Part shown: one piece after another, positions 1 to 64,000 of the stretch | Numbering within the stretch: position 1 is the stretch's first letter | How the letters are laid out: every line of letters starts with the position of its first letter | From: Kitasatospora sp. DSM 101779 | GTDB lineage: Bacteria; Actinomycetota; Actinomycetes; Streptomycetales; Streptomycetaceae | Direction of reading: 5' to 3' | NCBI RefSeq assembly: GCF_025655475.1 | Contig: NZ_JAHTIK010000001.1 | Location: 7,778,124-7,842,123, forward strand | Length of the DNA: 64,000 nucleotides | Notes under the pieces: model-generated | What the model saw: only the letters and a program-made list of their open reading frames with translations | What the model was told of the DNA's origin: nothing | Database searches by the model: none | Program-made: the position numbers and the translations under genes

Positions 1-1413
1 GCCCAGGCCCTCCGAGACGGCCCTGTACAGCTCCTCTCCCGGATCACGCGGGTCCTCACCGGCCACCAGGACGACCGCTGTCGCGCCACGAGAGCCGATG
101 AGCACGTCCCGGCGCAGCCGCTCCGCCGCCCGTGTCACCGCGTCGCAGAGCACGGCCCCCTCGGGTGCCCCCGGCCACTCCAGTACGGCGACTCTGTGCG
201 GCCGGTGCAGGTCGTGGCCCAGGGCTGCTGCCTGGGTGAAGGCGTCCTCGGTCCCCTCGCCTGAGACCAGCTGGTCGACCAGGTCGCGGCGCAGCCGGGG
301 CTCCAGCTCAGCCAGTCTGCGCTCGTGGAAGAGAAGGGGGGCCAGCACCCGAGCGGCCTGTTCGAGCGCCGATGTGTCCGCTTCCGCCGCCCGCTGGTCC
401 GGATCATCCAGCACGACGACACCGAGCAGGTCTCCCGCCATCTCTATGGGCATGACCAGCCGGTCACGGTCCCGGACGGCGCCGGGCTGGCGCCGCGCGC
501 GGTGCATCAGGGCGTCCCGGCGCCGGTTCTCCGACCCGGGGCGGGTTCCGCTGCCGACTCCCCTCTGGGGGCCACCTCCGGGGGGGCCCGCCCAGGCCCG
601 CGGATTGCCGAAGCGGTCCTCGGTGAGGGCCGCGAATCCTGTGTGCTCGTGCAGGGTCTGGAGGATTCCCGCCTCGCCCCTGCCGGAGACGGCGGCGCGG
701 GAGAGCGCATCATAGGTGGCGAGCCGCGAGGCCAGGGCGAAGGCAGTTCTCTTGCCGAGAGCCACGGCGGGTGACCCGTCCTCGCGCTCCGGCGGGTTCC
801 CGGCATCAAACGGGTCCCCGCTCCCCGGCATGTCCTCCGACCCGGCGGCTGGCTCGCCGCGGCGCCTGGTGAGACGCGCGAGGACTATCCCGGTCTGCCG
901 CGCGAGCAGATCGGTCAGGGCGGTCTCCTCGGCCGAGGGTGTGGTCAGGGACCGGACGACGAGATAGCCGAGGCAGGTTTCCCGGTACCGCAGTGCGATG
1001 GCCCGCACCCACAGTCCGCCCGGCTTGTGCAGGTGGCGGCTGCGGCCGTCCAGAGAGTCGATCCGCCGGTCGAGCAGGTCGGCGGCCACCACGTCGGCAG
1101 CGGCTGCTTCAGCTGGGGCCTCGCCGGCCCGGCTCCCCTCAGGTTCCCACGCCCCATCCCCCGGCCGGGCGACCGCGGAGGAAGCCACCCGGCGTGGTGA
1201 GCAGCGCCGCGCCAGACCGTTGTGGATGGCATAAGCCGCTTCGGCGATGAAAGGGCCGGTGGCGGCGATCGCTGCCATGCCCCCCCACAGCACCTCGCGC
1301 TCGTCCTCACCGTCGAGCATGACCGTCACCAGGCGTAGCAGTGCGTGTTGCGCGGCCGCCGGCTGCGGGACGGGGTGGAGGGGACCGGCGGTCGGAGAAG
1401 GCACAGCGTCCAT
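1..1413 (-). CDS. PucR/CdaR-type transcriptional regulator, partial (C-terminus off the window)
   Basis: The minus-strand frame opens at ATG 1413 and runs without a stop to base 1, giving 471 residues of a longer protein. Residues ~20-190 form one sensor-like region and ~225-400 a GAF-like region (LVMPIEMAGDLLGVVVLDD). After it comes the linker DLVDQLVSGEG and a segment (HRPHRVAVLEW) typical of the CdaR GGDEF-like domain. Proteins of this layout end in a PucR helix-turn-helix, which would lie beyond the window. It is divergent from dnaK across 242 bp, so it may control the chaperone operon; that link is inference. No ligand can be assigned. Confidence 0.75.
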   Translation of the reverse strand, partial: MDAVPSPTAGPLHPVPQPAAAQHALLRLVTVMLDGEDEREVLWGGMAAIAATGPFIAEAAYAIHNGLARRCSPRRVASSAVARPGDGAWEPEGSRAGEAPAEAAAADVVAADLLDRRIDSLDGRSRHLHKPGGLWVRAIALRYRETCLGYLVVRSLTTPSAEETALTDLLARQTGIVLARLTRRRGEPAAGSEDMPGSGDPFDAGNPPEREDGSPAVALGKRTAFALASRLATYDALSRAAVSGRGEAGILQTLHEHTGFAALTEDRFGNPRAWAGPPGGGPQRGVGSGTRPGSENRRRDALMHRARRQPGAVRDRDRLVMPIEMAGDLLGVVVLDDPDQRAAEADTSALEQAARVLAPLLFHERRLAELEPRLRRDLVDQLVSGEGTEDAFTQAAALGHDLHRPHRVAVLEWPGAPEGAVLCDAVTRAAERLRRDVLIGSRGATAVVLVAGEDPRDPGEELYRAVSEGLG

Positions 1414-1655
1414 AGCAAGTCCATTTGCACTCGACAGCGGCCTCCCTGGGTTACACGCTACGCCGCTCGACACGCGTTCCCACGACCGAACCGTTTCGGT
1501 CCCCGTCCTCGGGGACCGGAACCGCAGCGCGGATTGGTCCTGCCGAGGCGAGGAAGTGCGCCGCGTACCGCGCGAGGCTGCTCCTTGGTGTGGCATGCCG
1601 TCGGTACGCCTGGCTGCCCGCCGGCCGGTCCCGCGTCGCGACGGAGGAGATTCCC
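1414..1655. promoter_or_regulatory. Divergent control region between the PucR-type gene and dnaK
   Basis: This 242-bp gap must hold the promoters of both flanking genes. It contains two overlapping inverted repeats. The first is ACCGAA-ccgt-TTCGGT at 1485-1500. The second is CGGTCCCCG-tcct-CGGGGACCG at 1497-1518. They share CGGT (1497-1500), so as RNA hairpins they would exclude each other. I found no HspR HAIR site (CTTGAGT-N7-ACTCAAG) and no CIRCE element. The dnaK ribosome binding site GGAGGAG lies at 1643-1649. Confidence 0.5.
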
Positions 1656-3569
<1,914 letters not shown>

Positions 3570-3578
3570 GGCGGCGAC

Positions 3579-4151
3579 ATGTCCGATAAGGAACAGACGC
3601 GTCCCGCCGAGGACCGCTCTCCTCCCGAGCCCGAGCAGACGTCGCCGAAGCGGACGCCCACACCGCAGACGATCCCACGGGCCCCCGAAGCCGGGGAGCA
3701 GGAGCAGCCGCCCCGCCGCCCCGAGGTCGAGGAGCTGGAGGATCGGTGGCGGCGAGCCCTCGCTGACCTCGACAACCTCCGCAAGCGTTACGCCCGTGAG
3801 CTTCCCCGGGAACGGGAGGCTGAGCGGGCCAAGGTGGCCGCGGCGTTCCTCCCGGTCGTCGACAACCTCGAACTGGCCCTCGCCCACGCGGGCGCCGACG
3901 ACCCCGGCACGATCGTCAGCGGAGTCCGGGCGGTACGCGACCAGGCAGTCGAGGTGCTGAGAAGCCTCGGCTACCCCCGGTACGACGAGACCGGCGTCCC
4001 GTTCCACCCAGAGCAGCACGAGGTGGTGTCCGTGGTGGATGGACCGGACACAACTGCGGGCACCGTCGTCCAGGTGCTGCGGCCCGGGTACGGCGAACCC
4101 GGCCACCAGCTGCGGCCGGCCGCGGTAGCGGTCAGCCGCAAGCAGGAGTGA
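3579..4151 (+). CDS. grpE: Nucleotide exchange factor GrpE
   Basis: A 190-residue GrpE that releases ADP from DnaK. The first ~55 residues are Pro/Glu-rich and probably disordered. They are followed by the helical dimerisation region ([19 protein letters not shown]) and the C-terminal beta domain ([17 protein letters not shown]...VLRPGY), which carries the GrpE signature. It starts 9 bp after dnaK and ends 7 bp before the dnaJ-like gene, so the three are almost certainly cotranscribed and supply a complete Hsp70 cycle. Confidence 0.96.
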
Positions 4152-4158
4152 GCCCGCC

Positions 4159-5136
4159 ATGGCAGACGACTACTACGAGGTGCTGGGCGTCCCCCGGACC
4201 GCCGACGCCGCCGAGATCCAGCGGGCGTTCCGTACCCTGGCCCGCCGCTACCATCCGGACGTCAACCGTGATCCGGCCGCGGAGGAGCGCTTCAAGCAGA
4301 TCAACGAGGCATACAGCGTGCTGTCCGACCCCGACACCCGGTCCCGCTACGACCGGTTCGGCCCCGACTTCCGGCAGATTCCGGAGGACTACGACGAGCG
4401 TGTCGCGGCCGGCCAGGGCTTCGGCGGCGGAGCCGGCGCGTACCGCGGCAGTCCCTTCGGAGGCGCCCGGGGCGCCGACCGGGCAGGCGCCCGCACCTGG
4501 ACGGAGACCGGCTTCGGCGCCTCTGGCGTGGACTTCGAAGATCTCTTCGGAGGTATGTTCGGCGGCCGGGCGGGGGGCGCCGGACGGGGCAGCCCCATCC
4601 CCGGCGCGGACCAGGAGGCCGAACTCACGCTCAGTGTGGAGGAGGCGTACCGCGGCGGCCGGCGGAAGATCACCCTCGGCGGTCCCGGCGGGGAGCGCAG
4701 CTACGACGTCACCATCCCGGCCGGCGTCGTCGACGGGCAGCGCATTCGGCTCGCGGGGGAGGGCGGCCGGGGCCGCGGCCCGGGTTCCGCCGGGGATCTC
4801 TATCTGGTGGTCCGCATCGCCCCCCATCCCCGCTATCGGCTCGTCGGGCGCGACATCCACGTCGAACTGCCGGTGACCGCCTGGGAGGCCGCGCTGGGGG
4901 CGACGGTGCCGGTCTCCGGTCCGGGCGGGACGGTCAAGGTGCATGTGCCGCCCGGTACCTCCACCGGCCGCAGGCTGCGGCTGCGCAACGAGGGGATGCC
5001 CGACCCCAAAGGTTCCCCCGGTCACCTCTACGCCGAAATCCAGGTGATGGTGCCGCCCTCGCCCACCCCGCGCGAGCGCGAGCTGTTCGAGGAACTGGCC
5101 GCCGTCTCCTCCTTCGACCCGAGGAAGCAGACATGA
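4159..5136 (+). CDS. cbpA: DnaJ/CbpA-type J-domain co-chaperone without zinc finger
   Basis: This 325-residue Hsp40 stimulates the DnaK ATPase. Residues 1-66 are a J domain with the essential HPD motif (YHPDVN). A Gly-rich linker containing GFGGGAGA follows, then the two beta-barrel C-terminal substrate domains ([21 protein letters not shown]). The four CxxCxGxG zinc repeats of classical DnaJ are absent, which puts it with class II/CbpA proteins. That fits the next gene, which overlaps it by 4 bp and resembles the CbpA partner CbpM. Confidence 0.92.
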
Positions 5137-5522
5137 GAGCCGAACAGCGTTCTCCCGCCGAAGGCACCGGACAGCCCGGCACCAGGGCTGCCTATCCCCT
5201 GGTGCGGATCTACCGAACCAGCCCCAGCCCCTATCAGGTCCCCATGGCAGGAGTGGCCAGCAGGAGTGGACTGCCGCCCGAACTCGTCAGCCGCTTCGTC
5301 GCCCTCGGGCTGGTGGACGCCGAGCGTGATGCCCGGGGCCGGCTGTGGTTCCGGCCGAGCGCGCCGTCGGTTATCGCCCGGGTGCAGCGGCTACGGACCG
5401 GACTGGGCCTCAACTACGCGGCCATCGGCGTCGTCCTGGACCTGCTCGACCGCATCGAACGTCTGGAAGTCGCACTGCGGCGCGGCGAACGAGCCGCCAA
5501 GGAGCCCACACCATGGACATGA
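5133..5522 (+). CDS. MerR-like / CbpM-like chaperone modulator
   Basis: A 129-residue protein with one MerR-type winged-helix region at about residues 35-90 ([25 protein letters not shown] in part), followed by a helical dimerisation segment ([17 protein letters not shown]). It overlaps the J-protein gene by ATGA and clpB by 10 bp, so all three are translationally coupled. In proteobacteria CbpM binds and inhibits CbpA, and in Streptomyces a MerR protein (HspR) follows dnaJ. This protein is shorter and less conserved than HspR and no HAIR sites are present. Modulating the J-protein is therefore as likely as DNA binding. Confidence 0.7.
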
Positions 5523-8128
5523 ATCGCCTCACCCAGAAGTCCCAGGAAGCGCTGCAGGAAGCGCAGAACGTCGCGGTACGGATGGGCCAGACCGAGGTCG
5601 ACGGGGAGCATCTGCTGCTGGCCCTGCTCGATCAGCAAGACGGCCTGACCACCCGTCTGCTGGCCGCTGCCGGCGCAGACCCGGCAGCCCTACGGGCCGC
5701 CGTCGAGGCCGATCTCGCCAAGCGTCCGCGCACGACCGGTCCGGGCGCCGCCCCCGGCCGAGTGATGGTGACCCAGCGGCTGGCCCGACTGCTCGACACC
5801 GCGGAGCAGGAGGCCAAGCGGCTCAAGGACGAGTACGTCTCCACCGAGCACCTGGTGCTGGCCCTGGTGGACGAGGGTTCGACCACCGCAGCCGGCCGGC
5901 GGCTCGGTGAACAGGGCGTCAACAAGGACTCCTTCCTCACCGCCCTCACCACGGTGCGCGGGAATCAACGGGTCACCTCCGCCAATCCCGAGGAAGCGTA
6001 CGAGGCCCTCGAGAAGTACGGGCGCGACCTCGTCGTCGAGGCCCGCAGCGGTCGCCTCGACCCGGTGATCGGGCGTGACGCGGAGATCCGGCGGGTGATC
6101 CAGATCCTCAGCCGCAAGAGCAAGAACAACCCGGTGCTGATCGGCGAACCGGGCGTCGGCAAGACCGCCATCGTGGAGGGCCTGGCCCAGCGGATCGTGC
6201 GCGGCGACGTGCCGGAAGGGCTGCGGGACAAGACGGTGTTCTCGCTCGACATGGGCTCGCTGGTGGCCGGGGCGAAATACCGCGGCGAGTTCGAGGAGCG
6301 CCTCAAGGCCCTGCTGTCCGAGGTCAAGGGAGCCGAGGGCCGGATCCTGCTGTTCGTGGACGAGCTGCACACCGTCGTCGGGGCCGGCGCCGCCGAGGGC
6401 GCGATGGACGCGGGCAACATGCTCAAGCCGATGCTGGCGCGCGGCGAGCTGCACATGATCGGCGCCACCACGCTGGACGAGTACCGCAAGCACATCGAGT
6501 CCGACGCGGCCCTGGAACGCCGCTTCCAGACGGTCCAGGTGGACGAGCCGACCGTCGAGGACGCGATCTCCATCCTGCGCGGCATCCGGGAGCGGCTGGA
6601 GATCTTCCACGGCGTCAAGATCCAGGACGGCGCGCTGGTCGCAGCCGCCACCCTCAGCCACCGCTACATCAGCGACCGCTTCCTCCCGGACAAGGCCATC
6701 GACCTGGTCGACGAGGCCTGCGCGCGGCTGCGGACCGAGATCGACTCCATGCCCGCCGAACTCGACGAACTCACCCGCCGGGCCACCCGGCTGGAGATCG
6801 AGGAGGCCGCGCTGGACCTTGAAACCGACGCGGCCAGCCGCGCCCGCCTGGAGGACCTGCGGCGTGAACTGGCCGACCTGCGGGGCGAGGTGGACGCCAA
6901 GCACGCCCAGTGGGAGGCCGAGCGCCAAGCCATCCGCAAGGTCCAGGAACTGCGCCAAAAACTGGAACGCGCCCGGCAGGAGGCCGAGGAGGCCGAACGA
7001 GCCTACGATCTCAACCGGGCCGCCCAACTGCGCTACGGAACCGTCAGCGAACTGGAGCGCCGACTGGCCGCTGAGGAGGAACAGCTCGCCAACAAGCAGG
7101 GCGAGAGCCGGATGCTGCGTGAGGTGGTGACCGCCGAGGAGATCGCTGAGATCGTCTCCGCGTGGACCGGCATCCCCGTCACCCGGCTCCAGGAGGGCGA
7201 GCGGCAGAAGCTGCTCAAGTTGGACGAGATCCTGCGCGAGCGGGTCGTGGGCCAGGACGAGGCCGTCCAGCTCGTCGCCGACGCGGTGATCCGGGCCCGC
7301 TCCGGGGTACGCGACCCGCGCCGGCCGATCGGCTCGTTCATCTTCCTCGGCCCGACCGGCGTCGGGAAGACCGAGCTGGCCAAGACGCTGGCCGCCGCAT
7401 TGTTCGACAGCGAGAGCAACATGATCCGCCTCGACATGAGCGAGTACCAGGAGCGGCACACCGTCAGCCGCCTGGTCGGCGCGCCCCCCGGATACGTGGG
7501 CTACGAGGAGGGCGGTCAGCTGACCGAGGCAGTGCGTCGCAAGCCGTACTCGGTCGTCCTGTTCGACGAGATCGAGAAGGCGCACGCCGACGTCTTCAAC
7601 ACGCTGCTCCAGGTGCTGGACGACGGCAGGATCACCGACGCGCAGGGCCGTACCGTCGACTTCCGCAACACCGTCATCATCATGACCTCGAACCTGGGCT
7701 CCCAGCATCTGCTCCAGGACACCACCCAGGCCGGCGAGATCAAGCCTGAGGTGCGGGACCTGGTGATGGGCGAACTCAACGGCCATTTCCGGCCCGAGTT
7801 CCTCAACCGGGTGGACGACATCGTGCTCTTCCACCCGCTCGGCATCGCGCAGATCGAGCGCATTGTGGACCTGCTGCTGGAGGACCTGCGCCACCGCCTC
7901 GCCGAGCAGCGGATCGACCTGGTACTCACCGAGGACGCCCGCCGGCTGATCGCGGCCGAGGGCTACGACCCGGTCTACGGCGCCCGGCCGCTGCGCCGCT
8001 TCATCGCGCACGAGGTGGAGACCAGGATCGGCCGCGCGTTGCTCAGCGGCGAGGCACGCGAAGGCGTGACCATCCTGGTCGACGCCAGCGCCGCCGAACT
8101 GACCGTCACTCTCCAGGAAGAGCTGTAG
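5513..8128 (+). CDS. clpB: ATP-dependent disaggregase ClpB (Hsp100)
   Basis: An 871-residue hexameric AAA+ unfoldase that recovers aggregated proteins together with DnaK. It has an N-terminal repeat domain (1-145). AAA-1 carries Walker A GEPGVGKT and Walker [12 protein letters not shown] coiled-coil M domain of ~125 residues rich in Arg/Glu follows. AAA-2 carries [19 protein letters not shown] and the pore loop [13 protein letters not shown]. The M domain separates ClpB from ClpA/ClpC. Start ATG 5513 ([14 protein letters not shown]) follows AAGGAG; a second ATG at 5519 is an alternative. Its first 10 bp lie inside the CbpM-like gene. Confidence 0.97.
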
Positions 8129-8133
8129 GAGCG

Positions 8134-8670
8134 GTGATGACTACTTCTCCAGAAGGCCGCGCCGCCCGCAGGGGCCGTGACGGCAGTACCGACGGCTCCC
8201 GGGCCTCGCTGCCGACGGTCGTCTGCGCCAACTGCGGCCGGACCAACCGCGTGCCCGCCGCGGCGGAGGGCAGCCCGCGCTGCGGAAACTGCCGGGCCCC
8301 GCTGCCGTGGATCGCCGAAGCGGGCGACACCGACTTCGGGGAGGTCGCCGAGCAGGCGAGCCTGCCCGTGCTCGTCGACCTCTGGGCCACCTGGTGCGGT
8401 CCCTGCCGCATGGTGAGCCCAGCCCTCGAACAGGTCGCCAAGGATATGGCCGGCCGGATCAAGCTCGTGAAGGTCGACATCGACAAGTCGCCGGCCCTGG
8501 CACGGCGGTTCGAGGTCCAAGCCGTACCCACCCTGCTGATCCTCGACCATGGCAGGCCCGTCGCCCGCCAGACCGGAGCCGCGCCCGCCAACGCGCTGCG
8601 CCGGTGGGTGGGCGAGTCGCTCTCGACGCCCCGCGGACCGGCCGACTCCACCTCCGGGAGGCCGCGATGA
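8134..8670 (+). CDS. Thioredoxin with N-terminal zinc ribbon (Trx2/TrxC type)
   Basis: A 178-residue protein disulfide reductant. Residues ~30-55 carry two cysteine pairs (CANC...CGNC) that should form a zinc ribbon, as in E. coli thioredoxin 2. A normal thioredoxin fold follows, with active site WCGPC in VDLWATWCGPCRMV and the cis-Pro loop VQAVPTLLIL. It starts 5 bp after clpB and overlaps the next gene by 4 bp, so it belongs to the chaperone operon. Zinc-ribbon thioredoxins are typically induced by oxidative stress and help keep substrates refoldable. Confidence 0.93.
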   Translation: MMTTSPEGRAARRGRDGSTDGSRASLPTVVCANCGRTNRVPAAAEGSPRCGNCRAPLPWIAEAGDTDFGEVAEQASLPVLVDLWATWCGPCRMVSPALEQVAKDMAGRIKLVKVDIDKSPALARRFEVQAVPTLLILDHGRPVARQTGAAPANALRRWVGESLSTPRGPADSTSGRPR

Positions 8671-8930
8671 CCAGCTTTCCCGACCCGCACCTGTCCATGG
8701 TTCGGCCCGTGGCGCCCAGAACACCGCAGGGCTGCGAGGACTGCCTGCGCACGGGGACTCCGTGGCTGCACCTGCGCCTCTGCCTGACCTGCGGCAACGT
8801 CGGCTGCTGCGACTCCTCGCCGATGCGGCACGCCCGCGCTCACGCGGCGACCCGCGGGCACCCGATCGTCCGGTCGTTCGAACCCGGCGAGGACTGGCGG
8901 TGGTGTTTCGTGCACGAGGCGATGGTCTGA
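8667..8930 (+). CDS. UBP-type zinc finger protein
   Basis: An 87-residue protein that is almost entirely one UBP (ZnF-UBP) finger: CEDC at ~22-25, CLTCGNVGCCDSS at ~42-54, then the His pairs MRHARAHAATRGHPIV and the final WRWCFVHEAMV. In eukaryotes this fold binds the free C-terminus of ubiquitin. Bacterial single-domain versions are known in actinobacteria, but their ligand is unclear. It is coupled to the thioredoxin gene by an ATGA overlap. A role in recognising protein C-termini or a Pup-like tag would suit a protein-quality operon, but that is speculation. Confidence 0.85.
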   Translation: MTSFPDPHLSMVRPVAPRTPQGCEDCLRTGTPWLHLRLCLTCGNVGCCDSSPMRHARAHAATRGHPIVRSFEPGEDWRWCFVHEAMV

Positions 8931-9022
8931 GCCCACCGTCTCTTCCAGCGCCATTGCTTCCGCCGCCGCTCCCCGCATCCGCCTTCCGCCTTCGCCTCCG
9001 TTTCCACCGAAGGGAGTTCATC

Positions 9023-10699
9023 GTGCCGACGCTCACGCCGACGGCTGACGTCTACGGCGCCTATCCGCTGCTGTCGGACGACCAGATCGCGATCCTGAGA
9101 CCCTGCGGACAGGTACGGCCGGTCCGCGAGGGGGAACATCTCTTCCGGGCGGGCGACCCCAGCGAGGAGTTCTTCGTGGTCCTCAGCGGCACGGTGGCCG
9201 TGGTCGACGGCCACGGCGAGCAGGAAAAGGTCGTCCACCTGCACGATGCGCACAGCTTCCTCGGCGAACTCGGCGTACTGGAGGGCCAGACCGCCCTCCT
9301 CAGCGCGGTGGTGAGCACGCCTGGCGAGGTTCTCACGGTGGGCTTGGCCGCCCTGCGCGACCTGCTCAGCCGAGAACCCGCGCTCGGCGACGTGATCCTG
9401 CGGGCCTACCTGCTGCGCCGCACGATGCTGGCCGGCGCGGGCACTGGCTTCCGTATCATCGGCTCCGCCTTCTCCCCCGACACCCGGCGGCTGCTGGACT
9501 TCGCCGCCCGCAACCGCCTCCCGCACCGCTGGGCCGATCTGGAGAAGGACACCGAGGCTGAGGCGCTGCTGACGCGTCTTGGCATCGCTCCGGAGGACAC
9601 TCCGATCGTCGTCTGGCACGAGCACCGGGTGCTGCGCAATCCCTCCAACGCCGAACTCGCCCAGGTGATCGGGCTGCGGACCGGGACCGTCGCGAGGGCG
9701 GTCTTCGACCTCATGGTGGTCGGCGCGGGGCCCGGAGGCCTGGCCGCAGCAGTGTACGGCGCCTCCGAGGGGCTCTCCACCGTCGTCCTGGACGCGGTGG
9801 CGACCGGCGGCCAGGCCGCTACGTCCTCCCGGATCGAGAACTACCTGGGTTTCCCCGCCGGGATCTCCGGCATGGAGCTCGCCGAATGCGCCGTCGTGCA
9901 GGCCACCCGGTTCGGCGCCCGGATCACCGTCCCCGCCGAGGCCGCTGGCCTCGAACAGCGCGACGGTGCCAACGTGGTGCGGCTCGCCGACGGCAGCACG
10001 GTCGCCGCCAACAACGTGGTGGTGGCCACCGGCGCTCGCTACCGGCGGCTGACCGCCCGCGGCGTCGAGCGGTTCGAGGGGTTCGGGGTCCACTACGCCG
10101 CCACCCTCTGGGAGGCACGGACCTGCCGTCTTGACGCGGTGGCCGTCGTCGGCGGCGGCAACTCTGCCGGCCAAGCAGCCCTGTTCATGGCGCGCGAGTC
10201 GCCCGCCGTGCATCTGCTGGTCCGCGGCGGAGACCTGGACCACAGCATGTCCCGCTATCTGATCGACCGGATCGAGCAGAACCCACGGATCCATGTCCGG
10301 CTGCATACCGAGGTCCAGGAGGTCACCGGCGAGGACCGGGTCGAAGCCGTCGTCGTCCAGGACAACCGCACCCGCGAGCAGCAGGTGCTGGATGCCCGTG
10401 CCCTATTCGTCTTCATCGGGGCGCGCCCTGCCACCTCCTGGCTCGCTGGCGCCCTCACTCTGGACCCGCGCGGCTTCATTCCGACCGGGCAGGACGTGGC
10501 CCATGTGGCAGCGGACCTCTGGAAGCCCCTGGGCCGCGCCCCACTCGCCCTGGAGACCGGCCTGCCGGGGGTCTTCGCCGTCGGCGACGTCCGCAGCGGC
10601 TCGGTCAAGCGGGTGGCCTCCGCAGTAGGCGAGGGCGCCATGGCCGTCCGCCTGGCCCACGAGCACCTCGAGGAGGTGAGGCCATCCGTCATCCGATGA
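9023..10699 (+). CDS. cNMP-binding / glutaredoxin-like / FAD-NADPH oxidoreductase fusion (TrxR-like, no CxxC)
   Basis: A 558-residue, three-part protein. Residues ~15-135 are a cyclic-nucleotide-binding fold (GEHLFRAGDPSEEFFVVLSG). Residues ~145-225 look like a small thioredoxin/glutaredoxin fold without a CxxC. Residues ~235-550 are a thioredoxin-reductase-type flavoprotein with GAGPGGLAAA (FAD), GGQAATSSRIENYLGFP, VVGGGNSAGQAA (NADPH) and FAVGDVRSG. Where true TrxR has YCATCDG this protein has HYAATLWEA, so both redox cysteines are gone. GTG 9023 was chosen as the start because the cNMP fold begins just after it and AGGGAG precedes it. It probably passes NADPH electrons to another partner under ligand control. 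Confidence 0.88.
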   Translation: MPTLTPTADVYGAYPLLSDDQIAILRPCGQVRPVREGEHLFRAGDPSEEFFVVLSGTVAVVDGHGEQEKVVHLHDAHSFLGELGVLEGQTALLSAVVSTPGEVLTVGLAALRDLLSREPALGDVILRAYLLRRTMLAGAGTGFRIIGSAFSPDTRRLLDFAARNRLPHRWADLEKDTEAEALLTRLGIAPEDTPIVVWHEHRVLRNPSNAELAQVIGLRTGTVARAVFDLMVVGAGPGGLAAAVYGASEGLSTVVLDAVATGGQAATSSRIENYLGFPAGISGMELAECAVVQATRFGARITVPAEAAGLEQRDGANVVRLADGSTVAANNVVVATGARYRRLTARGVERFEGFGVHYAATLWEARTCRLDAVAVVGGGNSAGQAALFMARESPAVHLLVRGGDLDHSMSRYLIDRIEQNPRIHVRLHTEVQEVTGEDRVEAVVVQDNRTREQQVLDARALFVFIGARPATSWLAGALTLDPRGFIPTGQDVAHVAADLWKPLGRAPLALETGLPGVFAVGDVRSGSVKRVASAVGEGAMAVRLAHEHLEEVRPSVIR

Positions 10700-10737
10700 C
10701 CTCAGCTCATCCATCGACGCGAGAAAGGAAAAATGCC

Positions 10738-11187
10738 ATGCCCGTCATGGGTATTCCCAAGTTCGAGCGTTTCTTCCGCGCAGCCGCCGGCCTCGATGTC
10801 AACAAGAACGACCTCAAGCGCTACAACGACTTCGTGGACGCCAAGCTCTACGACCTCTTTCTCATCGGCACGGCCAATGCCAAGGCCAACGGCCGGGACA
10901 TCATCGAGCCGCAGGACCTCCCCGTCACCAAGGGCCTGCAGGAGAGTGTCCACGTCTTCAAGAAGCTGGAGGAGGACATCGAACTGCGCCCGCTGCTCGA
11001 CCAGCTCGCCGCCCGCCCAACCCTCGGCATGGAGGCCGCCGAGGACACCCAGCAGTGGCTGCCCGTCCTGGCCGGCGGCCTCAGCGTCGCCCTCGCCCGC
11101 GCCCTCAAAACCATCGCCCGCGACACCCGCCGCCCCTCGACGGACCAGTGGGATGAGGCCTTCGAACTCTTCGACCTGCTGATCTGA
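10738..11187 (+). CDS. DUF1931 family protein (histone-fold)
   Basis: A 149-residue DUF1931 protein recognised by its N-terminus MPVMGIPKFERFFRAAAGLD and the block NDLKRYNDFVDAKLYDLF. The family is nearly all helical, with two histone-fold-like halves per chain, and is found in thermophiles and actinobacteria. DNA binding has been suggested for the family but is not settled. The start at ATG 10738 follows GAAAGGA; the ATG at 10733 is out of frame. It is the last gene of the chaperone/redox operon, 38 bp after the flavoenzyme, and a strong hairpin follows. Confidence 0.85.
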   Translation: MPVMGIPKFERFFRAAAGLDVNKNDLKRYNDFVDAKLYDLFLIGTANAKANGRDIIEPQDLPVTKGLQESVHVFKKLEEDIELRPLLDQLAARPTLGMEAAEDTQQWLPVLAGGLSVALARALKTIARDTRRPSTDQWDEAFELFDLLI

Positions 11188-11202
11188 GCGGGGCATCCAC
11201 CA

Positions 11203-11222
11203 GGCCGGCGGTTCCGCCGGCC
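11203..11222 (+). terminator. Hairpin terminator of the chaperone/redox operon
   Basis: GGCCGGCG-gttc-CGCCGGCC is a perfect 8-bp stem with a 4-nt loop, 15 bp after the DUF1931 stop. It lacks a U-tract, as is usual for streptomycete terminators. Confidence 0.7.
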
Positions 11223-11303
11223 GTGCCGGGCCCCCGCGGGTACCGGAGACGATCAGCAAGGTCCCCATTCCGCACATACCAATAGCCTGACGTACCGGTA
11301 TCG

Positions 11304-11853
11304 GCCAGGCGCGTGAACACCAGACCCTCCACGCCGACCGCCGCCCGTTGCGGCCAGCCGCGGGCCGTCGCCGTGTCCGTGGTCGAGGGGCACAATGTCA
11401 GCGGCGCCGTCAGGCCCTGGCCGGCCAACAGGTCACCCAGTCCGGCCCGGCGCCGGGCGTACGGCCAGCAGGTGAGAGCGTCCCTGCCCAGGTGCAGCAG
11501 GTCGAAGGCGGCGATCCGCGTCCGCCACTCCCGTGACGCCGCCTCCGCCCGGGCACCGCGCGCTGCGGCGCGGGCCTGGAGCCGCTCGAACGCGAGCCGG
11601 TCGTTCTCCCAGACGACCAGCTCCCCGTCCAGCCGCGCCCCGGTGGGGAGCTCGGCGAGCGCGGCCTGCCGGATCTCGGGGAAGGCAGCAGCCAGGTCGG
11701 CGCCACGCCGCGAGCACAGAACGACCCGGCCGACAGGACGGACGACAGCCCGGTCCGGAAGTCGTCGAACTTGGGCTCTGCGGCGTGGCCGGAGGGCAGC
11801 GCGGGCTCGCTCACCGCGAGGGCCGGCATCGGCTCCGGCAGCGTCCACGTCAT
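11304..11853 (-). pseudogene. ATP-dependent DNA ligase remnant (copy A), frameshifted and truncated
   Basis: On the minus strand ATG 11853 begins MTWTLPEPMPALAV...EPKFDDFR, the N-terminus of a LigC/LigD-type ATP-dependent ligase with the adenylated lysine of motif I. Around 11745-11757 the frame shifts. The next frame continues with GRVVLCSRRGADLAAAFPEI, ARLDGELVVWENDRLAFERL and VEGLVFTRLA (motifs III-IV). Similarity then stops near 11305 and the OB domain is missing. Motif I reads KFDD rather than KWDG. With one frameshift and no C-terminal domain this is a broken gene. Confidence 0.75.
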
Positions 11854-11879
11854 GGCCGGCGCGCGCACCCGGTGAGACA

Positions 11880-12005
11880 CCTTCTCGTGTCTGGAGAACC
11901 GTCCCACTCCGGCTCTCCCGCCCATCCCGGCAGAAGCTCAGGACCGCTCACCGCGACCGTGAGCATCGGCTCCGGACGTACCCAGTCCACGACCGGCTCC
12001 GTAGT
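11880..12005 (-). pseudogene. Second DNA ligase N-terminal remnant (copy B)
   Basis: Just upstream of copy A, in the same direction, the minus strand encodes VDWVRPEPMLTVAVSGPELL followed by PGWAGEPEWDG, parallel to the start of copy A and of intact ligases. The catalytic lysine of motif I is Glu here (EPEWDG). Similarity ends after about 40 residues. It lies just downstream of the CGNR gene stop. Two partial copies in tandem suggest duplication followed by decay. Confidence 0.6.
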
Positions 12006-12034
12006 GCGCTTGGCGCTTCTCGTGCTCGGCGGTC

Positions 12035-12643
12035 TCACGCCTCGGGCGCACCGCTGTCATGGCGCTGCCGCCGGCGGTGTTTGCGCATGGACACCTGAGA
12101 GCCGCAGCCAGTACTGCAGTACAGGCCTCCTCCGTTGCGGGTGCGGTCGAAGAAGCCGAAATGGCACGGGGGGTTCCGGCACGCCTTGATGCGACCCCAG
12201 TCGCTGGTCTGCGCAAACGTCGTCACCGCAGCCAGTACGGTTCCGAACACGCGTGGCACCCCCGCCTGGGGCGAGGCCAGCTCTGCACCGCCGGCCGTGA
12301 CCACCGTCGCCAGCGGGTAGAGCGAACCCACACGTCGCAGGTGCCGCTCGGCACGCAGCAGCGGCTCGCCCAGACTTTCCTCATCGCCCGAGTGCGCGAG
12401 CAACAGGGTCACCAAGGCGTCACGCAGCTCGCGCGCGACCGCCGCGTCGGCGTCGGTCACCACGGTCTCGCCGCCGAACTCGTCGCGCTCCACGAGCCAT
12501 GCCGCGAACGAGTCCCCGTCCCCGAACAGCTCTCGGCGGCCCGATCCGTCCGCGCGCGTGTTCACGAACGCGAGAACGGTCTCCACCGCCGGCGTGACGG
12601 TGCGGGGGCTGGGTTTGGGGGATCCGGCTGCCGCAGTGATCAT
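12035..12643 (-). CDS. CGNR zinc-finger / ABATE-domain regulator
   Basis: A 202-residue protein with the ABATE layout. The N-terminal helical region opens with VETVLAFVNTRADGSG. A C-terminal treble-clef finger reads GRIKACRNPPCHFGFFDRTR and then GGLYCSTGCGSQVSMRKHRRR. The usual CGNR tetrad is CGSQ here; the four cysteines are kept. These proteins are thought to be DNA-binding regulators that respond to stress or small molecules. It is divergent from the SDR gene at 12748 across ~100 bp and probably controls it. Confidence 0.85.
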   Translation of the reverse strand: MITAAAGSPKPSPRTVTPAVETVLAFVNTRADGSGRRELFGDGDSFAAWLVERDEFGGETVVTDADAAVARELRDALVTLLLAHSGDEESLGEPLLRAERHLRRVGSLYPLATVVTAGGAELASPQAGVPRVFGTVLAAVTTFAQTSDWGRIKACRNPPCHFGFFDRTRNGGGLYCSTGCGSQVSMRKHRRRQRHDSGAPEA

Positions 12644-12747
12644 CCTCCCACGATACCAGCAGCGTGATCGAGGCTAATGCGGCTAGTGGGCAACCTTCCA
12701 GCCGATCCGGGTTGACGCGTTGCGATCTAACGGCTTACGGTCGCAAC

Positions 12748-13599
12748 ATGAATGGAACATCCAACCACCGGAACCACCTCCGCACGTGGCTGATCACCGG
12801 TGCGACGTCCGGCATCGGCCGCGAACTGACACGCCAGGCACTGGAGAACGGCGACAACGTCTCGGCGATCGCCCGCGACACCTCCTCGCTGGACGACCTG
12901 GCGCAGGCGCACGGCGAGCGCCTGCTTCGCATCCCGGCGGACGTACGTGACGAGCGAGCCGTCCAGGACGCAACGGACGGCACGCTCGCACGGTTCGGCC
13001 GAATCGACGTCGTCGCCAACAACGCGGGATACGGACTGTTCGGAGCCGTCGAGGAGGCCTCCGACACGCAGGTCCGGGCCGTGTTCGACACCAACGTCTT
13101 CGGAGTGCTCAACGTGCTCCGCGCAACGCTGCCGGTGCTCCGGGCCCAGCGGTCCGGGCACATCCTCCAGGGGTCGTCGGTCTACGGGCAGTCAGCCCAT
13201 CCCGGCGTGGGTCTGCTGGCCGCCACCAAGTACGCCGTCGAGGGCCTGTCGGACGCGCTCGCGGCCGAGGTCGCACCGCTCGGCATCAAGGTCACGATCA
13301 TCCAGCCCGGGATGACCGCGACCCCCTTCCTTGCCAACCTCGATGTCGCAGCCGGCCTGGGCGACTACGACCAGACCGTCCGTGAGGTCCAGAAGGACAT
13401 CGGATCGCTGCCGGCGTCCGCGTTCTCCGCCGCGGCGAGGATCGCCGCAGGCATCCGGACCGCGGTCGACAGCCCCAACCCTCCGCTTCGCCTGGCTCTT
13501 GGCGCCTCCAGTGCGACGGGCATGCGCCCCGCCTTGGAGGCGCGGATCGCAGACCTGGACAGCTGGCGGCGTGTGACCGACGCCGTAGACAGGCAGTGA
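12748..13599 (+). CDS. Short-chain dehydrogenase/reductase family protein lacking the catalytic Tyr
   Basis: A 283-residue SDR with the cofactor motif TGATSGIG at ~16-23, NNAGYG, and the catalytic-region serines in ILQGSSVYGQS. The active-site block reads GVGLLAATKYAVEGL, where classical members have Y-AATK. The tyrosine of YxxxK is therefore Leu while the lysine is kept. The start at ATG 12748 puts the Rossmann fold at the expected distance. It is divergent from the CGNR regulator. Either it is no longer a dehydrogenase or another residue has taken over proton transfer. Confidence 0.9.
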   Translation: MNGTSNHRNHLRTWLITGATSGIGRELTRQALENGDNVSAIARDTSSLDDLAQAHGERLLRIPADVRDERAVQDATDGTLARFGRIDVVANNAGYGLFGAVEEASDTQVRAVFDTNVFGVLNVLRATLPVLRAQRSGHILQGSSVYGQSAHPGVGLLAATKYAVEGLSDALAAEVAPLGIKVTIIQPGMTATPFLANLDVAAGLGDYDQTVREVQKDIGSLPASAFSAAARIAAGIRTAVDSPNPPLRLALGASSATGMRPALEARIADLDSWRRVTDAVDRQ

Positions 13600-14079
13600 G
13601 CCGCGAATCCCGCCGGGCACACGGTCGTGGCGGAGGCGGCCCGGCCGTCACCGTCCGGCCGTGACCATTCGGAGCCCAGCGCTCGATCTGCGGCTCGGCT
13701 CGAGCTCACACCGGAGCGCAAGGCGCCTGCCTTCGCAACACGCGGCCGGATCACTCTCGTGGTACCAACGCCGGTCCAGACCCGGGGCCGGAAGGTTCGC
13801 CTCCTTTGGGTCTCCGACAACGCCGGCGACGGATCGGGCGCCGCCGCCGGCGCCCGGCTGGAGGACCGGCCAGCCGGCCAACCCCCTGCGCGCCGGACGG
13901 ACTTGGCGAGCGGCGCCCGGGCGATCGTGCCGGGCAGCCGGGTGTACGAGTGGGCCGCTTCAGGTGGGGCAGGCATGTCGCGGCCTCGCCGACGAGGCCG
14001 GGGCCGGGGACCGACCTGCCGGTGGGCACAGGGGCATCAGGTCGGACGCAGCGACGATTCGGCGAGCCACGCCCTGCCG
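13600..14079. other. 480-bp stretch without a recognisable gene
   Basis: This lies between the SDR and the convergent pirin gene. Frames are open on both strands, as expected at this GC, but none gives a protein I recognise, and the sequence has many runs of Arg/Pro/Ala codons in every frame. It looks like non-coding or decayed DNA. Confidence 0.4.
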
Positions 14080-15081
14080 TCACCGTTCCGGGCGACGATC
14101 GGCTCCCCGCGCGGTGTGCGGCATGATCGCGTCGTCCGGGATCACCCCGAGCCGGCCTGCTTCGTAGTCCTCCATGGCCTGGATGATTTCGGCCCTGGTG
14201 TTCATCACGAACGGCCCGTACTGGAAGACCGGCTCCCGGATCGGCTCCCCGCCCAGGATCAGCACGTCCAGGTCGGCCGTGTCGCCGTCCGGGCTGCTGC
14301 TCGCCGTGACGGTCAGGGCGCCGCCGGCGCCGAGGACCGCGAGCTGGTGAGCGGCGAGGGGTTGACCCTCGGTCCCCACCGAACCGTGTCCCGCCAGGGC
14401 GTAGACCAGCGCGTTGAAGTCGGGTCGCCAGGGCAGTACCAGGCGCGCACCGGCAGTGATGGTGGCGTGCACGAGGGTGATCGGCGTGAACGTCGAGCCG
14501 GGGCCGGTGTGTCCGTCGAGGTCCCCGGCGATGACCCGCACCAGCGCGCCGCCGTCGGCGGAGGACAGCAGCGTGACCTCGGGGCCTTCGATGCTCTGGT
14601 ACTTGGGCGGGTTCCATTTGCTGGCCCTGGGCAGGTTGACCCACAGCTGGATGCCGTGGAACAGACCGCCGGAGACGACCAGGGCCTCGGGCGGCGTCTC
14701 GATGTGCAGGATCCCGCTCCCCGCGGTCATCCACTGTGTGGCGCCGTCCGTGATCAGACCGCCGCCCCCGTGCGAGTCCTGGTGCTGGAAGAGACCGTCG
14801 ATCATGTAGGTGACGGTTTCGAAGCCCCGATGGGGGTGCCAGGGCGTGCCCTTGGGCTCGCCCGGTGCGTAGTCGACCTGGCCCATCTGGTCCATGTGGA
14901 CGAACGGGTCGAGCGCCTCCGTCGGAACACCGGCGAAGGCCCGGTACACCGGAAAGCCCTCGCCCTCGAACCCGCTGGGCGCGGAGGTCACGGCCCTGAC
15001 TGTCCGCTGCACGGAGACATGGGGATCGGGTTCGGCGATACGCGGCAGGTCCAGCACGTTGTCCACGGTCACGGCGGGCAT
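14080..15081 (-). CDS. Pirin family protein
   Basis: A 333-residue bicupin. The N-terminal cupin carries the metal-binding motif PWHPHRGFETVTYMIDG and GGLITDGATQWMTAGSGILH, the pirin signature; the second cupin is at ~190-290. Pirins bind Fe(II) and act as quercetin dioxygenases or redox-sensing coregulators. Start ATG 15081 (MPAVTVDNVLDLPRI) follows GGGGAGGG; the upstream extension of the frame is not conserved. The C-terminal segment FQYGPFVMNTRAEIIQAMED is standard for the family. It is the only gene of its unit. Confidence 0.93.
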   Translation of the reverse strand: MPAVTVDNVLDLPRIAEPDPHVSVQRTVRAVTSAPSGFEGEGFPVYRAFAGVPTEALDPFVHMDQMGQVDYAPGEPKGTPWHPHRGFETVTYMIDGLFQHQDSHGGGGLITDGATQWMTAGSGILHIETPPEALVVSGGLFHGIQLWVNLPRASKWNPPKYQSIEGPEVTLLSSADGGALVRVIAGDLDGHTGPGSTFTPITLVHATITAGARLVLPWRPDFNALVYALAGHGSVGTEGQPLAAHQLAVLGAGGALTVTASSSPDGDTADLDVLILGGEPIREPVFQYGPFVMNTRAEIIQAMEDYEAGRLGVIPDDAIMPHTARGADRRPER

Positions 15082-15507
15082 GACACCCTCCCCGATGGGG
15101 TCGGAAGGTCCGATCCAGTCTAGTGGCCGGGCGGCCCGCGGGCATGTCACGCTCCAGGCACTCGATCTTCATGACCGGGCCGTGGCCGTGGTCCCGGCTC
15201 CGAGCGGTGGGCCCGGTCCGGGCTCGACGGCCGTGTCCGGCCCGGAGGCGGCAGGCTGCCCGGTGGCAGCGCCGGCCGGCCGGACCGGCGCCGCAGCGCA
15301 CCGGGCGGGACCGGCGTGAGGGGTCCGGGCGGCAGGCGGAGCGCGCACGTAGCCGGCGAGGCGGACGTCGAACAGGGCCGCGGACCGCCTTCCTGCCGAC
15401 ACACCATGACGGTCGGTCATCCCACGAGTGGCGGATCGGTCTGCTCGGCGCGGCCGCTGTCGGAGGGGCGCGGTAGTATTTCTGATCTTCGCTCGAGGGG
15501 GGTCTCC
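15082..15507. other. 426-bp intergenic region between pirin and lipoprotein genes
   Basis: Both flanking genes are transcribed away from this stretch, so it must hold two promoters. On the plus strand the sequence GCGGTAGTATT at ~15472-15482 resembles a housekeeping -10 region for the lipoprotein gene. I see no gene or repeat in it. Confidence 0.35.
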
Positions 15508-16071
15508 ATGCGTCTACATCTGCTCGGTCTGATCGTCGCTGTTTCCGTGCTCCCGCTTGCCGGATGCAGTGACGGCTCGCCCTCCGGCAGCCCGGCGTCG
15601 TCCACGGCCGCGCCGGCGGCCTCTGTCGCGCCGTCCGTTGTCAATGCGCCGACGCTGTCCGCGGATGCCCAGGTCAAGCTTGCCGCGTGGTTCGCGGACA
15701 CTCGCCACAAGCAGGGGATGCGGGCCATCGACCACGGCCTTGGCGACTTCAGGCGCAGCGTGGCCATCACCCCTGCCGCGCCTGGCGACTTCACGACGAT
15801 CCGGTCGGCGTGCAACGACCTCGACCATGACCTCAACATCATCAAGGACTTCGATCCCATTCCCGATCCGCAGTCCCAGGCGCTGTGGTCCTCGGCGCTC
15901 ACGAACCTGCGGCAAGGGGCGACCGACTGCCTCACCGGCGCCACCGCCAACGACGCCGCCCAGGTCGCCCGGGCCAAGGCCGCACTCGACAAGGGCGACA
16001 CCGACTACGCGGCCGTCGTGGCCCGGCTGGGCAGCGTGCTCGGCGTCGCCCCCACCCCCACACCCAGCTGA
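15508..16071 (+). CDS. Secreted lipoprotein of unknown function
   Basis: A 187-residue precursor with signal peptide MRLHLLGLIVAVSVLPLAGC. LAGC is a clear lipobox, so Cys20 should be lipidated and the protein anchored on the outer face of the membrane. A Ser/Ala/Pro linker of ~30 residues follows, then a helical domain (~50-180) with two cysteines (ACNDLD, DCLTGA) that could form a disulfide, and a short TPTPS tail. The family is not recognised. The start at ATG 15508 follows GAGGGGGG. It is convergent with the SDR gene. Confidence 0.8.
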   Translation: MRLHLLGLIVAVSVLPLAGCSDGSPSGSPASSTAAPAASVAPSVVNAPTLSADAQVKLAAWFADTRHKQGMRAIDHGLGDFRRSVAITPAAPGDFTTIRSACNDLDHDLNIIKDFDPIPDPQSQALWSSALTNLRQGATDCLTGATANDAAQVARAKAALDKGDTDYAAVVARLGSVLGVAPTPTPS

Positions 16072-16167
16072 CGACCGCGCAGACTCGGGGCGGCCAGGGA
16101 CGTCGACGGTGCTGGTGGCGTACGTCGTCCGGTTCGCGTGGCGGCAGCTCGGAGGCAGGAACCTCGA

Positions 16168-16923
16168 TCAGGGTTGGGGGGGCTGTGCGGCCAGCCACAG
16201 GCGGGCGGCGTTGATCTCCAGGGCGGGCTTCTCCCAGAGGCCGGCGATGGTGTCCGCGAGGTCCTTCACGTCGGTGAAGCCGGCGAACTTCGCGTTCGGG
16301 CGCTCGGCGCGCATGGCGTCGTGGACCAGTGCCTTCACGACCAGGATCGTGGCTGCAGCCCGTGGCCCGGCGTCCCCTCCGGCCTTGCGGAAGTCGTCGG
16401 CGAGGGCGAGCGTCCACGCCTCGGCGGCGGCCTTCGCGGCCGCGTAGGCGGCGTTCCCGGCGGTGGGCCGGCTGGCGCCCTCCGCACTGATCAGCACGAA
16501 CCGGCCCCTTCCGCTGCGCAGGAGGGCGTCGTGGAAGGCGAGGGAGGTGTGCTGGACGGTGCGGACCAGCAGGTCCTCCAGGACGGTCCAGTCCCCGAGG
16601 TTCGTCTCGGCGAAGGTGGCCGAGCCACGCCACCCGCCGACGAGGTGGACGAGGCCGTCGACGCGGCCCAAGTCCCTGTCGATGCGGTTCGCCCAGGCAC
16701 GGGTCGCGTCCGGGTCGAGCAGGTCGACCGTGTCGCCGGTCACGGTGGCGCCGCCGCGCGCGGAGCGGGCGGCGTCCACCGCTTCAGCGAGCCGCGCGGC
16801 GTCCGCGTCGGCCGCCACGACCGTGGCACCTGCCCCGGCGAGCCGCAGCAGCGCCGCCCGGCCCGCGGGGCCGGCCGCGCCCGCCACGGCGACGACCGCG
16901 CCGTCCAACCCGTCCCGGTCCAT
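16168..16923 (-). CDS. Short-chain dehydrogenase/reductase
   Basis: A 251-residue SDR-type oxidoreductase. The N-terminal Rossmann motif is altered (VAVAGAAGPAGRA), followed by VVAADADAARLAEA and VHLVGGWRG. The active site is present: serine in FVLISAEGAS and YxxxK in AAYAAAKAAAEAW. The C-terminal part is short. Start ATG 16923 (MDRDGLDGAVVAVAG) is preferred because the frame upstream of it is Cys/His/Pro-rich and unlike the family. The substrate is unknown. Confidence 0.85.
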   Translation of the reverse strand: MDRDGLDGAVVAVAGAAGPAGRAALLRLAGAGATVVAADADAARLAEAVDAARSARGGATVTGDTVDLLDPDATRAWANRIDRDLGRVDGLVHLVGGWRGSATFAETNLGDWTVLEDLLVRTVQHTSLAFHDALLRSGRGRFVLISAEGASRPTAGNAAYAAAKAAAEAWTLALADDFRKAGGDAGPRAAATILVVKALVHDAMRAERPNAKFAGFTDVKDLADTIAGLWEKPALEINAARLWLAAQPPQP

Positions 16924-17249
16924 GCTCACGTCCACAGGTCTCCCGTCCGAGTGCCACCGGTGAGCCGGGCACCCCGCAGTACATGTCGTTCTCGGTGCTG
17001 TCATGGGTGCTGTCGGTGCTTCGGATCATATGTTCCGCTGTCAGCCAGGGCCGGATCGTGGGGGCCTGACCCGCCGTCCGCGCGGGAAACGGTCCGCCGT
17101 TCGGCGGTGGCCCCTGCACCGGCGGGCCGCTGACCGGCTTGGGGCCCGCATCCGAGCCGCGGCTGCGGGGCGAGATGCCTGCGCGAAGCGTATCCACGCC
17201 CCGGTCGGTGCGCCGTCCCGCAGCGCCTTGGCGGTGCGGATCACCGGTC

Positions 17250-17621
17250 CTACAGCCGCTCCTCCATGCCGACGGCCTCGCGGAGACGGTCGTGGGCCTC
17301 GCCCGGCTGGTCCTCCTGGAGTTCGAGCAGGGCCTCGGCGATCGCGTCGAGCTTGCGCTGGATCGCATGCTCGGCGCGGCGCTCCGAGTTCTTCAGCATG
17401 GCGAGCAGCAGGAGCGTGACGGCGGTCATCGTGTCGCCCACCACCAGCTGCCACTCCGCACCGAGCCCGGCCGCGTGGACGGCCACGAACGCCGCCACCA
17501 GCAGCAGGCACAGCCCGGCGAACAGCGGCGAGCTGGTGAAGTTCGACGCCAGCTCGGCGAACTGCTCGAACCGGCCCCGGCGGCCGTCCTCGCCCTTCTG
17601 CGCGGGGTGCTGCAGGGTCAT
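17250..17621 (-). CDS. Low-affinity iron permease-like membrane protein
   Basis: A 123-residue protein with two hydrophobic segments (SPLFAGLCLLLVAAFVAVHA and VVGDTMTAVTLLLLAML) and a charged helical tail (RKLDAIAEALLELQED). This is the arrangement of the small bacterial 'low affinity iron permease' family; transport has not been shown for most members. Start ATG 17621 gives MTLQHPAQKG. It is divergent from the hydrophobic peptide gene at 17712, with 90 bp between them. Confidence 0.75.
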   Translation of the reverse strand: MTLQHPAQKGEDGRRGRFEQFAELASNFTSSPLFAGLCLLLVAAFVAVHAAGLGAEWQLVVGDTMTAVTLLLLAMLKNSERRAEHAIQRKLDAIAEALLELQEDQPGEAHDRLREAVGMEERL

Positions 17622-17661
17622 GGCCCGGTCCCTTCGTCGCCCACCCCGCGGGAGCGGTGTG

Positions 17662-17686
17662 GATTGGCCCGGTCCGCGCCGGGCAG
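17662..17686 (+). promoter_or_regulatory. SigB-type promoter of the 17712 gene
   Basis: GATT-N15-GGGCAG, extended GGGCAGACG, ends 25 bp before the ATG. It matches the window-wide motif GNNT-N14..16-GGGYAGNCG. Confidence 0.65.
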
Positions 17687-17711
17687 ACGCCGAGCGGGAA
17701 GGTGATCGCAC

Positions 17712-17879
17712 ATGATTGCGCTGCTGCTCGTCCTGCTTCTGATCCTGCTGCTGTTCGGCGCCGGGTTCGCCGTCCACCTGCTGTGGTGGATCGCGCTGGT
17801 CGTGCTGGTCCTGTGGCTGGTGGGATTCTTCGCCCGCGGGTCCTCGGGCGCCGGCCGGTCCCGGTGGTACCGGTGGTGA
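17712..17879 (+). CDS. Small hydrophobic membrane protein
   Basis: A 55-residue protein that is almost entirely membrane-embedded: IALLLVLLLILLLFGAGFAV, then LLWWIALVVLVLWLVGFFAR, then a short positive tail (GAGRSRWYRW). It resembles the tiny 'hydrophobic proteins' common in Streptomyces stress regulons. The RBS is GGAAGG, 8 bp before ATG. A SigB-type promoter lies directly upstream and a strong bidirectional hairpin follows. Confidence 0.75.
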   Translation: MIALLLVLLLILLLFGAGFAVHLLWWIALVVLVLWLVGFFARGSSGAGRSRWYRW

Positions 17880-17919
17880 GGGCGCACGGCCTCGGACCGG
17901 ACGCCTGAGGCGCGAGCGC

Positions 17920-17951
17920 GGGGCCGGGAGCACCACGGTGCTGCCGGCCCC
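17920..17951. terminator. Bidirectional terminator hairpin
   Basis: GGGGCCGG (17920-17927) pairs with CCGGCCCC (17944-17951), and the inner AGCAC/GTGCT extends the stem. It sits between the convergent hydrophobic-peptide and transketolase genes. Confidence 0.7.
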
Positions 17952-17987
17952 GCCGTCGTTCGGTCTCCGCCGGGCACGGCCGACACC

Positions 17988-19862
17988 TCATAGGTGCCGG
18001 GCGGCGTCGGCGATCCGGCTGCGGGAGATGCCGGCGGCGTCGAGGAGTTCGGCGGAGGTGCCGGAGCCGGGAAGGATCCGCACGGCCAGGTGGGCGAAGG
18101 CCGGGCACCGCCGGTGCTCCGCGAGGGCGCCGAGCACCGCCTCGCCGAGGCCGCCCTCCGGGTGGTGGTCCTCCACCACGACCAGCCGCCCGGTCTCGTC
18201 GGCCGCGGCGGCGAGCGCCTCGCCGTCCACCGGTTTCACCGAGTACAGGTCGAGGACGCGTGCGGCGACGCCCTGCTCCGCCAGCAGGTCGGCGGCCGCC
18301 AGGCACTCGTGGACGGTCACGCCCGTCCCGGCCAGGGTGACCCGGTCGTCGGCACTGCCGCGGAGGGTCTTGGACCCGCCGACCGGGAAGGACTCCTCCG
18401 GCCCGTACAGCACCGGGTACGCGCCGCGGGTGGCCCGCAGGTAGGAGATGCCGTCCAGGTCGGCCGCGGCAGCCGTCAGTGCGGCGGCGGAGGTGGCGTC
18501 GCTCGGGCAGAGCACCGTGGAGCCGTGCACGGCGCGCATCATCGCCAGGTCCTCCAGGCCCATCTGGGACGGTCCGTCCGCGCCGATCTCCACGCCGCAG
18601 TGGGTGCCGCACACCGTCAGGGTGACCTGCGAGATCGCGGCCATCCGAAGGAAGTCGTGGGCCCGGGTGAGGAAGGCGGCGAAGGTGGCGGCGTACGGGT
18701 GGCGGCCGCGCACGGCCATGCCGACGGCGGTGGCGAGCATCTGCTGCTCGGCGATGAAGTTCTGGAAGAACCGCTCCGGGTACGCCTCGGCGAAGTCCTC
18801 GGTGTGGGTGGAGTTGCCGACCTCTGCGTCCAGCACCACCGTCTCCGGCCGGGCTCCCAGGGCGACCAAGGCCTTGCCGAAGGCGGAGCGGGTGGCGACC
18901 TCCTCGCCGTGTTCGAAGCGCGGCAGCTCCACCGGGGCCCCGGAGCCCGGGGAGGACTTCCGGCGCGGTGCGTCGGGCGGCCGGGGGCCGCGTACGGTCC
19001 GATGCCGCACCCCGCCGAGCTCGTCGACGGCCCGCGCGGCGAGGTCCTCGGGCAGCGGCTTGCCGTGCCATCCGTCGGCGTCCGCGACCTCGGACACGCC
19101 CCGGCCCTTGACCGTTCGCGCCACCACCACGGTGGGCGCCCGGCCGTCCGCAGCGGTGGCCAGCGCCCGGTCGACGGCCTGCAGGTCGTGGCCGTCCACG
19201 GTGATCGCCCGGCATCCGAACGCCTCCGCCCGCCGGACGTACGCCTCGGTGTCCCAACCGAACTCGGTGGGCCCGCACTGACCGAGCCGGTTGACGTCCA
19301 CCACGGCGGTGAAGTTGCCCAGGCGATGCCGGCCGGCCGCGCCCAGCGCCTCCCAGACCGAGCCCTCCGTCATCTCGCTGTCCCCGCACAGCACCCACAC
19401 CCGCGAGGGCAGCCCGTCCAGGTCGCGGGCGGCCAGCGCGATGCCCACCCCGTACGCCACGCCCTGGCCGAGCGAGCCGGTCGCCACGTCCACCCAGGGC
19501 AGTTCCGGCGTGGGGTGGCCCTGCAGCCGGGCGCCGATGCGGCGGTAGGTGGTCAGCAGCTCCGTCTCGCCGATCACCCCGGCCGCCCGGAACATCGCGT
19601 ACAGCAGCGGCGACGCGTGGCCCTTGGAGAAGACCAGGTGGTCGGCGGCCCGGTTGTCGGGGTCGAGCCAGTCCACCCGCAGGTGGCGCGCCATGAGGAC
19701 GGCCATCAGGTCGGCGGCCGACAGGCTGGACGTCGGGTGGCCCGAGCCCGCCGCGGTGCTTGCCCGTACCGAGTCGACGCGCAGTTGCTGGGCGAGCTCG
19801 GCGACCTGCCGCAGGTCGGTGCCGGGTTCGATCGGGGCGGTGAGTGTGCGTTCGGTGGTCAT
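17988..19862 (-). CDS. Transketolase (short form)
   Basis: A 624-residue TPP enzyme of the transketolase family, shorter than the ~690-residue housekeeping enzyme. Seen are the substrate His region TAAGSGHPTSSLSAAD, FSKGHASPLLYAM, the TPP motif GDSEMTEGSVWEAL...VDVNRLGQ, the pyrimidine-domain catalytic segment NFIAEQQMLATAVGMA, and VVVEDHHPEGGLGEAV in the C-terminal domain. A ~40-residue Arg/Pro-rich linker (RTVRGPRPPDAPRRK) joins the halves. Start ATG 19862 (MTTERTLTAP) follows AAGGAGAG. With a SigB-type promoter it may raise pentose-phosphate flux, and so NADPH, under stress; that role is inferred. Confidence 0.92.
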   Translation of the reverse strand: MTTERTLTAPIEPGTDLRQVAELAQQLRVDSVRASTAAGSGHPTSSLSAADLMAVLMARHLRVDWLDPDNRAADHLVFSKGHASPLLYAMFRAAGVIGETELLTTYRRIGARLQGHPTPELPWVDVATGSLGQGVAYGVGIALAARDLDGLPSRVWVLCGDSEMTEGSVWEALGAAGRHRLGNFTAVVDVNRLGQCGPTEFGWDTEAYVRRAEAFGCRAITVDGHDLQAVDRALATAADGRAPTVVVARTVKGRGVSEVADADGWHGKPLPEDLAARAVDELGGVRHRTVRGPRPPDAPRRKSSPGSGAPVELPRFEHGEEVATRSAFGKALVALGARPETVVLDAEVGNSTHTEDFAEAYPERFFQNFIAEQQMLATAVGMAVRGRHPYAATFAAFLTRAHDFLRMAAISQVTLTVCGTHCGVEIGADGPSQMGLEDLAMMRAVHGSTVLCPSDATSAAALTAAAADLDGISYLRATRGAYPVLYGPEESFPVGGSKTLRGSADDRVTLAGTGVTVHECLAAADLLAEQGVAARVLDLYSVKPVDGEALAAAADETGRLVVVEDHHPEGGLGEAVLGALAEHRRCPAFAHLAVRILPGSGTSAELLDAAGISRSRIADAARHL

Positions 19863-19889
19863 GGCGCTCTCCTTCCGTTCTTCCCGCGC

Positions 19890-19914
19890 CTGCCCGCCCC
19901 GGCGATCCGGAATC
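19890..19914 (-). promoter_or_regulatory. SigB-type promoter of the transketolase gene
   Basis: On the minus strand GATT-N15-GGGCAG, extended GGGCAGGCG. The -10 hexamer ends 28 bp before the ATG. Confidence 0.65.
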
Positions 19915-19929
19915 GGCCCGTTCGGCACC

Positions 19930-19955
19930 GCGTGGGCCCCGTCCGGAGCGGGCAG
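19930..19955 (+). promoter_or_regulatory. SigB-type promoter of the DUF6343 gene
   Basis: GCGT-N16-GGGCAG, extended GGGCAGTCG, lies 38 bp before ATG 19993 and back-to-back with the transketolase promoter. Confidence 0.6.
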
Positions 19956-19992
19956 TCGCGGGAGAGGAACCAGCGGCCTCGAGGAGCCCCCG

Positions 19993-20379
19993 ATGAACAG
20001 CCGGAAGCACACCCCGGACGGCGACCGCAGGCCCGGGGAACGGCACGACTACCCGCACGCCCCGCACGGACCGGGCCGCACCGCACCGCAGTGGCGGCCC
20101 CAGGGCCCGGTGCGCCGCGGTACCGAACCGGTCACGGCCCGCACCGACCTGGAGCTCAGGCGCCTGCTCTCGCGGATCTTCCTCGGCTTCTTCGTGGTGG
20201 GGACGGTGGCCTTCGCCGTCCTCGCCGCGACGGCGGGCACCGGGATCGCACCCAACCGCGCCACCTTCGCCGTCTTCGCGCTGCTCTGCCTGGCCTTCGC
20301 CGGCATCGCGGCGCTCGACCTCATGGTGATCCGCCGCCGCATGGCCGCGGGGCAGGGCAGGGGCCGGCACGACCGGTGA
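19993..20379 (+). CDS. DUF6343-like two-helix membrane protein
   Basis: A 128-residue protein. The first ~45 residues are charged and rich in His/Pro/Arg. Next comes TEPVTARTDLELRRLLSRIF, typical of DUF6343, then two transmembrane helices (LGFFVVGTVAFAVLAATAG and FAVFALLCLAFAGIAALDLM) and a basic tail. The family is found mainly in Streptomyces and has no assigned function. The RBS is AGGAGC before ATG 19993, and the gene is divergent from transketolase. Confidence 0.75.
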   Translation: MNSRKHTPDGDRRPGERHDYPHAPHGPGRTAPQWRPQGPVRRGTEPVTARTDLELRRLLSRIFLGFFVVGTVAFAVLAATAGTGIAPNRATFAVFALLCLAFAGIAALDLMVIRRRMAAGQGRGRHDR

Positions 20380-20483
20380 GCCCGGCCGCGGCGGCGCCCG
20401 TCCGTCGGCAGCGAACTGCAGAGCGTGCAGCGGGTGTCGGCCCCCGCCGCAGCGGGTCCCGCTGCCGCACAGGGCAGTTGGAG

Positions 20484-20508
20484 GAGTGGAACCGCTCCGC
20501 CCGGGCAG
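20484..20508 (+). promoter_or_regulatory. SigB-type promoter of the 31-residue peptide gene
   Basis: GAGT-N15-GGGCAG, extended GGGCAGACG, lies 35 bp before ATG 20544. Confidence 0.6.
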
Positions 20509-20543
20509 ACGCTCGGCAGGCCCGAAGCGAGGAGGTGAGGGTG

Positions 20544-20639
20544 ATGGCCAAGATCCGGATCGCCCCGAGGCCCGGCCGAGGCCGCCCGCGGCCCCCGCTC
20601 GACCTGCGGACCCCGTCCGGCCGCCCGCTGCCCTACTGA
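20544..20639 (+). CDS. Arg/Pro-rich 31-residue peptide
   Basis: ATG 20544 opens a 31-codon frame, MAKIRIAPRPGRGRPRPPLD followed by LRTPSGRPLPY. It is preceded by the unusually strong RBS GGAGGTGAGG (GTG at 20541 is an in-frame alternative start) and by a SigB-type promoter. It holds nine Arg/Lys and nine Pro, no acidic residue except one Asp, and no membrane segment. A short basic peptide could bind RNA or the ribosome. The family is not recognised; the case for coding rests on promoter, RBS and position. Confidence 0.5.
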   Translation: MAKIRIAPRPGRGRPRPPLDLRTPSGRPLPY

Positions 20640-20645
20640 CACGAC

Positions 20646-20709
20646 GTCGACCGATGAGCATCGTCGACCGATGAGCATCAGAGAGCAAGGACACAGCGTC
20701 GACCGATGA
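20646..20709 (+). repeat. Tandem direct repeat, 17 bp x2 plus a 12-bp partial copy
   Basis: GTCGACCGATGAGCATC occurs at 20646-20662 and again directly after at 20663-20679. Its first 12 bp recur at 20698-20709. A unit of 17 is not a multiple of three, so it is non-coding; it lies between two convergent genes. Confidence 0.85.
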
Positions 20710-20744
20710 CACCACGTCGACCCGAACACGAACCGGAAAGAGCC

Positions 20745-21539
20745 TCAGCACCCGGCCGCCTCGGCCGGGTGAAGCTCGTACAGGGCGAAGGCGTGCCGGA
20801 CGACCGGCTGCGCCACGTTGCGCACGGGCACCCCGCCGGCCGTCAGGCCGTGCTCGGTCCCGGCGTGGGCGTGGCCGTGGACGGCCAGGTCCGCCCGGCC
20901 CTCGTCGACGGCCTCCGCCAGCAGGTAGCTGCCGAGGAACGGGTAGATCTCCAGGGGCTCGCCCGCGAGGGTGTCGGGCACGGGGGAGAAGTGGGTCAGC
21001 GCGATCCTGAGGTCGCAGCCGGCCAGTTCGGCCAGGGCCGTGCGCAGGCCGTCGGCGAGCGACCGGGAGTAGCGGACAAAGGCCTTCATCTCGTCCTCGC
21101 CGAACTCCGACCCGCACCGGCCCGCGAAGCCCCCGCCGAAACCCTTGGTGCCCGCCACCCCCACCTGCATGCCGCCGACCGGCACGACGGCCGAACTGCC
21201 TTCGAGGACGGTGACGGCGCCCTCCTCCCGGAGCACGTCCGCCACCTGGTCCGGGCAGCCGTCGTGGTGGTCGTGGTTGCCGAGGACGGCGATCACCGGC
21301 ACGTCCAGGCCGGCCACCTCCGCCGCGACCGTGCGGGCCTCGGCGACCGTGCCGTGCCGGGTCAGGTCCCCGGCGAGCAGCAGCAGGTCGGCGACCCCGC
21401 CGAGGCGCTGGAAGGCCGGGCGGTAGCGGCCCGCGGCATCCGGTGCGAGGTGGATGTCACCGATGGCGGCGATCCGCGCCGTGCGCCCGCTCACCCCCCG
21501 GTCGGCCACTGCCCGGTCGGCCGCTGCACCGCCGGTCAC
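20745..21539 (-). CDS. Metallophosphoesterase
   Basis: A 264-residue calcineurin-like phosphoesterase. The five metal-binding motifs are in order: GDIH (~27), LLLAGDLTRHG (~58), LGNHDHHDG (~88), LTHFSP (~180) and VHGHAHAGTEHG (~217). It probably has a two-metal active site and acts on a phosphomonoester, diester or nucleotide; the substrate cannot be told. The start overlaps the stop of the BON gene by 4 bp, so it is the third gene of a minus-strand operon after the nucleotidyltransferase and BON genes. Confidence 0.88.
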   Translation of the reverse strand: MTGGAAADRAVADRGVSGRTARIAAIGDIHLAPDAAGRYRPAFQRLGGVADLLLLAGDLTRHGTVAEARTVAAEVAGLDVPVIAVLGNHDHHDGCPDQVADVLREEGAVTVLEGSSAVVPVGGMQVGVAGTKGFGGGFAGRCGSEFGEDEMKAFVRYSRSLADGLRTALAELAGCDLRIALTHFSPVPDTLAGEPLEIYPFLGSYLLAEAVDEGRADLAVHGHAHAGTEHGLTAGGVPVRNVAQPVVRHAFALYELHPAEAAGC

Positions 21540-21817
21540 TGCACGGCCTCCGGATGGTCCGGCACGCCGGTGTCGGCCAGCGCGATGTCGGTGTGCACCC
21601 GAAGCCCCGTGAACTCCTCGGCCACGGCGTCCAGGAGGTAGCTGCGGCAGGCCGGGCTGCCGGCCACGGCCCGCACCAGCACGGCGTCGCCGCGGAACTC
21701 GATCCGCAGCGCCAGCTCGGCGTACGGCCCGGCGGCGAGCCGCTCCTGCAGCCGCGCGGCACGGTACTCGGCGGGCCGGGAGCCGGCGGCACCCGGCCCG
21801 GGGTCGGCGGTGTTCAC
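21536..21817 (-). CDS. BON-domain-like protein
   Basis: A 93-residue protein from GTG 21817 (VNTADPGPGAAG). Residues ~18-80 resemble one BON domain: AARLQERLAAGPYAELALRI, then FRGDAVLVRAVAGSPACRSYLLDAV and GLRVHTDIALAD. It has no signal peptide, unlike periplasmic BON proteins, so it is probably cytoplasmic. GTGA overlap with the upstream nucleotidyltransferase gene and a 4-bp overlap with the downstream phosphoesterase show translational coupling. Function unknown. Confidence 0.65.
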   Translation of the reverse strand: MNTADPGPGAAGSRPAEYRAARLQERLAAGPYAELALRIEFRGDAVLVRAVAGSPACRSYLLDAVAEEFTGLRVHTDIALADTGVPDHPEAVQ

Positions 21818-22452
21818 GGTGTCTCCTCCCCGGACGGCCCGATCACGTCGAGCCGTTCCAGCAGGTAGAGGAAGGCCTCGGCCATGGGCAGCCCGTGGCA
21901 GCGGGACCGGACCTCGGCCCAGTCGATCTGCTCGCGAAGCGTCCGGGCGAGCGGCAGGACCCGGCTGAAGTCGCAGTGGTGTTCGGAGAACGGGGTGAGC
22001 TGACTGACCATCAGATCGGTCGGCGCGAGCACGGGCATCCACACCGAGTCCACCGACCGGGCGACGGCCCGCTCCAGCAGGTCCGGGCTGACCGGCCGGT
22101 CGGACAGCGAGAAGATCAGGTCGATCTGCTGTCCCTGGAACTCGGTCTTGACCAGCCAGTCCTCCGGCGGCGACCAGACGTGCATCCCCGAACCGCCGAG
22201 GACCTCGGTGACGGCGTCGATCTCGTCCCGCAGCACGCAGAAGTCGGTGTCGTGCAGCGTCCGCCGCGGCACGCCGTGCGCGTAGGCGGCGACGCTGCCG
22301 GCGAGCGCGAAGCGGTGGCCGCTCGCCTTGAGCAGGCGGGCGACCTGCTTGGTCGCCTCCAGGATGCCCTGCGACGGGTCCTGCGCGCCGTTCCCGCCCC
22401 CTGCGGACGGGGGCGCGGTCGGCTCGAAGCGGGTGGCACCGGGGTCGGTCAC
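21814..22452 (-). CDS. Nucleotidyltransferase-fold protein
   Basis: A 212-residue protein from GTG 22452, placed after AGGAGG. Residues ~35-75 match the start of the minimal nucleotidyltransferase fold: FALAGSVAAYAHG followed by RRTLHDTDFCV. The usual catalytic DxD reads DTD. A helical C-terminal region follows (TLREQIDWAEVRSRCHGLPM). It is first in the operon with BON and phosphoesterase genes. It might be an AbiEii-like enzyme, but no antitoxin partner is seen; target unknown. Confidence 0.7.
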   Translation of the reverse strand: MTDPGATRFEPTAPPSAGGGNGAQDPSQGILEATKQVARLLKASGHRFALAGSVAAYAHGVPRRTLHDTDFCVLRDEIDAVTEVLGGSGMHVWSPPEDWLVKTEFQGQQIDLIFSLSDRPVSPDLLERAVARSVDSVWMPVLAPTDLMVSQLTPFSEHHCDFSRVLPLARTLREQIDWAEVRSRCHGLPMAEAFLYLLERLDVIGPSGEETP

Positions 22453-22654
22453 GCTGGGACCTCCTGTGGTCGCCGGTCCGCCGGTCCGCCGGGCCGCCGG
22501 CCCGCGCCGGCCCGTGCGGACCTGCACCGCCGTGTCGGCGGGCCGTCGTGGGCGGAGCCCCGTCCGGCACCGGTCCGACCACCCCGGGCGGCCGGCCGTC
22601 CGTCCGGGACACCGTGTCGGGCTCCGTCGGGGGACGGGCTGTCCGGCTTCTTGC

Positions 22655-22678
22655 CAGCCCGGCCCCGGCGAAACAAGC
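22655..22678 (-). promoter_or_regulatory. Possible SigB-type promoter, variant (22452 operon)
   Basis: GCTT-N14-GGGCTG on the minus strand, about 200 bp before the GTG. The -10 differs from GGGYAG at one base and the distance is long, so this is a weak call. Confidence 0.3.
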
Positions 22679-22706
22679 GGCCCGCCCGCCGAGGCCGCCC
22701 GGCCGC

Positions 22707-22732
22707 GTTTTGCCAGGCCGGCAGCCGGGCAG
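22707..22732 (+). promoter_or_regulatory. SigB-type promoter of the 22775-23652 unit
   Basis: GTTT-N16-GGGCAG, extended GGGCAGGCG, lies 42 bp before ATG 22775. Confidence 0.65.
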
Positions 22733-22774
22733 GCGGGACCGGTACTCCGTGACCGCGCGACCCGAGGAGGAGCC

Positions 22775-22987
22775 ATGGAGGACATCCCGCAGGGCGGCGC
22801 CGGGGGAGTGCCCGGCCACCACGGCGACGAACCCCGCGAACACCACCACGACGATCAGGACGACCGGCGGACGCCGACGGTGAAGACCGTGCGCGCGGGC
22901 ACCCCGGTCGCCGAACAGGAGCCCGAAGGCGGGAAGTCCTCGTCCGACGCGACGCCCGGCGACGACCGCCCGTCCCCGTCGGACTGA
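22775..22987 (+). CDS. Small acidic, His-rich disordered protein
   Basis: A 70-residue hydrophilic protein with no hydrophobic core. It has a His/Asp cluster (GHHGDEPREHHHDDQDDRR) and a Ser/Asp-rich C-terminus (SSSDATPGDDRPSPSD). The RBS GAGGAGGAG is very strong. The His/Asp cluster could bind metal, but nothing proves it. It is first in a unit with DUF2267 (34 bp apart), under a SigB-type promoter. Family not recognised. Confidence 0.6.
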   Translation: MEDIPQGGAGGVPGHHGDEPREHHHDDQDDRRTPTVKTVRAGTPVAEQEPEGGKSSSDATPGDDRPSPSD

Positions 22988-23021
22988 TCAACACCCGCCC
23001 GGGCCGACGAGGGGACGGGCC

Positions 23022-23408
23022 ATGGAACACGAGGAATTCCTCCGCCTGGTGCGCGACGCCGGCGGCTACGAGGACGACGGCACCGACGAGGCGGTCACCA
23101 CCGTGCTCGGCCTGCTCGGCGAACTGCTGGGGACCGGCCCCGCCGAGGCCCTGGCGGACCAACTCCCGGACGAACTGGGTGACCTGGTCCTCCCGGAGCC
23201 GGACGTCGAAGCCGCCTCCTGGACGGCCGAGGGGTTCATCGGCCGCCTCGCCGAAGCGCGGGACACCACCGTCGACGAGGCCGCCGTGGACGCATCCGCC
23301 GTGCTGCGGGCGGTGGCCGAGGCCGTGGACGACAGCGAACTCGACGCCCTGGTCACAGAACTGCCCGCAGGCTTCTCCGACCTGCTCGGCCACCCCGAAC
23401 TCGCCTGA
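23022..23408 (+). CDS. DUF2267 family protein
   Basis: A 128-residue helical protein matching DUF2267, which has two similar halves: EEFLRLVRDAGGY...TVLGLLGELLGTGPAEALADQLP in the first, and DASAVLRAVAEAVDDSELDALV...LPAGFSDLLG in the second. This soluble family is frequent in stress regulons of actinobacteria and cyanobacteria; its biochemical role is unknown. It is transcribed with the small His-rich gene upstream and the 71-residue gene 28 bp downstream. Confidence 0.85.
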   Translation: MEHEEFLRLVRDAGGYEDDGTDEAVTTVLGLLGELLGTGPAEALADQLPDELGDLVLPEPDVEAASWTAEGFIGRLAEARDTTVDEAAVDASAVLRAVAEAVDDSELDALVTELPAGFSDLLGHPELA

Positions 23409-23436
23409 GAGCCCCGTGGCCCCGTGAGGAGGCCCC

Positions 23437-23652
23437 ATGCCGAACCAGCCGCACTCCCATCACGCCCCGACGCAGCACCCCGCCGCGGAGAGGACGCGCC
23501 ACGAGCGGGCCGTCCTCGCCGCGCTCGGTGACCTGCTCGACGAACTCGCGGCCCTCGGACCCGGCGACGCGAGGTTCGGCCGCCCGCCGTCGATCGTCGT
23601 CCGCCGCCCCGCGCCCGAGCGGGACCTGACCGGCCTCGGCGCGACCGCCTGA
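23437..23652 (+). CDS. Small hypothetical protein
   Basis: A 71-residue protein with a His/Pro-rich start (MPNQPHSHHAPTQHP), one predicted helix (HERAVLAALGDLLDELAALG) and a basic, Pro-rich end. RBS GAGGAGG precedes ATG 23437. It follows DUF2267 by 28 bp and is probably cotranscribed. No family recognised. Confidence 0.55.
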   Translation: MPNQPHSHHAPTQHPAAERTRHERAVLAALGDLLDELAALGPGDARFGRPPSIVVRRPAPERDLTGLGATA

Positions 23653-23735
23653 GCCCGCCTGCGTGCCTGGGCCCCGGACCAGCGGGTTTCGTTCCCAGGG
23701 CTGACTTCCCGGACCGCCGGGTCCACACTGGTGTC

Positions 23736-24098
23736 GTGACCAGCCCCATCGTCCCCGCTGTACCCCCGGCGGTGCCTTCGCCCCGAGGGCGGGCGGGCCT
23801 GCCGCCGCTGCGGCGCCGAGGACACCTGGTCGCGGCCGAGGCGAAGGGCAGCGCCGCCGTGTCCGCGCTGCGCCACGCGCTGCTCAGCGCGGTCGGCCAC
23901 TGCCCGCCCGGCGGATCGGTCACCGTGGACGTGGGCGCACTGTCGCGCTGCTCCGACGCGGGTATCGCCGTCCTGCGCGAGGCGCTCTCCGCCGCGGCCG
24001 CCCACGGGATCGAGCTGCGCATGACCGGGCCGGACTCCGCCGTGTGCCACGCGCTCGGCCTGATCGACGTCGGCGGCTGGCACGTCGCAGCCCGGTGA
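23736..24098 (+). CDS. STAS-domain anti-anti-sigma-like protein, phosphosite Asp
   Basis: A 120-residue protein from GTG 23736. After a Pro-rich leader (~1-25), residues ~30-118 form a STAS domain: HLVAAEAKGSAAVSALRHAL, then VTVDVGALSRCSDAGIAVL. Aligned with SpoIIAA-type FMDSSGL and the other STAS proteins here, the phosphorylated Ser is Asp (CSDAG). It would mimic the phosphorylated, inactive state or fail to respond to the kinase. It is 83 bp after the 23437 gene. I found no clear SigB-type promoter of its own. Confidence 0.75.
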   Translation: MTSPIVPAVPPAVPSPRGRAGLPPLRRRGHLVAAEAKGSAAVSALRHALLSAVGHCPPGGSVTVDVGALSRCSDAGIAVLREALSAAAAHGIELRMTGPDSAVCHALGLIDVGGWHVAAR

Positions 24099-24447
24099 CG
24101 GGGCCTGCCGCGCCCCCAACGCCCCGCTTCCCCTGCCACGGGGGTGCCGGTCGCGCGGCCGCCCACATGCTGGTCGAGGCCGGCCTGCACCCTGCGGTGG
24201 CGCGTGGCGGGGTGCAGCGCGAACTGCTGCCGGCACAACCGGAGGTGGCGGACTCGTCCGCATGGTCACCGACGAGACGGCCGGCATGCTCCACCGAACC
24301 TGCGAGGGTTCGTACCGCTCGTGGGCCGGAGCCCACCACTCCCGGTTGAGACGCCGATTCCCGGGCAGACGTACGGATTCAGGCGATTCCGGTGCGAGCC
24401 CCCTGGCACCGGGACGCGGACCGGCCGATCGGAGTGGGTGCACAGCC
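24099..24447. other. Leader region of the 24448 gene; no gene seen
   Basis: This 349-bp stretch holds a SigB-type promoter near its right end. Short open frames on both strands do not resemble known proteins. Confidence 0.4.
24344..24368 (+). promoter_or_regulatory. SigB-type promoter of the 24448 gene
   Basis: GGTT-N15-GGGCAG, extended GGGCAGACG. It ends 79 bp before ATG 24448 and probably also serves the anti-sigma gene at 24974. Confidence 0.6.
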
Positions 24448-24942
24448 ATGGCCACCGTCGCACGAAGACTTCCCCTCAGCCGACAGCAGACCGCACTCTG
24501 TGAGCGGGCCGGTGAACTCGGCTGGGCCGTGCGCCGCGAGACCGGCGACGGGACACGCAACGAACGCCTGCTCTTCAGCAGGCCGGGGCGCTCGCTGATG
24601 GCCGTCTTCACGCACGACGGTGCCTTCGCCTACGCCAGCGCCTCCGGCCCCGGCACCGGCGTCATCGAACTGGACCTCACCGGGACCCTGCGGGAGCTGC
24701 AGAGCACCTCGCCGCGCCCGACCCCGCCCCGTTCTGCGAGCACCGGGCCGGAGCGGCCCCCGCAGACCGTCCGAGGCGAACGGCCCGAGGAGACACCGCC
24801 GGCCGAGTCCAGCACCACGGCGGGCATCTCGGTTCCCGAACCGCCGGAACTGCGCAAGGCCTGGGGCCCGTGGCCGCTGCTGATCATCGGGCTGCTCGTC
24901 CTCTGCGTGCTGGTCTTCATGGTGGCGCGCGTCATCGCCTGA
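24448..24942 (+). CDS. Tail-anchored membrane protein of unknown function
   Basis: A 164-residue protein. Residues 1-85 look like a small soluble domain (ALCERAGELGWAVRRE...LMAVFTHDGAFAYASASG). A Pro/Glu-rich disordered linker (~90-135) follows, then one C-terminal transmembrane helix (WPLLIIGLLVLCVLVFMVARV). The topology suggests a cytoplasmic domain tethered by its C-terminus. The HATPase gene starts 31 bp later, so the two are probably one operon; a membrane partner for the anti-sigma protein is possible but unproven. Confidence 0.65.
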   Translation: MATVARRLPLSRQQTALCERAGELGWAVRRETGDGTRNERLLFSRPGRSLMAVFTHDGAFAYASASGPGTGVIELDLTGTLRELQSTSPRPTPPRSASTGPERPPQTVRGERPEETPPAESSTTAGISVPEPPELRKAWGPWPLLIIGLLVLCVLVFMVARVIA

Positions 24943-24973
24943 CCAGCATCCCCGAGCACGGAGGACGAGCGGG

Positions 24974-25453
24974 GTGGACGTCATGACCGACGATCGCGCG
25001 GGACTGCCGGACCACCGCGTCCGCCACCTGCTGCCCGGGCAGGAACACGCGCTGGCGACGGCGATGGCCTTCGTCCGGCAGACCCTGGACGACTGGTACC
25101 CGGCCGGTCGCGACCGGCCCGAGACCACGCGCGTGCGGGAGGACGCCTTCCTGGTGGCCGACGAACTGGTCGCCAACGCGTGCGCGCACAGCTCCGGGCC
25201 GACGCGTCTCGACCTCGACCGCGTCGGCCGGCGGTTGAGCATCTCCGTCACGGACGGGGGCTCCGCGCCGCCCGTTCTCCGCCGCCCCCGGCGGCCCGAC
25301 ACACCGACGGGCCACGGACTGCAGATCGTGGACCGGGTGGCCCTCCGTTGGGGGCACCGGCCCGTCGGGGGCGGTAAGACGGTGTGGGCCGAGGTGCTGC
25401 CGCCGCTCGCCCCGGTCAACGGTGTCCCCGTCGACCGGGACCGGCTCGGGTGA
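24974..25453 (+). CDS. HATPase anti-sigma factor (RsbW-like)
   Basis: A 159-residue GHKL-type serine kinase that would bind a sigma factor and phosphorylate STAS antagonists. The N box is DELVANACAHS (E-x3-N), the G1 region VTDGGSAPP and the G2 box GHGLQIVDRV, ending KTVWAEV as in streptomycete RsbW-like proteins. GTG 24974 or ATG 24983 may be the start. It lies among STAS genes at 23736, 25833 and 26124. Which sigma factor it holds is unknown; none is encoded in the window. Confidence 0.85.
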   Translation: MDVMTDDRAGLPDHRVRHLLPGQEHALATAMAFVRQTLDDWYPAGRDRPETTRVREDAFLVADELVANACAHSSGPTRLDLDRVGRRLSISVTDGGSAPPVLRRPRRPDTPTGHGLQIVDRVALRWGHRPVGGGKTVWAEVLPPLAPVNGVPVDRDRLG

Positions 25454-25473
25454 GGCCGGCAGCGGACTGCGGA

Positions 25474-25833
25474 TCAGCAGGCGGTGTCCTCGAACCGGCA
25501 GGGGTCCGGGCCTTCGACGTCGAACACGGTGTCCGCCTCGGTGACCTCCAACAGGCGGACCACCTGGGGGCTGGGGGAGGCCAGGCGGAAGGCGATGCCC
25601 GCCGCCAGGGCGCTCTGCCGGGCACGGAGGAGTTCGTTCAGGCCGGCGGAGCCGCAGAAGTCCAGTGCGGCGCAGTCCACCGAGAGCAGTTCCGGGGCCG
25701 GCTCCTGCCCGAGCGCCCCGCCCAGGGCCTCGGCCAGGGCGTCCGAGGTCTCCATGTCGGCCTGCCCCACCAGTGCCAGTCTGCACACGCCCGGCGGAGC
25801 GGGGCGACGGGTGACGCGAAGCTCGGTTCCCAC
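25474..25833 (-). CDS. STAS-domain anti-anti-sigma protein, phosphosite Ser
   Basis: A 119-residue STAS protein from GTG 25833 (VGTELRVTRRPAPPG), placed after GAGGAG. The central strand-helix block is LSVDCAALDFCGSAGLNELL, so the phosphorylation position is Ser (CGSAG). It ends VTEADTVFDVEGPDP. It is convergent with the anti-sigma gene, 20 bp apart. It should bind an HATPase anti-sigma protein when unphosphorylated. No SigB-type promoter was found in its upstream region. Confidence 0.85.
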   Translation of the reverse strand: MGTELRVTRRPAPPGVCRLALVGQADMETSDALAEALGGALGQEPAPELLSVDCAALDFCGSAGLNELLRARQSALAAGIAFRLASPSPQVVRLLEVTEADTVFDVEGPDPCRFEDTAC

Positions 25834-26028
25834 GATCCGGCTCCTCTCGTCGGCCGGACCTCCCGCGGCGGGAGGTCTCCACTTCGACACTGGCCCACCA
25901 GCGCACCCGGCCACAGCTCCGTGGGCGAAACAGTGCCGCGACGCCGGTCCCGATAACGAAGATCTGCCGGCAGCCGCCCGTCCGACGGACCGTTCCCGTT
26001 CCGCGAACGGCACACCGAGCTCCGCTTC

Positions 26029-26053
26029 GTTTCCCGGGCCGCGGGCCGGGCAG
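26029..26053 (+). promoter_or_regulatory. SigB-type promoter of the 26124 STAS gene
   Basis: GTTT-N15-GGGCAG, extended GGGCAGGCG, ends 70 bp before GTG 26124. Its -35 is the GTTT form. Confidence 0.65.
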
Positions 26054-26123
26054 GCGGGTGGGCACACATTCGGGGCGGGAGCGCCCGGACCGGGCGGCTT
26101 CCGCGTGCCTGAAGGAGGCTCCC

Positions 26124-26474
26124 GTGCATCCCGTCATCCGCGTCACCCACCGCTCGCCCACGCCGGGTCTGCGGGTCGTCCAGCTGGCGGGGGAGGCCGA
26201 CCCGGGCAGCACCGAGACGCTGCGGGCCGCCCTCGACAAGGCGTTGAGCCGCCTTCCGGCACCCCACACCGTCGTGGTGGACTGCTCCGGCCTGGAGTTC
26301 TGCACCACCGCGGGCCTGAACGAACTGCTCACGGCCCGGGAGCGGGCGGCCGCCGACGGCATCGCCTTCCGGCTGAGCGAACCGCAAGAGCAGCTCGAGC
26401 AGCTCCTCCGTGTGACCGGGACGCACCCGCTCTTCGACATCGAGCCCGCCGGCCTGCTCGAATCCATGACGTGA
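26124..26474 (+). CDS. STAS-domain anti-anti-sigma protein, phosphosite Thr
   Basis: A 116-residue STAS protein from GTG 26124, chosen because GAAGGAGG precedes it at the right spacing. The core is VVVDCSGLEFCTTAGLNELL, so the phosphorylation position is Thr instead of Ser. It is very similar to the proteins at 25833 and 40788, suggesting recent paralogy. Thr can be phosphorylated by some GHKL kinases, but usually poorly, so this protein may be less responsive than its Ser paralogues. Confidence 0.85.
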   Translation: MHPVIRVTHRSPTPGLRVVQLAGEADPGSTETLRAALDKALSRLPAPHTVVVDCSGLEFCTTAGLNELLTARERAAADGIAFRLSEPQEQLEQLLRVTGTHPLFDIEPAGLLESMT

Positions 26475-26532
26475 GCGCCTTCCGTCCGCTCGGCGGTGAT
26501 TGGGCGGCCGGTCTGCTGGAAAGCCGCTTGTC

Positions 26533-26946
26533 ATGACTGTTGTCAGAATCTGTGCACGCCCGCTGCTGGCCTCGATGTTCATCGCCGGCGGGGCGGACGC
26601 GGTGCGGCGCCCCGAGCGCCTCGCACCCGCTGCCCGGCCCGTGGTCGACGCACTCTCCGACCTGCCCGGAGTGCCGAACCGTACGGTCAACGCCGTCCGT
26701 CTGAACGGCGGCGTACAGGCCGCCTCCGGCCTGATGCTCGCGGCGGGGAAGCTGCCGAGGCTGTCGGCCGCCGTGCTCGCCTGCACCCTCCTCCCGGTCA
26801 CCTGGGCGGGTCACCGCTTCTGGGAGGCCGAGGACGAGGGCGAACGCGCCCAGCAGCGCATCCACTTCCTCAAGAACCTCTCCATGCTCGGCGGTCTTCT
26901 GATGGCCGCCGCCGACAAGGACGGACACCACCTGATCCGTAGGTAG
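26533..26946 (+). CDS. DoxX family membrane protein
   Basis: A 137-residue membrane protein of the DoxX family: CARPLLASMFIAGGADAVRRP (helix 1), LNGGVQAASGLMLAAGKLPR (helix 2), LSAAVLACTLLPVTWAGHRF (helix 3) and HFLKNLSMLGGLLMAAADKD (helix 4). The motif HFLKNLSMLGGLL is typical. Related proteins take part in membrane redox or thiol-stress complexes, but most are uncharacterised. It starts 58 bp after the STAS gene and may share its transcript. A perfect 15-bp hairpin follows. Confidence 0.85.
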   Translation: MTVVRICARPLLASMFIAGGADAVRRPERLAPAARPVVDALSDLPGVPNRTVNAVRLNGGVQAASGLMLAAGKLPRLSAAVLACTLLPVTWAGHRFWEAEDEGERAQQRIHFLKNLSMLGGLLMAAADKDGHHLIRR

Positions 26947-26956
26947 GGCACGCCGC

Positions 26957-26990
26957 GGGACGCCGGGAACCACGAGGTTCCCGGCGTCCC
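26957..26990. terminator. Perfect 15-bp stem-loop terminator
   Basis: GGGACGCCGGGAACC at 26957-26971, loop acga, and the exact complement at 26976-26990. It lies between DoxX and the convergent small gene at 27004. Confidence 0.8.
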
Positions 26991-27003
26991 TCGACATGCC
27001 TCC

Positions 27004-27210
27004 CTACGGCGCCGCGGTGTCGGCCGGCGGTGGCTCCGGACTGTCGTCGTGGCGTCCGGCTGCCGGCGAGGACGCGGTGCCCCCGCCCGCAGCCTTCCGG
27101 TCGGCGGTCCGCTCCTGGTCCCGCCTGCTCTCCGGCAGGCCGGTGCCGCCGTCCTCCTGTCGGTCCCGGTCGCGGCGTGCCTCCGGGTAAGCCCTGCGTC
27201 GGATGCTCAT
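27004..27210 (-). CDS. Small charged protein downstream of hemerythrin
   Basis: A 68-residue hydrophilic protein (MSIRRRAYPEARRDRDRQED at the start) with a Pro/Ala-rich end. RBS TAGGAGC precedes ATG 27210, which is only 10 bp after the hemerythrin stop, so it is probably cotranscribed. No family is recognised and the composition is low-complexity. Coding is likely but not certain. Confidence 0.5.
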   Translation of the reverse strand: MSIRRRAYPEARRDRDRQEDGGTGLPESRRDQERTADRKAAGGGTASSPAAGRHDDSPEPPPADTAAP

Positions 27211-27220
27211 GGCACCGCTC

Positions 27221-27778
27221 CTACGCCGCGCCCCGGTCGGAGACGTAGTCGCGCACCCGGTCGATCAGCCCGACGCCCGGTGCCAGCAGCTTGCGGGCGG
27301 CCGGCGAGGAGGGCGCGTTCGGGTGCGGGCGCGTCGGCGCGGTCGTCTTGGAGCGGCGCACCTGGTTGCCCAGGTTCTCCAGGTCGGCCTGGCTGCAGGC
27401 CGCGCGCAGGGCCGGGAAGAGGTTCTGCTCCTCGTCGCGGATGTGCGAGGTGACGTCGTCGACCAGGGTCGCGGCCAGGTGTGCCAGCGCGGGGTCGTCC
27501 GCGTCCTTGCCCTCGATCTCCTTCAGCAGGCGCTCGACCTGGGCGTGGTCCTCGACCTCGCGGTCGGCCATCGCGTCGCCGCCCGACACGTGTGCACGGA
27601 CCGCGGGGTACAGGTAGGCCTCCTCGGCCACGGAGTGCCGGACGAGCTCGATCGTCACCTCGTCGAGCAGCGACTTCCGGTGTTCCCCGGTGGACTTGAC
27701 GATCTGCGCGAAGAGTTCCTCGACCTCGCGGTGGTCGGTCTCGAGTTCCTTGATGACGTCGCCGCCGTGGCCTGCCAT
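27221..27778 (-). CDS. Hemerythrin HHE-domain protein
   Basis: A 185-residue protein with the four-helix hemerythrin fold. Di-iron ligand motifs are complete: ETDHREVEELF, LVRHSVAEEAYLYP, EVEDHAQVERLL and HIRDEEQNLFPAL. A basic Pro-rich tail ends in a short helix. Start ATG 27778 (MAGHGGDVIKEL) follows GAGGCAG. Such proteins bind O2, H2O2 or NO-derived species and are common in oxidative-stress regulons. A SigB-type promoter lies directly upstream. Confidence 0.9.
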   Translation of the reverse strand: MAGHGGDVIKELETDHREVEELFAQIVKSTGEHRKSLLDEVTIELVRHSVAEEAYLYPAVRAHVSGGDAMADREVEDHAQVERLLKEIEGKDADDPALAHLAATLVDDVTSHIRDEEQNLFPALRAACSQADLENLGNQVRRSKTTAPTRPHPNAPSSPAARKLLAPGVGLIDRVRDYVSDRGAA

Positions 27779-27827
27779 CGCTGCCTCCTCGGGTCGGGCC
27801 CGCCAGGTGCGGGCCGGTAGTCGGCGG

Positions 27828-27852
27828 CTGCCCCGCCGGGCCGGGTGCACAC
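27828..27852 (-). promoter_or_regulatory. SigB-type promoter of the hemerythrin gene
   Basis: On the minus strand GTGT-N15-GGGCAG, extended GGGCAGCCG, ends 50 bp before ATG 27778. Confidence 0.6.
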
Positions 27853-27999
27853 GTGCTGTCCGCGCGGAAGGTCACCGGGCGCGTGCGGTGGCTTCCCGAC
27901 TCCGCGTCCCGGACGTGTGCCGTATCGACGGGGCGGTGGCGACACGGACGGGCCGATCGGCGTAGCGTCGGGGGTCCGGGGCCCGAGTTTGGCGGTGAG

Positions 28000-28947
28000 A
28001 TGGAATCGTTCCTGTTCGACAGCGCGAGTCTGGATGCGACGGAGGAGTTCCTCTCGTCCGCGTACACGCCCATGAGGATCGGCGGGCCGGTGGAGGATGC
28101 GCGGGTGCGGATCAGCCGGCGTGCGGTCGGCCCGCTTGCGGTGGACCGCCTCTCGTTCGGCTACACCATGGGCTACGACGCGGGCAGTCTCGGCAAGGTG
28201 TGCCTGATCACCATGCACGCGGGGACAATCGTCGACCGCACCGACGGCCGCGAGGAGGTCTTCGGAGCCGGTGAGACCTTCCTGATCGCGCCGCCCGACC
28301 GCCCGTACCGGGGCGAGGTCCTCTCCGCCCGGTACACCATCGCGATGTTCGACACGGCGCTGCTGGCCGGGGCGGCACCGGCCGGCACCGCAGGCGGCGG
28401 ACCGGTACGGCTGACCGGGCCCCGCGCGGTCACGCCCGCGGCGAACCGGCAGCTGACCGCCGCCGTCGCCTACCTCCGCGACGGCGTCCTCGACAACCCG
28501 GCCGCCTGCGAGTCCGATCTGCTGGTGTCCAGCGCGGCCCAGCACCTGGCCACCGCCACCCTCGCAGCCCTGCCGCACACCGCCCGCACCGACCCGCTGC
28601 CCGCCGACACCCGGGACGCCACGCCCGGGACCCTGCGCCGGGCCGTCGCGTTCATCGACGACAACGCCCACCAGGACCTCACCCTGGCCGCCGTCGCCGC
28701 CGCGGCCTGTGTCACGCCCCGGGCGCTGCAGTACTCCTTCCGCCGGTACGCCGGCTGCACCCCGCTCGGGTACCTGCGGCGCGTCCGGCTCGCCCGCGCG
28801 CACGAGGAACTCAAGGCCGCCACCCCGCAGGACGGGGTGACGGTCACCGTGGTCGCCGCCCGCTGGGGCTTCGCCCACCCCGGGCGGTTCGCCGAGGCCT
28901 ACCGGCGCGCCTACGGGGTCGCCCCCTCGGTCACGCTGAAGCGGTGA
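28000..28947 (+). CDS. AraC family transcriptional regulator
   Basis: A 315-residue regulator. Residues ~35-150 resemble the AraC-binding-like cupin domain (FGAGETFLIAPPDRPYRGEV). Residues ~210-310 carry two helix-turn-helix units: LTLAAVAAAACVTPRALQYSFRRY and VTVVAARWGFAHPGRFAEAYR. Start ATG 28000 (MESFLFDSASLDATEEFL) is supported by similarity to AraC-binding-like N-termini. It is divergent from hemerythrin but separated by 220 bp. The C-terminal domain is closely related to that of the 52214 protein. Target unknown. Confidence 0.9.
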   Translation: MESFLFDSASLDATEEFLSSAYTPMRIGGPVEDARVRISRRAVGPLAVDRLSFGYTMGYDAGSLGKVCLITMHAGTIVDRTDGREEVFGAGETFLIAPPDRPYRGEVLSARYTIAMFDTALLAGAAPAGTAGGGPVRLTGPRAVTPAANRQLTAAVAYLRDGVLDNPAACESDLLVSSAAQHLATATLAALPHTARTDPLPADTRDATPGTLRRAVAFIDDNAHQDLTLAAVAAAACVTPRALQYSFRRYAGCTPLGYLRRVRLARAHEELKAATPQDGVTVTVVAARWGFAHPGRFAEAYRRAYGVAPSVTLKR

Positions 28948-29137
28948 CCGGCGCCCGCCGACCGCTGGGCGGATAGGGACCCGCAGGTGGAGAGGCGGCC
29001 GCGGCGAGCGGCGCGGCGGCGTCCGGCCCGGCGCGGCCACGCCGATCGTCGGGTGGCAGCAGGTCGGGGGTGCCACGGCGAGGGGGGCAGGACGCCGTGA
29101 CACACCCGTGTTCCGCCTCTGGGCAGTACGGCGCGCT

Positions 29138-29356
29138 TCAAACCTGCGGGTCGGGCGGCCTGCTGCGGCGGCGGTGGCTGGTGTCGCAGAACGGGAAGCA
29201 CCGGCTGCGCCGACACGCGCACAGGGCGACCACCGGGCGCTCGCTGACCTGCCGGGTGCCGTCCGGCAGGACGACCTCGACCGGGCCCTCGACCAGGAAC
29301 GGGCCGTCCCCGGCGACGGTGACCCGCCGAGGTTCGCGCTCAGACGGGCCGGACAC
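29138..29356 (-). CDS. CDGSH iron-sulfur domain protein
   Basis: A 72-residue mitoNEET-like protein. The cluster-binding motif reads CACRRSRCFPFCDTSH, that is C-x-C...C-D-x-S-H with three Cys and one His, which should hold a labile [2Fe-2S]. The N-terminal strand region (VEVVLPDGTRQVS) is typical of single-domain bacterial members. Its start overlaps the end of the methyltransferase gene by 17 bp, so the two are coupled. A role in Fe-S or redox sensing is likely. Confidence 0.85.
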   Translation of the reverse strand: MSGPSEREPRRVTVAGDGPFLVEGPVEVVLPDGTRQVSERPVVALCACRRSRCFPFCDTSHRRRSRPPDPQV

Positions 29357-29987
29357 CGCGGACCACCACCAGTTCCTCCTCGCGCTGCCCCGGTGCGATC
29401 AGGCCGCGCTCCTCGAACCAGCCCGCGCGGGCGGTCATCACCGGCCCGAAGGGCTGCCGCCGCCGGACGGCGATGCCGACCAGCAGCCCGGCGCGGGCGA
29501 GTGCGGCACAGGTCGCCGGGACACCGGCGAGCGCCGACTGCACGACCAGCAGCACCCCGCCCGGGGCGAGGAGCGGGGGCGCGTCGGCGCAGATCCGGTC
29601 CAGCAGGGCGCGGCCGTCGCGGCCGGCGTCCCAGCTGCGGGCGATCCCGCGGCGCGGCGGCGCCGACCGGTTGGGCACATAGGGCGGGTTCGCGGTGATC
29701 AGGTCGAACCGGGCGCCGGCGACCGGGGCGAGCAGGTCGCCGTGGCGCAGGCGCACCCGGCGGCGGTTGAGCAGCAGATTGGCGGCGGCCGCGGCCAGGG
29801 CCCGCCGGGAGACGTCCACCGCCGTCACACGGGCGCCCAGGGCGGCGGCGGCCATCGCCACCGCCCCGCTGCCGGTGCACAGGTCGAGGACCCGCCGGCC
29901 GTCGAGCGTCTCGCGTTCCAGCGCCTCGGTGAGCAGCCGGGTGTCCCCCTGGGCCGGGTACACGCCCGGCGGGGTGATCAGAAGCAT
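29340..29987 (-). CDS. HemK2/MTQ2-type protein methyltransferase
   Basis: A 215-residue class I methyltransferase. The SAM motif is VLDLCTGSGAVAMAAA, then VTAVDVSRRALAAA, and the catalytic NPPY in FDLITANPPYVPNRS marks N5-glutamine methyltransferases of the HemK/PrmC group. Length and start MLLITPPGVYPAQGDT match the HemK2/MTQ2 subgroup, which methylates release-factor-like or other proteins. The ATG at 29987 lies only 10 bp from a SigB-type -10, so the mRNA is probably leaderless. CDGSH follows. Confidence 0.88.
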   Translation of the reverse strand: MLLITPPGVYPAQGDTRLLTEALERETLDGRRVLDLCTGSGAVAMAAAALGARVTAVDVSRRALAAAAANLLLNRRRVRLRHGDLLAPVAGARFDLITANPPYVPNRSAPPRRGIARSWDAGRDGRALLDRICADAPPLLAPGGVLLVVQSALAGVPATCAALARAGLLVGIAVRRRQPFGPVMTARAGWFEERGLIAPGQREEELVVVRGVRPV

Positions 29988-29996
29988 GCTCCGCGC

Positions 29997-30021
29997 CTGC
30001 CCGGCGCTCCCGCGCCGAACC
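29997..30021 (-). promoter_or_regulatory. SigB-type promoter giving a probably leaderless mRNA
   Basis: GGTT-N15-GGGCAG, extended GGGCAGGCG. The -10 ends at 29997 and the HemK2 ATG is at 29987, so transcription should start at or within a few bases of the ATG. Confidence 0.6.
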
Positions 30022-30044
30022 ATCGTGGCCTTCGGCCGGCGGGC

Positions 30045-30500
30045 GGCCGGAGAGTGTCGTGCAGGAACTCCAGGGCGGCGAGGACGGCCGCACGGTGGAT
30101 CCCGCCGCGGTCGGCCGCGTCGGTGCGGGGTGCGGGGTGCGGCGGTGGTGGTGCCGTGCGGGGACGCGAGGGCCACGAAGTCCGTGCCGACCGGGTGGCC
30201 GTCCTGCGGGGCCGGCCCGGCCACGCCGGTGGTGGCCGGGCCGTACCCGGAGAGGGCCTGCGGCGTGTCTGCGACGGGCAGTCGGGTGATTGATGCAGGT
30301 GCCCCCACGCGCCCCCTACGGCTGCCCTATCGCCTTTGAAGACACGCCGTAGGCGACCACGCCGCCGCGGAGGACGCCGGCGGCGCCCGGTGCCTCCGCG
30401 AGCACCTGGCAGAGGGCGCCGGCGGTCAGCGACTCGGCGGCGAGGGTGCGTCCGGCCGCGTCCGGTGCCGCCGTGATCTGCCGGGCGAGCCGGTCCGGCC
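30045..30500 (-). pseudogene. cinA: cinA (CinA C-terminal amidase) remnant broken by a palindromic element
   Basis: The minus strand encodes LAAESLTAGALCQVLAEAPG and LRGGVVAY (30500-30349), the start of the CinA C-terminal/PncC domain. An 87-bp palindromic element follows and introduces GVSSKAIGQP-stop. Beyond it the domain resumes as GYGPATTGVAGPAPQDGHPV (~30250-30190). It then changes frame and ends with GGIHRAAVLAALEFLHDTL (~30110-30050). About 30 residues expected between VAY and GYG are missing. With a stop, an insertion and a frameshift the gene is dead. The intact enzyme would deamidate NMN. Confidence 0.75.
30262..30348. repeat. 87-bp derivative of the palindromic repeat family, inside cinA
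   Basis: The ends are inverted: GGCGTGTCT at 30262-30270 and AGACACGCC at 30340-30348. Read on the minus strand it begins GGCGTGTCTTCAAAGGCGAT, like the copies at 57746 and 61777. It continues through the GGGGGCGCG box and then jumps to the right-end sequence (TGCATCAATCACCCGACTG). The central ~110 bp of the long copies are absent. Confidence 0.75.
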
Positions 30501-30563
30501 GGTCCGGCAGGCTGCGGGGGAGGGGCGATCGGGCACGGCCCGGATCCTCGCGGGGGACGGCCG

Positions 30564-31586
30564 TCAGGCCGGCGGCCCGTCGTCGAGCGGGGTCCGGAGC
30601 GAGCTGCGGCCCCGGCCCCAGGCGCCGAGCAGGTGATCGGCCAAACGGTCCTCGACCGCACCGGTGGCGGCGATGCCGAAGGCGATGTCCGCGGCGAGCG
30701 CCGGATCGCCGGCGACCAGCGGCTCCAGGACGCTGCGGCGCACCAGCTGTTCGTGTACGGCGTCGGCCACCACGTGCTCCCGGTAGAAGAGCGTGCCCGC
30801 CGGCGAGGCGCCGAGGCGTTCCAGCGCGCGGGCCAGCCGGGCCGCGCCCGGCGGGGAGGTGATCTCGACCGCGGCGAACTGGCCGACCGCCGCCCCGCGC
30901 AGCGCCCGGTGCAGCCCGAACAGCGACATCAGGTTGACCACGGCGAGGGTGGGGGCGGGCACGGCGTCGAGGTGGTACCCGTAGCGGGTGTCGAGGCCGA
31001 GGTCGGCCATCATCCGGGCGAACAGCAGCGCATGGGCCCGTTCGGGCCGCCCGGAGCCGTACTCGTCGTACTGGACGGTCATCAGGGCGGCCTTGGCCGG
31101 GTGGGGCAGCCGCGGGACGGCCCACAGCTGCGGGTCGGCCTCCTTGAGGTGGTAGAGCGACCGGTGGACGAGGTACTCCCGGGCCTGCCAGCGCTCCCCG
31201 TGCTCCAGCAGGTGGTAGGAGGGGCCCACGCCGTCCGGGGGCTCCACCAGCAGGTCGGCGACCACCTGCGCCAGCGGGCCGGGCTCGCCGACCGCCTCGC
31301 GCAGGGCCGCGAGGAACGCCGCCTCCAGTCGGGCGCGCAGCGCCAGCAGTCCGGTGTCCCACTCCCATGCCGGGTCGACCCGGTGGAATCCCTGGTAGTG
31401 GAGCTCGTAGCAGACGTACAGGGCCAGTTGCGCGTCCTCGGCCAGCGGGTCCCCGACGTCCGCCGGGCGGCCGGGCGCAGTGCCCGGCGGGGCGGTGAGC
31501 AGGTCCAGCACCAGCGCCGACAGCGGACCGCGGGCCGACGGCAGCACGGGCGCCGCCGCGGCGGCGGGACGGAGCACGGTCGTCAT
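30564..31586 (-). CDS. Iron-containing redox enzyme (heme-oxygenase-like diiron oxidase, HDO fold)
   Basis: A 340-residue all-helical protein of the HDO superfamily. Candidate diiron ligands are in YVCYELHYQGF, YHLLEHGERWQAREYLVH and QYDEYGSGRPERAHALLF; the last is the hallmark DEYGxG...E-x-x-H block. Family members oxidise fatty acids, amino acids or aromatic compounds with O2; the substrate here is unknown. It starts 33 bp after the DDAH-like gene on the same strand, so the two are probably one unit. The CDGSH and HemK2 genes nearby are common neighbours of this family in Streptomyces. Confidence 0.85.
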   Translation of the reverse strand: MTTVLRPAAAAAPVLPSARGPLSALVLDLLTAPPGTAPGRPADVGDPLAEDAQLALYVCYELHYQGFHRVDPAWEWDTGLLALRARLEAAFLAALREAVGEPGPLAQVVADLLVEPPDGVGPSYHLLEHGERWQAREYLVHRSLYHLKEADPQLWAVPRLPHPAKAALMTVQYDEYGSGRPERAHALLFARMMADLGLDTRYGYHLDAVPAPTLAVVNLMSLFGLHRALRGAAVGQFAAVEITSPPGAARLARALERLGASPAGTLFYREHVVADAVHEQLVRRSVLEPLVAGDPALAADIAFGIAATGAVEDRLADHLLGAWGRGRSSLRTPLDDGPPA

Positions 31587-31619
31587 CAGGGAACCTCCCT
31601 CGCAGGGCCGCGGTGCGGC

Positions 31620-32462
31620 TCACCCACCGCGGAGTTCGAGCGTGCAGCACTTCGGCCCGCCGCCGGCCTTGAGCAGTTCGGGCATTTCCACTGGGACGGG
31701 CCGGAAGCCGTGTGCGTGCAGCTGCCCGGCCAGGCCGGTGGCGGCCCGGGGCAGCACCACGTGCCGGCCGTCGCACACCGCGTTGAGCCCGAACACGGCC
31801 GCGTCCGCCTCCTCGGCGCGGACGGCGTCGGGGTACAGCGCGGCCAGCAGCCGCCGGCTGGCGGGGGAGAAGGCCGGCGGCCAGTACATGATCTGATCGT
31901 CACTCAGCACCGCCAGCGCGGTGTCCAAGTGGTAGAAGCGCGGATCGACCAGCTGCAGGGTGACCACCGGCAGACCGAGCAGACGCTGTGCCTCGCGGTG
32001 GGCCGGCGCGGTCGTCCGGAAGCCGGAACCGGCCAGGATCCGCCGCCCGGCGACCAGCAGATCGCCCTCGCCCTCGTTGACCAGTCTCGCCGTGTGCACC
32101 GGCCGGAAGCCCGCCTGGCCGAACCAGCGCCGGTGGGCGGCGGCTTCGCCCGCCCGCTCCGCGTGCTTGAACCGCGCCACCAGCACCCGCCCGTCCACCA
32201 CGGTGGCGCCGTTGGCGGTGAACACCATGTCGGGCAGCCCCGGCAGCGGATCCATGGTCCTCACGTCGTGGCCCAGCCCGCGCAGCACCGCACACAGACG
32301 CCGCCACTGCCGCTCGGCCGCCGCGCCGTCGACCGGACGGCCGGGGTCCATCCACGGGTTGATCGCGTAGCTCACGGCGAAGTACGTCGGCGGACACAGC
32401 AGGTACCGCCGTCGCCGAGGCACGGGCACGGGCGCGGGCGGAGGGATCGGCGGACGGGTCAT
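31620..32462 (-). CDS. Dimethylargininase-like hydrolase (DDAH/guanidine-modifying family)
   Basis: A 280-residue member of the amidinotransferase/DDAH superfamily. Seen are PPTYFAVSYAINPWMD, the substrate loop LPDMVFTANGATVVDG, a conserved central region VDPRFYHLDTALAVL with the catalytic His, and the C-terminal GGGPKCCTLELR with the nucleophilic Cys. It would hydrolyse a guanidino compound such as dimethylarginine to citrulline plus amine. Length and motifs fit intact family members. A SigB-type promoter lies upstream and the HDO gene follows. Confidence 0.85.
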   Translation of the reverse strand: MTRPPIPPPAPVPVPRRRRYLLCPPTYFAVSYAINPWMDPGRPVDGAAAERQWRRLCAVLRGLGHDVRTMDPLPGLPDMVFTANGATVVDGRVLVARFKHAERAGEAAAHRRWFGQAGFRPVHTARLVNEGEGDLLVAGRRILAGSGFRTTAPAHREAQRLLGLPVVTLQLVDPRFYHLDTALAVLSDDQIMYWPPAFSPASRRLLAALYPDAVRAEEADAAVFGLNAVCDGRHVVLPRAATGLAGQLHAHGFRPVPVEMPELLKAGGGPKCCTLELRGG

Positions 32463-32521
32463 GGGTCAGGCTCCTGGTCGGCCCGGTGCCGGGACCGTCC
32501 GGCACGCGGTCTGCGCGGCGC

Positions 32522-32546
32522 CTACCCGCGGCCGCCGACGGCACAC
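32522..32546 (-). promoter_or_regulatory. SigB-type promoter of the DDAH-HDO unit
   Basis: On the minus strand GTGT-N15-GGGTAG, extended GGGTAGGCG, ends 60 bp before ATG 32462. Confidence 0.65.
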
Positions 32547-32610
32547 CCGCCGCGGCGCCGGGGCCGGCCGGTCACCACCCGGCGCAGACCCCGCCGGCAC
32601 CTCGGCACAG

Positions 32611-32635
32611 GCGTGGCACGGCCCGACCCGGGTAG
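32611..32635 (+). promoter_or_regulatory. SigB-type promoter of the 32683 gene
   Basis: GCGT-N15-GGGTAG, extended GGGTAGGCG, ends 48 bp before ATG 32683. Confidence 0.65.
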
Positions 32636-32682
32636 GCGCGCCAGGACACCGAGGAGAGCAACGCCGACCAGGGAGGTGGACC

Positions 32683-33153
32683 ATGAGCGAGGACCACGAC
32701 TCGGAGCCCACGGTGTGGGCGCTCACCGTGCAGGAGCAGCCGATCGGCCCTCCCCTCGCGGAGGCCTTCATCGAAGTCGGCCGGCGGTGGCACGGCGAAC
32801 TGCTCACCCACGCCCTGGAGAGCGGCTTCCTGCTGGCGGCCGGCGAGGCGCCGCAGAGCACCGCCATGGTGGTGATGCGCGGCCCCCTGGTCGAGCGGCT
32901 CCTCTTCGTCGGCGGCCGGCAGTCCTGGGAGCCGGTGCCCAAGCCCGCGGCCTCCCCCGAGTGGCGGACCGCGGCCCGAGAGCGCGGCGAGGTCCTGGTC
33001 GTCGTCGTCCCGCCCGGCACCTGCCTGGTGGACGAGGACGACCCGGACGACGAGGACCCGCAGAACGAGGCCACCGGGCTCGTCCGCAGCATCGGCGAGG
33101 CCTGCGACGACGGCGTCGTCCTGCACGGGACGGCCGCGCTCGCCCTGGTGTGA
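32683..33153 (+). CDS. Hypothetical protein
   Basis: A 156-residue protein of mixed alpha/beta character (WALTVQEQPIGPPLAEAFIE; TAMVVMRGPLVERLLFVGG) with a very acidic stretch (VDEDDPDDEDPQNEA) near residue 120. RBS GGGAGG precedes ATG 32683. No known family is recognised. Its SigB-type promoter and the hemerythrin gene 113 bp downstream suggest a stress function. It is divergent from the DDAH-like gene. Confidence 0.7.
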   Translation: MSEDHDSEPTVWALTVQEQPIGPPLAEAFIEVGRRWHGELLTHALESGFLLAAGEAPQSTAMVVMRGPLVERLLFVGGRQSWEPVPKPAASPEWRTAARERGEVLVVVVPPGTCLVDEDDPDDEDPQNEATGLVRSIGEACDDGVVLHGTAALALV

Positions 33154-33220
33154 CCCGGCGCCCGCTGAGGTACGCCACCCCGGGTACCCGCGACCGCCGA
33201 CCAACGCCCGCCCGGGCCCG

Positions 33221-33256
33221 GAAGACCACGGAAGACCACGGAAGACCACGGAAGAC
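33221..33256 (+). repeat. 10-bp tandem repeat upstream of the second hemerythrin gene
   Basis: GAAGACCACG occurs three times in a row (33221-33250) and a fourth time in part (GAAGAC). It ends 10 bp before ATG 33267, beside the RBS. Confidence 0.9.
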
Positions 33257-33266
33257 GAGGTGCACC

Positions 33267-33809
33267 ATGACCTCCGGCGACCTCATCGACGTCCTCACCA
33301 CCGACCACGACCGGCTCCGCAACCTGTTCGGCCGCATGGCCGGCACCCCGCTGAAGGACCCGCTGCGCCGCGAACTCCTCGACGAGGCGGCCGCCCTGCT
33401 GGAGCGCCACATGGCGGTCGAGGCGGAGTACCTCTACCCGCTGGCGCTGCGCACCCTCCCGGACCGCCGGGAGACCGTGGAGCAGGAGCGCGCCGGCCTG
33501 GCGACGATGGGTGCCCTGCTCGACGACCTGTCCCATGTCGGCGCGGACGCCCCGCTCTTCGACCGCAAGGTCGCACTGCTCGTCCGCGAGGTCACCGGTC
33601 ACGCCAGCGAGGAGCAGGCGCTGATCCTGCGCGAACTCGGCACCGCGGCAACGGTGGAGGAGCTGGCGGACACGGGCACGAAGGCCCGGACCGAGCCGCT
33701 GCACAAGGTGCGCCGCTCGCCGGCCGACCGCCCCCGGGATGACCTCCCGCCGACCGGGCCGCGCCCGAAGACCCACCTGCGGGACTTCTTCCGCATCGAG
33801 GGCACATGA
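33267..33809 (+). CDS. Hemerythrin-like protein with an incomplete ligand set
   Basis: A 180-residue HHE-type four-helix protein: LTTDHDRLRNLF, LLERHMAVEAEYLYPLAL, then VEQERAGLATMGALL and VTGHASEEQALILREL. Helices 1, 2 and 4 have the expected His/Glu, but in helix 3 the His found in its paralogue at 27221 (EVEDHAQVERLL) is Leu. The iron site is therefore probably altered or lost. The C-terminus is basic and Pro-rich (RPKTHLRDFF). RBS is GAGGTG. It may be read from the 32611 promoter. Confidence 0.82.
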   Translation: MTSGDLIDVLTTDHDRLRNLFGRMAGTPLKDPLRRELLDEAAALLERHMAVEAEYLYPLALRTLPDRRETVEQERAGLATMGALLDDLSHVGADAPLFDRKVALLVREVTGHASEEQALILRELGTAATVEELADTGTKARTEPLHKVRRSPADRPRDDLPPTGPRPKTHLRDFFRIEGT

Positions 33810-33856
33810 CCTGAGCCGGCGCCCCGTCGGCGCGGGCCCGGTCGCCCGCTCCGCGG

Positions 33857-34213
33857 TCAGCGGCTCTCCTTCAGGGGAGGCTCTCCCGCCGGGTCGATCT
33901 CGAAGACGGTGTCCGCCTCGGTCAGCCGGAGCAGACGGACCATCTGCGGGGTGGGGCCCGTCAGGCGGAAGGCCGTCCCCACGGCGCTGGCGGCCAGCCG
34001 GGCGCGCAGCAGCGCGTTCAGCCCGGCGGAGGTGCAGAAGGTGAGCGCCGAGCAGTCCACGACCAGGGCTGTCGGCCGCGGGGCGCTGCCCGGCGCCTCG
34101 TCCAGGGCTTCCTCGAGCCGGCCCGCGGTGTCCATGTCAGCCTGGCCGGACACGGCGAGTCGGCGTTCCCCGGCGGGCGCCGGGCAGGACGTGACACGGA
34201 GCTCGACATCCAT
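33857..34213 (-). CDS. STAS-domain anti-anti-sigma protein, phosphosite Ser
   Basis: A 118-residue STAS protein (MDVELRVTSCPAPAGERRLA). The core is LVVDCSALTFCTSAGLNALL with Ser at the phosphorylation position. It ends LTEADTVFEIDPAGEPP, very close to the 25833 protein. It has a SigB-type promoter, so it could act in positive feedback: more antagonist frees more sigma factor. It is convergent with the hemerythrin gene. Confidence 0.87.
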   Translation of the reverse strand: MDVELRVTSCPAPAGERRLAVSGQADMDTAGRLEEALDEAPGSAPRPTALVVDCSALTFCTSAGLNALLRARLAASAVGTAFRLTGPTPQMVRLLRLTEADTVFEIDPAGEPPLKESR

Positions 34214-34279
34214 GGTGCTGCTCCCTCCGTCATGGACACACCCCGGCAGGGCTTCCCACGACAGTGGCTTCCGACGCGC

Positions 34280-34304
34280 CTGCCCAGCGACCGGCGAACG
34301 AAGC
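34280..34304 (-). promoter_or_regulatory. SigB-type promoter of the 34213 STAS gene
   Basis: On the minus strand GCTT-N15-GGGCAG, extended GGGCAGGCG, ends 67 bp before the ATG. Confidence 0.65.
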
Positions 34305-34433
34305 GTCCCGGGAGCGCGGACCGCTGAACGAAATCCCGGGCGGCGGGCGGCCTGACATCGCCTCCGGAGGTTACGGCGGGCCGTGATCCGGTTACACGCA
34401 CTCAGGGGCGCAAGCGGACGCAGGAGACGAGGC

Positions 34434-34835
34434 GTGAACCCGACAGCGCGTCACTGGCATCTGCCGCTCGGGTCGACCGACGGCCGAGGGCCCCAGACCG
34501 GCGTGGCCTACGTACGGCACGCGCTGGCCCGGGCCCCGGCCCCCGCCCTGCCCGAGGGGCAGCGGGCGGACGACGTCCTGCTGGTGACCTGCGAGCTGCT
34601 CACCAACGCCTACTGCCACACGCCCGGTCCGATCTGCCTCGACCTCGACCTGGACCACGGCGTCCTCACCGTCGCGGTGACCGACGCGAGCCCCCGACCG
34701 CCCGTGGTCCGCCCCTACCGCCCGCAGCAGCCGCACGGGCACGGCCTGCACATCGTCGAGCGGCTGGCCGTGGACTGGGGCGTCACGCCCCTCCCGAGCG
34801 GCAAGACCGTGTGGGCCGTGCTGCCCGCCCCCTGA
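34434..34835 (+). CDS. HATPase anti-sigma factor (RsbW-like)
   Basis: A 133-residue GHKL-type anti-sigma kinase from GTG 34434, which follows AGGAGACGAGG. The N box is CELLTNAYCHT (E-x3-N), the G1 region VTDASPRPP, the G2 box HGHGLHIVERL, and the end KTVWAVLP. It is divergent from the 33857 STAS gene, its most obvious partner. I saw no SigB-type promoter in front of it. Confidence 0.87.
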   Translation: MNPTARHWHLPLGSTDGRGPQTGVAYVRHALARAPAPALPEGQRADDVLLVTCELLTNAYCHTPGPICLDLDLDHGVLTVAVTDASPRPPVVRPYRPQQPHGHGLHIVERLAVDWGVTPLPSGKTVWAVLPAP

Positions 34836-34849
34836 CCGGGCCGGGCCGC

Positions 34850-34874
34850 GGGTGGCTCGCCCCGGCCCGGGTAG
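34850..34874 (+). promoter_or_regulatory. SigB-type promoter of the MgtC/SapB gene
   Basis: GGGT-N15-GGGTAG, extended GGGTAGGCG, ends 56 bp before GTG 34931. Confidence 0.65.
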
Positions 34875-34930
34875 GCGCGCCGGTGAGGTACCGCCGGCCC
34901 CCGCCGGCGGCGACGGAAGAGGCGAGTCAC

Positions 34931-35674
34931 GTGCAGCGGACAGAAGCGCTCTGGCAGTTCACGGGCGGCCAGGGCTGGATGCCGCTGGCCGACCTGGCGG
35001 CGACACTCGTCCTCTCCAGCCTGATCGGCCTGGAGCGGGAGGCGGGGCAGAAGAGCGCCGGCCTGCGCACCCACGCCCTGGTCGGCCTGGGCAGCGCGCT
35101 GTTCGTCAACGTCTCGCGGTACGGCTTCGGCGCCGGGGACCCGTCCCGGGTGGCCGCACAGATCGTCTCCGGCATCGGCTTCATCGGCGGCGGGCTGATC
35201 TTCGTGCGGCGCGACGCCGTGCGCGGCCTGACCACCGCGGCCACGATCTGGCTCACCTGCGCCGTCGGTATGGCCTGCGCCGCAGGGCTCGGCGTCGTCG
35301 CGGTGTTCTGCACGGCCGGCTACTTCCTCATCATCCGCGGCTTCCCCGCCCTGCTGCGGCGGCTGGCTCCGTCGCTGGCGGCCGCCCCGGTGAGCGTCGC
35401 CCTGGTCTACGAGATCGGCCATGCACTGCTGCCCCGGGTGCTGGAGGCGTGCGCGGCGGCCGGCTTCCGGATCGTCGACACCGAGACGGAGCAGGAGCGG
35501 GCGCCGCACCCGCCCGACGGGGACCCTTCCGACGCGCTCATGCGGCTCTGCCTGACCCTGGAGGGTCGCTCGGACATCCGGGTGCTGACCACCGAGCTCG
35601 CCGGCCTCACCGGCATCCGTTCCGTCGCCGTCCGGACGGAGGACTCCCTGCCCGGGCCGCGGGGCGGTGGCTGA
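34931..35674 (+). CDS. MgtC/SapB family membrane protein
   Basis: A 247-residue protein with four or five N-terminal transmembrane helices (~15-150) and a C-terminal ACT-like soluble domain. The family signature is clear: SSLIGLEREAGQKSAGLRTH, then IGFIGGGLIFVRRD and RGLTTAATIWLTCAVGMA. MgtC proteins help survival at low Mg2+ and regulate the F-type ATPase or transporters. GTG 34931 was chosen because it precedes the first conserved helix; the RBS is weak (GGAAGAGGCG). Confidence 0.9.
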   Translation: MQRTEALWQFTGGQGWMPLADLAATLVLSSLIGLEREAGQKSAGLRTHALVGLGSALFVNVSRYGFGAGDPSRVAAQIVSGIGFIGGGLIFVRRDAVRGLTTAATIWLTCAVGMACAAGLGVVAVFCTAGYFLIIRGFPALLRRLAPSLAAAPVSVALVYEIGHALLPRVLEACAAAGFRIVDTETEQERAPHPPDGDPSDALMRLCLTLEGRSDIRVLTTELAGLTGIRSVAVRTEDSLPGPRGGG

Positions 35675-35684
35675 CCGGCAGCGG

Positions 35685-36071
35685 TCAGTCGTTCAGCGGA
35701 GCGAATCCGAGCACCCATCCGAGGGCGTCGGCCACACCGCGCGCGTGCCGCCGCTCGGCCGCCGGCCGCGTGGTGTCCCGGGCGGTCAACAGCGCGGCCC
35801 GCTCCTCGGCGGCGAGGTCCGCGTCGTACCGGCACACGCACACCGTGCCGGTGACGGGGGAGGGCGTCCCGGGCGTCAGCACCCACCGGTAGGCCGCTGC
35901 CGCGCCGCGCGCACCCGGGCCCCCGCACAGGGCGGCGGCGATCGCCGCGCGGTCGATCTCCTCGGGCGTTCTGACGGCGATGAACTCCTGGACGGGCTCC
36001 CGGACGGACTCCTGCGCGGACGCCTGTGGGGACTCCTGTGCCGACTCCTGGACGACGGAAACTGCGGCCAC
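35685..36071 (-). CDS. Hypothetical protein with repetitive N-terminus
   Basis: A 128-residue protein from GTG 36071. Residues ~8-30 are a degenerate repeat built on QESxxES (VVQESAQESPQASAQESVRE). Residues ~35-125 are a compact alpha/beta region (RTPEEIDRAAIAAALCGG... GVADALGWVLGFAPL) with two adjacent cysteines in VCVCRYD. No family recognised. It is convergent with MgtC (10 bp apart) and has a SigB-type promoter. Confidence 0.6.
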   Translation of the reverse strand: MAAVSVVQESAQESPQASAQESVREPVQEFIAVRTPEEIDRAAIAAALCGGPGARGAAAAYRWVLTPGTPSPVTGTVCVCRYDADLAAEERAALLTARDTTRPAAERRHARGVADALGWVLGFAPLND

Positions 36072-36141
36072 GGCGGGGGACCTCCCGGGTGCGGAGCGTT
36101 CGGGCGCACGCCGGGCTGCGGGCGCCGTGAGTCACAGCCAC

Positions 36142-36166
36142 CTACCCTGCACCGGACGGCGCACGC
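36142..36166 (-). promoter_or_regulatory. SigB-type promoter of the 36071 gene
   Basis: On the minus strand GCGT-N15-GGGTAG, extended GGGTAGGTG, ends 70 bp before GTG 36071. It overlaps the 3' end of the phosphatase gene. Confidence 0.6.
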
Positions 36167-38364
36167 CCGCGCGGTGTGCCCGTCGGCGTGTCGCGGTCGC
36201 TCGGGCGGCCGGTCCCGTATCGTGCCGCGCCACCGGGCGCGATGTCCAGGACGAGGACGGCGATGTCGTCGGTCTGCCGGCCCGTGGGCCAGCTGTGGTG
36301 CACGAGGTCGTCGATGAGCCGGTCGGGTGTCCCGGCGCGGCTGTGCGAGAGGAGTCCGGCGAGTTCGGCCGTGGTCCGGGAGGCGTCCGTGCCGGGAACC
36401 TCGACCAGCCCGTCGGTGTACAGGGCCAGCAGTGTTCCGTCGAGGAGCGGGAGCGTGGTGAGCGGGTAGACCGCCTCCGTGGCGGCGCCGAGCAGCGGGC
36501 CGGCCTCCACGGTCAGGACGTGGCTGTGCCCGTTCGGACGGCGCAGCAGAGGCGGCGGATGACCGGCGGAGGCGACGGTGGCCTGGCGCCGGGTGAGGTC
36601 GAGCTGGGCGTAGAGGCAGGAGACGAGCAGGTCGGGGTCGAGGTCGGCGAGCAGCCGGTTGGTGCGGGCGAGCACCTCGTCCGGGGCGGCGCCGGCGGTC
36701 GCATGGGCGTGGACGGCGGTGCGCACCTGGCCCATCAGAGCGGCGGCGGTGGTGTTGTGGCCCTGCACGTCGCCGATGACGGCGGCCGCGGTGCGTTCGT
36801 CGAGCCGGATGAAGTCGTAGAAGTCGCCGCCGACGTCCAGGCCGCGGGTGGCTGCCAGGTAGCGGGAGGCGACCGTGATGCCGGGGACCTGCGGGAGGGA
36901 GTGCGGGAGCAGTGCGTGCTGGAGGTCGTCGGCGAGGTCGTGCTTGGCGTCGTACAGCCGGGCGCGGTCCAGGGCTTGGGCCAGCAGGCCGGCGAGCGAG
37001 GTGAGAACGGCGCGCTCGTCGGCGCTGAACGTCCGGCTGCGGTTGTAGGAGAGGATGCAGACCCCGACCGGCCGCCCGGAGACGATCAGCGGGAGCACGG
37101 CCCAGGCGTGCTTGCCGCTCATCTGCGGGGCACCGGGGTACAGGTCGGCCATCCGGTCCGGGTCGGAGAAGAAGGCGGGGGAGCCGGTGGCCAGCACCTG
37201 GCCGGCGGGAGTGAGGCGGGTGTCGAGCGGCAGGCCGTCCAGCCGGTCGATGTTCGCGGAGGGGTAGCCGCAGTGGCCGATGATCTTCAGTCGGCCAGCG
37301 TCGACGGCCGACAGGACGAGCCCGTCCGCGCCGAAGGCCGGCAGCACCTGCTCGGCGACCGTCTCCACCACGTCGCGGACCCCGACCGCCTCGGTGAGGG
37401 CCGCGGCGAGATGCAGCAGCTGGTACAGGCGGCCGCCCGGGTGCTCGTCCTCCGGCGGGGGTCCGTGTGCGGGGACGGTCCGGCCGTCGGCGTCAGGTCC
37501 GGTGTGCGCCGTGGTGACGCGGATGCTGATGCCGCTGCGGTCGGGGTAGAGCCGGAAGTCCAGCCAGGTGTCCGGCGGCCGCAAGGCGGTGAAGGCGGCG
37601 GGTTCCCTGCTGATGACCGCGGTGCGGTAGCGGTCCTCGACGGCCGGGTCGTCGAGCCACGGCAGAGCCAGCCAGGGCAGGGCGCCGAGCAGTTGCTCCG
37701 GGGTGCGGCCGAGCAGCCTGCCGGCGCCGGCGCTGGCGTAGGCGATCCGGCCCTCCAGGTCCAGGGCGAGGCTGGCCCCGGGCAGCCGCTCGGCGAAGTC
37801 CGCCGCGGCCGGCGGCGGCTGTGCCGGCTCCGGCCCGGCCGGCGGGTCCGGAGCGGTCCGCGGCCGGTCCGGCAGGGTCGGCGGGTGCTCGGCGTCGTCG
37901 AGGAGGCGGGCGAGCCGGCGGGCCCGGCCGGTGATGTGGCCGCGTTCGCGCGGGGTGGCCCGCTGAGGATGGTCGGCGGGGAAGAGCAGCAGGAGGGCGC
38001 CCCACACCCTGCGGGCGCCGGTGAGCGGCGCCGCGGCGAGGGCGAGCGGGTGCGGCAGGGCGGCGGCGAGCCGCGGGTACGCCCGGGCCAGGTCCTGCTG
38101 GGAGCCGACCCAGACGAACTCCTCGTCCCGCACGGCGTCGCTGACCGGCAGCGGTGCGCCGAGCGGGATGCGCCGCCAGGCCGCGGCGAGGCCCGACGGC
38201 AGGCCGAAGCTCACGGCCATCACCAGGACCGGATCCCGGCCGAGGAGGTGGACGGCCCCTGCGGACGCACCCGTCCGGCGGACGGTCGCGGTCAGCTCGG
38301 CGTCCAGCTCCGCGTCCGGACCGGCCGGCTCGTGCCGGGGTTCCTGCTCGGCAGGGGTGTCCAT
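36142..38364 (-). CDS. GAF-PAS-GAF-SpoIIE protein phosphatase (RsbU/RsbP-like)
   Basis: A 740-residue multidomain PP2C-type phosphatase. Residues ~25-165 are a GAF-like sensor, ~190-300 a PAS domain (GASLALDLEGRIAYASAGAG), ~330-490 a second GAF (LLHLAAALTEAVGVRDVVE; GRPVGVCILSYNRSRTF). Residues ~505-725 are the SpoIIE catalytic domain with metal-binding DVGGDFYDF, VIGDVQGHN, YTDGLVE and TDDIAVLVL. It would dephosphorylate STAS antagonists and so activate the sigma factor. It is the only phosphatase among six STAS and three kinase genes in the window, so it is a likely shared activator. No SigB-type promoter was found upstream. Confidence 0.93.
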   Translation of the reverse strand: MDTPAEQEPRHEPAGPDAELDAELTATVRRTGASAGAVHLLGRDPVLVMAVSFGLPSGLAAAWRRIPLGAPLPVSDAVRDEEFVWVGSQQDLARAYPRLAAALPHPLALAAAPLTGARRVWGALLLLFPADHPQRATPRERGHITGRARRLARLLDDAEHPPTLPDRPRTAPDPPAGPEPAQPPPAAADFAERLPGASLALDLEGRIAYASAGAGRLLGRTPEQLLGALPWLALPWLDDPAVEDRYRTAVISREPAAFTALRPPDTWLDFRLYPDRSGISIRVTTAHTGPDADGRTVPAHGPPPEDEHPGGRLYQLLHLAAALTEAVGVRDVVETVAEQVLPAFGADGLVLSAVDAGRLKIIGHCGYPSANIDRLDGLPLDTRLTPAGQVLATGSPAFFSDPDRMADLYPGAPQMSGKHAWAVLPLIVSGRPVGVCILSYNRSRTFSADERAVLTSLAGLLAQALDRARLYDAKHDLADDLQHALLPHSLPQVPGITVASRYLAATRGLDVGGDFYDFIRLDERTAAAVIGDVQGHNTTAAALMGQVRTAVHAHATAGAAPDEVLARTNRLLADLDPDLLVSCLYAQLDLTRRQATVASAGHPPPLLRRPNGHSHVLTVEAGPLLGAATEAVYPLTTLPLLDGTLLALYTDGLVEVPGTDASRTTAELAGLLSHSRAGTPDRLIDDLVHHSWPTGRQTDDIAVLVLDIAPGGAARYGTGRPSDRDTPTGTPRGRAPSGAG

Positions 38365-38502
38365 CAGGGGGCCTCCGGACGTGCCGCCGATCCGGTCACC
38401 GGGCCGGCGCTGTGGGAGGGCTCGCGGGAGGTGGCGCGGCCCCCGGAGCGGCGGCGGCGCCGTCGGGCACCGGCCGTCCTCCGGGGGCCGCAGCGCGGGG
38501 TG

Positions 38503-38826
38503 TCAGCGGCCGAGCGCGTTCTCGAGCTGCTTCTTGTTCATCTTCGAACGACCGTGGATGTTGCGCTGTTTGGCCTCGTTGTAGAGCTGGTCGTAGGTGG
38601 GACCCTGGGCGCCGGAGTGCGAGCGCTGCCCGCCGCGCCGCGAGGACGACATGTCCTGGAGCGAACTGCGGCTGGCGGTCTTCGACTCGCCGTGCCGGGC
38701 GCGTTCCTTGTTCACCGTCCGGGCGGCGATCTCCTCGGCCCGCTTCTCGCTCTCGCCGCGGTCCAGCGCGCTGTCCTTGATGTGCTCGTACTGGCGTTCC
38801 CGCTTCTTGCTCGAACCGGCCGGCAT
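38503..38826 (-). CDS. Rho_N-domain 'plasmid stabilization' family protein
   Basis: A 107-residue basic protein. The N-terminal half is helical and charged (KKRERQYEHIKDSALDRG; AEEIAARTVNKERARHG), the middle is Ser/Arg-rich, and the C-terminus (TYDQLYNEAKQRNIHGRSKM) is a Rho_N/SAP-like helix-extended-loop fold that binds nucleic acid. It is widely conserved in actinobacteria under a plasmid-stabilization name, without evidence for that role. RBS GAGGAG precedes ATG 38826, and the SigB-type promoter makes a stress role in RNA or DNA binding more likely. Confidence 0.85.
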   Translation of the reverse strand: MPAGSSKKRERQYEHIKDSALDRGESEKRAEEIAARTVNKERARHGESKTASRSSLQDMSSSRRGGQRSHSGAQGPTYDQLYNEAKQRNIHGRSKMNKKQLENALGR

Positions 38827-38870
38827 GGCTCCTCCTCGGGCTCACTGGTGCCGTGTGCCTGGCCGCGCGC

Positions 38871-38895
38871 CTACCCCGCGCACCCCCGCTCACGC
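38871..38895 (-). promoter_or_regulatory. SigB-type promoter of the 38826 gene
   Basis: On the minus strand GCGT-N15-GGGTAG, extended GGGTAGGCG, ends 44 bp before the ATG. Confidence 0.65.
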
Positions 38896-38955
38896 ATGGC
38901 GGTCGGCGCTCGACCGTGACACGCAGGGTTCCGTCGGATTGGCCGGGCCGGCGGG

Positions 38956-38980
38956 CGGTGGGGCGGGCGATCGGGGGTAG
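38956..38980 (+). promoter_or_regulatory. Weak SigB-type promoter candidate (39120 STAS gene)
   Basis: CGGT-N15-GGGTAG; the first base of the -35 deviates and the start codon is 139 bp away. Confidence 0.3.
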
Positions 38981-39119
38981 GGGTGGTGTACCGGGGGTCG
39001 TCATCGTGACGTTCGCCGGATGCCCGTCGGCTGTCGCCGCACTGTCTCCCGATCCCGCGAGGACATGTTGCCCCGGCCCACCGTGAGGTGGAGCCTTCGG
39101 TGGGCTCGGAGGGCACGTC

Positions 39120-39551
39120 ATGGCTTCCTTCGACCGCATTGCGCCGCCCGTCGCGCCGGCGCCGGACCTGAAAGCCTGCACCGCTTCGGCGGGGGAGGCG
39201 GTGACCTGCTCGTTCGCCGGGAACCTGCACCTGGACAGCGAGGACCAGGTGGGGCTGACGCTCCGCGAGGCCATCGGCCGGCGCCCGGCCGTCCTCGCCG
39301 TCGACCTGTCCGCCGTGCAGGTGTTCACCTCGAGCGGCTTGAACGCGCTGCTCGTCGCCCGCCGTGCCGCACACGCCGAGGGAGTGCCGATGGTCCTGGT
39401 GGCCCCGAGCCGGAGCGTGTGGCGCGTCCTGCAGATCACCGAGGCCCACCTGGTCCTTCCGGTCTTCCCGACCGTCGAGCAGGCGCTGGCCCACCAGGGC
39501 GCGTCCAACCGGGGCGCATCCCCGTCGCCGAGCGATGCGTACGGGGTGTAG
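39120..39551 (+). CDS. STAS-domain anti-anti-sigma protein with a repeat-encoded C-terminus
   Basis: A 143-residue STAS protein. The core is LAVDLSAVQVFTSSGLNALL with Ser at the phosphorylation position, followed by VLQITEAHLVLPVFPTVEQA. It diverges from the other five (F-T-S-S-G rather than F-C-x-x-A-G). The last 14 codons (NRGASPSPSDAYGV) and the stop lie in the first copy of a 44-bp tandem repeat, so the original C-terminus was probably replaced. The anti-sigma gene at 39661 follows and is its likely partner. Confidence 0.82.
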   Translation: MASFDRIAPPVAPAPDLKACTASAGEAVTCSFAGNLHLDSEDQVGLTLREAIGRRPAVLAVDLSAVQVFTSSGLNALLVARRAAHAEGVPMVLVAPSRSVWRVLQITEAHLVLPVFPTVEQALAHQGASNRGASPSPSDAYGV

Positions 39552-39595
39552 ACCGGGGCGCATCCCCGTCGCCGAGCGATGCGTACGGGGTGTAG
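39508..39595 (+). repeat. Perfect 44-bp tandem duplication
   Basis: Copy 1 is 39508-39551 and copy 2 is 39552-39595, identical base for base. Each begins ACCGGGGCGCATCCCCGTCG and ends GTACGGGGTGTAG. Each copy contains CCCCGT...ACGGGG able to form a stem. The unit ends with TAG in the STAS frame. Confidence 0.95.
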
Positions 39596-39660
39596 GACGC
39601 CGCGGAGCGGGGACACGCGAGCACCAGCGAACGCCCTTGTCGGTCCGCTCGGGAACACTC

Positions 39661-40077
39661 ATGCCACCGCTCGCCACCTCTGCGAACCACCATCGCCGCC
39701 TGGCCTTCGATCCGGGCGAGCGGAGAGGCTGCGTCCGCCGCGGCATCGACTTCACCCGCCTCACCCTGGCGCAATGGCGGCCCGGCACCGACCCGGCGGT
39801 CGCGGACGACGTGATCCTGGTGGCGGCCGAACTGCTCGCCAACGCCGTCGACCACGCCGGTGGCCCACTGGCCATGGAGCTGCGTCTCGACCGGCGGGCC
39901 GACCGCCTGCGGATCGACGTCGACGACGCAGCCATCGCCGAACCGGGGATCCGGCCCGTCCGGCCGCTGGAGCCGCACCACCGAGGGCTGCGCATCGTCG
40001 ACCACATCGCCGCGGCCTGGGGCAGCCGTCCGAATGCCGCGGGCAAGACCGTCTGGGCCGAACTCCACCTGCCCTGA
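39661..40077 (+). CDS. HATPase anti-sigma factor (RsbW-like)
   Basis: A 138-residue GHKL-type kinase. The N box is AELLANAVDHA (E-x3-N). The G1 region is less typical (DVDDAAIAEP), and the G2 box reads HHRGLRIVDHI, keeping G-L but with HR for GH. It ends KTVWAELHLP like the two other copies. ATG 39661 is used; in-frame upstream starts would enter the duplicated repeat. It lies 110 bp after the 39120 STAS gene. The altered ATP-lid may weaken kinase activity. Confidence 0.82.
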   Translation: MPPLATSANHHRRLAFDPGERRGCVRRGIDFTRLTLAQWRPGTDPAVADDVILVAAELLANAVDHAGGPLAMELRLDRRADRLRIDVDDAAIAEPGIRPVRPLEPHHRGLRIVDHIAAAWGSRPNAAGKTVWAELHLP

Positions 40078-40329
40078 GGCCACCTCACCACGCACCACGG
40101 GTGGCGCGGCCTGCTTCGATATGACGAACCCGGATCAGGGTGAGTGGAGGCCGACCCCCGGTGCGGCGATGTTGCGGAAGGCGCCCGGGGACGGCGGAGC
40201 AGGCCACCGTCACGGCGAGCGGGACGGTGAGGCCCGTGTGCTCGGCCTTCTCCGACACCGTCGACCACTCGCCGACACTGTCCATGCAGACCACCTGCCG
40301 ACCCGGGCGGCGGGCCCGCCCGGCACCGC

Positions 40330-40788
40330 TCAGGGCCGGCGGACCGGATCTGCCGCGCTCGGAACTCCCGTTCCCGGATCGCCCAGAGGGTGCGGACGGC
40401 CGTTCGTCCGAGGCATCCCGTGCCCGGCCCGGCCGGATTCGGCTGACGTGACCGCCGGGCAGTTCCGGTCGACGGCGAACACGCGGTCGGCCCCGGTGAG
40501 GCGCAGCAGCTGGCGCATCTGCCGCCGAGGAGCCGCGAGGCGGAAGGCGATGCCGGCGGCAAGGGCGGCCTCGCGGGCGCGCAACAGCTCGTTGAGTCCG
40601 GCGGCCGCGCAGAACTCCAGGCCGCTGCAGTCGACCACGACGGCGGCCGGGACCGGTCGCGCGCCCACCGCCGTGCGCAGGGCCGTTCGAAGGGGGTCGG
40701 TGGTGTCCATGTCGGCGTCACCGGAGACCGCCACCACCCGCACGCCTCCCGGCCCACTGCGATGGGCGATGCCGAGCACAGGTTGCAC
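40330..40788 (-). CDS. STAS-domain anti-anti-sigma-like protein, phosphosite Ala, C-terminal extension
   Basis: A 152-residue protein from GTG 40788, which follows AGGAGACCGAG. Residues 1-108 are a STAS domain almost identical in pattern to the 26124 protein (VVVDCSGLEFCAAAGLNELL), but the phosphorylated residue is Ala. It cannot be inactivated by phosphorylation there and may be a permanently active antagonist. About 40 extra C-terminal residues (SAESGRAGHGMPRTNGRP...) are absent from its paralogues and low-complexity, perhaps read-through after loss of the old stop. Confidence 0.8.
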   Translation of the reverse strand: MQPVLGIAHRSGPGGVRVVAVSGDADMDTTDPLRTALRTAVGARPVPAAVVVDCSGLEFCAAAGLNELLRAREAALAAGIAFRLAAPRRQMRQLLRLTGADRVFAVDRNCPAVTSAESGRAGHGMPRTNGRPHPLGDPGTGVPSAADPVRRP

Positions 40789-41101
40789 CTCGGTCTCCTG
40801 CCGATCGGTCTGCTTGCCTCGGACGAGTCCTGCCTTCCCGCACCTTCCCGCACTGACAGCCTGGAGGCACCGCCGCCGCGTCCGCATCCCCCGGGACGAA
40901 GGCCGCCGCTTCCGGCAGGCCGTTCCACGAAGGTCGCGCGGCGGGGCTCGCCGCCCGACCTGCCGGCTGCACGGACGAGCGTCCGAGGCCGGGCGGACCG
41001 TGTCGGCTGCCTGCCGGGACGGCGCAGTCACGCAGCCGCATGGCCGGCGGCGGACCGGGTGCACGCCGGGCCGCCTCCGACGAGCCGTGGCGGGTCGGCG
41101 C

Positions 41102-41218
41102 GGCGAGGCGGTCCGGGACCGGCATCCCCAGCACCGGTCGGGTCTCCGCCATGGTGTGCCCGAACAGGGCGATGACGTCGGCGTGGTCGACGTCGGCGAA
41201 CGAGCCGGACTGGCCGTC
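41102..41218 (-). pseudogene. Molybdopterin oxidoreductase fragment, inverted piece
   Basis: Read on the minus strand this encodes DGQSGSFADVDHADVIALFG and HTMAETRPVLGMPVPDRLA. It matches the part of formate-dehydrogenase-like oxidoreductases where ADVVALFGHNMAETQ is usual. Neither end continues into the expected sequence on this strand. The next part of such a protein is found on the opposite strand at 41223. Confidence 0.6.
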
Positions 41219-41222
41219 GCCG

Positions 41223-41300
41223 GTGTGCGTCGACCCGCGCCCGACTGCGGTGGCCCGCCGCACTGCCGTGTACCTGGCGCCGCGCTCCGGCACCGACGTA
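41223..41300 (+). pseudogene. Molybdopterin oxidoreductase fragment, plus-strand piece
   Basis: Plus-strand VCVDPRPTAVARRTAVYLAP followed by RSGTDV corresponds to the VDPRxTPVARxAxVHLAPRPGTN segment that directly follows DRLAGP in intact enzymes. The preceding segment lies inverted next to it, so the gene is dead. Confidence 0.6.
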
Positions 41301-41600
41301 CGGCCTCGCCCTGCCCGGGCCCGGTGGCGACAGCCCAGGCGCAGACCGCCGACACCCTCGGGCGGCGTCCGAAGAGCGGCCTGCTGCCGGACGACCTGCG
41401 GCTTCTCCACCTCGCCGCCACCGAGAACTCCCACCACTGGGAGATGCCCGCCCAGGTGGCACGCCACCCGCGACGGCCGCCTGCACCCGGCCTCGCCACC
41501 GACCGCCGTCCGCAGACCCCGCGTCAGACGCGGTGGGCCGACAGCGTGATCAGAACGCTGTACCCGCAGCCGCTCAGCAGCAGGTGATCGGCCTGCCGCC

Positions 41601-41624
41601 GTTTCGTCCGGTCCTCGGGGGTAG
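41601..41624 (+). promoter_or_regulatory. SigB-type promoter of the catalase-mycothione reductase operon
   Basis: GTTT-N14-GGGTAG, extended GGGTAGGCG, ends 40 bp before ATG 41664. It is the closest match to the known SigB consensus in the window. Confidence 0.75.
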
Positions 41625-41663
41625 GCGCGTACCCGTGCGGCGACAGTGACCCGGGAGGACGAG

Positions 41664-43940
41664 ATGAACGAGCCAGGACAGGCGAAGAAGGCCGTGGACG
41701 AGCCTGCGGACACGACGGGGGACGTACGGCCCGACCGGCCTGGCGCACCCGGGTCCGAGCCGCCGCAGGCGGCGGAGCCCACCGAGCCGCGGCCCCCGCT
41801 GCCGCCGAAGCCCGACCAGACCACCCCGCGCCCCGTCTCGGCGACCGGCCGCTCGGCCGGCTCGGAGCCCGGGGTACGCGCCCAGAACGGGGAGTTCCTC
41901 ACCACGGCGCAGGGCGCCCGGCCGGCCGACTCCGACCACTCCCTCAAGGCCGGCCCGCGCGGACCCGTCCTGCTGCAGGACCACCACCTGCGGGAGAAGA
42001 TCACCCACTTCGACCACGAGCGCATCCCCGAACGCGTGGTGCACGCCCGCGGTGCCGGCGCCCACGGCGTGTTCCGCAGCTACGGCACCGCGGCGCCCCT
42101 CACCAGCGCGGCCTTCCTCGCGGAGGACGTCGAGACGCCGGTGTTCGTCCGGTTCTCCACCGTGCTCGGCTCCCGCGGCTCCGCGGACACCGTGCGCGAC
42201 ACCCGCGGCTTCGCCACCAAGTTCTACACGAGCGAGGGCGTCTTCGACCTGGTCGGCAACAACATCCCGGTCTTCTTCGTCCAGGACGCCATCAAGTTCC
42301 CGGACGTCGTGCACGCCGCCAAGCCGCACCCGGACCGGGAGATCCCGCAGGCGCAGTCCGCCCACGACACCTTCTGGGACTTCGTCTCCCTGCACACCGA
42401 GGCGACCCACCACACCCTGTGGAACATGTCCGACCGCGGCATCCCCCGCTCCTACCGGACGATGGAGGGCTTCGGCGTGCACACCTTCCGCCTGGTCGAC
42501 GCCGAGGGCGGCACCTGCCTGGTGAAGTGGCACTGGAAGCCGAAGCTCGGCGTGCACTCCCTGGCCTGGGAGGAGGCGCAGCTGATCGCCGGGGCGGACC
42601 CGGACTTCCACCGCCGCGACCTGTACGACGCCATCGAGGCGGGCGCCTTCCCGCAGTGGGAGCTGGGCGTCCAGGCGCTCCCCGACACCCCTGAGCAGAC
42701 CTTCGAGGGCATCGACCTGCTCGACCCCACCAAGCTCGTCCCCGAGGAGCTGGCCCCGGTGCAGCCGGTCGGCCTGCTGACCCTCAACGGCAACCCGACG
42801 AACTTCTTCGCCGAGGTCGAACAGGTCGCCTTCCACCCCGGTCACCTCGTCCGCGGCATCGACGTCACCGACGACCCGCTGCTCGCGGGCCGGCTGTTCT
42901 CCTACCTCGACACCCAGATCACCCGCCTCGGCGGCCCCAACTTCGCCCAGATCTCGGTGAACCGCACCCACGCGCCGGTCAACGACATGCTGCGCGACGG
43001 CTTCCACCAGGACGCGGTGCACGACGGGGTGGCGCCGTACAAGCCGAACTCCCTGGGCGGCGGCTGCCCGTTCTTCGCCGGCACCGAGGAGCACGCCTTC
43101 ATCGAGCACCCCGTTCCGTTGCCCGCCGCGGCGAAGGTCCGTGCGGCACCCGCCTCCTTCGACGACCACTTCGGCCAACCCCGGCTGTTCTGGGCGAGCA
43201 TGAGTCCGCCCGAGCGCGAACACATCGTCGCCGCGTACACCTTCGAACTCGCCAAGTGCTACGAACAGGCCGTCAAGGAACGCAACCTCAAGGTGCTGGC
43301 CGAGATCGACCCACAACTCTGTGCGGAGGTGGCCCACGGACTCGGGTTGCCCGCGCCGGAGGCGAGCGCGCACCCGGAGGCGACCCCCAGCCCCGCCCTC
43401 TCCCAGGTCGGCCGGAGCTGGCCGACCGACGGCCGGGTGGTCGGCATCGTCGCCGGTCCGGCGGGCGAACTCGAAGCACTCGCCGCCGCTCGCCGAGCGG
43501 TCCTGGCGGCGGACATGGTGCCGCTGGTCGTCGCACCCACCGGGGGACGGCTGACGGCCGACGGTGCCGACCCGGTGGACGTCCAGCGGACCTTCGCCAC
43601 CGCACGGTCCGTCGAATTCGACGCCGTGCTGCTCGCCGGTGCCCCCGCTCCCGGCGGTGACGCGGACGGCGGCCGCGACGCCAAGGCCGGTGGCCCCTCC
43701 GGCCCGACCGCAGACGTCGACCCCCGCATCACCCTGATGGTGGGCGAGGCCTGGCGGCATGCCAAGGCCATCGGCGGCTGGAACGGCGCCGAACGCGCCC
43801 TGCGGGCCGCCGGCATCCCCGCGGACGCGCCGGGCGTCGTGCTCGGCGACGACGGCGAGTCCGTCCTCGGCCGGATCACCGACCTCCTCGCCGCCCACCG
43901 CGTCTGGGACCGCTTCCCGCCACCGGGAACCACCGAGTGA
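41664..43940 (+). CDS. katE: Large-subunit monofunctional catalase (KatE/HPII clade)
   Basis: A 758-residue heme catalase that disproportionates H2O2. A Pro-rich N-terminal arm (~1-75) precedes the core. The active-site His lies in [14 protein letters not shown], with [20 protein letters not shown] and FTLVGNN-like [15 protein letters not shown]. The proximal region is [20 protein letters not shown], with Tyr as heme ligand. After ~580 comes the flavodoxin/DJ-1-like C-terminal domain of large catalases ([20 protein letters not shown]). ATG 41664 follows GGGAGGA; GTG 41646 is an in-frame alternative. Mycothione reductase overlaps its stop by 4 bp. Confidence 0.95.
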
Positions 43941-45355
43941 CCCCCGCCCAGCAGGATTCCCCCGCGGACGGACCCGCTCCCTCCGCGCGCCGCCACGATC
44001 TCGTGGTCGTCGGCGCGGGCACGGGCAACGCGCTCGTCGACGACCGCTTCGCGCACCTGGACGTCGCGGTGGTCGCGGAAGGCCCCTTCGGCGGGACGTG
44101 CCTGAACACGGGCTGCATCCCCAGCAAGATGCTTGCCGTGACCGCCGACGTCGCCGATGCCGTCCGCGACGCCGGCCGGCACGACGCGGACGCCACCCTC
44201 CACCGGTTGCGGTGGCCCGACGTCCAACGCCGGGTGTTCGGCCGGCTCGACGCCGTCTCCGGGAAGGAGGAGGACCGGCGCCGTTCCTCGCCCTTCGTGA
44301 CGGTCCACCGCGGCACGGCCCGGTTCACGGGCGCCCGGCGGCTGTGCGTCGAAACCGCCGAGGGACCGTTGGACGTGACCGGCCGGCGTGTCGTGCTCGC
44401 GGCGGGCGGCCGGCCGACCGTCCCCCCGGCCGTCGCCGACTCCGGCCTGCCCTACGAGACCTCCGACACCGTCATGCGCACCCCGGTGCCCCCGGCGCAC
44501 CTCGCCGTACTCGGCGGCGGCTACATCGCCGCCGAACTCGCCCACGTCTTCCACGCGGCCGGTAGCCGCATCACGATCATCGAACAGCGCGAGCAGCTCC
44601 TCACCGACCAGGACGAAGACGTCTCCGCCGCCTTCACCCGGGCCGTGGAGTCCCGCTACGACCTGCGCCTCGGACGCGAGCTGACGCGGGTCGAGGGCGC
44701 CCCGGGCGCCCTGCGGCTGGTCCTGGACGACGGCGCGGTCGTGGCGGCTGACACGCTGCTGGTCGCGGTCGGCCGCCGGCCCAACACCGACCGCCTCGCC
44801 GTGGAGAAGGGCGGCATCGCCTGCACCGACGAGGGCCTCGTCAGGGTCGACGGACAGATGCGCACCAGCGCCGAGGGCGTCTGGGCGCTCGGCGACATCG
44901 TGACGGGAGTACCGCTCAAACACGTCGCCAACCGGGAGGCGGACGTGGTCGCGCACAACCTGCTCCACCCCGGGACGCCCCGCACGATGTCCTACGACGC
45001 GGTGCCCTCCGGCGTCTTCACCCGGCCGCAGATCGCCAAGGTCGGGCTCACCGAGCAGGACGCCCGGGCGCAGGGCATCGACCACCAGGTGGCCGTCCAC
45101 CGGTACGAGGACGTGGCCTACGGCTGGGCGCTGGAGAACACCGAGGGATTCTGCAAGATCCTCGCCGAGCGGTCCACCGGACGACTTCTCGGCGCCCACC
45201 TGATCGGACCTCAGGCGGCCGCACTCCTCCAACCCCTGGTCCTCGCCATGGCCATCGGCATGACCGCCCACGAGGCCGCCCGGCGGCAGCTGTGGATCCA
45301 CCCCGCACTGACCGAGGTCGTCGAGAACACCCTGCTCGGCCTCCGGACGGAGTAG
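43937..45355 (+). CDS. mtr: Mycothione reductase
   Basis: A 472-residue NADPH-dependent flavoprotein disulfide reductase that regenerates mycothiol. Seen are the FAD motif VVVGAGTGNALVDDRF, the redox pair GGTCLNTGCIPSKM, the NADPH motif LAVLGGGYIAAELAHVF, a second FAD motif VWALGDIVTGVPLKHVANRE, and the C-terminal catalytic His in LWIHPALTEVVENTLLGL. The short substrate loop and TGNAL are typical of Mtr rather than lipoamide dehydrogenase. GTG 43937 overlaps the katE stop (GTGA), so H2O2 removal and thiol recycling are translationally coupled. Confidence 0.93.
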   Translation: MTPAQQDSPADGPAPSARRHDLVVVGAGTGNALVDDRFAHLDVAVVAEGPFGGTCLNTGCIPSKMLAVTADVADAVRDAGRHDADATLHRLRWPDVQRRVFGRLDAVSGKEEDRRRSSPFVTVHRGTARFTGARRLCVETAEGPLDVTGRRVVLAAGGRPTVPPAVADSGLPYETSDTVMRTPVPPAHLAVLGGGYIAAELAHVFHAAGSRITIIEQREQLLTDQDEDVSAAFTRAVESRYDLRLGRELTRVEGAPGALRLVLDDGAVVAADTLLVAVGRRPNTDRLAVEKGGIACTDEGLVRVDGQMRTSAEGVWALGDIVTGVPLKHVANREADVVAHNLLHPGTPRTMSYDAVPSGVFTRPQIAKVGLTEQDARAQGIDHQVAVHRYEDVAYGWALENTEGFCKILAERSTGRLLGAHLIGPQAAALLQPLVLAMAIGMTAHEAARRQLWIHPALTEVVENTLLGLRTE

Positions 45356-45395
45356 CGCCGACCGCCGCGCCGCACAGCCGCACAGAGGAGCACCC

Positions 45396-45611
45396 ATGAG
45401 AAATCGACGGCAGAACCCGCCCGACACCCGCGGCCCGGAGGAGGAACCGCGCCGTACGACCAAACCCTGGGACGAGGCGGCGGGGGACCGTGCCTACGGC
45501 GACCGCGCCGCCGGAGCCCGGGACCCGGTCGGCGGCGCACGCCCGGAGACCGGAGGGCCACGGGAACGCTACGACGCCACGGCCGAGGCCGAGGAGACCC
45601 GGAACGAGTAG
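45396..45611 (+). CDS. Small hydrophilic protein after mycothione reductase
   Basis: A 71-residue, highly charged protein without hydrophobic core (MRNRRQNPPDTRGPEEEPRR ... EETRNE). RBS AGAGGAG precedes ATG 45396, 40 bp after mtr, so it is probably the third gene of the operon. It resembles small disordered stress proteins in composition only; family not recognised. Confidence 0.6.
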   Translation: MRNRRQNPPDTRGPEEEPRRTTKPWDEAAGDRAYGDRAAGARDPVGGARPETGGPRERYDATAEAEETRNE

Positions 45612-46417
45612 GCCCGTCGTGGGCCCAGTGGGTGGACGTTCCGGGCGGCGTCGAGCGTCTCTGCGTGAACCTCTGCTGTTACGGCCGAGTGCCCGGGGTC
45701 GGCACTCCTCGTCCTCGGGCGTCACCCCACGCAGAGATCCTCCGGTGGGCCAAACCGACAATGCCGCGCTGACGGTCATTCGGGAGCGATCGCGGGCAAC
45801 GCTCTCCACGGTCGCCGTCGCCGTGGTCACCGGCTCCGGATCCACGACCACCGGGCACCGCCCGCGCGTGGTACTCGCCCACGGCAAGGAACGCCTCCCC
45901 TCCACCACCGCCCAGGACCGGGTCTCCCACGGGGACCGCACCGTCGTCGGCACCGTCGCCTCCGAGACCCGGCTCCCCGCCTCCGACGAGGAGGTCGAGG
46001 CGGGGGAGGGCTGTCTGAGCCGCACGGTGACTGAACGTCAAGCAGCGGCTGCGGGTCCGCAGCGGCGCCCCCGCCCTGCCCGCCAGCCTCACGATCACCG
46101 CCGACGGCTGGGTCTTCAAGGGGTCGCAGAGGACCAGCAGCTCACCCTCCGGCAACACCGGAGACCACACCGCCGGCTGACCACAGGCCGCGACGAGCAG
46201 ACCGGCAGCATCCACGGACAGGAAAGGTGGGACGTGGACCTGACGAGCGATCACCTCCGACGGGCACGTCGGGAGTGATCGCTGTCCAGGGCGTGGTCGC
46301 GTTCGTGAGCCGTTCCCCGGGCGGCCGACTGCTGGTTTCAGAATGGGATTCGGAGTCGTCGCAGGCCGTGATGGGGTGGCCGGGTCGGCGCGGAGTCGGA
46401 CCGGAGGCCGTGCTCCG
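45612..46417. other. 806-bp region without a convincing gene
   Basis: A minus-strand frame from 46254 starts plausibly (VHVPPFLSVDAAGLLVAACG; LPEGELLVLCDPLKTQPSAV) but turns Gly/Asp-rich after ~75 codons. Another minus-strand frame then looks more protein-like (VVVDPEPVTTATATVESVAR). This pattern suggests a frameshifted, decayed gene on the minus strand. I cannot name a family. Confidence 0.35.
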
Positions 46418-46777
46418 TCACAGCCCGCTGGCCAGCCAGGCGGTCACGGCCGCGGTGGTGATGAGGCCGATGTTGAGTGCGATCCGGCGGTCCTCGCCGG
46501 TCAGGTGGACGGCGATCGCTCCGGCCTGGAGGAGTACGAAGCCGCAGGCCGCGCCCGGCGCCAGCAGGGGTGCGATGCGCGTCAGCGGCGGGAGGATCAG
46601 GCCGATCGCGCCGAGTGTTTCGACCGTTCCCAGCGCCCTGAGGGCGGGCAGTGGTACGCGATCGACCCAGGCCATCATCGGTCGGAGCCGGTCGCGGCTG
46701 CGGATCACCTTCAGAGTGCCCGCGTAGAGGTAGAAGAGGGCGAGCGGCCCCGCGACGATCCAGTAGGTGGTGTTCAT
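46418..46777 (-). CDS. DoxX-like membrane protein
   Basis: A 119-residue four-helix membrane protein of the DoxX-like group: YWIVAGPLALFYLYAGTLKV, LRALGTVETLGAIGLILPPL, LAPGAACGFVLLQAGAIAVH and IALNIGLITTAAVTAWLASG. ATG 46777 is 46 bp after the cupin stop on the same strand, so the two probably form one unit controlled by the divergent LysR-type gene. Function unknown; relatives handle quinones or thiols at the membrane. Confidence 0.85.
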   Translation of the reverse strand: MNTTYWIVAGPLALFYLYAGTLKVIRSRDRLRPMMAWVDRVPLPALRALGTVETLGAIGLILPPLTRIAPLLAPGAACGFVLLQAGAIAVHLTGEDRRIALNIGLITTAAVTAWLASGL

Positions 46778-46823
46778 GGTTCCCGTTCATGGGGCCCCGG
46801 TGCACGGGGACCCGGCGGCTGTT

Positions 46824-47318
46824 TCAGGCGAGGTCGGTGGCAGGCTCGGTCGCGTAGCGGCTCATCGCGTCGACATTGGCCTGCGGCGTCAGCGGCCGGC
46901 CGCCGGCGAGCACCTCCTGGAGCTCCCGGAAGTACTGCACGTACAGGTCGGGGGTGAACGTGCTGAGCATGACGGCGGGTTGGTCGGTCGGGTTGGCGAA
47001 GGTGTGCGGGGTGCCGGGCGGAACCATCACCAGCGTGCCCGTGGTGGCGTCGTGGCTCTTGTCCCCGACGGTGAACCGCACGGTGCCGGAGAGGATGTAG
47101 AAGCCCTCGTCGTGCCGGGCGTGGCGGTGCTGCGGCGGTCCCTGGGTGTGCGGGGCGAGGACGGACTCGGCGATCGCGAGGCGGTGCCCGGTGTGGCTGC
47201 CGTCCTCCAGGACGCGCATGCGTGTGGTGCCCAGAACGATCGTCTCGCCGTCGCCGGGACCGACTACCGACACGGCGGGGTCGGCCTGCGGCGCGTTGGC
47301 CTCTGCTTCTTCGGTCAT
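46824..47318 (-). CDS. Cupin-domain protein
   Basis: A 164-residue single cupin. Metal-binding motif 1 is PPQHRHARHDEGFYILSG (His/His/Glu) and motif 2 is MVPPGTPHTFANPTD (His), so a metal centre is likely. Start ATG 47318 (MTEEAEANAPQADPA) is preferred to the upstream extension, which would overlap the LysR operator. It is divergent from the LysR gene and precedes the DoxX-like gene. It is probably a dioxygenase, isomerase or binding protein; the substrate cannot be told. Confidence 0.87.
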   Translation of the reverse strand: MTEEAEANAPQADPAVSVVGPGDGETIVLGTTRMRVLEDGSHTGHRLAIAESVLAPHTQGPPQHRHARHDEGFYILSGTVRFTVGDKSHDATTGTLVMVPPGTPHTFANPTDQPAVMLSTFTPDLYVQYFRELQEVLAGGRPLTPQANVDAMSRYATEPATDLA

Positions 47319-47374
47319 GGTCACCAGTGCACCGCCGGCGGCCTGCCGGTGTCCAAGACCCGTCCCGCAGCGCC

Positions 47375-47391
47375 GATACTCCATGAGTATC
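47375..47391. promoter_or_regulatory. LysR-type operator palindrome
   Basis: GATACTC-cat-GAGTATC is a perfect 7-bp inverted repeat containing ATAC-N7-GTAT, the classical LysR T-N11-A box. It lies between the cupin gene and the LysR GTG at 47400, only 8 bp from it. Confidence 0.8.
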
Positions 47392-47399
47392 GTTGCAGC

Positions 47400-48251
47400 G
47401 TGGAGCTACGGATCTTGCGCTATTTCGTGGCCGTCGCCGAGGAACTCCACTTCGGCCGGGCGGCCACCCGACTGCACATGAGTCAGCCGCCGCTGAGCCG
47501 GGCGATCAAGCAGTTGGAGGCCGATGTCGGGGCCCTGCTGTTCGCCCGCTCGCCCACCGGCGTCACGCTCACTCCGGTGGGCGCGGTGCTGCTCGACGAG
47601 GCGCGGGCCCTGCTCGACCAGGCCGACCGTGTCCGTGCACGCGTGAGTGCGGCCGCCGGCGCCGCGACCATCACCGTCGGCATCCTGGGCGACGGCGCCG
47701 ACCCGGGAGTGTCCAGGCTGGCCGCCGCCTACCGCCGAACCCACCCCGGCGTCGACATCCGCATCCGCAACACCGATCTGACCGACCCGACCTGCGGGCT
47801 GCGCGCCGGACTGGTCGACGTCGCGCTGACCCGGGCTCCGTTCGACGAGACGGCCCTGACGGTGCGTGCGCTGCGAACCGATCCGGTCGGCGTGGTCCTG
47901 CGCGCCGACGATCCATTCGCCCGCCGCGACCGGCTGCGGGTCGCCGAGCTGAGCGACCGCCGCTGGTTCCAGTTCCCGCAGGGCACCGACCCCGTCTGGC
48001 AGTCCTACTGGAACGGCAACACGCCGCGCGAGGGCCCGGTGGTGCGCGACGTCCAGGAATGCCTGCACGCCGTGCTGTGGAACGGCACGGTCGGCCTGGC
48101 CCCGCTCGGACACCAGCTGCCCGCGGAGTTCGCGGTGGTACCGCTGACCGACATGGCGCCGAGCCGGGTGGTGGCGGTGTGGAACGAAGGCGACCCCAAC
48201 CCGCTGATCCGATCCTTCATCGAGATCGCGACAGCCGCCTACCGCCACTGA
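47400..48251 (+). CDS. LysR family transcriptional regulator
   Basis: A 283-residue LTTR. The N-terminal winged helix is clear (VELRILRYFVAVAEELHFGR AATRLHMSQPPLSRAIKQLE, residues 1-60), followed by a linker helix and a two-lobed effector domain (ITVGILGDGADPG; VGVVLRADDPFARRD). GTG 47400 places the HTH at the standard position. The palindrome 8 bp upstream is a likely site for autoregulation and for control of the divergent cupin-DoxX unit. Confidence 0.92.
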   Translation: MELRILRYFVAVAEELHFGRAATRLHMSQPPLSRAIKQLEADVGALLFARSPTGVTLTPVGAVLLDEARALLDQADRVRARVSAAAGAATITVGILGDGADPGVSRLAAAYRRTHPGVDIRIRNTDLTDPTCGLRAGLVDVALTRAPFDETALTVRALRTDPVGVVLRADDPFARRDRLRVAELSDRRWFQFPQGTDPVWQSYWNGNTPREGPVVRDVQECLHAVLWNGTVGLAPLGHQLPAEFAVVPLTDMAPSRVVAVWNEGDPNPLIRSFIEIATAAYRH

Positions 48252-48347
48252 GCGCGGGCAACCCGGTACCGCTGTATCGGCGCGACGGCGAGGAGCCTTG
48301 GGGACGGCCGGCGTCGACCTGAATCGCTCCGGCGTCCAGCGGGCCTG

Positions 48348-49073
48348 TCAACCGCGCACGGTGGTGGTTCGCGGTGCCCTGTCTGCATGGGGTGATGCAT
48401 GCAGCAACATCTGGAGACGCTGTTGCGAGTCGTGGTCCAAGCTGATGAGGAACCTCTCGTAGTCCTGAGGATTCGCCCAGGACGCGAAGGCGATCACATT
48501 GATATAGCGATTCACCAGATGTGGTGTTTCCGAGAGCAACTGGGAGTACCGCGCCATCCACCGATGTTCGACCAGAACGCCCTGCCTCAGGATTCCCGAC
48601 GCAGAGACCTGTGCAGACATTTCGTTGCCCACCATAAGCCTGGCCAGCACAGAGAGAGGTGCCTCCAGGCGTCCCGCACACAGGTATCCGATTTGGTCGC
48701 CGGTATACGTCGTGGCCCGGTAGTACGGATTGAGGAACGGTGAGACGAACCTGAGATCCTTAAGATAGTCGAGCAGTATGCTGATGTGGGCGAACCTGGC
48801 ATGCCGTGACTTGAGCGCGCCTACGTAACTCGCGATGATGAAATGCAGGCGCGCGTATTGCTCTTCGTGAAGTCCGGCAGCGAAGGATCCGTCGAGAAGA
48901 ATCACCCGGTGTCCCAGAAGGTGGACCAGCTGAGCCTTCCCCTCCGGTGGAGCACCCAGCCCTCGCTCCTCACCGAGGCGAGTCGGCCGACCGAGCCCGA
49001 AGCCCGGTGGCCACCGGCGCGGACCGCCTTCCAGCGGAACCGTGCCTTCGACGCGCTCACGGCGTGGGGACAT
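48348..49073 (-). CDS. Orphan protein in a lower-GC patch
   Basis: An open frame of up to 241 residues. The first ~60 are Arg/Gly/Pro-rich and doubtful. From about residue 60 it looks like a real, mostly helical protein: EEQYARLHFIIASYVGALKS, ILLDYLKDLRFVSPFLNPYY, MARYSQLLSETPHLVNRYIN, ASWANPQDYERFLISLDHDS. The DNA at 48400-48850 is clearly less GC-rich than its surroundings and uses rarer codons, suggesting recent acquisition. GTG near 48907 is a possible true start. No family recognised. Confidence 0.55.
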   Translation of the reverse strand: MSPRRERVEGTVPLEGGPRRWPPGFGLGRPTRLGEERGLGAPPEGKAQLVHLLGHRVILLDGSFAAGLHEEQYARLHFIIASYVGALKSRHARFAHISILLDYLKDLRFVSPFLNPYYRATTYTGDQIGYLCAGRLEAPLSVLARLMVGNEMSAQVSASGILRQGVLVEHRWMARYSQLLSETPHLVNRYINVIAFASWANPQDYERFLISLDHDSQQRLQMLLHASPHADRAPRTTTVRG

Positions 49074-49470
49074 GCATCAGCGGCCCGGAGAACGCGGACG
49101 GCCTGAGCGCCCGCGAACCTCGTGCCCGCCGCACGGCCGATCGCGCGTGCTCGACGGGCGACTGGGCGGGCGGTTGCGCCGAAGACCCGCCGCCTGGACC
49201 GATCTCGCAGTCGAGGTGGAGGACCAGCGCCGATCCCGGGACGTTCGTGGTGATGATCAGCAGCAGGGGCGGCGCCGCGGTGGATCTGTGCTCGCGCGGG
49301 GTGGCAGTCACGGGCACCCGCGACTCCGGCTGACGGTACGTGTTCGCGTTCCGACATCAGGGCCGCGGCGAGCTGCCGGCGCGGCGTTCCCGGGCCGGCA
49401 GGCCAGCCACCCGGATGCGAGCCGACACGACTCGGCAGACCCTGGGAGAAGCGGACCACGGAGGCAGGCC
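49074..49470. other. 397-bp region without a recognisable gene
   Basis: This lies between the orphan gene and the plus-strand gene at 49471. Short frames on both strands do not match known proteins, and no repeat or promoter motif stands out. Confidence 0.35.
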
Positions 49471-49872
49471 ATGAGTGGCGAGCACACCCGGGCGCCAAGC
49501 GCGATCGTCCATATGTCCATATCCGGCAGCCCGTCCGCAGCTCAGGCAGTCGCCGACGCTGTGGGGCAGTCGTTCAGGCTGACCACTGCCCCGGACCCGG
49601 TGACGGCCGGCGATTACGCGGCGCCGTCCGAGGCGGTGAATCGCGAGCGATGGCAGGTCGATACGGCCGCACCGATCGAAGACGCTGCTGCACAGCCGGT
49701 CGCCCCTGCGGCCCCGGGAACCGGCTCGGTGAGGGTGGAACTCGGCGGGCGACCCGATGCGGTTCGCAAGGTCATGGCGCTGATTCGGGGGTGCTATCGG
49801 TCAGGGCCGCCGGCAGGTGTGTCACAGGGGTTCGAGGTCTGGCCGGAGGATCGCCTCAAGGACGCCGAGTAG
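49471..49872 (+). CDS. Hypothetical protein
   Basis: A 133-residue protein from ATG 49471 (MSGEHTRAPSAIVHMSISGS), preceded by GGAGGCAGG. The first ~55 residues are a possible small alpha/beta unit (AVADAVGQSFRLTTAPDPVT). The C-terminal region VRVELGGRPDAVRKVMALIR has the strand-helix pattern of a small ferredoxin-like fold. No family recognised. It stands alone, convergent with the GNAT gene. Confidence 0.5.
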   Translation: MSGEHTRAPSAIVHMSISGSPSAAQAVADAVGQSFRLTTAPDPVTAGDYAAPSEAVNRERWQVDTAAPIEDAAAQPVAPAAPGTGSVRVELGGRPDAVRKVMALIRGCYRSGPPAGVSQGFEVWPEDRLKDAE

Positions 49873-50103
49873 CGCAGCCACCGGTGGTCCGCCGGACCCG
49901 CGTCGGGCGAGGTCAGCGCCATGTCTCAAGACCGGCGCCTGCTACGAGTACCTGACGTCGACCTGTCCGTCCGTGGAGGAGGGCGCCGGCCGGAGGGGGG
50001 CGGTGACGGAGGTGAGGTTGTCCTCGGTCTGGAGCCGGATCTCCTGGTGAGCCCGCTGTGACCGGATCGTGAGGACCTTCGAAGCCGGCAGTGGAAGTGC
50101 GGC

Positions 50104-50712
50104 TCAGCGCGCCGGGCGCCACATGGTGGTGACGACCGGCCCGGCGTCGGTGGTGATCCGGTCCCGGGGGACGAAGCCGGCCCGCTCGTACCGGGGGAGG
50201 TTGGCCGGGTTGGTCGACTCCAGGTAGGCCGGCGCGCCGAGCGCGTCGACACGGTTCAGGACCTCCGCGACCAGGCCCATGCCCAGTCCTCGGCCCCGGT
50301 GATCCGGATGCGTGGCGAGCAGGGTGAGGTAGAAGTGCGGTTCGTCGGGGTGCGCCTCCTCCAACTGGTCGCAGATCCGCACGATGTCCGCCGACACCTG
50401 CGGCCCCGCGACCTCCGTGAGGAAGTCGTCGAGCCCGGCCGTCTCGGCGTCGGTCAGCTCCGTCCCGCCGGGCGGGATCCACAGCGCCATGGCTTCCAGG
50501 CCTTCGGTCACGAACAGCCAGGGGTACCGGAGTGCGGAGGTTACGTACAGCCGCCACATCGCGGCGGCCTGCTCGGCGCGGCGGGTGCGGTCCGGGAAGA
50601 CCGGGCCCCACAACGGGTCCTCGAAGAACGCGGCGGTCAGGATGTCGACGACGGCGTCGACGTCGGCCGGTTCCGCGACGCGGGCCGGTACGGGCCGGTA
50701 TGCGAAGGGCAC
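50104..50712 (-). CDS. GNAT family N-acetyltransferase
   Basis: A 202-residue acetyltransferase from GTG 50712 (VPFAYRPVPARVAEPADVDA). The acetyl-CoA motif A is LLATHPDHRGRGLGMGLVAE, with the R/Q-x-x-G-x-G signature, followed by LESTNPANLPRYERAGFVPR. The N-terminal half holds the acceptor site (ILTAAFFEDPLWGPVFPD). The acceptor substrate is unknown; homologues act on small amines or antibiotics. Confidence 0.88.
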   Translation of the reverse strand: MPFAYRPVPARVAEPADVDAVVDILTAAFFEDPLWGPVFPDRTRRAEQAAAMWRLYVTSALRYPWLFVTEGLEAMALWIPPGGTELTDAETAGLDDFLTEVAGPQVSADIVRICDQLEEAHPDEPHFYLTLLATHPDHRGRGLGMGLVAEVLNRVDALGAPAYLESTNPANLPRYERAGFVPRDRITTDAGPVVTTMWRPAR

Positions 50713-51252
50713 CACTCCACAGTAGCCAGGCCCTGCCCGACCTCGCGCACGCCGCACCGCTGCCTGATTCGCTTCAGGCGTTCGGCCGCGTCCGGCCGCG
50801 TCCGGCCGGGCATCGTGCCGGACCGGCGCCGGGCTTTCAGGCTGCACCGGGTGACCGGGGCCCGTGCGGTCCGCGTGGCCTTCTCCACCCGGGCGTGGTC
50901 AGCTGCCGAAGGCCCGGGGTACCCACTGGTCGAGGTGGTCGGCGACCGGCCGCAGCTCGGTGGCGAGGAGCTGCTGCTGCGCCGCCGCCCACGGTTCGGC
51001 GAGAACGGTGGCGATCGCGCCGGGGAACGTGGAGAAACGGGCGCAGGCCAGGACGGAGGCCCGCAGCCGCGGACCGCATGTCCTCGTCCTCTCCCCGCCG
51101 GGCGGTCACCGTTCACGTAACCGCCTCGACGACGGCCGCACCCGGCTCACCACCTGGCACATGCACAGGAACCGCCGCGAGGACCGACCGGCACCCGGCG
51201 CACGCCGGAGGGCCGCCGCGGAACACCGCGGCGGCCCTCGTCGCCCTGCGGG
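50713..51252. other. 540-bp region with a truncated minus-strand gene remnant
   Basis: On the minus strand ~51040-50900 encodes FPGAIATVLAEPWAAAQQQL followed by LATELRPVADHLDQWVPRAFGS-stop. It reads like the true C-terminus of a helical protein, but no start or N-terminal part is recognisable upstream. I take it as a 3' remnant of unknown family. The rest holds nothing I can identify. Confidence 0.4.
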
Positions 51253-51717
51253 TCAGGAGCTGCCGGGTGAGATCCGGCCGCGCCACCCGCCGCTCTCCAT
51301 GCCCTGGTCCTCGACGAACGACTTGAAGCGCCGCAGGTCGCCCTTGACCCGGCGGTCGACCATGCCCATCATGTCGGCGGCCTTCTCGGCGATGCCGTCC
51401 GGCTCGAAGTCCATCGCCAGCCGCACCCTCGTGTGCTCGCTGTCGAGGCGCTCGAACGTGACCACGCCCATCTGCTGCACGTCCCCGCCCACGGTGCGCC
51501 AGGCGATCTTCTCGTCGGGCAGCTGGTCGACGATCTCGGTGTCGAACTCGCGGCTCACCCCGGCGACCTTGGTGCGCCAGTGGTTGTGCCGCTCATCGAT
51601 CTGGGTGACCTCCTCCACACCCTCCATGAAGCGTGGGAAGTCCTCGAACTGCGTCCACTGGTTGTACGCGGTGTGCAGCGGAACCTCCACCTCGACGGAC
51701 TCTTGAACCATGCTCAT
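51253..51717 (-). CDS. SRPBCC (START-like) family protein
   Basis: A 154-residue polyketide cyclase/START-like protein. The N-terminal strand-helix block is VQESVEVEVPLHTAYNQWTQ followed by FEDFPRFMEGVEEV, and the central strands are THWR-like NHWRTKVAGVSREFDTEI and EKIAWRTVGG. The long C-terminal helix is VDRRVKGDLRRFKSFVED. It should bind a hydrophobic ligand or lipid. ATG 51717 (MSMVQESVEVEV) is the start. A near-match to the SigB-type promoter lies upstream, in keeping with stress induction of this subfamily. Confidence 0.9.
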   Translation of the reverse strand: MSMVQESVEVEVPLHTAYNQWTQFEDFPRFMEGVEEVTQIDERHNHWRTKVAGVSREFDTEIVDQLPDEKIAWRTVGGDVQQMGVVTFERLDSEHTRVRLAMDFEPDGIAEKAADMMGMVDRRVKGDLRRFKSFVEDQGMESGGWRGRISPGSS

Positions 51718-51759
51718 GCCGGGCCTCCAGTCTTCTCGTCCAACAGGTCCGCGGGGCGT

Positions 51760-51784
51760 CTGCCCGACCGGTCCGGGTTCTAAC
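51760..51784 (-). promoter_or_regulatory. Near-match SigB-type promoter (SRPBCC gene)
   Basis: GTTA-N15-GGGCAG, extended GGGCAGACG. The last base of the -35 differs from GNNT, and the site ends 43 bp before ATG 51717. Confidence 0.4.
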
Positions 51785-51841
51785 GGGCCGGCGTGCGTGT
51801 CGTGCACGGCCCTCGCCCGGCGTTCCGCCGATGATGGCCCG

Positions 51842-52105
51842 ATGACCGATGTCCCGTCCGACACCGATGTCCTGCCGGAGGCCGCTCTGGCGAAGCTGAC
51901 CGAGCTGCGGGACCTCGCGGTCGGCGCCGTGCAGGCTTGGGAGGCCGGTGACCGGCAGGCCGCCCACCGCGCGGTGACGGCGGCGACCTCGGCGGCAGCC
52001 ACCGCACTGGGCGTGCTGGTGGCCCTCGACAGGGACGTGGACCGCGGTCGGGCCGAGCCCGACACCCCGCCGGCGGCGGGTCCGGTCGGTCATTGGTGGG
52101 GCTGA
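51842..52105 (+). CDS. Small helical hypothetical protein
   Basis: An 87-residue protein, mostly one long amphipathic helical region (EAALAKLTELRDLAVGAVQA; AAHRAVTAATSAAATALGVL). It starts at ATG 51842 and is divergent from the SRPBCC gene with 124 bp between. No family recognised. Confidence 0.5.
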   Translation: MTDVPSDTDVLPEAALAKLTELRDLAVGAVQAWEAGDRQAAHRAVTAATSAAATALGVLVALDRDVDRGRAEPDTPPAAGPVGHWWG

Positions 52106-52213
52106 TGTCGTTTCGCTTCCGCCCTGTGGCGCAGCCTCTAAAGGGAGAGGGTGCCGCGCCGACCCTCCCGGTAGCGGGCGGCCGCCCCCCTGCCGCCGAC
52201 GAGGAGGTGGTCC

Positions 52214-52954
52214 GTGATGCCCGGTGCCACCCGTTCCGAGCCCACGCCTCAGGGCCGTCCGCCGCCCGCTCCCACGTCCCCGGCACCGACGGCACGGACA
52301 CCGACGACACAGGCACCGGACGCTGCCGTGTCGCGACAGCCCGCGGACACGGCGTACAGGGCATGGCTGAGGCTGGCCGGTCTGAGCGACGGCGATCCGC
52401 CACGGGAGGTCCGGGTGGCTGCCGGCGTCGTGGACACGGTGACGACCGACCTGTGGAGGGCCGTCGTCGACGGTGTTGCCGTCTGCCTCCGCCGGACGGA
52501 GGTCCCTGCCCCGCTGTCGCCGGCCCGCCCGACGCGGGTGCTGGTGCAGATCGCGCTCGCCGCCCTCCCCGACACCACGGATCAGGACACCGGCAGGCAG
52601 CACACGGGTGAGGGGGACGCCGCCGCCCCCGACACGGTGCGCCTGGCGGTCGCGTTCATGGAGACCCACGCGGCCGACCACATCGTCCTCGCCGACCTCG
52701 CCGCGGCCGCCTTCGTGACTCCGCGCGCCCTGCAGTACGCGTTCCGCCGCCACCTGGACACCACACCCCTGACCCACCTGCGGCGGGTCCGCCTGGACGG
52801 GGCCCACCGGGACCTGCTCGCGGCCGACCCGGTGACCAGCACCGTGAGCGAGATCGCCGCACGCTGGGGCTTCGGCCACATCGGCCGGTTCGCCGCTCTC
52901 TACCGCGAGATGTACCGGTCCGCCCCCCGCACCACGCTCCGTCTCCCGGTCTGA
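52214..52954 (+). CDS. AraC-type DNA-binding protein lacking a sensor domain
   Basis: A 246-residue protein starting GTG 52214 or ATG 52217, after GAGGAGG. The first ~55 residues are Pro/Thr/Ala-rich and disordered. Residues ~60-130 show no cupin pattern. The C-terminal ~100 residues are a full AraC HTH pair (VLADLAAAAFVTPRALQYAF; VSEIAARWGFGHIGRFAALY), very close to the 28000 protein. The usual ligand-binding domain is missing, so the activity may be set by its level or a partner. Confidence 0.82.
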   Translation: MMPGATRSEPTPQGRPPPAPTSPAPTARTPTTQAPDAAVSRQPADTAYRAWLRLAGLSDGDPPREVRVAAGVVDTVTTDLWRAVVDGVAVCLRRTEVPAPLSPARPTRVLVQIALAALPDTTDQDTGRQHTGEGDAAAPDTVRLAVAFMETHAADHIVLADLAAAAFVTPRALQYAFRRHLDTTPLTHLRRVRLDGAHRDLLAADPVTSTVSEIAARWGFGHIGRFAALYREMYRSAPRTTLRLPV

Positions 52955-53283
52955 GACGGCCGATACAGGTGCAGCCGAGGCCGCCGTTTTCCGGCCGGTC
53001 GGCTGGGCAGCCGCAGGGCAGGGACGCAGCACGGACCCTCGGCGGGAGCACGCCATGACTCCGGCCCGCCCGGGTCGGCGGCCCCACGGACCCCGGCTCG
53101 ACGACCCACGGAAGGACGGAGTCCCGGGCCGAATCCGCTCCGGCGGGCAGAACCGGGTCGCGGCGGCACGACGCCGAGCCGGCCCGACGACCCGCTCCGC
53201 GACGACCCGCCCGGGACGAGCCGTCCGGCGGGCCCACCGCCAACCCGCACCACGTCACCGCTCCCACCGACACGGAGAACGCC
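52955..53283. other. Leader region of the Vms1/baeRF gene
   Basis: This 329-bp stretch carries a SigB-type promoter at 52986-53010, so the transcript would have a leader of about 265 nt. A frame from ATG 53055 is open but extremely Arg/Pro-rich and out of frame with the gene, so I do not call it. Confidence 0.4.
52986..53010 (+). promoter_or_regulatory. SigB-type promoter upstream of the Vms1/baeRF gene
   Basis: GTTT-N15-GGGCAG, extended GGGCAGCCG. It is distant (273 bp) from ATG 53284. Confidence 0.55.
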
Positions 53284-54441
53284 ATGGACCTCGGCTTCCT
53301 CGCACCGCTGATCGGCAGGCCCGGCCCCTGGGCCACGGTCTGCCTGGACACCTCCCGCACCACCGAGGACGCCCAGCAGCGGCAGGTGCTGCTGCAGCGG
53401 ACAGCCGTGCGGGAGCTCGCCGACCGGGGGGCCGACCCCCACAGCTGCCGCGCCGTCGCGGAGCACCTCGCGGGCGAGCCGGCCTCGGGCTCGCCGCCGG
53501 GCCGGGCCCTGTTCGCCGCCGGCGGGGAGGTCGTGCTCGACGTCCCGCTGACCGGCGCACCCCCGGTCGTCGAGACCGCCTGGGGGCCGCTGCCGCACCT
53601 TGCCCCGCTGCTGGGCCGTCTGGAGGCCGCGGACGCAGACTGTCTGGTCGCCGCGATCGACCGCACCGGGGCGGACCTGGAGATGCGGCGCCTCGGCCGG
53701 GCCGAACCGCTCGGCACGGTGGACGGCGCCACCTGGCAGGGCAGGGGCCACCGCGCCCCGCCCACGGACCGCTACGAATGGCACTACCGGCACCGCGAGC
53801 AGGACGCCTGGGACCGGTCCGCGGACACGATCGCCGGCCACCTCGTCGAGGCCCGCTCGGACTGCAACGCCCACCTGGTCGTCCTCACCGGCGACGCGCG
53901 CGAGCGGCGGGCCGTCCACGAGCGGCTGCCCAAGCACCTGCAGCCCCTCACCGTGGAGGTCGACGGCGGCGGCCGCGCCGGCGGCATCCACACCGAGACC
54001 TTCGAACGGCGGCTCGACGAGGCGTGGCAGGAGTTCTGCCGGCACCACGCGGACGAGATCCTCGAGCGGTTCCGCAACGGCACCGGCCGCCCCGGCGAAC
54101 GCCGCACGGACGGCACGGGCACCGAGATCGCGGCGGGCGCCGCGGCCGAGGGCGTCCCCGCCGTCACGGCCGCCGCCCGGCAGCACCAGCTCGCCACCCT
54201 GCTGCTCGGCCAGGACGGTCCGGACACCGGCCGCGAGGTGTGGATCGGGCCCGAACCCGAGCACATCGGCACGGACCGCGGCGCCGTACGCAGCATGGGC
54301 GTCCCCCGTCCCGAACGCGCGCAGGCCGGCGACGCGCTGCTGCGCTGCGCCATCGCCTCGCACGCCGAGGCGATCACGGTGCCGGACGGCGCCGGGGGGC
54401 CGGTCGGCGGAGTGGGCGCCGTCCTGCGCTGGCGGAGCTGA
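53284..54441 (+). CDS. Vms1/Ankzf1-type (baeRF) release factor-like protein
   Basis: A 385-residue protein of the family that includes mycobacterial Rv2629. Residues ~10-130 form an N-terminal domain (WATVCLDTSRTTEDAQQRQV). Residues ~135-260 form an eRF1-like domain (DCLVAAIDRTGADLEMRRLG; RYEWHYRHREQDAWDRSADT). The C-terminal part has an eL30-like pattern (QLATLLLGQDGPDTGREVWI). Relatives act in ribosome-associated quality control or dormancy; catalysis on peptidyl-tRNA is not shown here. ATG 53284 (MDLGFLAPLIGRPGPW) follows CGGAGA. A SigB-type promoter would make it a stress gene. Confidence 0.82.
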   Translation: MDLGFLAPLIGRPGPWATVCLDTSRTTEDAQQRQVLLQRTAVRELADRGADPHSCRAVAEHLAGEPASGSPPGRALFAAGGEVVLDVPLTGAPPVVETAWGPLPHLAPLLGRLEAADADCLVAAIDRTGADLEMRRLGRAEPLGTVDGATWQGRGHRAPPTDRYEWHYRHREQDAWDRSADTIAGHLVEARSDCNAHLVVLTGDARERRAVHERLPKHLQPLTVEVDGGGRAGGIHTETFERRLDEAWQEFCRHHADEILERFRNGTGRPGERRTDGTGTEIAAGAAAEGVPAVTAAARQHQLATLLLGQDGPDTGREVWIGPEPEHIGTDRGAVRSMGVPRPERAQAGDALLRCAIASHAEAITVPDGAGGPVGGVGAVLRWRS

Positions 54442-54752
54442 GCCGAGCGTGGAAGGGGTCTGTACACCGCCGCGTGCGGGCCGGGCCGTGCCCGGCCCAC
54501 CGCATACCGGTACGGCCGCTCCTGCCGCGTGCCCGGACCGCCTTCGGGGTCTCCGCGCCTGGGCCCTCTGAGCGGGCGTGACGGTGTCTCAGAGGCCTTT
54601 CCGTCGCACCGGCCCCGTCGAACCGCCGCCGGCCGCCGCCTGGTGCGTACTGTCGGGAGTGCCCGCCGTGGCCGGGGCCCGGGTGGCGGGCGATCCGGGT
54701 CCGTGGCACCGCTTCCCGTACCGGGGGACGCCCGAGATGAGTGACGCCCCAG
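54442..54752. other. 311-bp intergenic region
   Basis: No gene, repeat or SigB-type motif is seen. It probably holds the promoter of the oxidoreductase gene. Confidence 0.35.
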
Positions 54753-55796
54753 ATGAGTGAGAACGCCGTCCCCCCGACGATGCGCGCCGTGGCCTACCGC
54801 ACGAGCCTGCCCGTGGACGACCCGGACTGCCTGCAGGACGTGGAGCTGCCGGTGCCGCAGCCGGGGCCGCGGGACCTCCTCGTCCGGGTGGAGGCCGTCG
54901 CCGTCAACCCCGTCGACTACAAGGTGCGGCAGAACGTCGACCCGGCGGGGGAGTGGAAGGTCCTCGGCTGGGACGCCGCCGGCACGGTGGTGGCGGTCGG
55001 CGCCGAGGTGGAGCTCTTCCGGGTCGGCGACGAGGTCAGTTACGCCGGGGCGATCGACCGCCCGGGGACGAACGCCGAGTACCACGCGGTCGACGAGCGG
55101 ATCGTCGGACCCAAGCCCGCCTCCCTCTCCTTCGCCGGGGCCGCCGCCTTGCCGCTGACCTCGCTGACCGCCTGGGAGGGCCTGTTCGAGCGGCTGGGGC
55201 TGTCCGCCGCCGCCCCCGACCGTCCCGGCGCCCTGCTGGTGACGGCCGCCGCCGGCGGCGTCGGATCGGTCGTCGCCCAGCTGGCGCGGGCGTTGACCGG
55301 GCTGACCGTGATCGGTACCGCCTCCCGCCCGGAGAGCGCCGAGTTCGCGCGCCGGATGGGCGTGCACCACCTCGTCGACCACCACCGGCCGCTCGTACCG
55401 CAGCTCGCCGACGTGGCGCCCGACGGCGTGGACTTCGTCTTCAGCACGGCCGCCACGGACCGCAACCTGCCCGCCTACGCGGAGGCCCTGAAGCCGTTCG
55501 GTGCGATCGTGGCCGTCGACGACCACGACGCCCTGCCGGTCGGGGTCCTCAAGCCGAAGAGCATCGCCTTCCACTGGGAGTTCATGTTCACCCGCGCCCT
55601 GTACCGGACCCCCGACCAGGACAGGCAGCACCGGATCCTGGCGCGGGTGGCCCGCCTGGTGGACGACGGCGCGCTCACCACGACGGCCACCCGTGACCTC
55701 GGTCCCCTCGACGCCGCGAACCTGCGGGAGGCCCATCGCCTGCAGGAGTCCGGCAGTGCCATCGGCAAGACCACCCTCACGGGCTTCCGCCGATGA
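54753..55796 (+). CDS. Zinc-type alcohol dehydrogenase / quinone oxidoreductase family protein
   Basis: A 347-residue MDR-superfamily enzyme from ATG 54753 (MSENAVPPTMRAVAYRTSLP). The GroES-like domain has VEAVAVNPVDYKVRQ and GWDAAGTVVAVG; the NADPH domain has VTAAAGGVGSVVAQLARALT. The structural and catalytic Zn cysteines of true alcohol dehydrogenases are absent, as in the ZADH1/quinone-reductase branch. It reduces a quinone or enone with NADPH; the substrate is unknown. GTG 54741 is an alternative start. Confidence 0.9.
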   Translation: MSENAVPPTMRAVAYRTSLPVDDPDCLQDVELPVPQPGPRDLLVRVEAVAVNPVDYKVRQNVDPAGEWKVLGWDAAGTVVAVGAEVELFRVGDEVSYAGAIDRPGTNAEYHAVDERIVGPKPASLSFAGAAALPLTSLTAWEGLFERLGLSAAAPDRPGALLVTAAAGGVGSVVAQLARALTGLTVIGTASRPESAEFARRMGVHHLVDHHRPLVPQLADVAPDGVDFVFSTAATDRNLPAYAEALKPFGAIVAVDDHDALPVGVLKPKSIAFHWEFMFTRALYRTPDQDRQHRILARVARLVDDGALTTTATRDLGPLDAANLREAHRLQESGSAIGKTTLTGFRR

Positions 55797-55932
55797 CCCC
55801 GCGCCTCGCGCTCGGCACGGTTCCGGCTGCGATCTGCAGGGGCGTCAGACCCGGCCGGTGGGCTCGGGAACGGGCGTGTGACCCGGGTGCGCCACCACCA
55901 CGGGCCCGCCGCCGCGGCCTAGGGTGGGCGGC

Positions 55933-56202
55933 ATGACGAGCGACGACGGCGCGGAGCCCGACCTCACCCCTGCGGCCCGACGACTCGCCGACTGCTACCA
56001 GCGGCTGCTGGAACTCGTCGAACGGTGCAGCCGGTCGATGGAGGTCGGCGACTGGGTGATCCTCGCGGACGAGGCCGGTGACCTGTCCGTCACGGCGGAC
56101 GAGGTCGCCTCCGCGGCCGAGGCGCTCACGCGCGACGAGGTCCCGACCAGGCCGGTGGACGTCCTCGCCATGGTGGAGCGGCTGTCCCGACCGCCGGAGT
56201 GA
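55933..56202 (+). CDS. Small hypothetical protein
   Basis: An 89-residue acidic helical protein (TPAARRLADCYQRLLELVER; VTADEVASAAEALTRDEVPT). Start ATG 55933. It is convergent with the 56211 gene, 8 bp apart. No family recognised. Confidence 0.5.
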   Translation: MTSDDGAEPDLTPAARRLADCYQRLLELVERCSRSMEVGDWVILADEAGDLSVTADEVASAAEALTRDEVPTRPVDVLAMVERLSRPPE

Positions 56203-56210
56203 GGCCCGTT

Positions 56211-57002
56211 TCACCGGCGGCGCCGTTGCCACCAACGGCGCAGCGTGGCCTCGGCGGGGCCGTCGACCGAGGTGTGGCCGTCGACCGGGGCGAGGCCGTC
56301 GACCGCGGTGCGGATGCGGTCGAAGGTGACGATCTCGTTCGCGCCCTCGCCGGGCAGGGCGAGGCCGACGCACAGCAGCCGGAACCGGTCGTCCCCGAGC
56401 GAGAGGCCGATGAAGACCGGTCCCCCGGCGCACCCGTCGGGCAGCGGACCGTCCCAGCGGACGACACCGTCCGCGTCCCGTGCGATCGCGCCGCCGACGA
56501 CGGCTTGCAGCCGCTCGCCCGCGTCCGCACCGACGTCATGGCCCAGGAGGTAGGCCGGCACCGGGCCGTCCCCGATCGCGGCGACGTCCTGTGCGGAGGC
56601 CGCGAGGCCCTCGGTGATCTCGTCGGTGGTCCACCGCCAGCCCTTGCGCTCGGCGTGGGCGTCGAGCCCGGCGGTCGGCATCACCGCCACCCCGAGACGG
56701 TCGAGGTGGGTCCAGCCGGCGGCGAAGTCGGTCATGAGGAGCTGCTCCGCGCTCATCGCCGGTTCGCACAGCTCGGCGCGGAGCGTCCACTGCGCGAGGT
56801 CGTACCGCGTCAGTGCTCCGGCGGTCACCAGGTACTGCCTGACGGTCTCGCCGTCGGGTGTGCTCCCGATCAGGTGGTTGTACCGGAACGCCGTCCCGTG
56901 GTTCCGGCCGGCGTTCGCCTGTTGGAAGGGCAGGGTCGAGCGGCCGGCGCTCTGCACGACGGCATTGACGATGTGGTGGCGGGGGGCGAAGGTTTCGGAC
57001 AT
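56211..57002 (-). CDS. Hypothetical protein with serine-protease-like motif
   Basis: A 263-residue protein from ATG 57002 (MSETFAPRHHIVNAVVQSAG). The segment DGCAGGPVFIGLSLGDDRFR recalls the GDSGGP region of trypsin-fold proteases, but the nucleophile position is Ala/Cys-like and I cannot place the His and Asp with confidence. The C-terminus is basic (RRWWQRRRR). It may be a degenerate protease fold or an unrelated protein. It is divergent from the Tat-signal protein gene. Confidence 0.55.
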   Translation of the reverse strand: MSETFAPRHHIVNAVVQSAGRSTLPFQQANAGRNHGTAFRYNHLIGSTPDGETVRQYLVTAGALTRYDLAQWTLRAELCEPAMSAEQLLMTDFAAGWTHLDRLGVAVMPTAGLDAHAERKGWRWTTDEITEGLAASAQDVAAIGDGPVPAYLLGHDVGADAGERLQAVVGGAIARDADGVVRWDGPLPDGCAGGPVFIGLSLGDDRFRLLCVGLALPGEGANEIVTFDRIRTAVDGLAPVDGHTSVDGPAEATLRRWWQRRRR

Positions 57003-57157
57003 GGAGCCGGACACTACCGACCGGGCGCACGGCGGGCGTGATCTTTTCGCCGCCCGCGGCGGAGGCGGCCCGGAGTCCGGCAGGTCGTTCCGCCCGGCGT
57101 GGGCGGCAGTTGATCGACCGTGGTCCAATGCCCGGGTCGATCGACTGAGGGGGAGTC

Positions 57158-57691
57158 ATGCGTCGTCGGGCGTTCATCGGTACGGGCGTCGGGGTGGTCG
57201 GGGCACTCGTCACCGGGCTGGCGTGGGCCGCGCGGTCCGAGGATGCGGGGGCCGAGGCGGCCGAGCGGGAGGTCCAGAACGGCCTCGAACCGGCAGGACT
57301 GCGCACGTGCCTGGAGAAGCTCGGCCCGGTGGCGGCCGCGCACTGGACGGAGGAGTCGACGGGTACGGGCTCCCGGGTTCCCGGACCCTCGGACTTCTTC
57401 CTCCAGGCGTTCCTGACCCTGGCCCCGGGCGGCGTGGCCCGACTGCTCGAGGGGTACCCGACGAACCCGGCGTCGCTGCCGCCGGTGCGTACCGCGGCCG
57501 AGGCGACCAAGCACTGGGACGAGATCCCGCCCGCACTGGCGGCGTTCGCCCCGAGCGGCGCCTCCTGGGTCGGCTCCGAGTCGCGCACGGCGACCCTGGT
57601 ACGGGCGGACCATGCGACGCTCTGCTTCGACCGGGCGTCCGACACGGTCTACCTGAAGACCGTCAACCTGCACCTGCCCCACGCGTCCTGA
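57158..57691 (+). CDS. Tat-type exported hypothetical protein
   Basis: A 177-residue protein with twin-arginine-like signal MRRRAFIGTGVGVVGALVTG and a probable cleavage after AWA. The mature part (~28-177) has two cysteines (LRTCLEKLG, TLCFDRA) that may pair outside the cell. RBS GGGGGAG precedes ATG 57158. Family not recognised. The repeat element copy at 57746 lies 55 bp downstream. Confidence 0.65.
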   Translation: MRRRAFIGTGVGVVGALVTGLAWAARSEDAGAEAAEREVQNGLEPAGLRTCLEKLGPVAAAHWTEESTGTGSRVPGPSDFFLQAFLTLAPGGVARLLEGYPTNPASLPPVRTAAEATKHWDEIPPALAAFAPSGASWVGSESRTATLVRADHATLCFDRASDTVYLKTVNLHLPHAS

Positions 57692-57745
57692 GTGGGAAAG
57701 GGCTGCGGACCCACGGCCTCCGGCCGGTGTGAGGCGACGCCCTAC

Positions 57746-57944
57746 GGCGTGTCATCAAAGGCGATCGGGCAGCCGTGGGGGGCGCGGGGGCACCCCGGGC
57801 CGAAGACTGGGGGGAACTGCGCGATTCGGATGCGGACCGCCGTGCGAATCCCGGCTGGGCTCATCTCACTGGGGTGCCCGCCCCCGGACTGCGAAGGTCC
57901 CCGCCCCCTGGATCACCCAGCCGGCTGCCCTTGGAAGACACTCC
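57746..57944 (+). repeat. Palindromic repeat element, copy 1 (199 bp)
   Basis: Left end GGCGTGTCATCAAAGGCGAT, right end ...TGCCCTTGGAAGACACTCC, whose complement (GGAGTGTCTTCCAAGGGCAG) mirrors the left end. Inside is AACTGCGCGATTCGGATGCG and GTGCGAATCCCGGCT, shared with the copy at 61777. It contains no gene and follows the 57158 gene. Confidence 0.8.
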
Positions 57945-57981
57945 CCAGGACGCCGTGCGTCACGCAGCGCTCGGAGCGCGT

Positions 57982-58557
57982 TCAGGCGGGTGTGCGGTCC
58001 GCGAGCACGTTCCTCAGTTCGGCGGTCGAGGCCCGCAGGATGCCCGGCAGGTCCGGCCGGCCCGGGTCGTCGATCCAGCGGGCGAAGGCGACCTTGAGCA
58101 CGGCGATCCCCGTCTCGGCGGCCAGACCGGCGGCGGGGTCGGGCGTGCCGCGGTCCCGCAGCGCGTCCGCCATCGCCTCGGCCAGCCCCGCGAGCTTGAT
58201 CAGTTCGCGTTCCCGGAGTTCCGCGTGTGCCGACACGACGGCGTTCCGCAGTCTGACGCGTTCGGCGTTCGCCTGGAACTCGGCCCCCAGGGCTTCGAGG
58301 GCGGCACCGACCGCGTCCATGGCCGACGCGTCGGCCGGCGCCTCGGCGACGGACCGTGCCAGCAGTTCCTTCGCCATCTCCGTGCCGAAGAACAGGACTT
58401 CACGCTTGTCGGCGAAGTGCCGGTAGAAGGTGCGCTCGGTCAGGCCGGCCCGTGCGGTGATCTCCACGACGGTGGTCTGCTCGTACCCCTGCTCGGTGTA
58501 GAGCTCCAGTGCCGCCTGCGCCAGCCGGCCCCGTGCGTTCGGCTCCCATCGACCCAT
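57982..58557 (-). CDS. TetR family transcriptional regulator
   Basis: A 191-residue repressor. The N-terminal HTH is LAQAALELYTEQGYEQTTVV and EITARAGLTERTFYRHFADK (residues ~10-55); the helical effector domain follows. It is divergent from the SDR gene at 58643, and two perfect palindromes lie between them, so it almost certainly represses both itself and that gene. The inducer is unknown. Confidence 0.93.
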   Translation of the reverse strand: MGRWEPNARGRLAQAALELYTEQGYEQTTVVEITARAGLTERTFYRHFADKREVLFFGTEMAKELLARSVAEAPADASAMDAVGAALEALGAEFQANAERVRLRNAVVSAHAELRERELIKLAGLAEAMADALRDRGTPDPAAGLAAETGIAVLKVAFARWIDDPGRPDLPGILRASTAELRNVLADRTPA

Positions 58558-58571
58558 GCCGCGATCCTACG

Positions 58572-58625
58572 CGATGACAGGACCTGTCATCGCATGTACG
58601 GTGTGATGACAGAACCTGTCATCAC
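58572..58625. promoter_or_regulatory. Double TetR operator
   Basis: Two palindromes share the core GATGACAG-N3-CTGTCATC: 58573-58591 (centre GAC) and 58605-58623 (centre AAC). The second extends to GTGATGACAG/CTGTCATCAC at 58603-58625. Their centres are 32 bp apart, about three helical turns, on one face of the DNA. Confidence 0.9.
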
Positions 58626-58642
58626 TTTTGGGAGGCACTGCC

Positions 58643-59521
58643 ATGCGGGTATTCGTCACGGGCGCGTCCGGATGGGTCGGCTCCGCCGTCGTCCCCGAGC
58701 TCATCGGCGCAGGTCACCGGGTGCTCGGGCTGGCCCGGTCCGACTCCTCGGCCGCCGCCGTCACCGCCGCCGGAGCCGAGGTGCTCCGCGGCGACCTGGA
58801 CGACCTGGACGCGCTGACGGCCGGCGCGGCCGGCTGCGACGGGGTCGTCCACCTCGCGTTCATCCACGACTTCAGCCGCTTCGAGGCCTCCGTACAGGCC
58901 GACGCCCGCGCCGTCGAGACGCTGGCCGCCGCGCTGGAGGGCACCGGCAAGCCGCTGGTCGTCACCGCCGGCACCGCCGCGGTACCCGGGCGGACCGCGA
59001 CCGAGCACGACACCTCCGCCCCGGGCTCACCCGCCGCCGGCCGGGACGCGAACGCCCGGGCGGCGCTCGACTCGGCAACCCGCGGCGTCCGACCGTCCGT
59101 CGTGCGGCTGCCCCGGACCGTGCACGGCGACGGCGACCACGGCTTCGTCGCCCACCTGGTCGCCGTCGCCCGGGAACGGGGAGTGTCCGGCTACGTCGGC
59201 GACGGGGCCGCCCGCTGGCCCGCCGTGCACGTACGGGACGCGGCGCGCCTGTACCGCCTCGCGCTCGAGCAGACCCCGGCCGGCTCCGTGCTGCACGCCG
59301 TCGCCGACGAGGGCGTGCCGGTCCGCGAGATCGCGGAGGTGATCGGCCGCCACCTCGGCCTGCCGACCGCCTCCGCCGCTGCCGAGGACTTCGGCTTCCT
59401 GGGCCGGATCCTGGCCGTCGACCAGCCGGCCTCCAGTGCGCTGACCCGCGAACTGCTCGGCTGGCGCCCCACCGGGCCGGGCCTCGTCGAGGACCTGGAA
59501 AAGGGCCACTACTTCGCCTGA
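58643..59521 (+). CDS. NAD-dependent epimerase/dehydratase-like SDR
   Basis: A 292-residue extended-type SDR. The Rossmann motif is MRVFVTGASGWVGSAVVPEL, followed by LARSDSSAAAV (NADP-type Arg) and VVHLAFIHDFSRF. The catalytic Tyr-x-x-x-Lys is not evident: the region after TAGTAAVPGRTATEHD reads GRDANARAALDSAT. It therefore looks like the atypical NmrA/SDR branch. ATG 58643 follows GGGAGG. It is the regulated target of the divergent TetR gene. Confidence 0.88.
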   Translation: MRVFVTGASGWVGSAVVPELIGAGHRVLGLARSDSSAAAVTAAGAEVLRGDLDDLDALTAGAAGCDGVVHLAFIHDFSRFEASVQADARAVETLAAALEGTGKPLVVTAGTAAVPGRTATEHDTSAPGSPAAGRDANARAALDSATRGVRPSVVRLPRTVHGDGDHGFVAHLVAVARERGVSGYVGDGAARWPAVHVRDAARLYRLALEQTPAGSVLHAVADEGVPVREIAEVIGRHLGLPTASAAAEDFGFLGRILAVDQPASSALTRELLGWRPTGPGLVEDLEKGHYFA

Positions 59522-59546
59522 GCACGCCCGCCGTCGCCCGCACCGT

Positions 59547-59580
59547 CCCGCCGTCCCCGCACTGCCACGGGGACGGCGGG
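59547..59580. terminator. Perfect 13-bp stem-loop terminator
   Basis: CCCGCCGTCCCCG (59547-59559), 8-nt loop, CGGGGACGGCGGG (59568-59580), between the convergent SDR and kinase-like genes. Confidence 0.8.
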
Positions 59581-59600
59581 GCAGCCCGAACCGGGCCGCC

Positions 59601-60674
59601 TCAGCGGCGTGTCCCCCCGGTCGCGGCCACGGCGCGGTCGAGTGCGGCGGCCGGGAAGGGCGTCCGTTTGCTCTCCGTGAGCAGCCGGCGGTGGAAGCCG
59701 TCCAGGACGGCCGCGGCCCGGGCGTGCCGTTCGATGATCGCCGCGATCTCCGGCAGCACACCGCCGGGCCTTCGACCCGCGATCCACCGCTGCAGGAACA
59801 CGCCCATGTCGACGCCGCCCCCGACGGGGCCGACGAGGTGGTGACGGAGGAGATGGGTCGCGGCGTAGTGGCGGTCGTACGCGAGATGCTCCGCGAGGAA
59901 GCGCTCCTCGGCCGCCGAGAGCTCGAAACCCGAGCTCAGGGCCAGGCCGAAGTCGGCGAAGTAGATCAGCCGGCCGTCGGTCAGGAGATTGCCGAAGTGC
60001 GCGTCGAAGTGCACGAGCCCGCGCGAACTCATGAAGGCCGCTCCCCGCACCAGCACATCCTCCACCCACGGGTACGGGGATCCCTCGACGGCCGGTGCCG
60101 CCTGCCTCTCGTGCAACCACGCACCGAGTGTCTGCGGTACGTGCTCCAGGAAGAGCACCAGGCTGTGGGAGGACCGGCCGATGGCCTCCAGCCGCTCGCG
60201 GACGGCCCCGGAGTCCTCCCAGTGGGCGACCGCTCCGTCGATGCCCCCGAACGCGTCGACGAAGCCCTCGGGCGGGGAATCCGGCAGCACACGCCAGTGG
60301 TACAGCAGCGGAAAGCCTTCGTACCGCCTCCCCAGGACCCAGTTGGTGGTCATGATGTGGACGGCCAGCTCCCGCCAGGCACCGAAGCCGGCCGAGCCCA
60401 CCCCGTACTGGTAGAACAGCGGCAGACCGAAGAGGTTCGCCGTCGACCGGACGTTCTCCGGCCGGATCTCGACGTCCGTCAACGGCACCCGCTTGACGAA
60501 GACCCGTGTCCCGTCGACGTCCAGTTCCGCGGACCTGCCACCGATCCCGGACCCGACCGGAGAGGCGGACGCCAGGACGTCACCGAGTCGCCGGTCACTC
60601 AGCAACGACAGGCGGGTGGCCACCGTCCCACGGGCAGCGAGGCGCTCGGCGTACGGGGACTCGCAGCGGCACAT
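59601..60674 (-). CDS. Protein-kinase-fold (APH/ABC1-like) protein
   Basis: A 357-residue protein with kinase-fold landmarks. The nucleotide-binding Lys is in TRVFVKRVPLT (~57-67). The catalytic loop is GLVHFDAHFGNLL (~220-232, H-x-D-x-x-x-x-N), and the metal-binding Asp is in IYFADFGLALS (~237-247). The glycine loop is poorly conserved. Such proteins phosphorylate small molecules or proteins, or are lanthipeptide/antibiotic kinases. It stands alone and the substrate is unknown. Confidence 0.8.
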   Translation of the reverse strand: MCRCESPYAERLAARGTVATRLSLLSDRRLGDVLASASPVGSGIGGRSAELDVDGTRVFVKRVPLTDVEIRPENVRSTANLFGLPLFYQYGVGSAGFGAWRELAVHIMTTNWVLGRRYEGFPLLYHWRVLPDSPPEGFVDAFGGIDGAVAHWEDSGAVRERLEAIGRSSHSLVLFLEHVPQTLGAWLHERQAAPAVEGSPYPWVEDVLVRGAAFMSSRGLVHFDAHFGNLLTDGRLIYFADFGLALSSGFELSAAEERFLAEHLAYDRHYAATHLLRHHLVGPVGGGVDMGVFLQRWIAGRRPGGVLPEIAAIIERHARAAAVLDGFHRRLLTESKRTPFPAAALDRAVAATGGTRR

Positions 60675-60853
60675 CGACGGCTCCTCGGTGCCCCGACCGG
60701 GGCTTCGACGATCACTCGAACGCGATCGACCCTACCCGGACATGACGGGCCATCAGGACAGCCGTCGACGGACCTCGACCGCACCTGGCCCGGTGCCGTG
60801 GGCGGGATTCCCTGGTGCGGCCTGCGTCGGTGTGGCCGACGTCGGTCGCCCGG

Positions 60854-61210
60854 TCACCGTCGGGCGAGACGGCGTTCGCCGCCGGCCCCGGGCTGGTAGT
60901 CGAGGTGATAGTGGGCGAAGACCTCCGGTTCCCGGTCGGCGGGCAGGACCCCGTCGGTGTCGATGGCCGGCGCGTCCTTCACCAGGGCCTTGGGGTGGGC
61001 GACCTTGAGGTAGCCCGGCCCGGCGACGGCGCCGTCGAGCGGTACGAACACGAGCCGGTGGCGGGTCGGCAGGCCCACGGTGACCGTGGCGAAGGAGGGC
61101 TGGTCGGTCGCCGTGTCGACGTAGACCGACTCCAGGATGCCGATCTTCTTGGCGTCCTGGTCGACGACATCGTGCTGACGCCACTCGCGGATGTCTGCCA
61201 GCTGGATCAT
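60854..61210 (-). CDS. PRC-barrel domain protein
   Basis: A 118-residue protein. Residues 1-80 form a PRC barrel (IREWRQHDVVDQDAKKIGIL; VYVDTATDQPSFATVTVG), and the end is Arg/Gly-rich. Single PRC-barrel proteins are common stress-induced proteins in actinobacteria and may bind RNA or membrane partners. ATG 61210 follows TGGAGGG. A SigB-type promoter lies 97 bp upstream, and the leader between them holds a heptamer repeat. Confidence 0.87.
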   Translation of the reverse strand: MIQLADIREWRQHDVVDQDAKKIGILESVYVDTATDQPSFATVTVGLPTRHRLVFVPLDGAVAGPGYLKVAHPKALVKDAPAIDTDGVLPADREPEVFAHYHLDYQPGAGGERRLARR

Positions 61211-61233
61211 TGCGCCCTCCAGTCCACCGTTCC

Positions 61234-61275
61234 CCGTCGCCCGTCGCCCGTCGCCCGTCGCCCGTCGCCCGCCGC
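61234..61275 (+). repeat. Heptamer tandem repeat in the PRC-barrel leader
   Basis: CCGTCGC occurs five times in a row (61234-61268), then once as CCGCCGC (61269-61275). It lies between the promoter and the RBS of the minus-strand PRC-barrel gene. Confidence 0.95.
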
Positions 61276-61306
61276 CCAGGCCGGGCGGCCGTCCGACGGG
61301 GAACGT

Positions 61307-61331
61307 CTGCCCGTCCCGGCCGTCGGTAACC
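61307..61331 (-). promoter_or_regulatory. SigB-type promoter of the PRC-barrel gene
   Basis: On the minus strand GGTT-N15-GGGCAG, extended GGGCAGACG. Confidence 0.6.
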
Positions 61332-61408
61332 GGCGCAGGCAGACCGTTCCACCGACTCCCGGCCGGGGTCCCCGGGCAGCCGATCGGCATCGGCCGCGGT
61401 GTGCAGGG

Positions 61409-61576
61409 CTACCGGGTGGGTCGGCGGCCGTTCCTGCGGACGCGCGCGCCGCCGAGGGCGAGGGCGACCAGCAGGACGAGGATGCCGATGAACAGGAGGT
61501 ACAACAGGCCGTCCGCGGCCACGCCGATGAGACCGAGCACGATCGCGACGATCACCAGGAAGAGGATCCATGCCAT
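61409..61576 (-). CDS. Small two-helix membrane protein
   Basis: A 55-residue protein: WILFLVIVAIVLGLIGVAAD and LLYLLFIGILVLLVALALGG are two transmembrane helices, followed by a basic tail (RVRRNGRRPTR). ATG 61576 follows GGGAGG. It resembles the small hydrophobic stress proteins, like the one at 17712, but is not homologous by eye. It may be transcribed with the PRC-barrel gene, though ~100 bp separates it from that gene's promoter. Confidence 0.7.
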   Translation of the reverse strand: MAWILFLVIVAIVLGLIGVAADGLLYLLFIGILVLLVALALGGARVRRNGRRPTR

Positions 61577-61776
61577 GGAGGTTCGCCTCCCGCCGACGAG
61601 ATGACGGTGCGCGGGACCGCGCCGCCCACGACGGCGGTCGGGGCGGCGGTCCCGGCAGCAGGCCCGCGGTTCAGGCCCTGCTCGAGGCTCGTGCCCAGCC
61701 GGCGCCCGTCGATGCACGGCGGCGCCGGTGACCGGGGGACCGTCGACGCTGCCGCTCGCCCCCGGGCCCGGGCTAC

Positions 61777-61978
61777 GGCGTGACGTGAACGGCGATCGGG
61801 CAGCCAGAGGGGCGCGGGGAACTGCGCCATGCGGATGTGGTCCGCCGTGCGAATCCCGGCTCGGCCCGTGCCACTACGGTGCCCGCTCCCGGACTGCGCA
61901 GTTCTCACCCAGACTTCGGCCGGGAGGTGCCCCACGCACCCCTGAATCAACCACCCGACCGCCCTTTGACGACACTCC
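61777..61978 (+). repeat. Palindromic repeat element, copy 2 (202 bp)
   Basis: Left end GGCGTGACGTGAACGGCGAT, right end ...CCCTTTGACGACACTCC. Inside are GGGGCGCGGGGAACTGCGCC, CCGCCGTGCGAATCCCGGCT and GGTGCCCCACGCACCCC, the last being the partner of GGGGCGCGGGG. The whole element can fold on itself. It shares order and boxes with the 57746 copy. Confidence 0.8.
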
Positions 61979-62251
61979 CCGGGCCCTTGTGCCCGGGCCG
62001 GGCGGCCCCGCGGACGGGCGAGGGCGACGCATCGGAGGTTTGCATCGCGCGGTCCGGTGACAGCGGTCTGAGCCGCCCCTAGCATCGGCACACCGCCGCG
62101 ACCGTCGCGCCGAACGGGCGGCCGGCCGAGCAGTGGCCGACCGCCCCGCGGGTCCCGGGGCGCGCCCCACCGCTGCCCCGGGACCGTCCACGGCTGTGCG
62201 CCCGTGCCGAGGCCCGGTGTGCCGGCATGCCGCTGTCCTGCATCGCGGCGA

Positions 62252-62308
62252 CGGCCGGGAGGTGCCCCCACGCGCCCCTTGTCGGTTCCCAGCCGTTGAC
62301 GACGCGCT
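62252..62308 (+). repeat. Half copy of the palindromic repeat element
   Basis: CGGCCGGGAGGTGCCCCCAC followed by GCGCCCC and a diverged tail ending TTGACGACGCG correspond to the right arm of the 61777 copy. The left arm is absent. Confidence 0.65.
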
Positions 62309-62332
62309 CTGCGCCCGCCAGCCGGACGGACC

Positions 62333-63403
62333 CTAGGTCACCGGGTCGGCGGAGGCCCGGGCGGGGGCTGTGACGGTGTCGTGGGGGCTGAAGGTGCGTC
62401 GGTAGGCGGCGGGTGAGACCCCGAAGGCCGTACGCATGTGGGTGCGCAGGGAGTTCCCGGAGCCGAGGCCGGCCCGGTGGGCGACCAGGTCGATCGGCAG
62501 GTCCGTGGTCTCCAGCAGGTGCTTGGCCATCTCCAGGCGCTGGACGGTCAGCCACTGCACCGGGGTCATGCCGACCTCGTCGCGGAAGCGCCGGGTGAAG
62601 GAGCGCAGACTCATCCGCGCGTGCTCGGCGAGCCGGTCGAGGGGCAGCGGCTCGCCGAGGTGCTCCAGCGCCCAGGCTCGGGTGGCGGTGGTGCTGGCGA
62701 CGGTGGGCTCGGGGACGGGGCGGTCGATGTACTGCGCCTGCCCGCCGTCCCGCCACGGCGGCACCACGCACATGCGGGCGGCCCGGTTGGCGACCGCCGC
62801 GCCGTGGTCGCGGCGGATCACGTGCAGGCACAGGTCGACGCCGGCGGCGACCCCGGCGGAGGTCAGTACGTCCCCGTCGTCGACGAAGAGGACCTCCTCG
62901 TCGACCCTGACGTCGGGGAAGGCCCGGCGGAAGTCCGGGGCCAGGTTCCAGTGCGTGGTGGCCGGCCGGCCGTCCAGCAGGCCGGCCGCGGCGAGCACGT
63001 AGGAGCCGGTGCAGATCGACACCAGCCGCGTGCCTGGCCGGATCCCGGCGATGGCCGCGGCGACGGCGGGCGGCAGCGGGCCGCCGTGGCCCAGTTCGGG
63101 CATGGCGTGCGTGGGCGGGACGATCACGGTGTCCGCGGCGGCCATCGCCTCGGGCCCGGCGGCCGGCTGCACGGTGAAGCCGGCGTCGCTGAGGACGGGT
63201 GCGCCGTCGGCGGTGCAGACCGTGACCTCGTACAGCGGACGCCCCTCGGCGTCCTCGGCGCTGCCGAAGACCCGGGACGGGATGCCGAGCTCGAAGGGCG
63301 GGACCCCGGGCAGCGCGAGCACGGCGATCCGGTGCCGTCGGACCGGCGAACCCGGCGTCCCGTCCCGCTCGCTCTCCGTCATCGCCGTCCGCGTTCCACT
63401 CAT
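62333..63403 (-). CDS. GlxA family regulator (DJ-1/PfpI domain plus AraC HTH)
   Basis: A 356-residue regulator. Residues ~20-200 are a DJ-1/PfpI-like domain (RIAVLALPGVPPFELGIPSR; VSICTGSYVLAAAGLLDGR, with Cys at the nucleophile elbow). Residues ~225-340 are an AraC DNA-binding domain (LDRLAEHARMSLRSFTRRFR; IDLVAHRAGLGSGNSLRTHM). It is divergent from the quinone-oxidoreductase gene at 63564, its probable target. ATG 63403; a second ATG lies seven codons later. Confidence 0.93.
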   Translation of the reverse strand: MSGTRTAMTESERDGTPGSPVRRHRIAVLALPGVPPFELGIPSRVFGSAEDAEGRPLYEVTVCTADGAPVLSDAGFTVQPAAGPEAMAAADTVIVPPTHAMPELGHGGPLPPAVAAAIAGIRPGTRLVSICTGSYVLAAAGLLDGRPATTHWNLAPDFRRAFPDVRVDEEVLFVDDGDVLTSAGVAAGVDLCLHVIRRDHGAAVANRAARMCVVPPWRDGGQAQYIDRPVPEPTVASTTATRAWALEHLGEPLPLDRLAEHARMSLRSFTRRFRDEVGMTPVQWLTVQRLEMAKHLLETTDLPIDLVAHRAGLGSGNSLRTHMRTAFGVSPAAYRRTFSPHDTVTAPARASADPVT

Positions 63404-63423
63404 GGCCAGATCCTGTCACATAG

Positions 63424-63437
63424 TGGCCGAACGGCCA
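63424..63437. promoter_or_regulatory. Palindrome in the GlxA regulator/oxidoreductase gap
   Basis: TGGCCG-AA-CGGCCA, a perfect 6-bp inverted repeat 21 bp from the regulator start, is a possible operator. Confidence 0.4.
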
Positions 63438-63563
63438 ACACCATGCCGGGCCGTCCTGCCGGATCGTGGACTGCGTCGCCGGGGGACACCGGCGCACAGG
63501 GATCGGAACGACGCTCGAACCGGCGAGTGACCGACGAGCGGAACGAAGAACGAGGCGGAGAAC

Positions 63564-64000
63564 ATGCGTGCAGTGGTCGTGGAGCAGTGGGGCGGGCCCG
63601 AGAATCTGGTCGAGCGCGAGGTCGAGCGTCCCGAGCCCGGGCTGAACGAAGTCCTGGTGCGGGTGCACGCGGCCGGAGTGAACCCGGTGGACTGGAAGGT
63701 CCGCGCCGGCGGCGCCCTCATCGAGTGGGGCGCGGTGCCGGCGGTCGGCTGGGACGTGTCCGGCACGGTCGAGGCCGTCGGCCCCGGCGTCGGGATCTTC
63801 CGGCCGGGCGACGAGGTCTTCGGGATGCCGCTGTTCCCGCGCCAGGCCGGCGGCTACGCCGAGTACGTGGTCGCACCCGCCCGGCACCTCGCCCCCAAGC
63901 CCGCCGGCCTGACGCACGTGGAGGCTGCGGCACTGCCGCTCGCCGCGCTGACCGCCTGGCAGTCCCTGGTCGACGCGGCCGACGTCCGCCTCGGGGAACG
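63564..64000 (+). CDS. NADPH:quinone oxidoreductase-type MDR protein, partial
   Basis: The first 145 residues of a medium-chain oxidoreductase; the gene runs off the window. Seen are MRAVVVEQWGGPENLVEREV, the GroES-like core VHAAGVNPVDWKVRAGG and VGWDVSGTVEAVGPGV, and the lead into the NADPH domain (ALPLAALTAWQSLVDAADV). It has no zinc ligands. It is a distant relative of the 54753 enzyme. Divergence from the GlxA-type regulator suggests induction by an electrophile, which is inference. Confidence 0.9.
   Translation, partial: MRAVVVEQWGGPENLVEREVERPEPGLNEVLVRVHAAGVNPVDWKVRAGGALIEWGAVPAVGWDVSGTVEAVGPGVGIFRPGDEVFGMPLFPRQAGGYAEYVVAPARHLAPKPAGLTHVEAAALPLAALTAWQSLVDAADVRLGE

Follow-up and report, generated by a model that had tools for sequence, protein, structure and literature searches.

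A thioredoxin reductase-like protein without redox cysteines, fused to a CAP-type domain and encoded in a second chaperone operon of Kitasatospora

We analysed a 64,000-nucleotide stretch of the Kitasatospora sp. DSM 101779 genome (hereafter, the window), in which a gene for a fusion protein follows a run of chaperone genes, in the order dnaK, grpE, dnaJ, cbpM, clpB, trx, zf-UBP, fusion gene and DUF1931 (Table 1). The fusion gene has a GTG start codon with AAGGGAG just 5' of it; in the homologues L007, L008, L017 and L018, the open frame opens one codon ahead of the matched start. A sequence-only reading of this gene had placed it three genes after a thioredoxin gene, which is indeed near, but lies two genes upstream with one zf-UBP gene in between. 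A literature search on the fusion protein itself returned nothing.

Table 1. Genes and protein features of the chaperone operon in the window.
Feature	Position	Strand	Basis
dnaK	1656..3569	+	84% to annotated dnaK of L049
grpE	3579..4151	+	66% to annotated grpE of L049
dnaJ/cbpA-type J protein gene	4159..5136	+	
MerR_2-type protein gene, cbpM in plasmid annotation	5133..5522	+	
clpB (start approximate)	5513..8128	+	81% to annotated clpB of L049
Thioredoxin gene (N-terminal zinc ribbon; WCGPC kept)	8134..8670	+	
zf-UBP protein gene, 87 aa	8667..8930	+	best solved match 2ida
CAP - glutaredoxin-like - TrxR-like fusion gene, 558 aa	9023..10699	+	ORF, Pfam, NCBIfam, hhalign
CAP / cNMP_binding domain, without cassette Arg	residues 32-117 = 9116..9373	+	Pfam, alignments
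Glutaredoxin-like domain, SPDT for CGYC	about residues 140-217 = 9440..9673	+	hhalign, model
TrxR-fold FAD/NADPH core	residues 228-538 = 9704..10636	+	Pfam, structure matches, model, Foldseek
HYAATLWEA at CxxC region, invariant E364	residues 357-365 = 10091..10117	+	alignments
Cys368, sole cysteine kept in most of the family	10124..10126	+	cysteine columns, thinned rows
DUF1931 protein gene (start uncertain; ORF opens 10696)	10738..11187	+	

Pfam detected cNMP_binding (PF00027, E 6.1e-16) and Pyr_redox_2 (E 3.8e-34) in the fusion protein and gave no match for the domain between them, so that the fusion to a domain of the CAP/cNMP fold family, noticed in the sequence-only reading, holds. In the AlphaFold model (27 sequences), the thioredoxin reductase (TrxR)-like core was confident (mostly 85-97) and the middle domain middling (about 62-77), while the CAP domain had a pLDDT under 50 and was unusable. 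The top Foldseek matches of this model were AhpF, which came first, and TrxR. AhpF also consists of a thioredoxin-fold domain ahead of a TrxR-type core, but its cysteines are intact, whereas both thiol sites are gone in the fusion protein.

We compared the core with the canonical TrxR of the same genome (L003), which reads GVSWCATCDGFF at the flavin-side CxxC; the aligned stretch of the fusion protein reads GVHYAATLWEART. The first cysteine of the CxxC aligns with A359, and the second cysteine and the following Asp with W363/E364, with one residue inserted (the aligner placed the gap at L362 or W363). The fusion protein has three cysteines in total (28, 289 and 368) and no CxxC, and its score with the NCBIfam TrxR model TIGR01292 was 214.9 bits, below the cut-off of 343.45. 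It thus shares the fold and the FAD/NADPH core of low-molecular-weight TrxB, but neither its CxxC nor its model score. CxxC was found in none of 67 CAP-type sequences inspected, a set that includes the window's own gene and near-copies. Conservation was therefore counted in a separate set thinned at 85% identity, consisting of 33 CAP-type rows, 17 rows in which a receiver domain takes the place of CAP (REC-type) and 14 stand-alone cores of viral-contig origin; identical copies were dropped, as were core segments shorter than 240 residues. The position of the first cysteine was occupied by A, S, E or W in 33/33 CAP-type rows and by G or A in 17/17 REC-type rows, which excludes a sequencing slip as the origin of the loss. 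The alignment to L003, the cysteine list and the thinned rows agree, and confirm the earlier observation of a TrxR-fold core without redox cysteines.

Other residues of the core are strongly conserved. R401 was present in every row of all three classes; R530 in 33/33 CAP-type, 17/17 REC-type and 13/14 stand-alone rows; Y358 in 32/33, 17/17 and 13/14; and K529 in 32/33, 16/17 and 11/14, respectively. S410 and Y412 were found in all 33 CAP-type and all 17 REC-type rows. E364 was invariant in the 33 CAP-type rows and was represented by 13 Glu and 2 Asp among the 17 REC-type rows, with Glu in 2 of the 14 stand-alone cores. C368 was kept in 29/33 CAP-type, 12/17 REC-type and 1/14 stand-alone rows and is absent from 4 CAP-type and 5 REC-type rows; we rejected it as a universal catalytic residue. 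Nor is there a second conserved cysteine, the next commonest column having Cys in 28 of the 67 CAP-type sequences. The window protein combines the CAP domain, the glutaredoxin-like domain described below and a core with Y358, E364, R401 and R530, the features by which we delimit the CAP-TrxR-like cysteine-less family.

The middle domain had been described as a small thioredoxin-like domain that lacks CxxC. A phmmer search with this domain alone gave a best E of 0.41. Using hhalign, we aligned an 89-row profile of the domain with nine glutaredoxin-family sequences, which were the pattern-matched ones from relatives among 30 loci taken; the probability was 97.2 (E 4.1e-11, 76 columns), with CGYC placed over SPDT. 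The same profile against 28 thioredoxins of the operon gave a probability of 1.2, and thioredoxin was rejected as the name of the domain. The strand-helix order in the AlphaFold model agrees with a glutaredoxin-type fold. The earlier description was thus right about a redox fold that has lost its cysteines, but the domain is glutaredoxin-like and has SPDT in place of the active-site cysteines.

Cyclic-nucleotide sensors of the CRP/PKA type bind the phosphate through an Arg of the phosphate-binding cassette. In a gap-free alignment to PKA RII-beta, this Arg falls on A91 of the fusion protein. Among the 30 thinned CAP-type rows with residues at these columns, the cassette Glu (E82) was kept in all, while Arg stood at the A91 column in one; Arg was within one residue of that column in 8 of the 30 rows, but in none of the 18 that belong to the window's clade (tree support 81/93). 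With the cassette Arg missing throughout this clade, the sequence supports no particular nucleotide and the window protein is unlikely to have a nucleotide ligand; the distant CAP-type members may still bind one. Of the cNMP sensor proposed from the sequence, the fold family therefore stands, but not the phosphate-binding Arg.

The family is widespread. Searches with the fusion protein matched 59 of 296 genomes in the phylum (E 1e-80 or better) and 54 of 293 in the order (E 1e-125 or better). Plasmid records gave 134 matches at 1e-40, 110 of which cover at least 80% of the query, including sequences of Rhizobium, Rhodococcus, Paraburkholderia and Cupriavidus. NCBI already has names for the family, among them 'FAD-dependent oxidoreductase' as well as 'cyclic nucleotide-binding domain-containing thioredoxin-disulfide reductase'. 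Proteins so named have the same architecture at 60% identity, and on a Streptomyces plasmid the same operon, but neither the CxxC chemistry nor the binding of a nucleotide that the second name suggests is supported for the fusion protein. A tree built from 67 cores (thinned at 85% identity) separated three canonical TrxRs from the 64 cysteine-less cores with support 100/100; the branch between them is long, with 2.59 and 0.31 changes per column on the two sides of the drawing root. CAP-type and REC-type rows clustered strongly, but no single branch set off either group (label changes, 2 and 3, respectively); three rows labelled CAP (L043, L069 and L075, the last two labelled by hand) have no aligned CAP residues.

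The operon is conserved among the closer relatives. Among 31 CAP-type regions of at least 55% identity, clpB, trx and zf-UBP were each found on the same strand in 27 and DUF1931 in 16; the clpB misses were L013, L064, L134 (with only 2.1 kb of upstream sequence) and L069, where the reductase-like gene faces dnaJ-clpB-trx on the opposite strand rather than trailing them. Below 55% identity, clpB and trx were each found in 0 of 16 CAP-type regions, and zf-UBP in three on the same strand and one on the other. Plasmids of Streptomyces, Rhodococcus and Nocardia carry the same operon. Since the Kitasatospora genome encodes another ClpB-like protein (57%) and other DnaK-like proteins (58-60%), the dnaK-clpB operon is a second set. 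We conclude that the fusion gene stands at the end of a conserved second chaperone operon, ahead of DUF1931 where that gene is present, and that the operon is also plasmid-borne, which is a new finding. A search for a heat-shock operator motif gave no match at up to 3 mismatches. The zf-UBP protein is nearest, among solved structures, to the bacterial 2ida (E 7.6e-28), and much more distant from eukaryotic ubiquitin-binding proteins (HDAC6, E 1e-4). The DUF1931 protein, presumably of histone-like fold, has as solved relatives 1wwi and 1r4v, both called hypothetical proteins.

Across the 296 genomes, the core and zf-UBP occurred together in 47, the core only in 12, zf-UBP only in 21 and neither in 216 (Fisher p 6e-27, kinship not corrected). 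Adjacency was looser, with zf-UBP within 5 kb at 5/16 CAP-type and 13/72 core-only places. The zf-UBP counts for some REC-type loci are biased, because the regions were partly chosen for a nearby zf-UBP gene.

The main new result of the comparison is a domain swap. The Kitasatospora genome encodes a paralogue (L002/L057), 48% identical, that consists of a receiver domain, the middle domain and the core, with REC in the place of CAP. Its gene is followed by an inserted ORF on the reverse strand (L057 7177-7986, TnpB/OrfB-like by eye) and then by a gene for a CAP-bearing histidine kinase. Among the first 11 REC-type regions, in which receiver domains were detected by BLAST, nine have a same-strand kinase gene downstream (eight with CAP detected) and two have none. 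In 20 further regions, which were core-type places from the 296-genome search (two of them, G177 and G248, with zf-UBP within 10 kb), REC was present in 20/20 and a kinase in 16/20 (14 with CAP detected), with no kinase in 4/20; at L185, the contig ends within the kinase match. CAP-type loci had no such kinase beside them in any of 47 regions, some of which have short flanks. From these counts, the CAP domain is carried either by the enzyme itself or by a kinase that would phosphorylate it. Thus, in a sister group, REC takes the place of CAP and the CAP domain is usually found on the adjacent histidine kinase, and the same input seems to reach the core through fusion in one group and through a phosphorelay in the other. 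Among our observations, the swap points most clearly to an input role for the N-terminal domain. Response regulators that join REC to thioredoxin reductase are in print (PMC5847659); they have the same core, and the fusion protein differs from them in having CAP instead of REC. A few searches near this topic in the open-licence literature returned no mention of the CAP-kinase pairing. At L063 and L197, the REC-type reductase-like gene is followed by three tandem CAP-histidine kinase genes.

A probable relative of the window protein has been purified. ATII-TrxR, from a Red Sea brine metagenome, has 552 aa with Crp and TrxB domains, shares 87% identity with a C. metallidurans protein and is called a high-molecular-weight TrxR by its authors (PMC6544261). 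According to that report, it bound 1.87 mol FAD per mol native enzyme and had a Km of 5.21 uM for NADPH and 4.17 uM for NADH; its kcat was 5.63 s-1 in the reduction of DTNB and 28.4 s-1 in that of thioredoxin (Km 1.03 uM). A figure legend gives Cys206-Cys223 and Cys376-Cys467 as redox centres. The homologue of C. metallidurans CH34 (L142), perhaps not the protein cited there, is 42% identical to the window protein and has cysteines 204, 221 and 374 and no CxxC (GVYYWASPVEAKLC); its Cys374 aligns with window Cys368. Because Cys206, Cys223 and Cys376 of ATII-TrxR are spaced like these three, ATII-TrxR very probably belongs to the cysteine-less family, and its Cys376 would correspond to window Cys368; Cys467 has no match in the CH34 protein and adjoins an insertion that the window protein is without. 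ATII-TrxR, a relative of Cupriavidus proteins, thus resembles the window protein in its CAP and TrxB domains, but has more cysteines and a reported thioredoxin activity. The report provides good evidence of enzymatic activity in the family and weaker evidence of thioredoxin reduction, because no cysteine mutants are described in the parts examined.

To our mind, the chances are even that the window protein is a signal-gated NADPH flavoenzyme on a TrxR fold, from which electrons leave without CxxC, and we take this as the best explanation. With its FAD and NADPH sites kept, the protein would oxidise NADPH and pass electrons from the flavin straight to an acceptor, bypassing the CxxC; Glu364, in the place of the TrxR Asp, would probably donate the proton, possibly with help from Cys368. 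The N-terminal domain would gate the core, here as a degenerate CAP domain directly fused to it, and in the sister group as a receiver domain on the core, with the CAP domain on the neighbouring histidine kinase. The cysteine-less glutaredoxin-like domain would be a linker or docking domain and no electron shuttle. From its gene order, we infer that the fusion protein may act under stress, as the redox arm of the second DnaK-ClpB operon. Several observations count against this explanation: most stand-alone viral-contig cores lack E364 and C368, C368 is missing from some CAP-type and REC-type rows, some REC-type loci are without a kinase, and no single branch of the tree sets off the CAP or the REC group. 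The thioredoxin activity reported for ATII-TrxR favours the alternative that follows.

The window protein might instead be a thioredoxin reductase after all, reducing the operon thioredoxin via Cys368, alone or with another thiol. The kinetics of ATII-TrxR with thioredoxin (PMC6544261) argue for this, as do the correspondence of Cys376 to Cys368, which most CAP-type rows keep, and the linkage of trx, two genes upstream, in 27/31 close regions. The reported kinetics also make unsafe the earlier claim that the protein cannot reduce thioredoxin by the normal route, which fits the sequence, because a probable family member is reported to be active; that activity comes close to the normal thioredoxin reduction named in the sequence-only reading as evidence against itself. 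However, the family has no second conserved cysteine and ATII Cys467 is off the CH34 spacing, trx is absent from the surroundings in all 16 CAP-type regions under 55% identity and in all 11 REC-type regions, a TrxR with CxxC is encoded elsewhere in the genome, and insulin/NADPH assays may mislead through other NADPH use. We consider a thioredoxin reductase rather unlikely on this balance.

The loss of both thiol sites, the regulatory-type N-terminal domains and the chaperone operon would also suit a catalytically idle flavoprotein that senses NADPH/NADP+ or the redox state and signals via its N-terminal domain to the chaperones. This is improbable given the turnover reported for ATII-TrxR (PMC6544261) and the kinase-REC arrangement, which makes the flavoenzyme look like an output, not a sensor. 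Electron transfer to a small carrier or thiol, as by a ferredoxin/flavodoxin- or bacillithiol-type reductase, is very unlikely: such enzymes share the fold, are not known to have the TrxR CxxC and occur in the same structure match list, but the match to canonical TrxR was much closer (7jyp, E 1.3e-43, versus 6.3e-17 for the best ferredoxin reductase (FNR) chain, 8c16), the YpdA model scored 55.6 bits against a cut-off of 339.9, and a ferredoxin gene was in none of the annotated neighbourhoods examined.

Taking the signal-gated flavoenzyme as the best explanation, we tentatively propose, as a wider reading that is somewhat less probable, that a redox enzyme here serves as an output of signal transduction. 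A CAP input would drive a cysteine-less flavoenzyme, with its CxxC-free electron exit, either by fusion or through a CAP-kinase and REC, often with a zf-UBP protein as partner; the actinobacterial version of the fusion would have become part of a transferable second chaperone operon. The databases name the family thioredoxin-disulfide reductases, yet the cysteines that define the reaction are absent; either the name, and perhaps the assay too, is misleading, or the reduction of thioredoxin does not require CxxC. The CAP fusion and the CAP-kinase with its receiver form a natural pair for learning whether ligand binding or phosphorylation switches a flavoenzyme.

CxxC-less cores also occur on contigs classed as viral (L076-L087), most of them without the N-terminal extension. 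All five proteins scanned, the window's included, matched phrog_6397, whose label, ribonucleotide reductase large subunit, looks wrong. In IMG/VR L088 (3-5933), a CxxC-less TrxR-like core follows phage head sequence in a single 1977-aa frame, with a weak Phage_portal_3 match (below the Pfam cut-off) and Pyr_redox_2. Similarly, an 800-aa frame in IMG/VR L091 (3738-6137) combines a weak Phage_Mu_F match (below the Pfam cut-off) with Pyr_redox_2 and a CxxC-less core.
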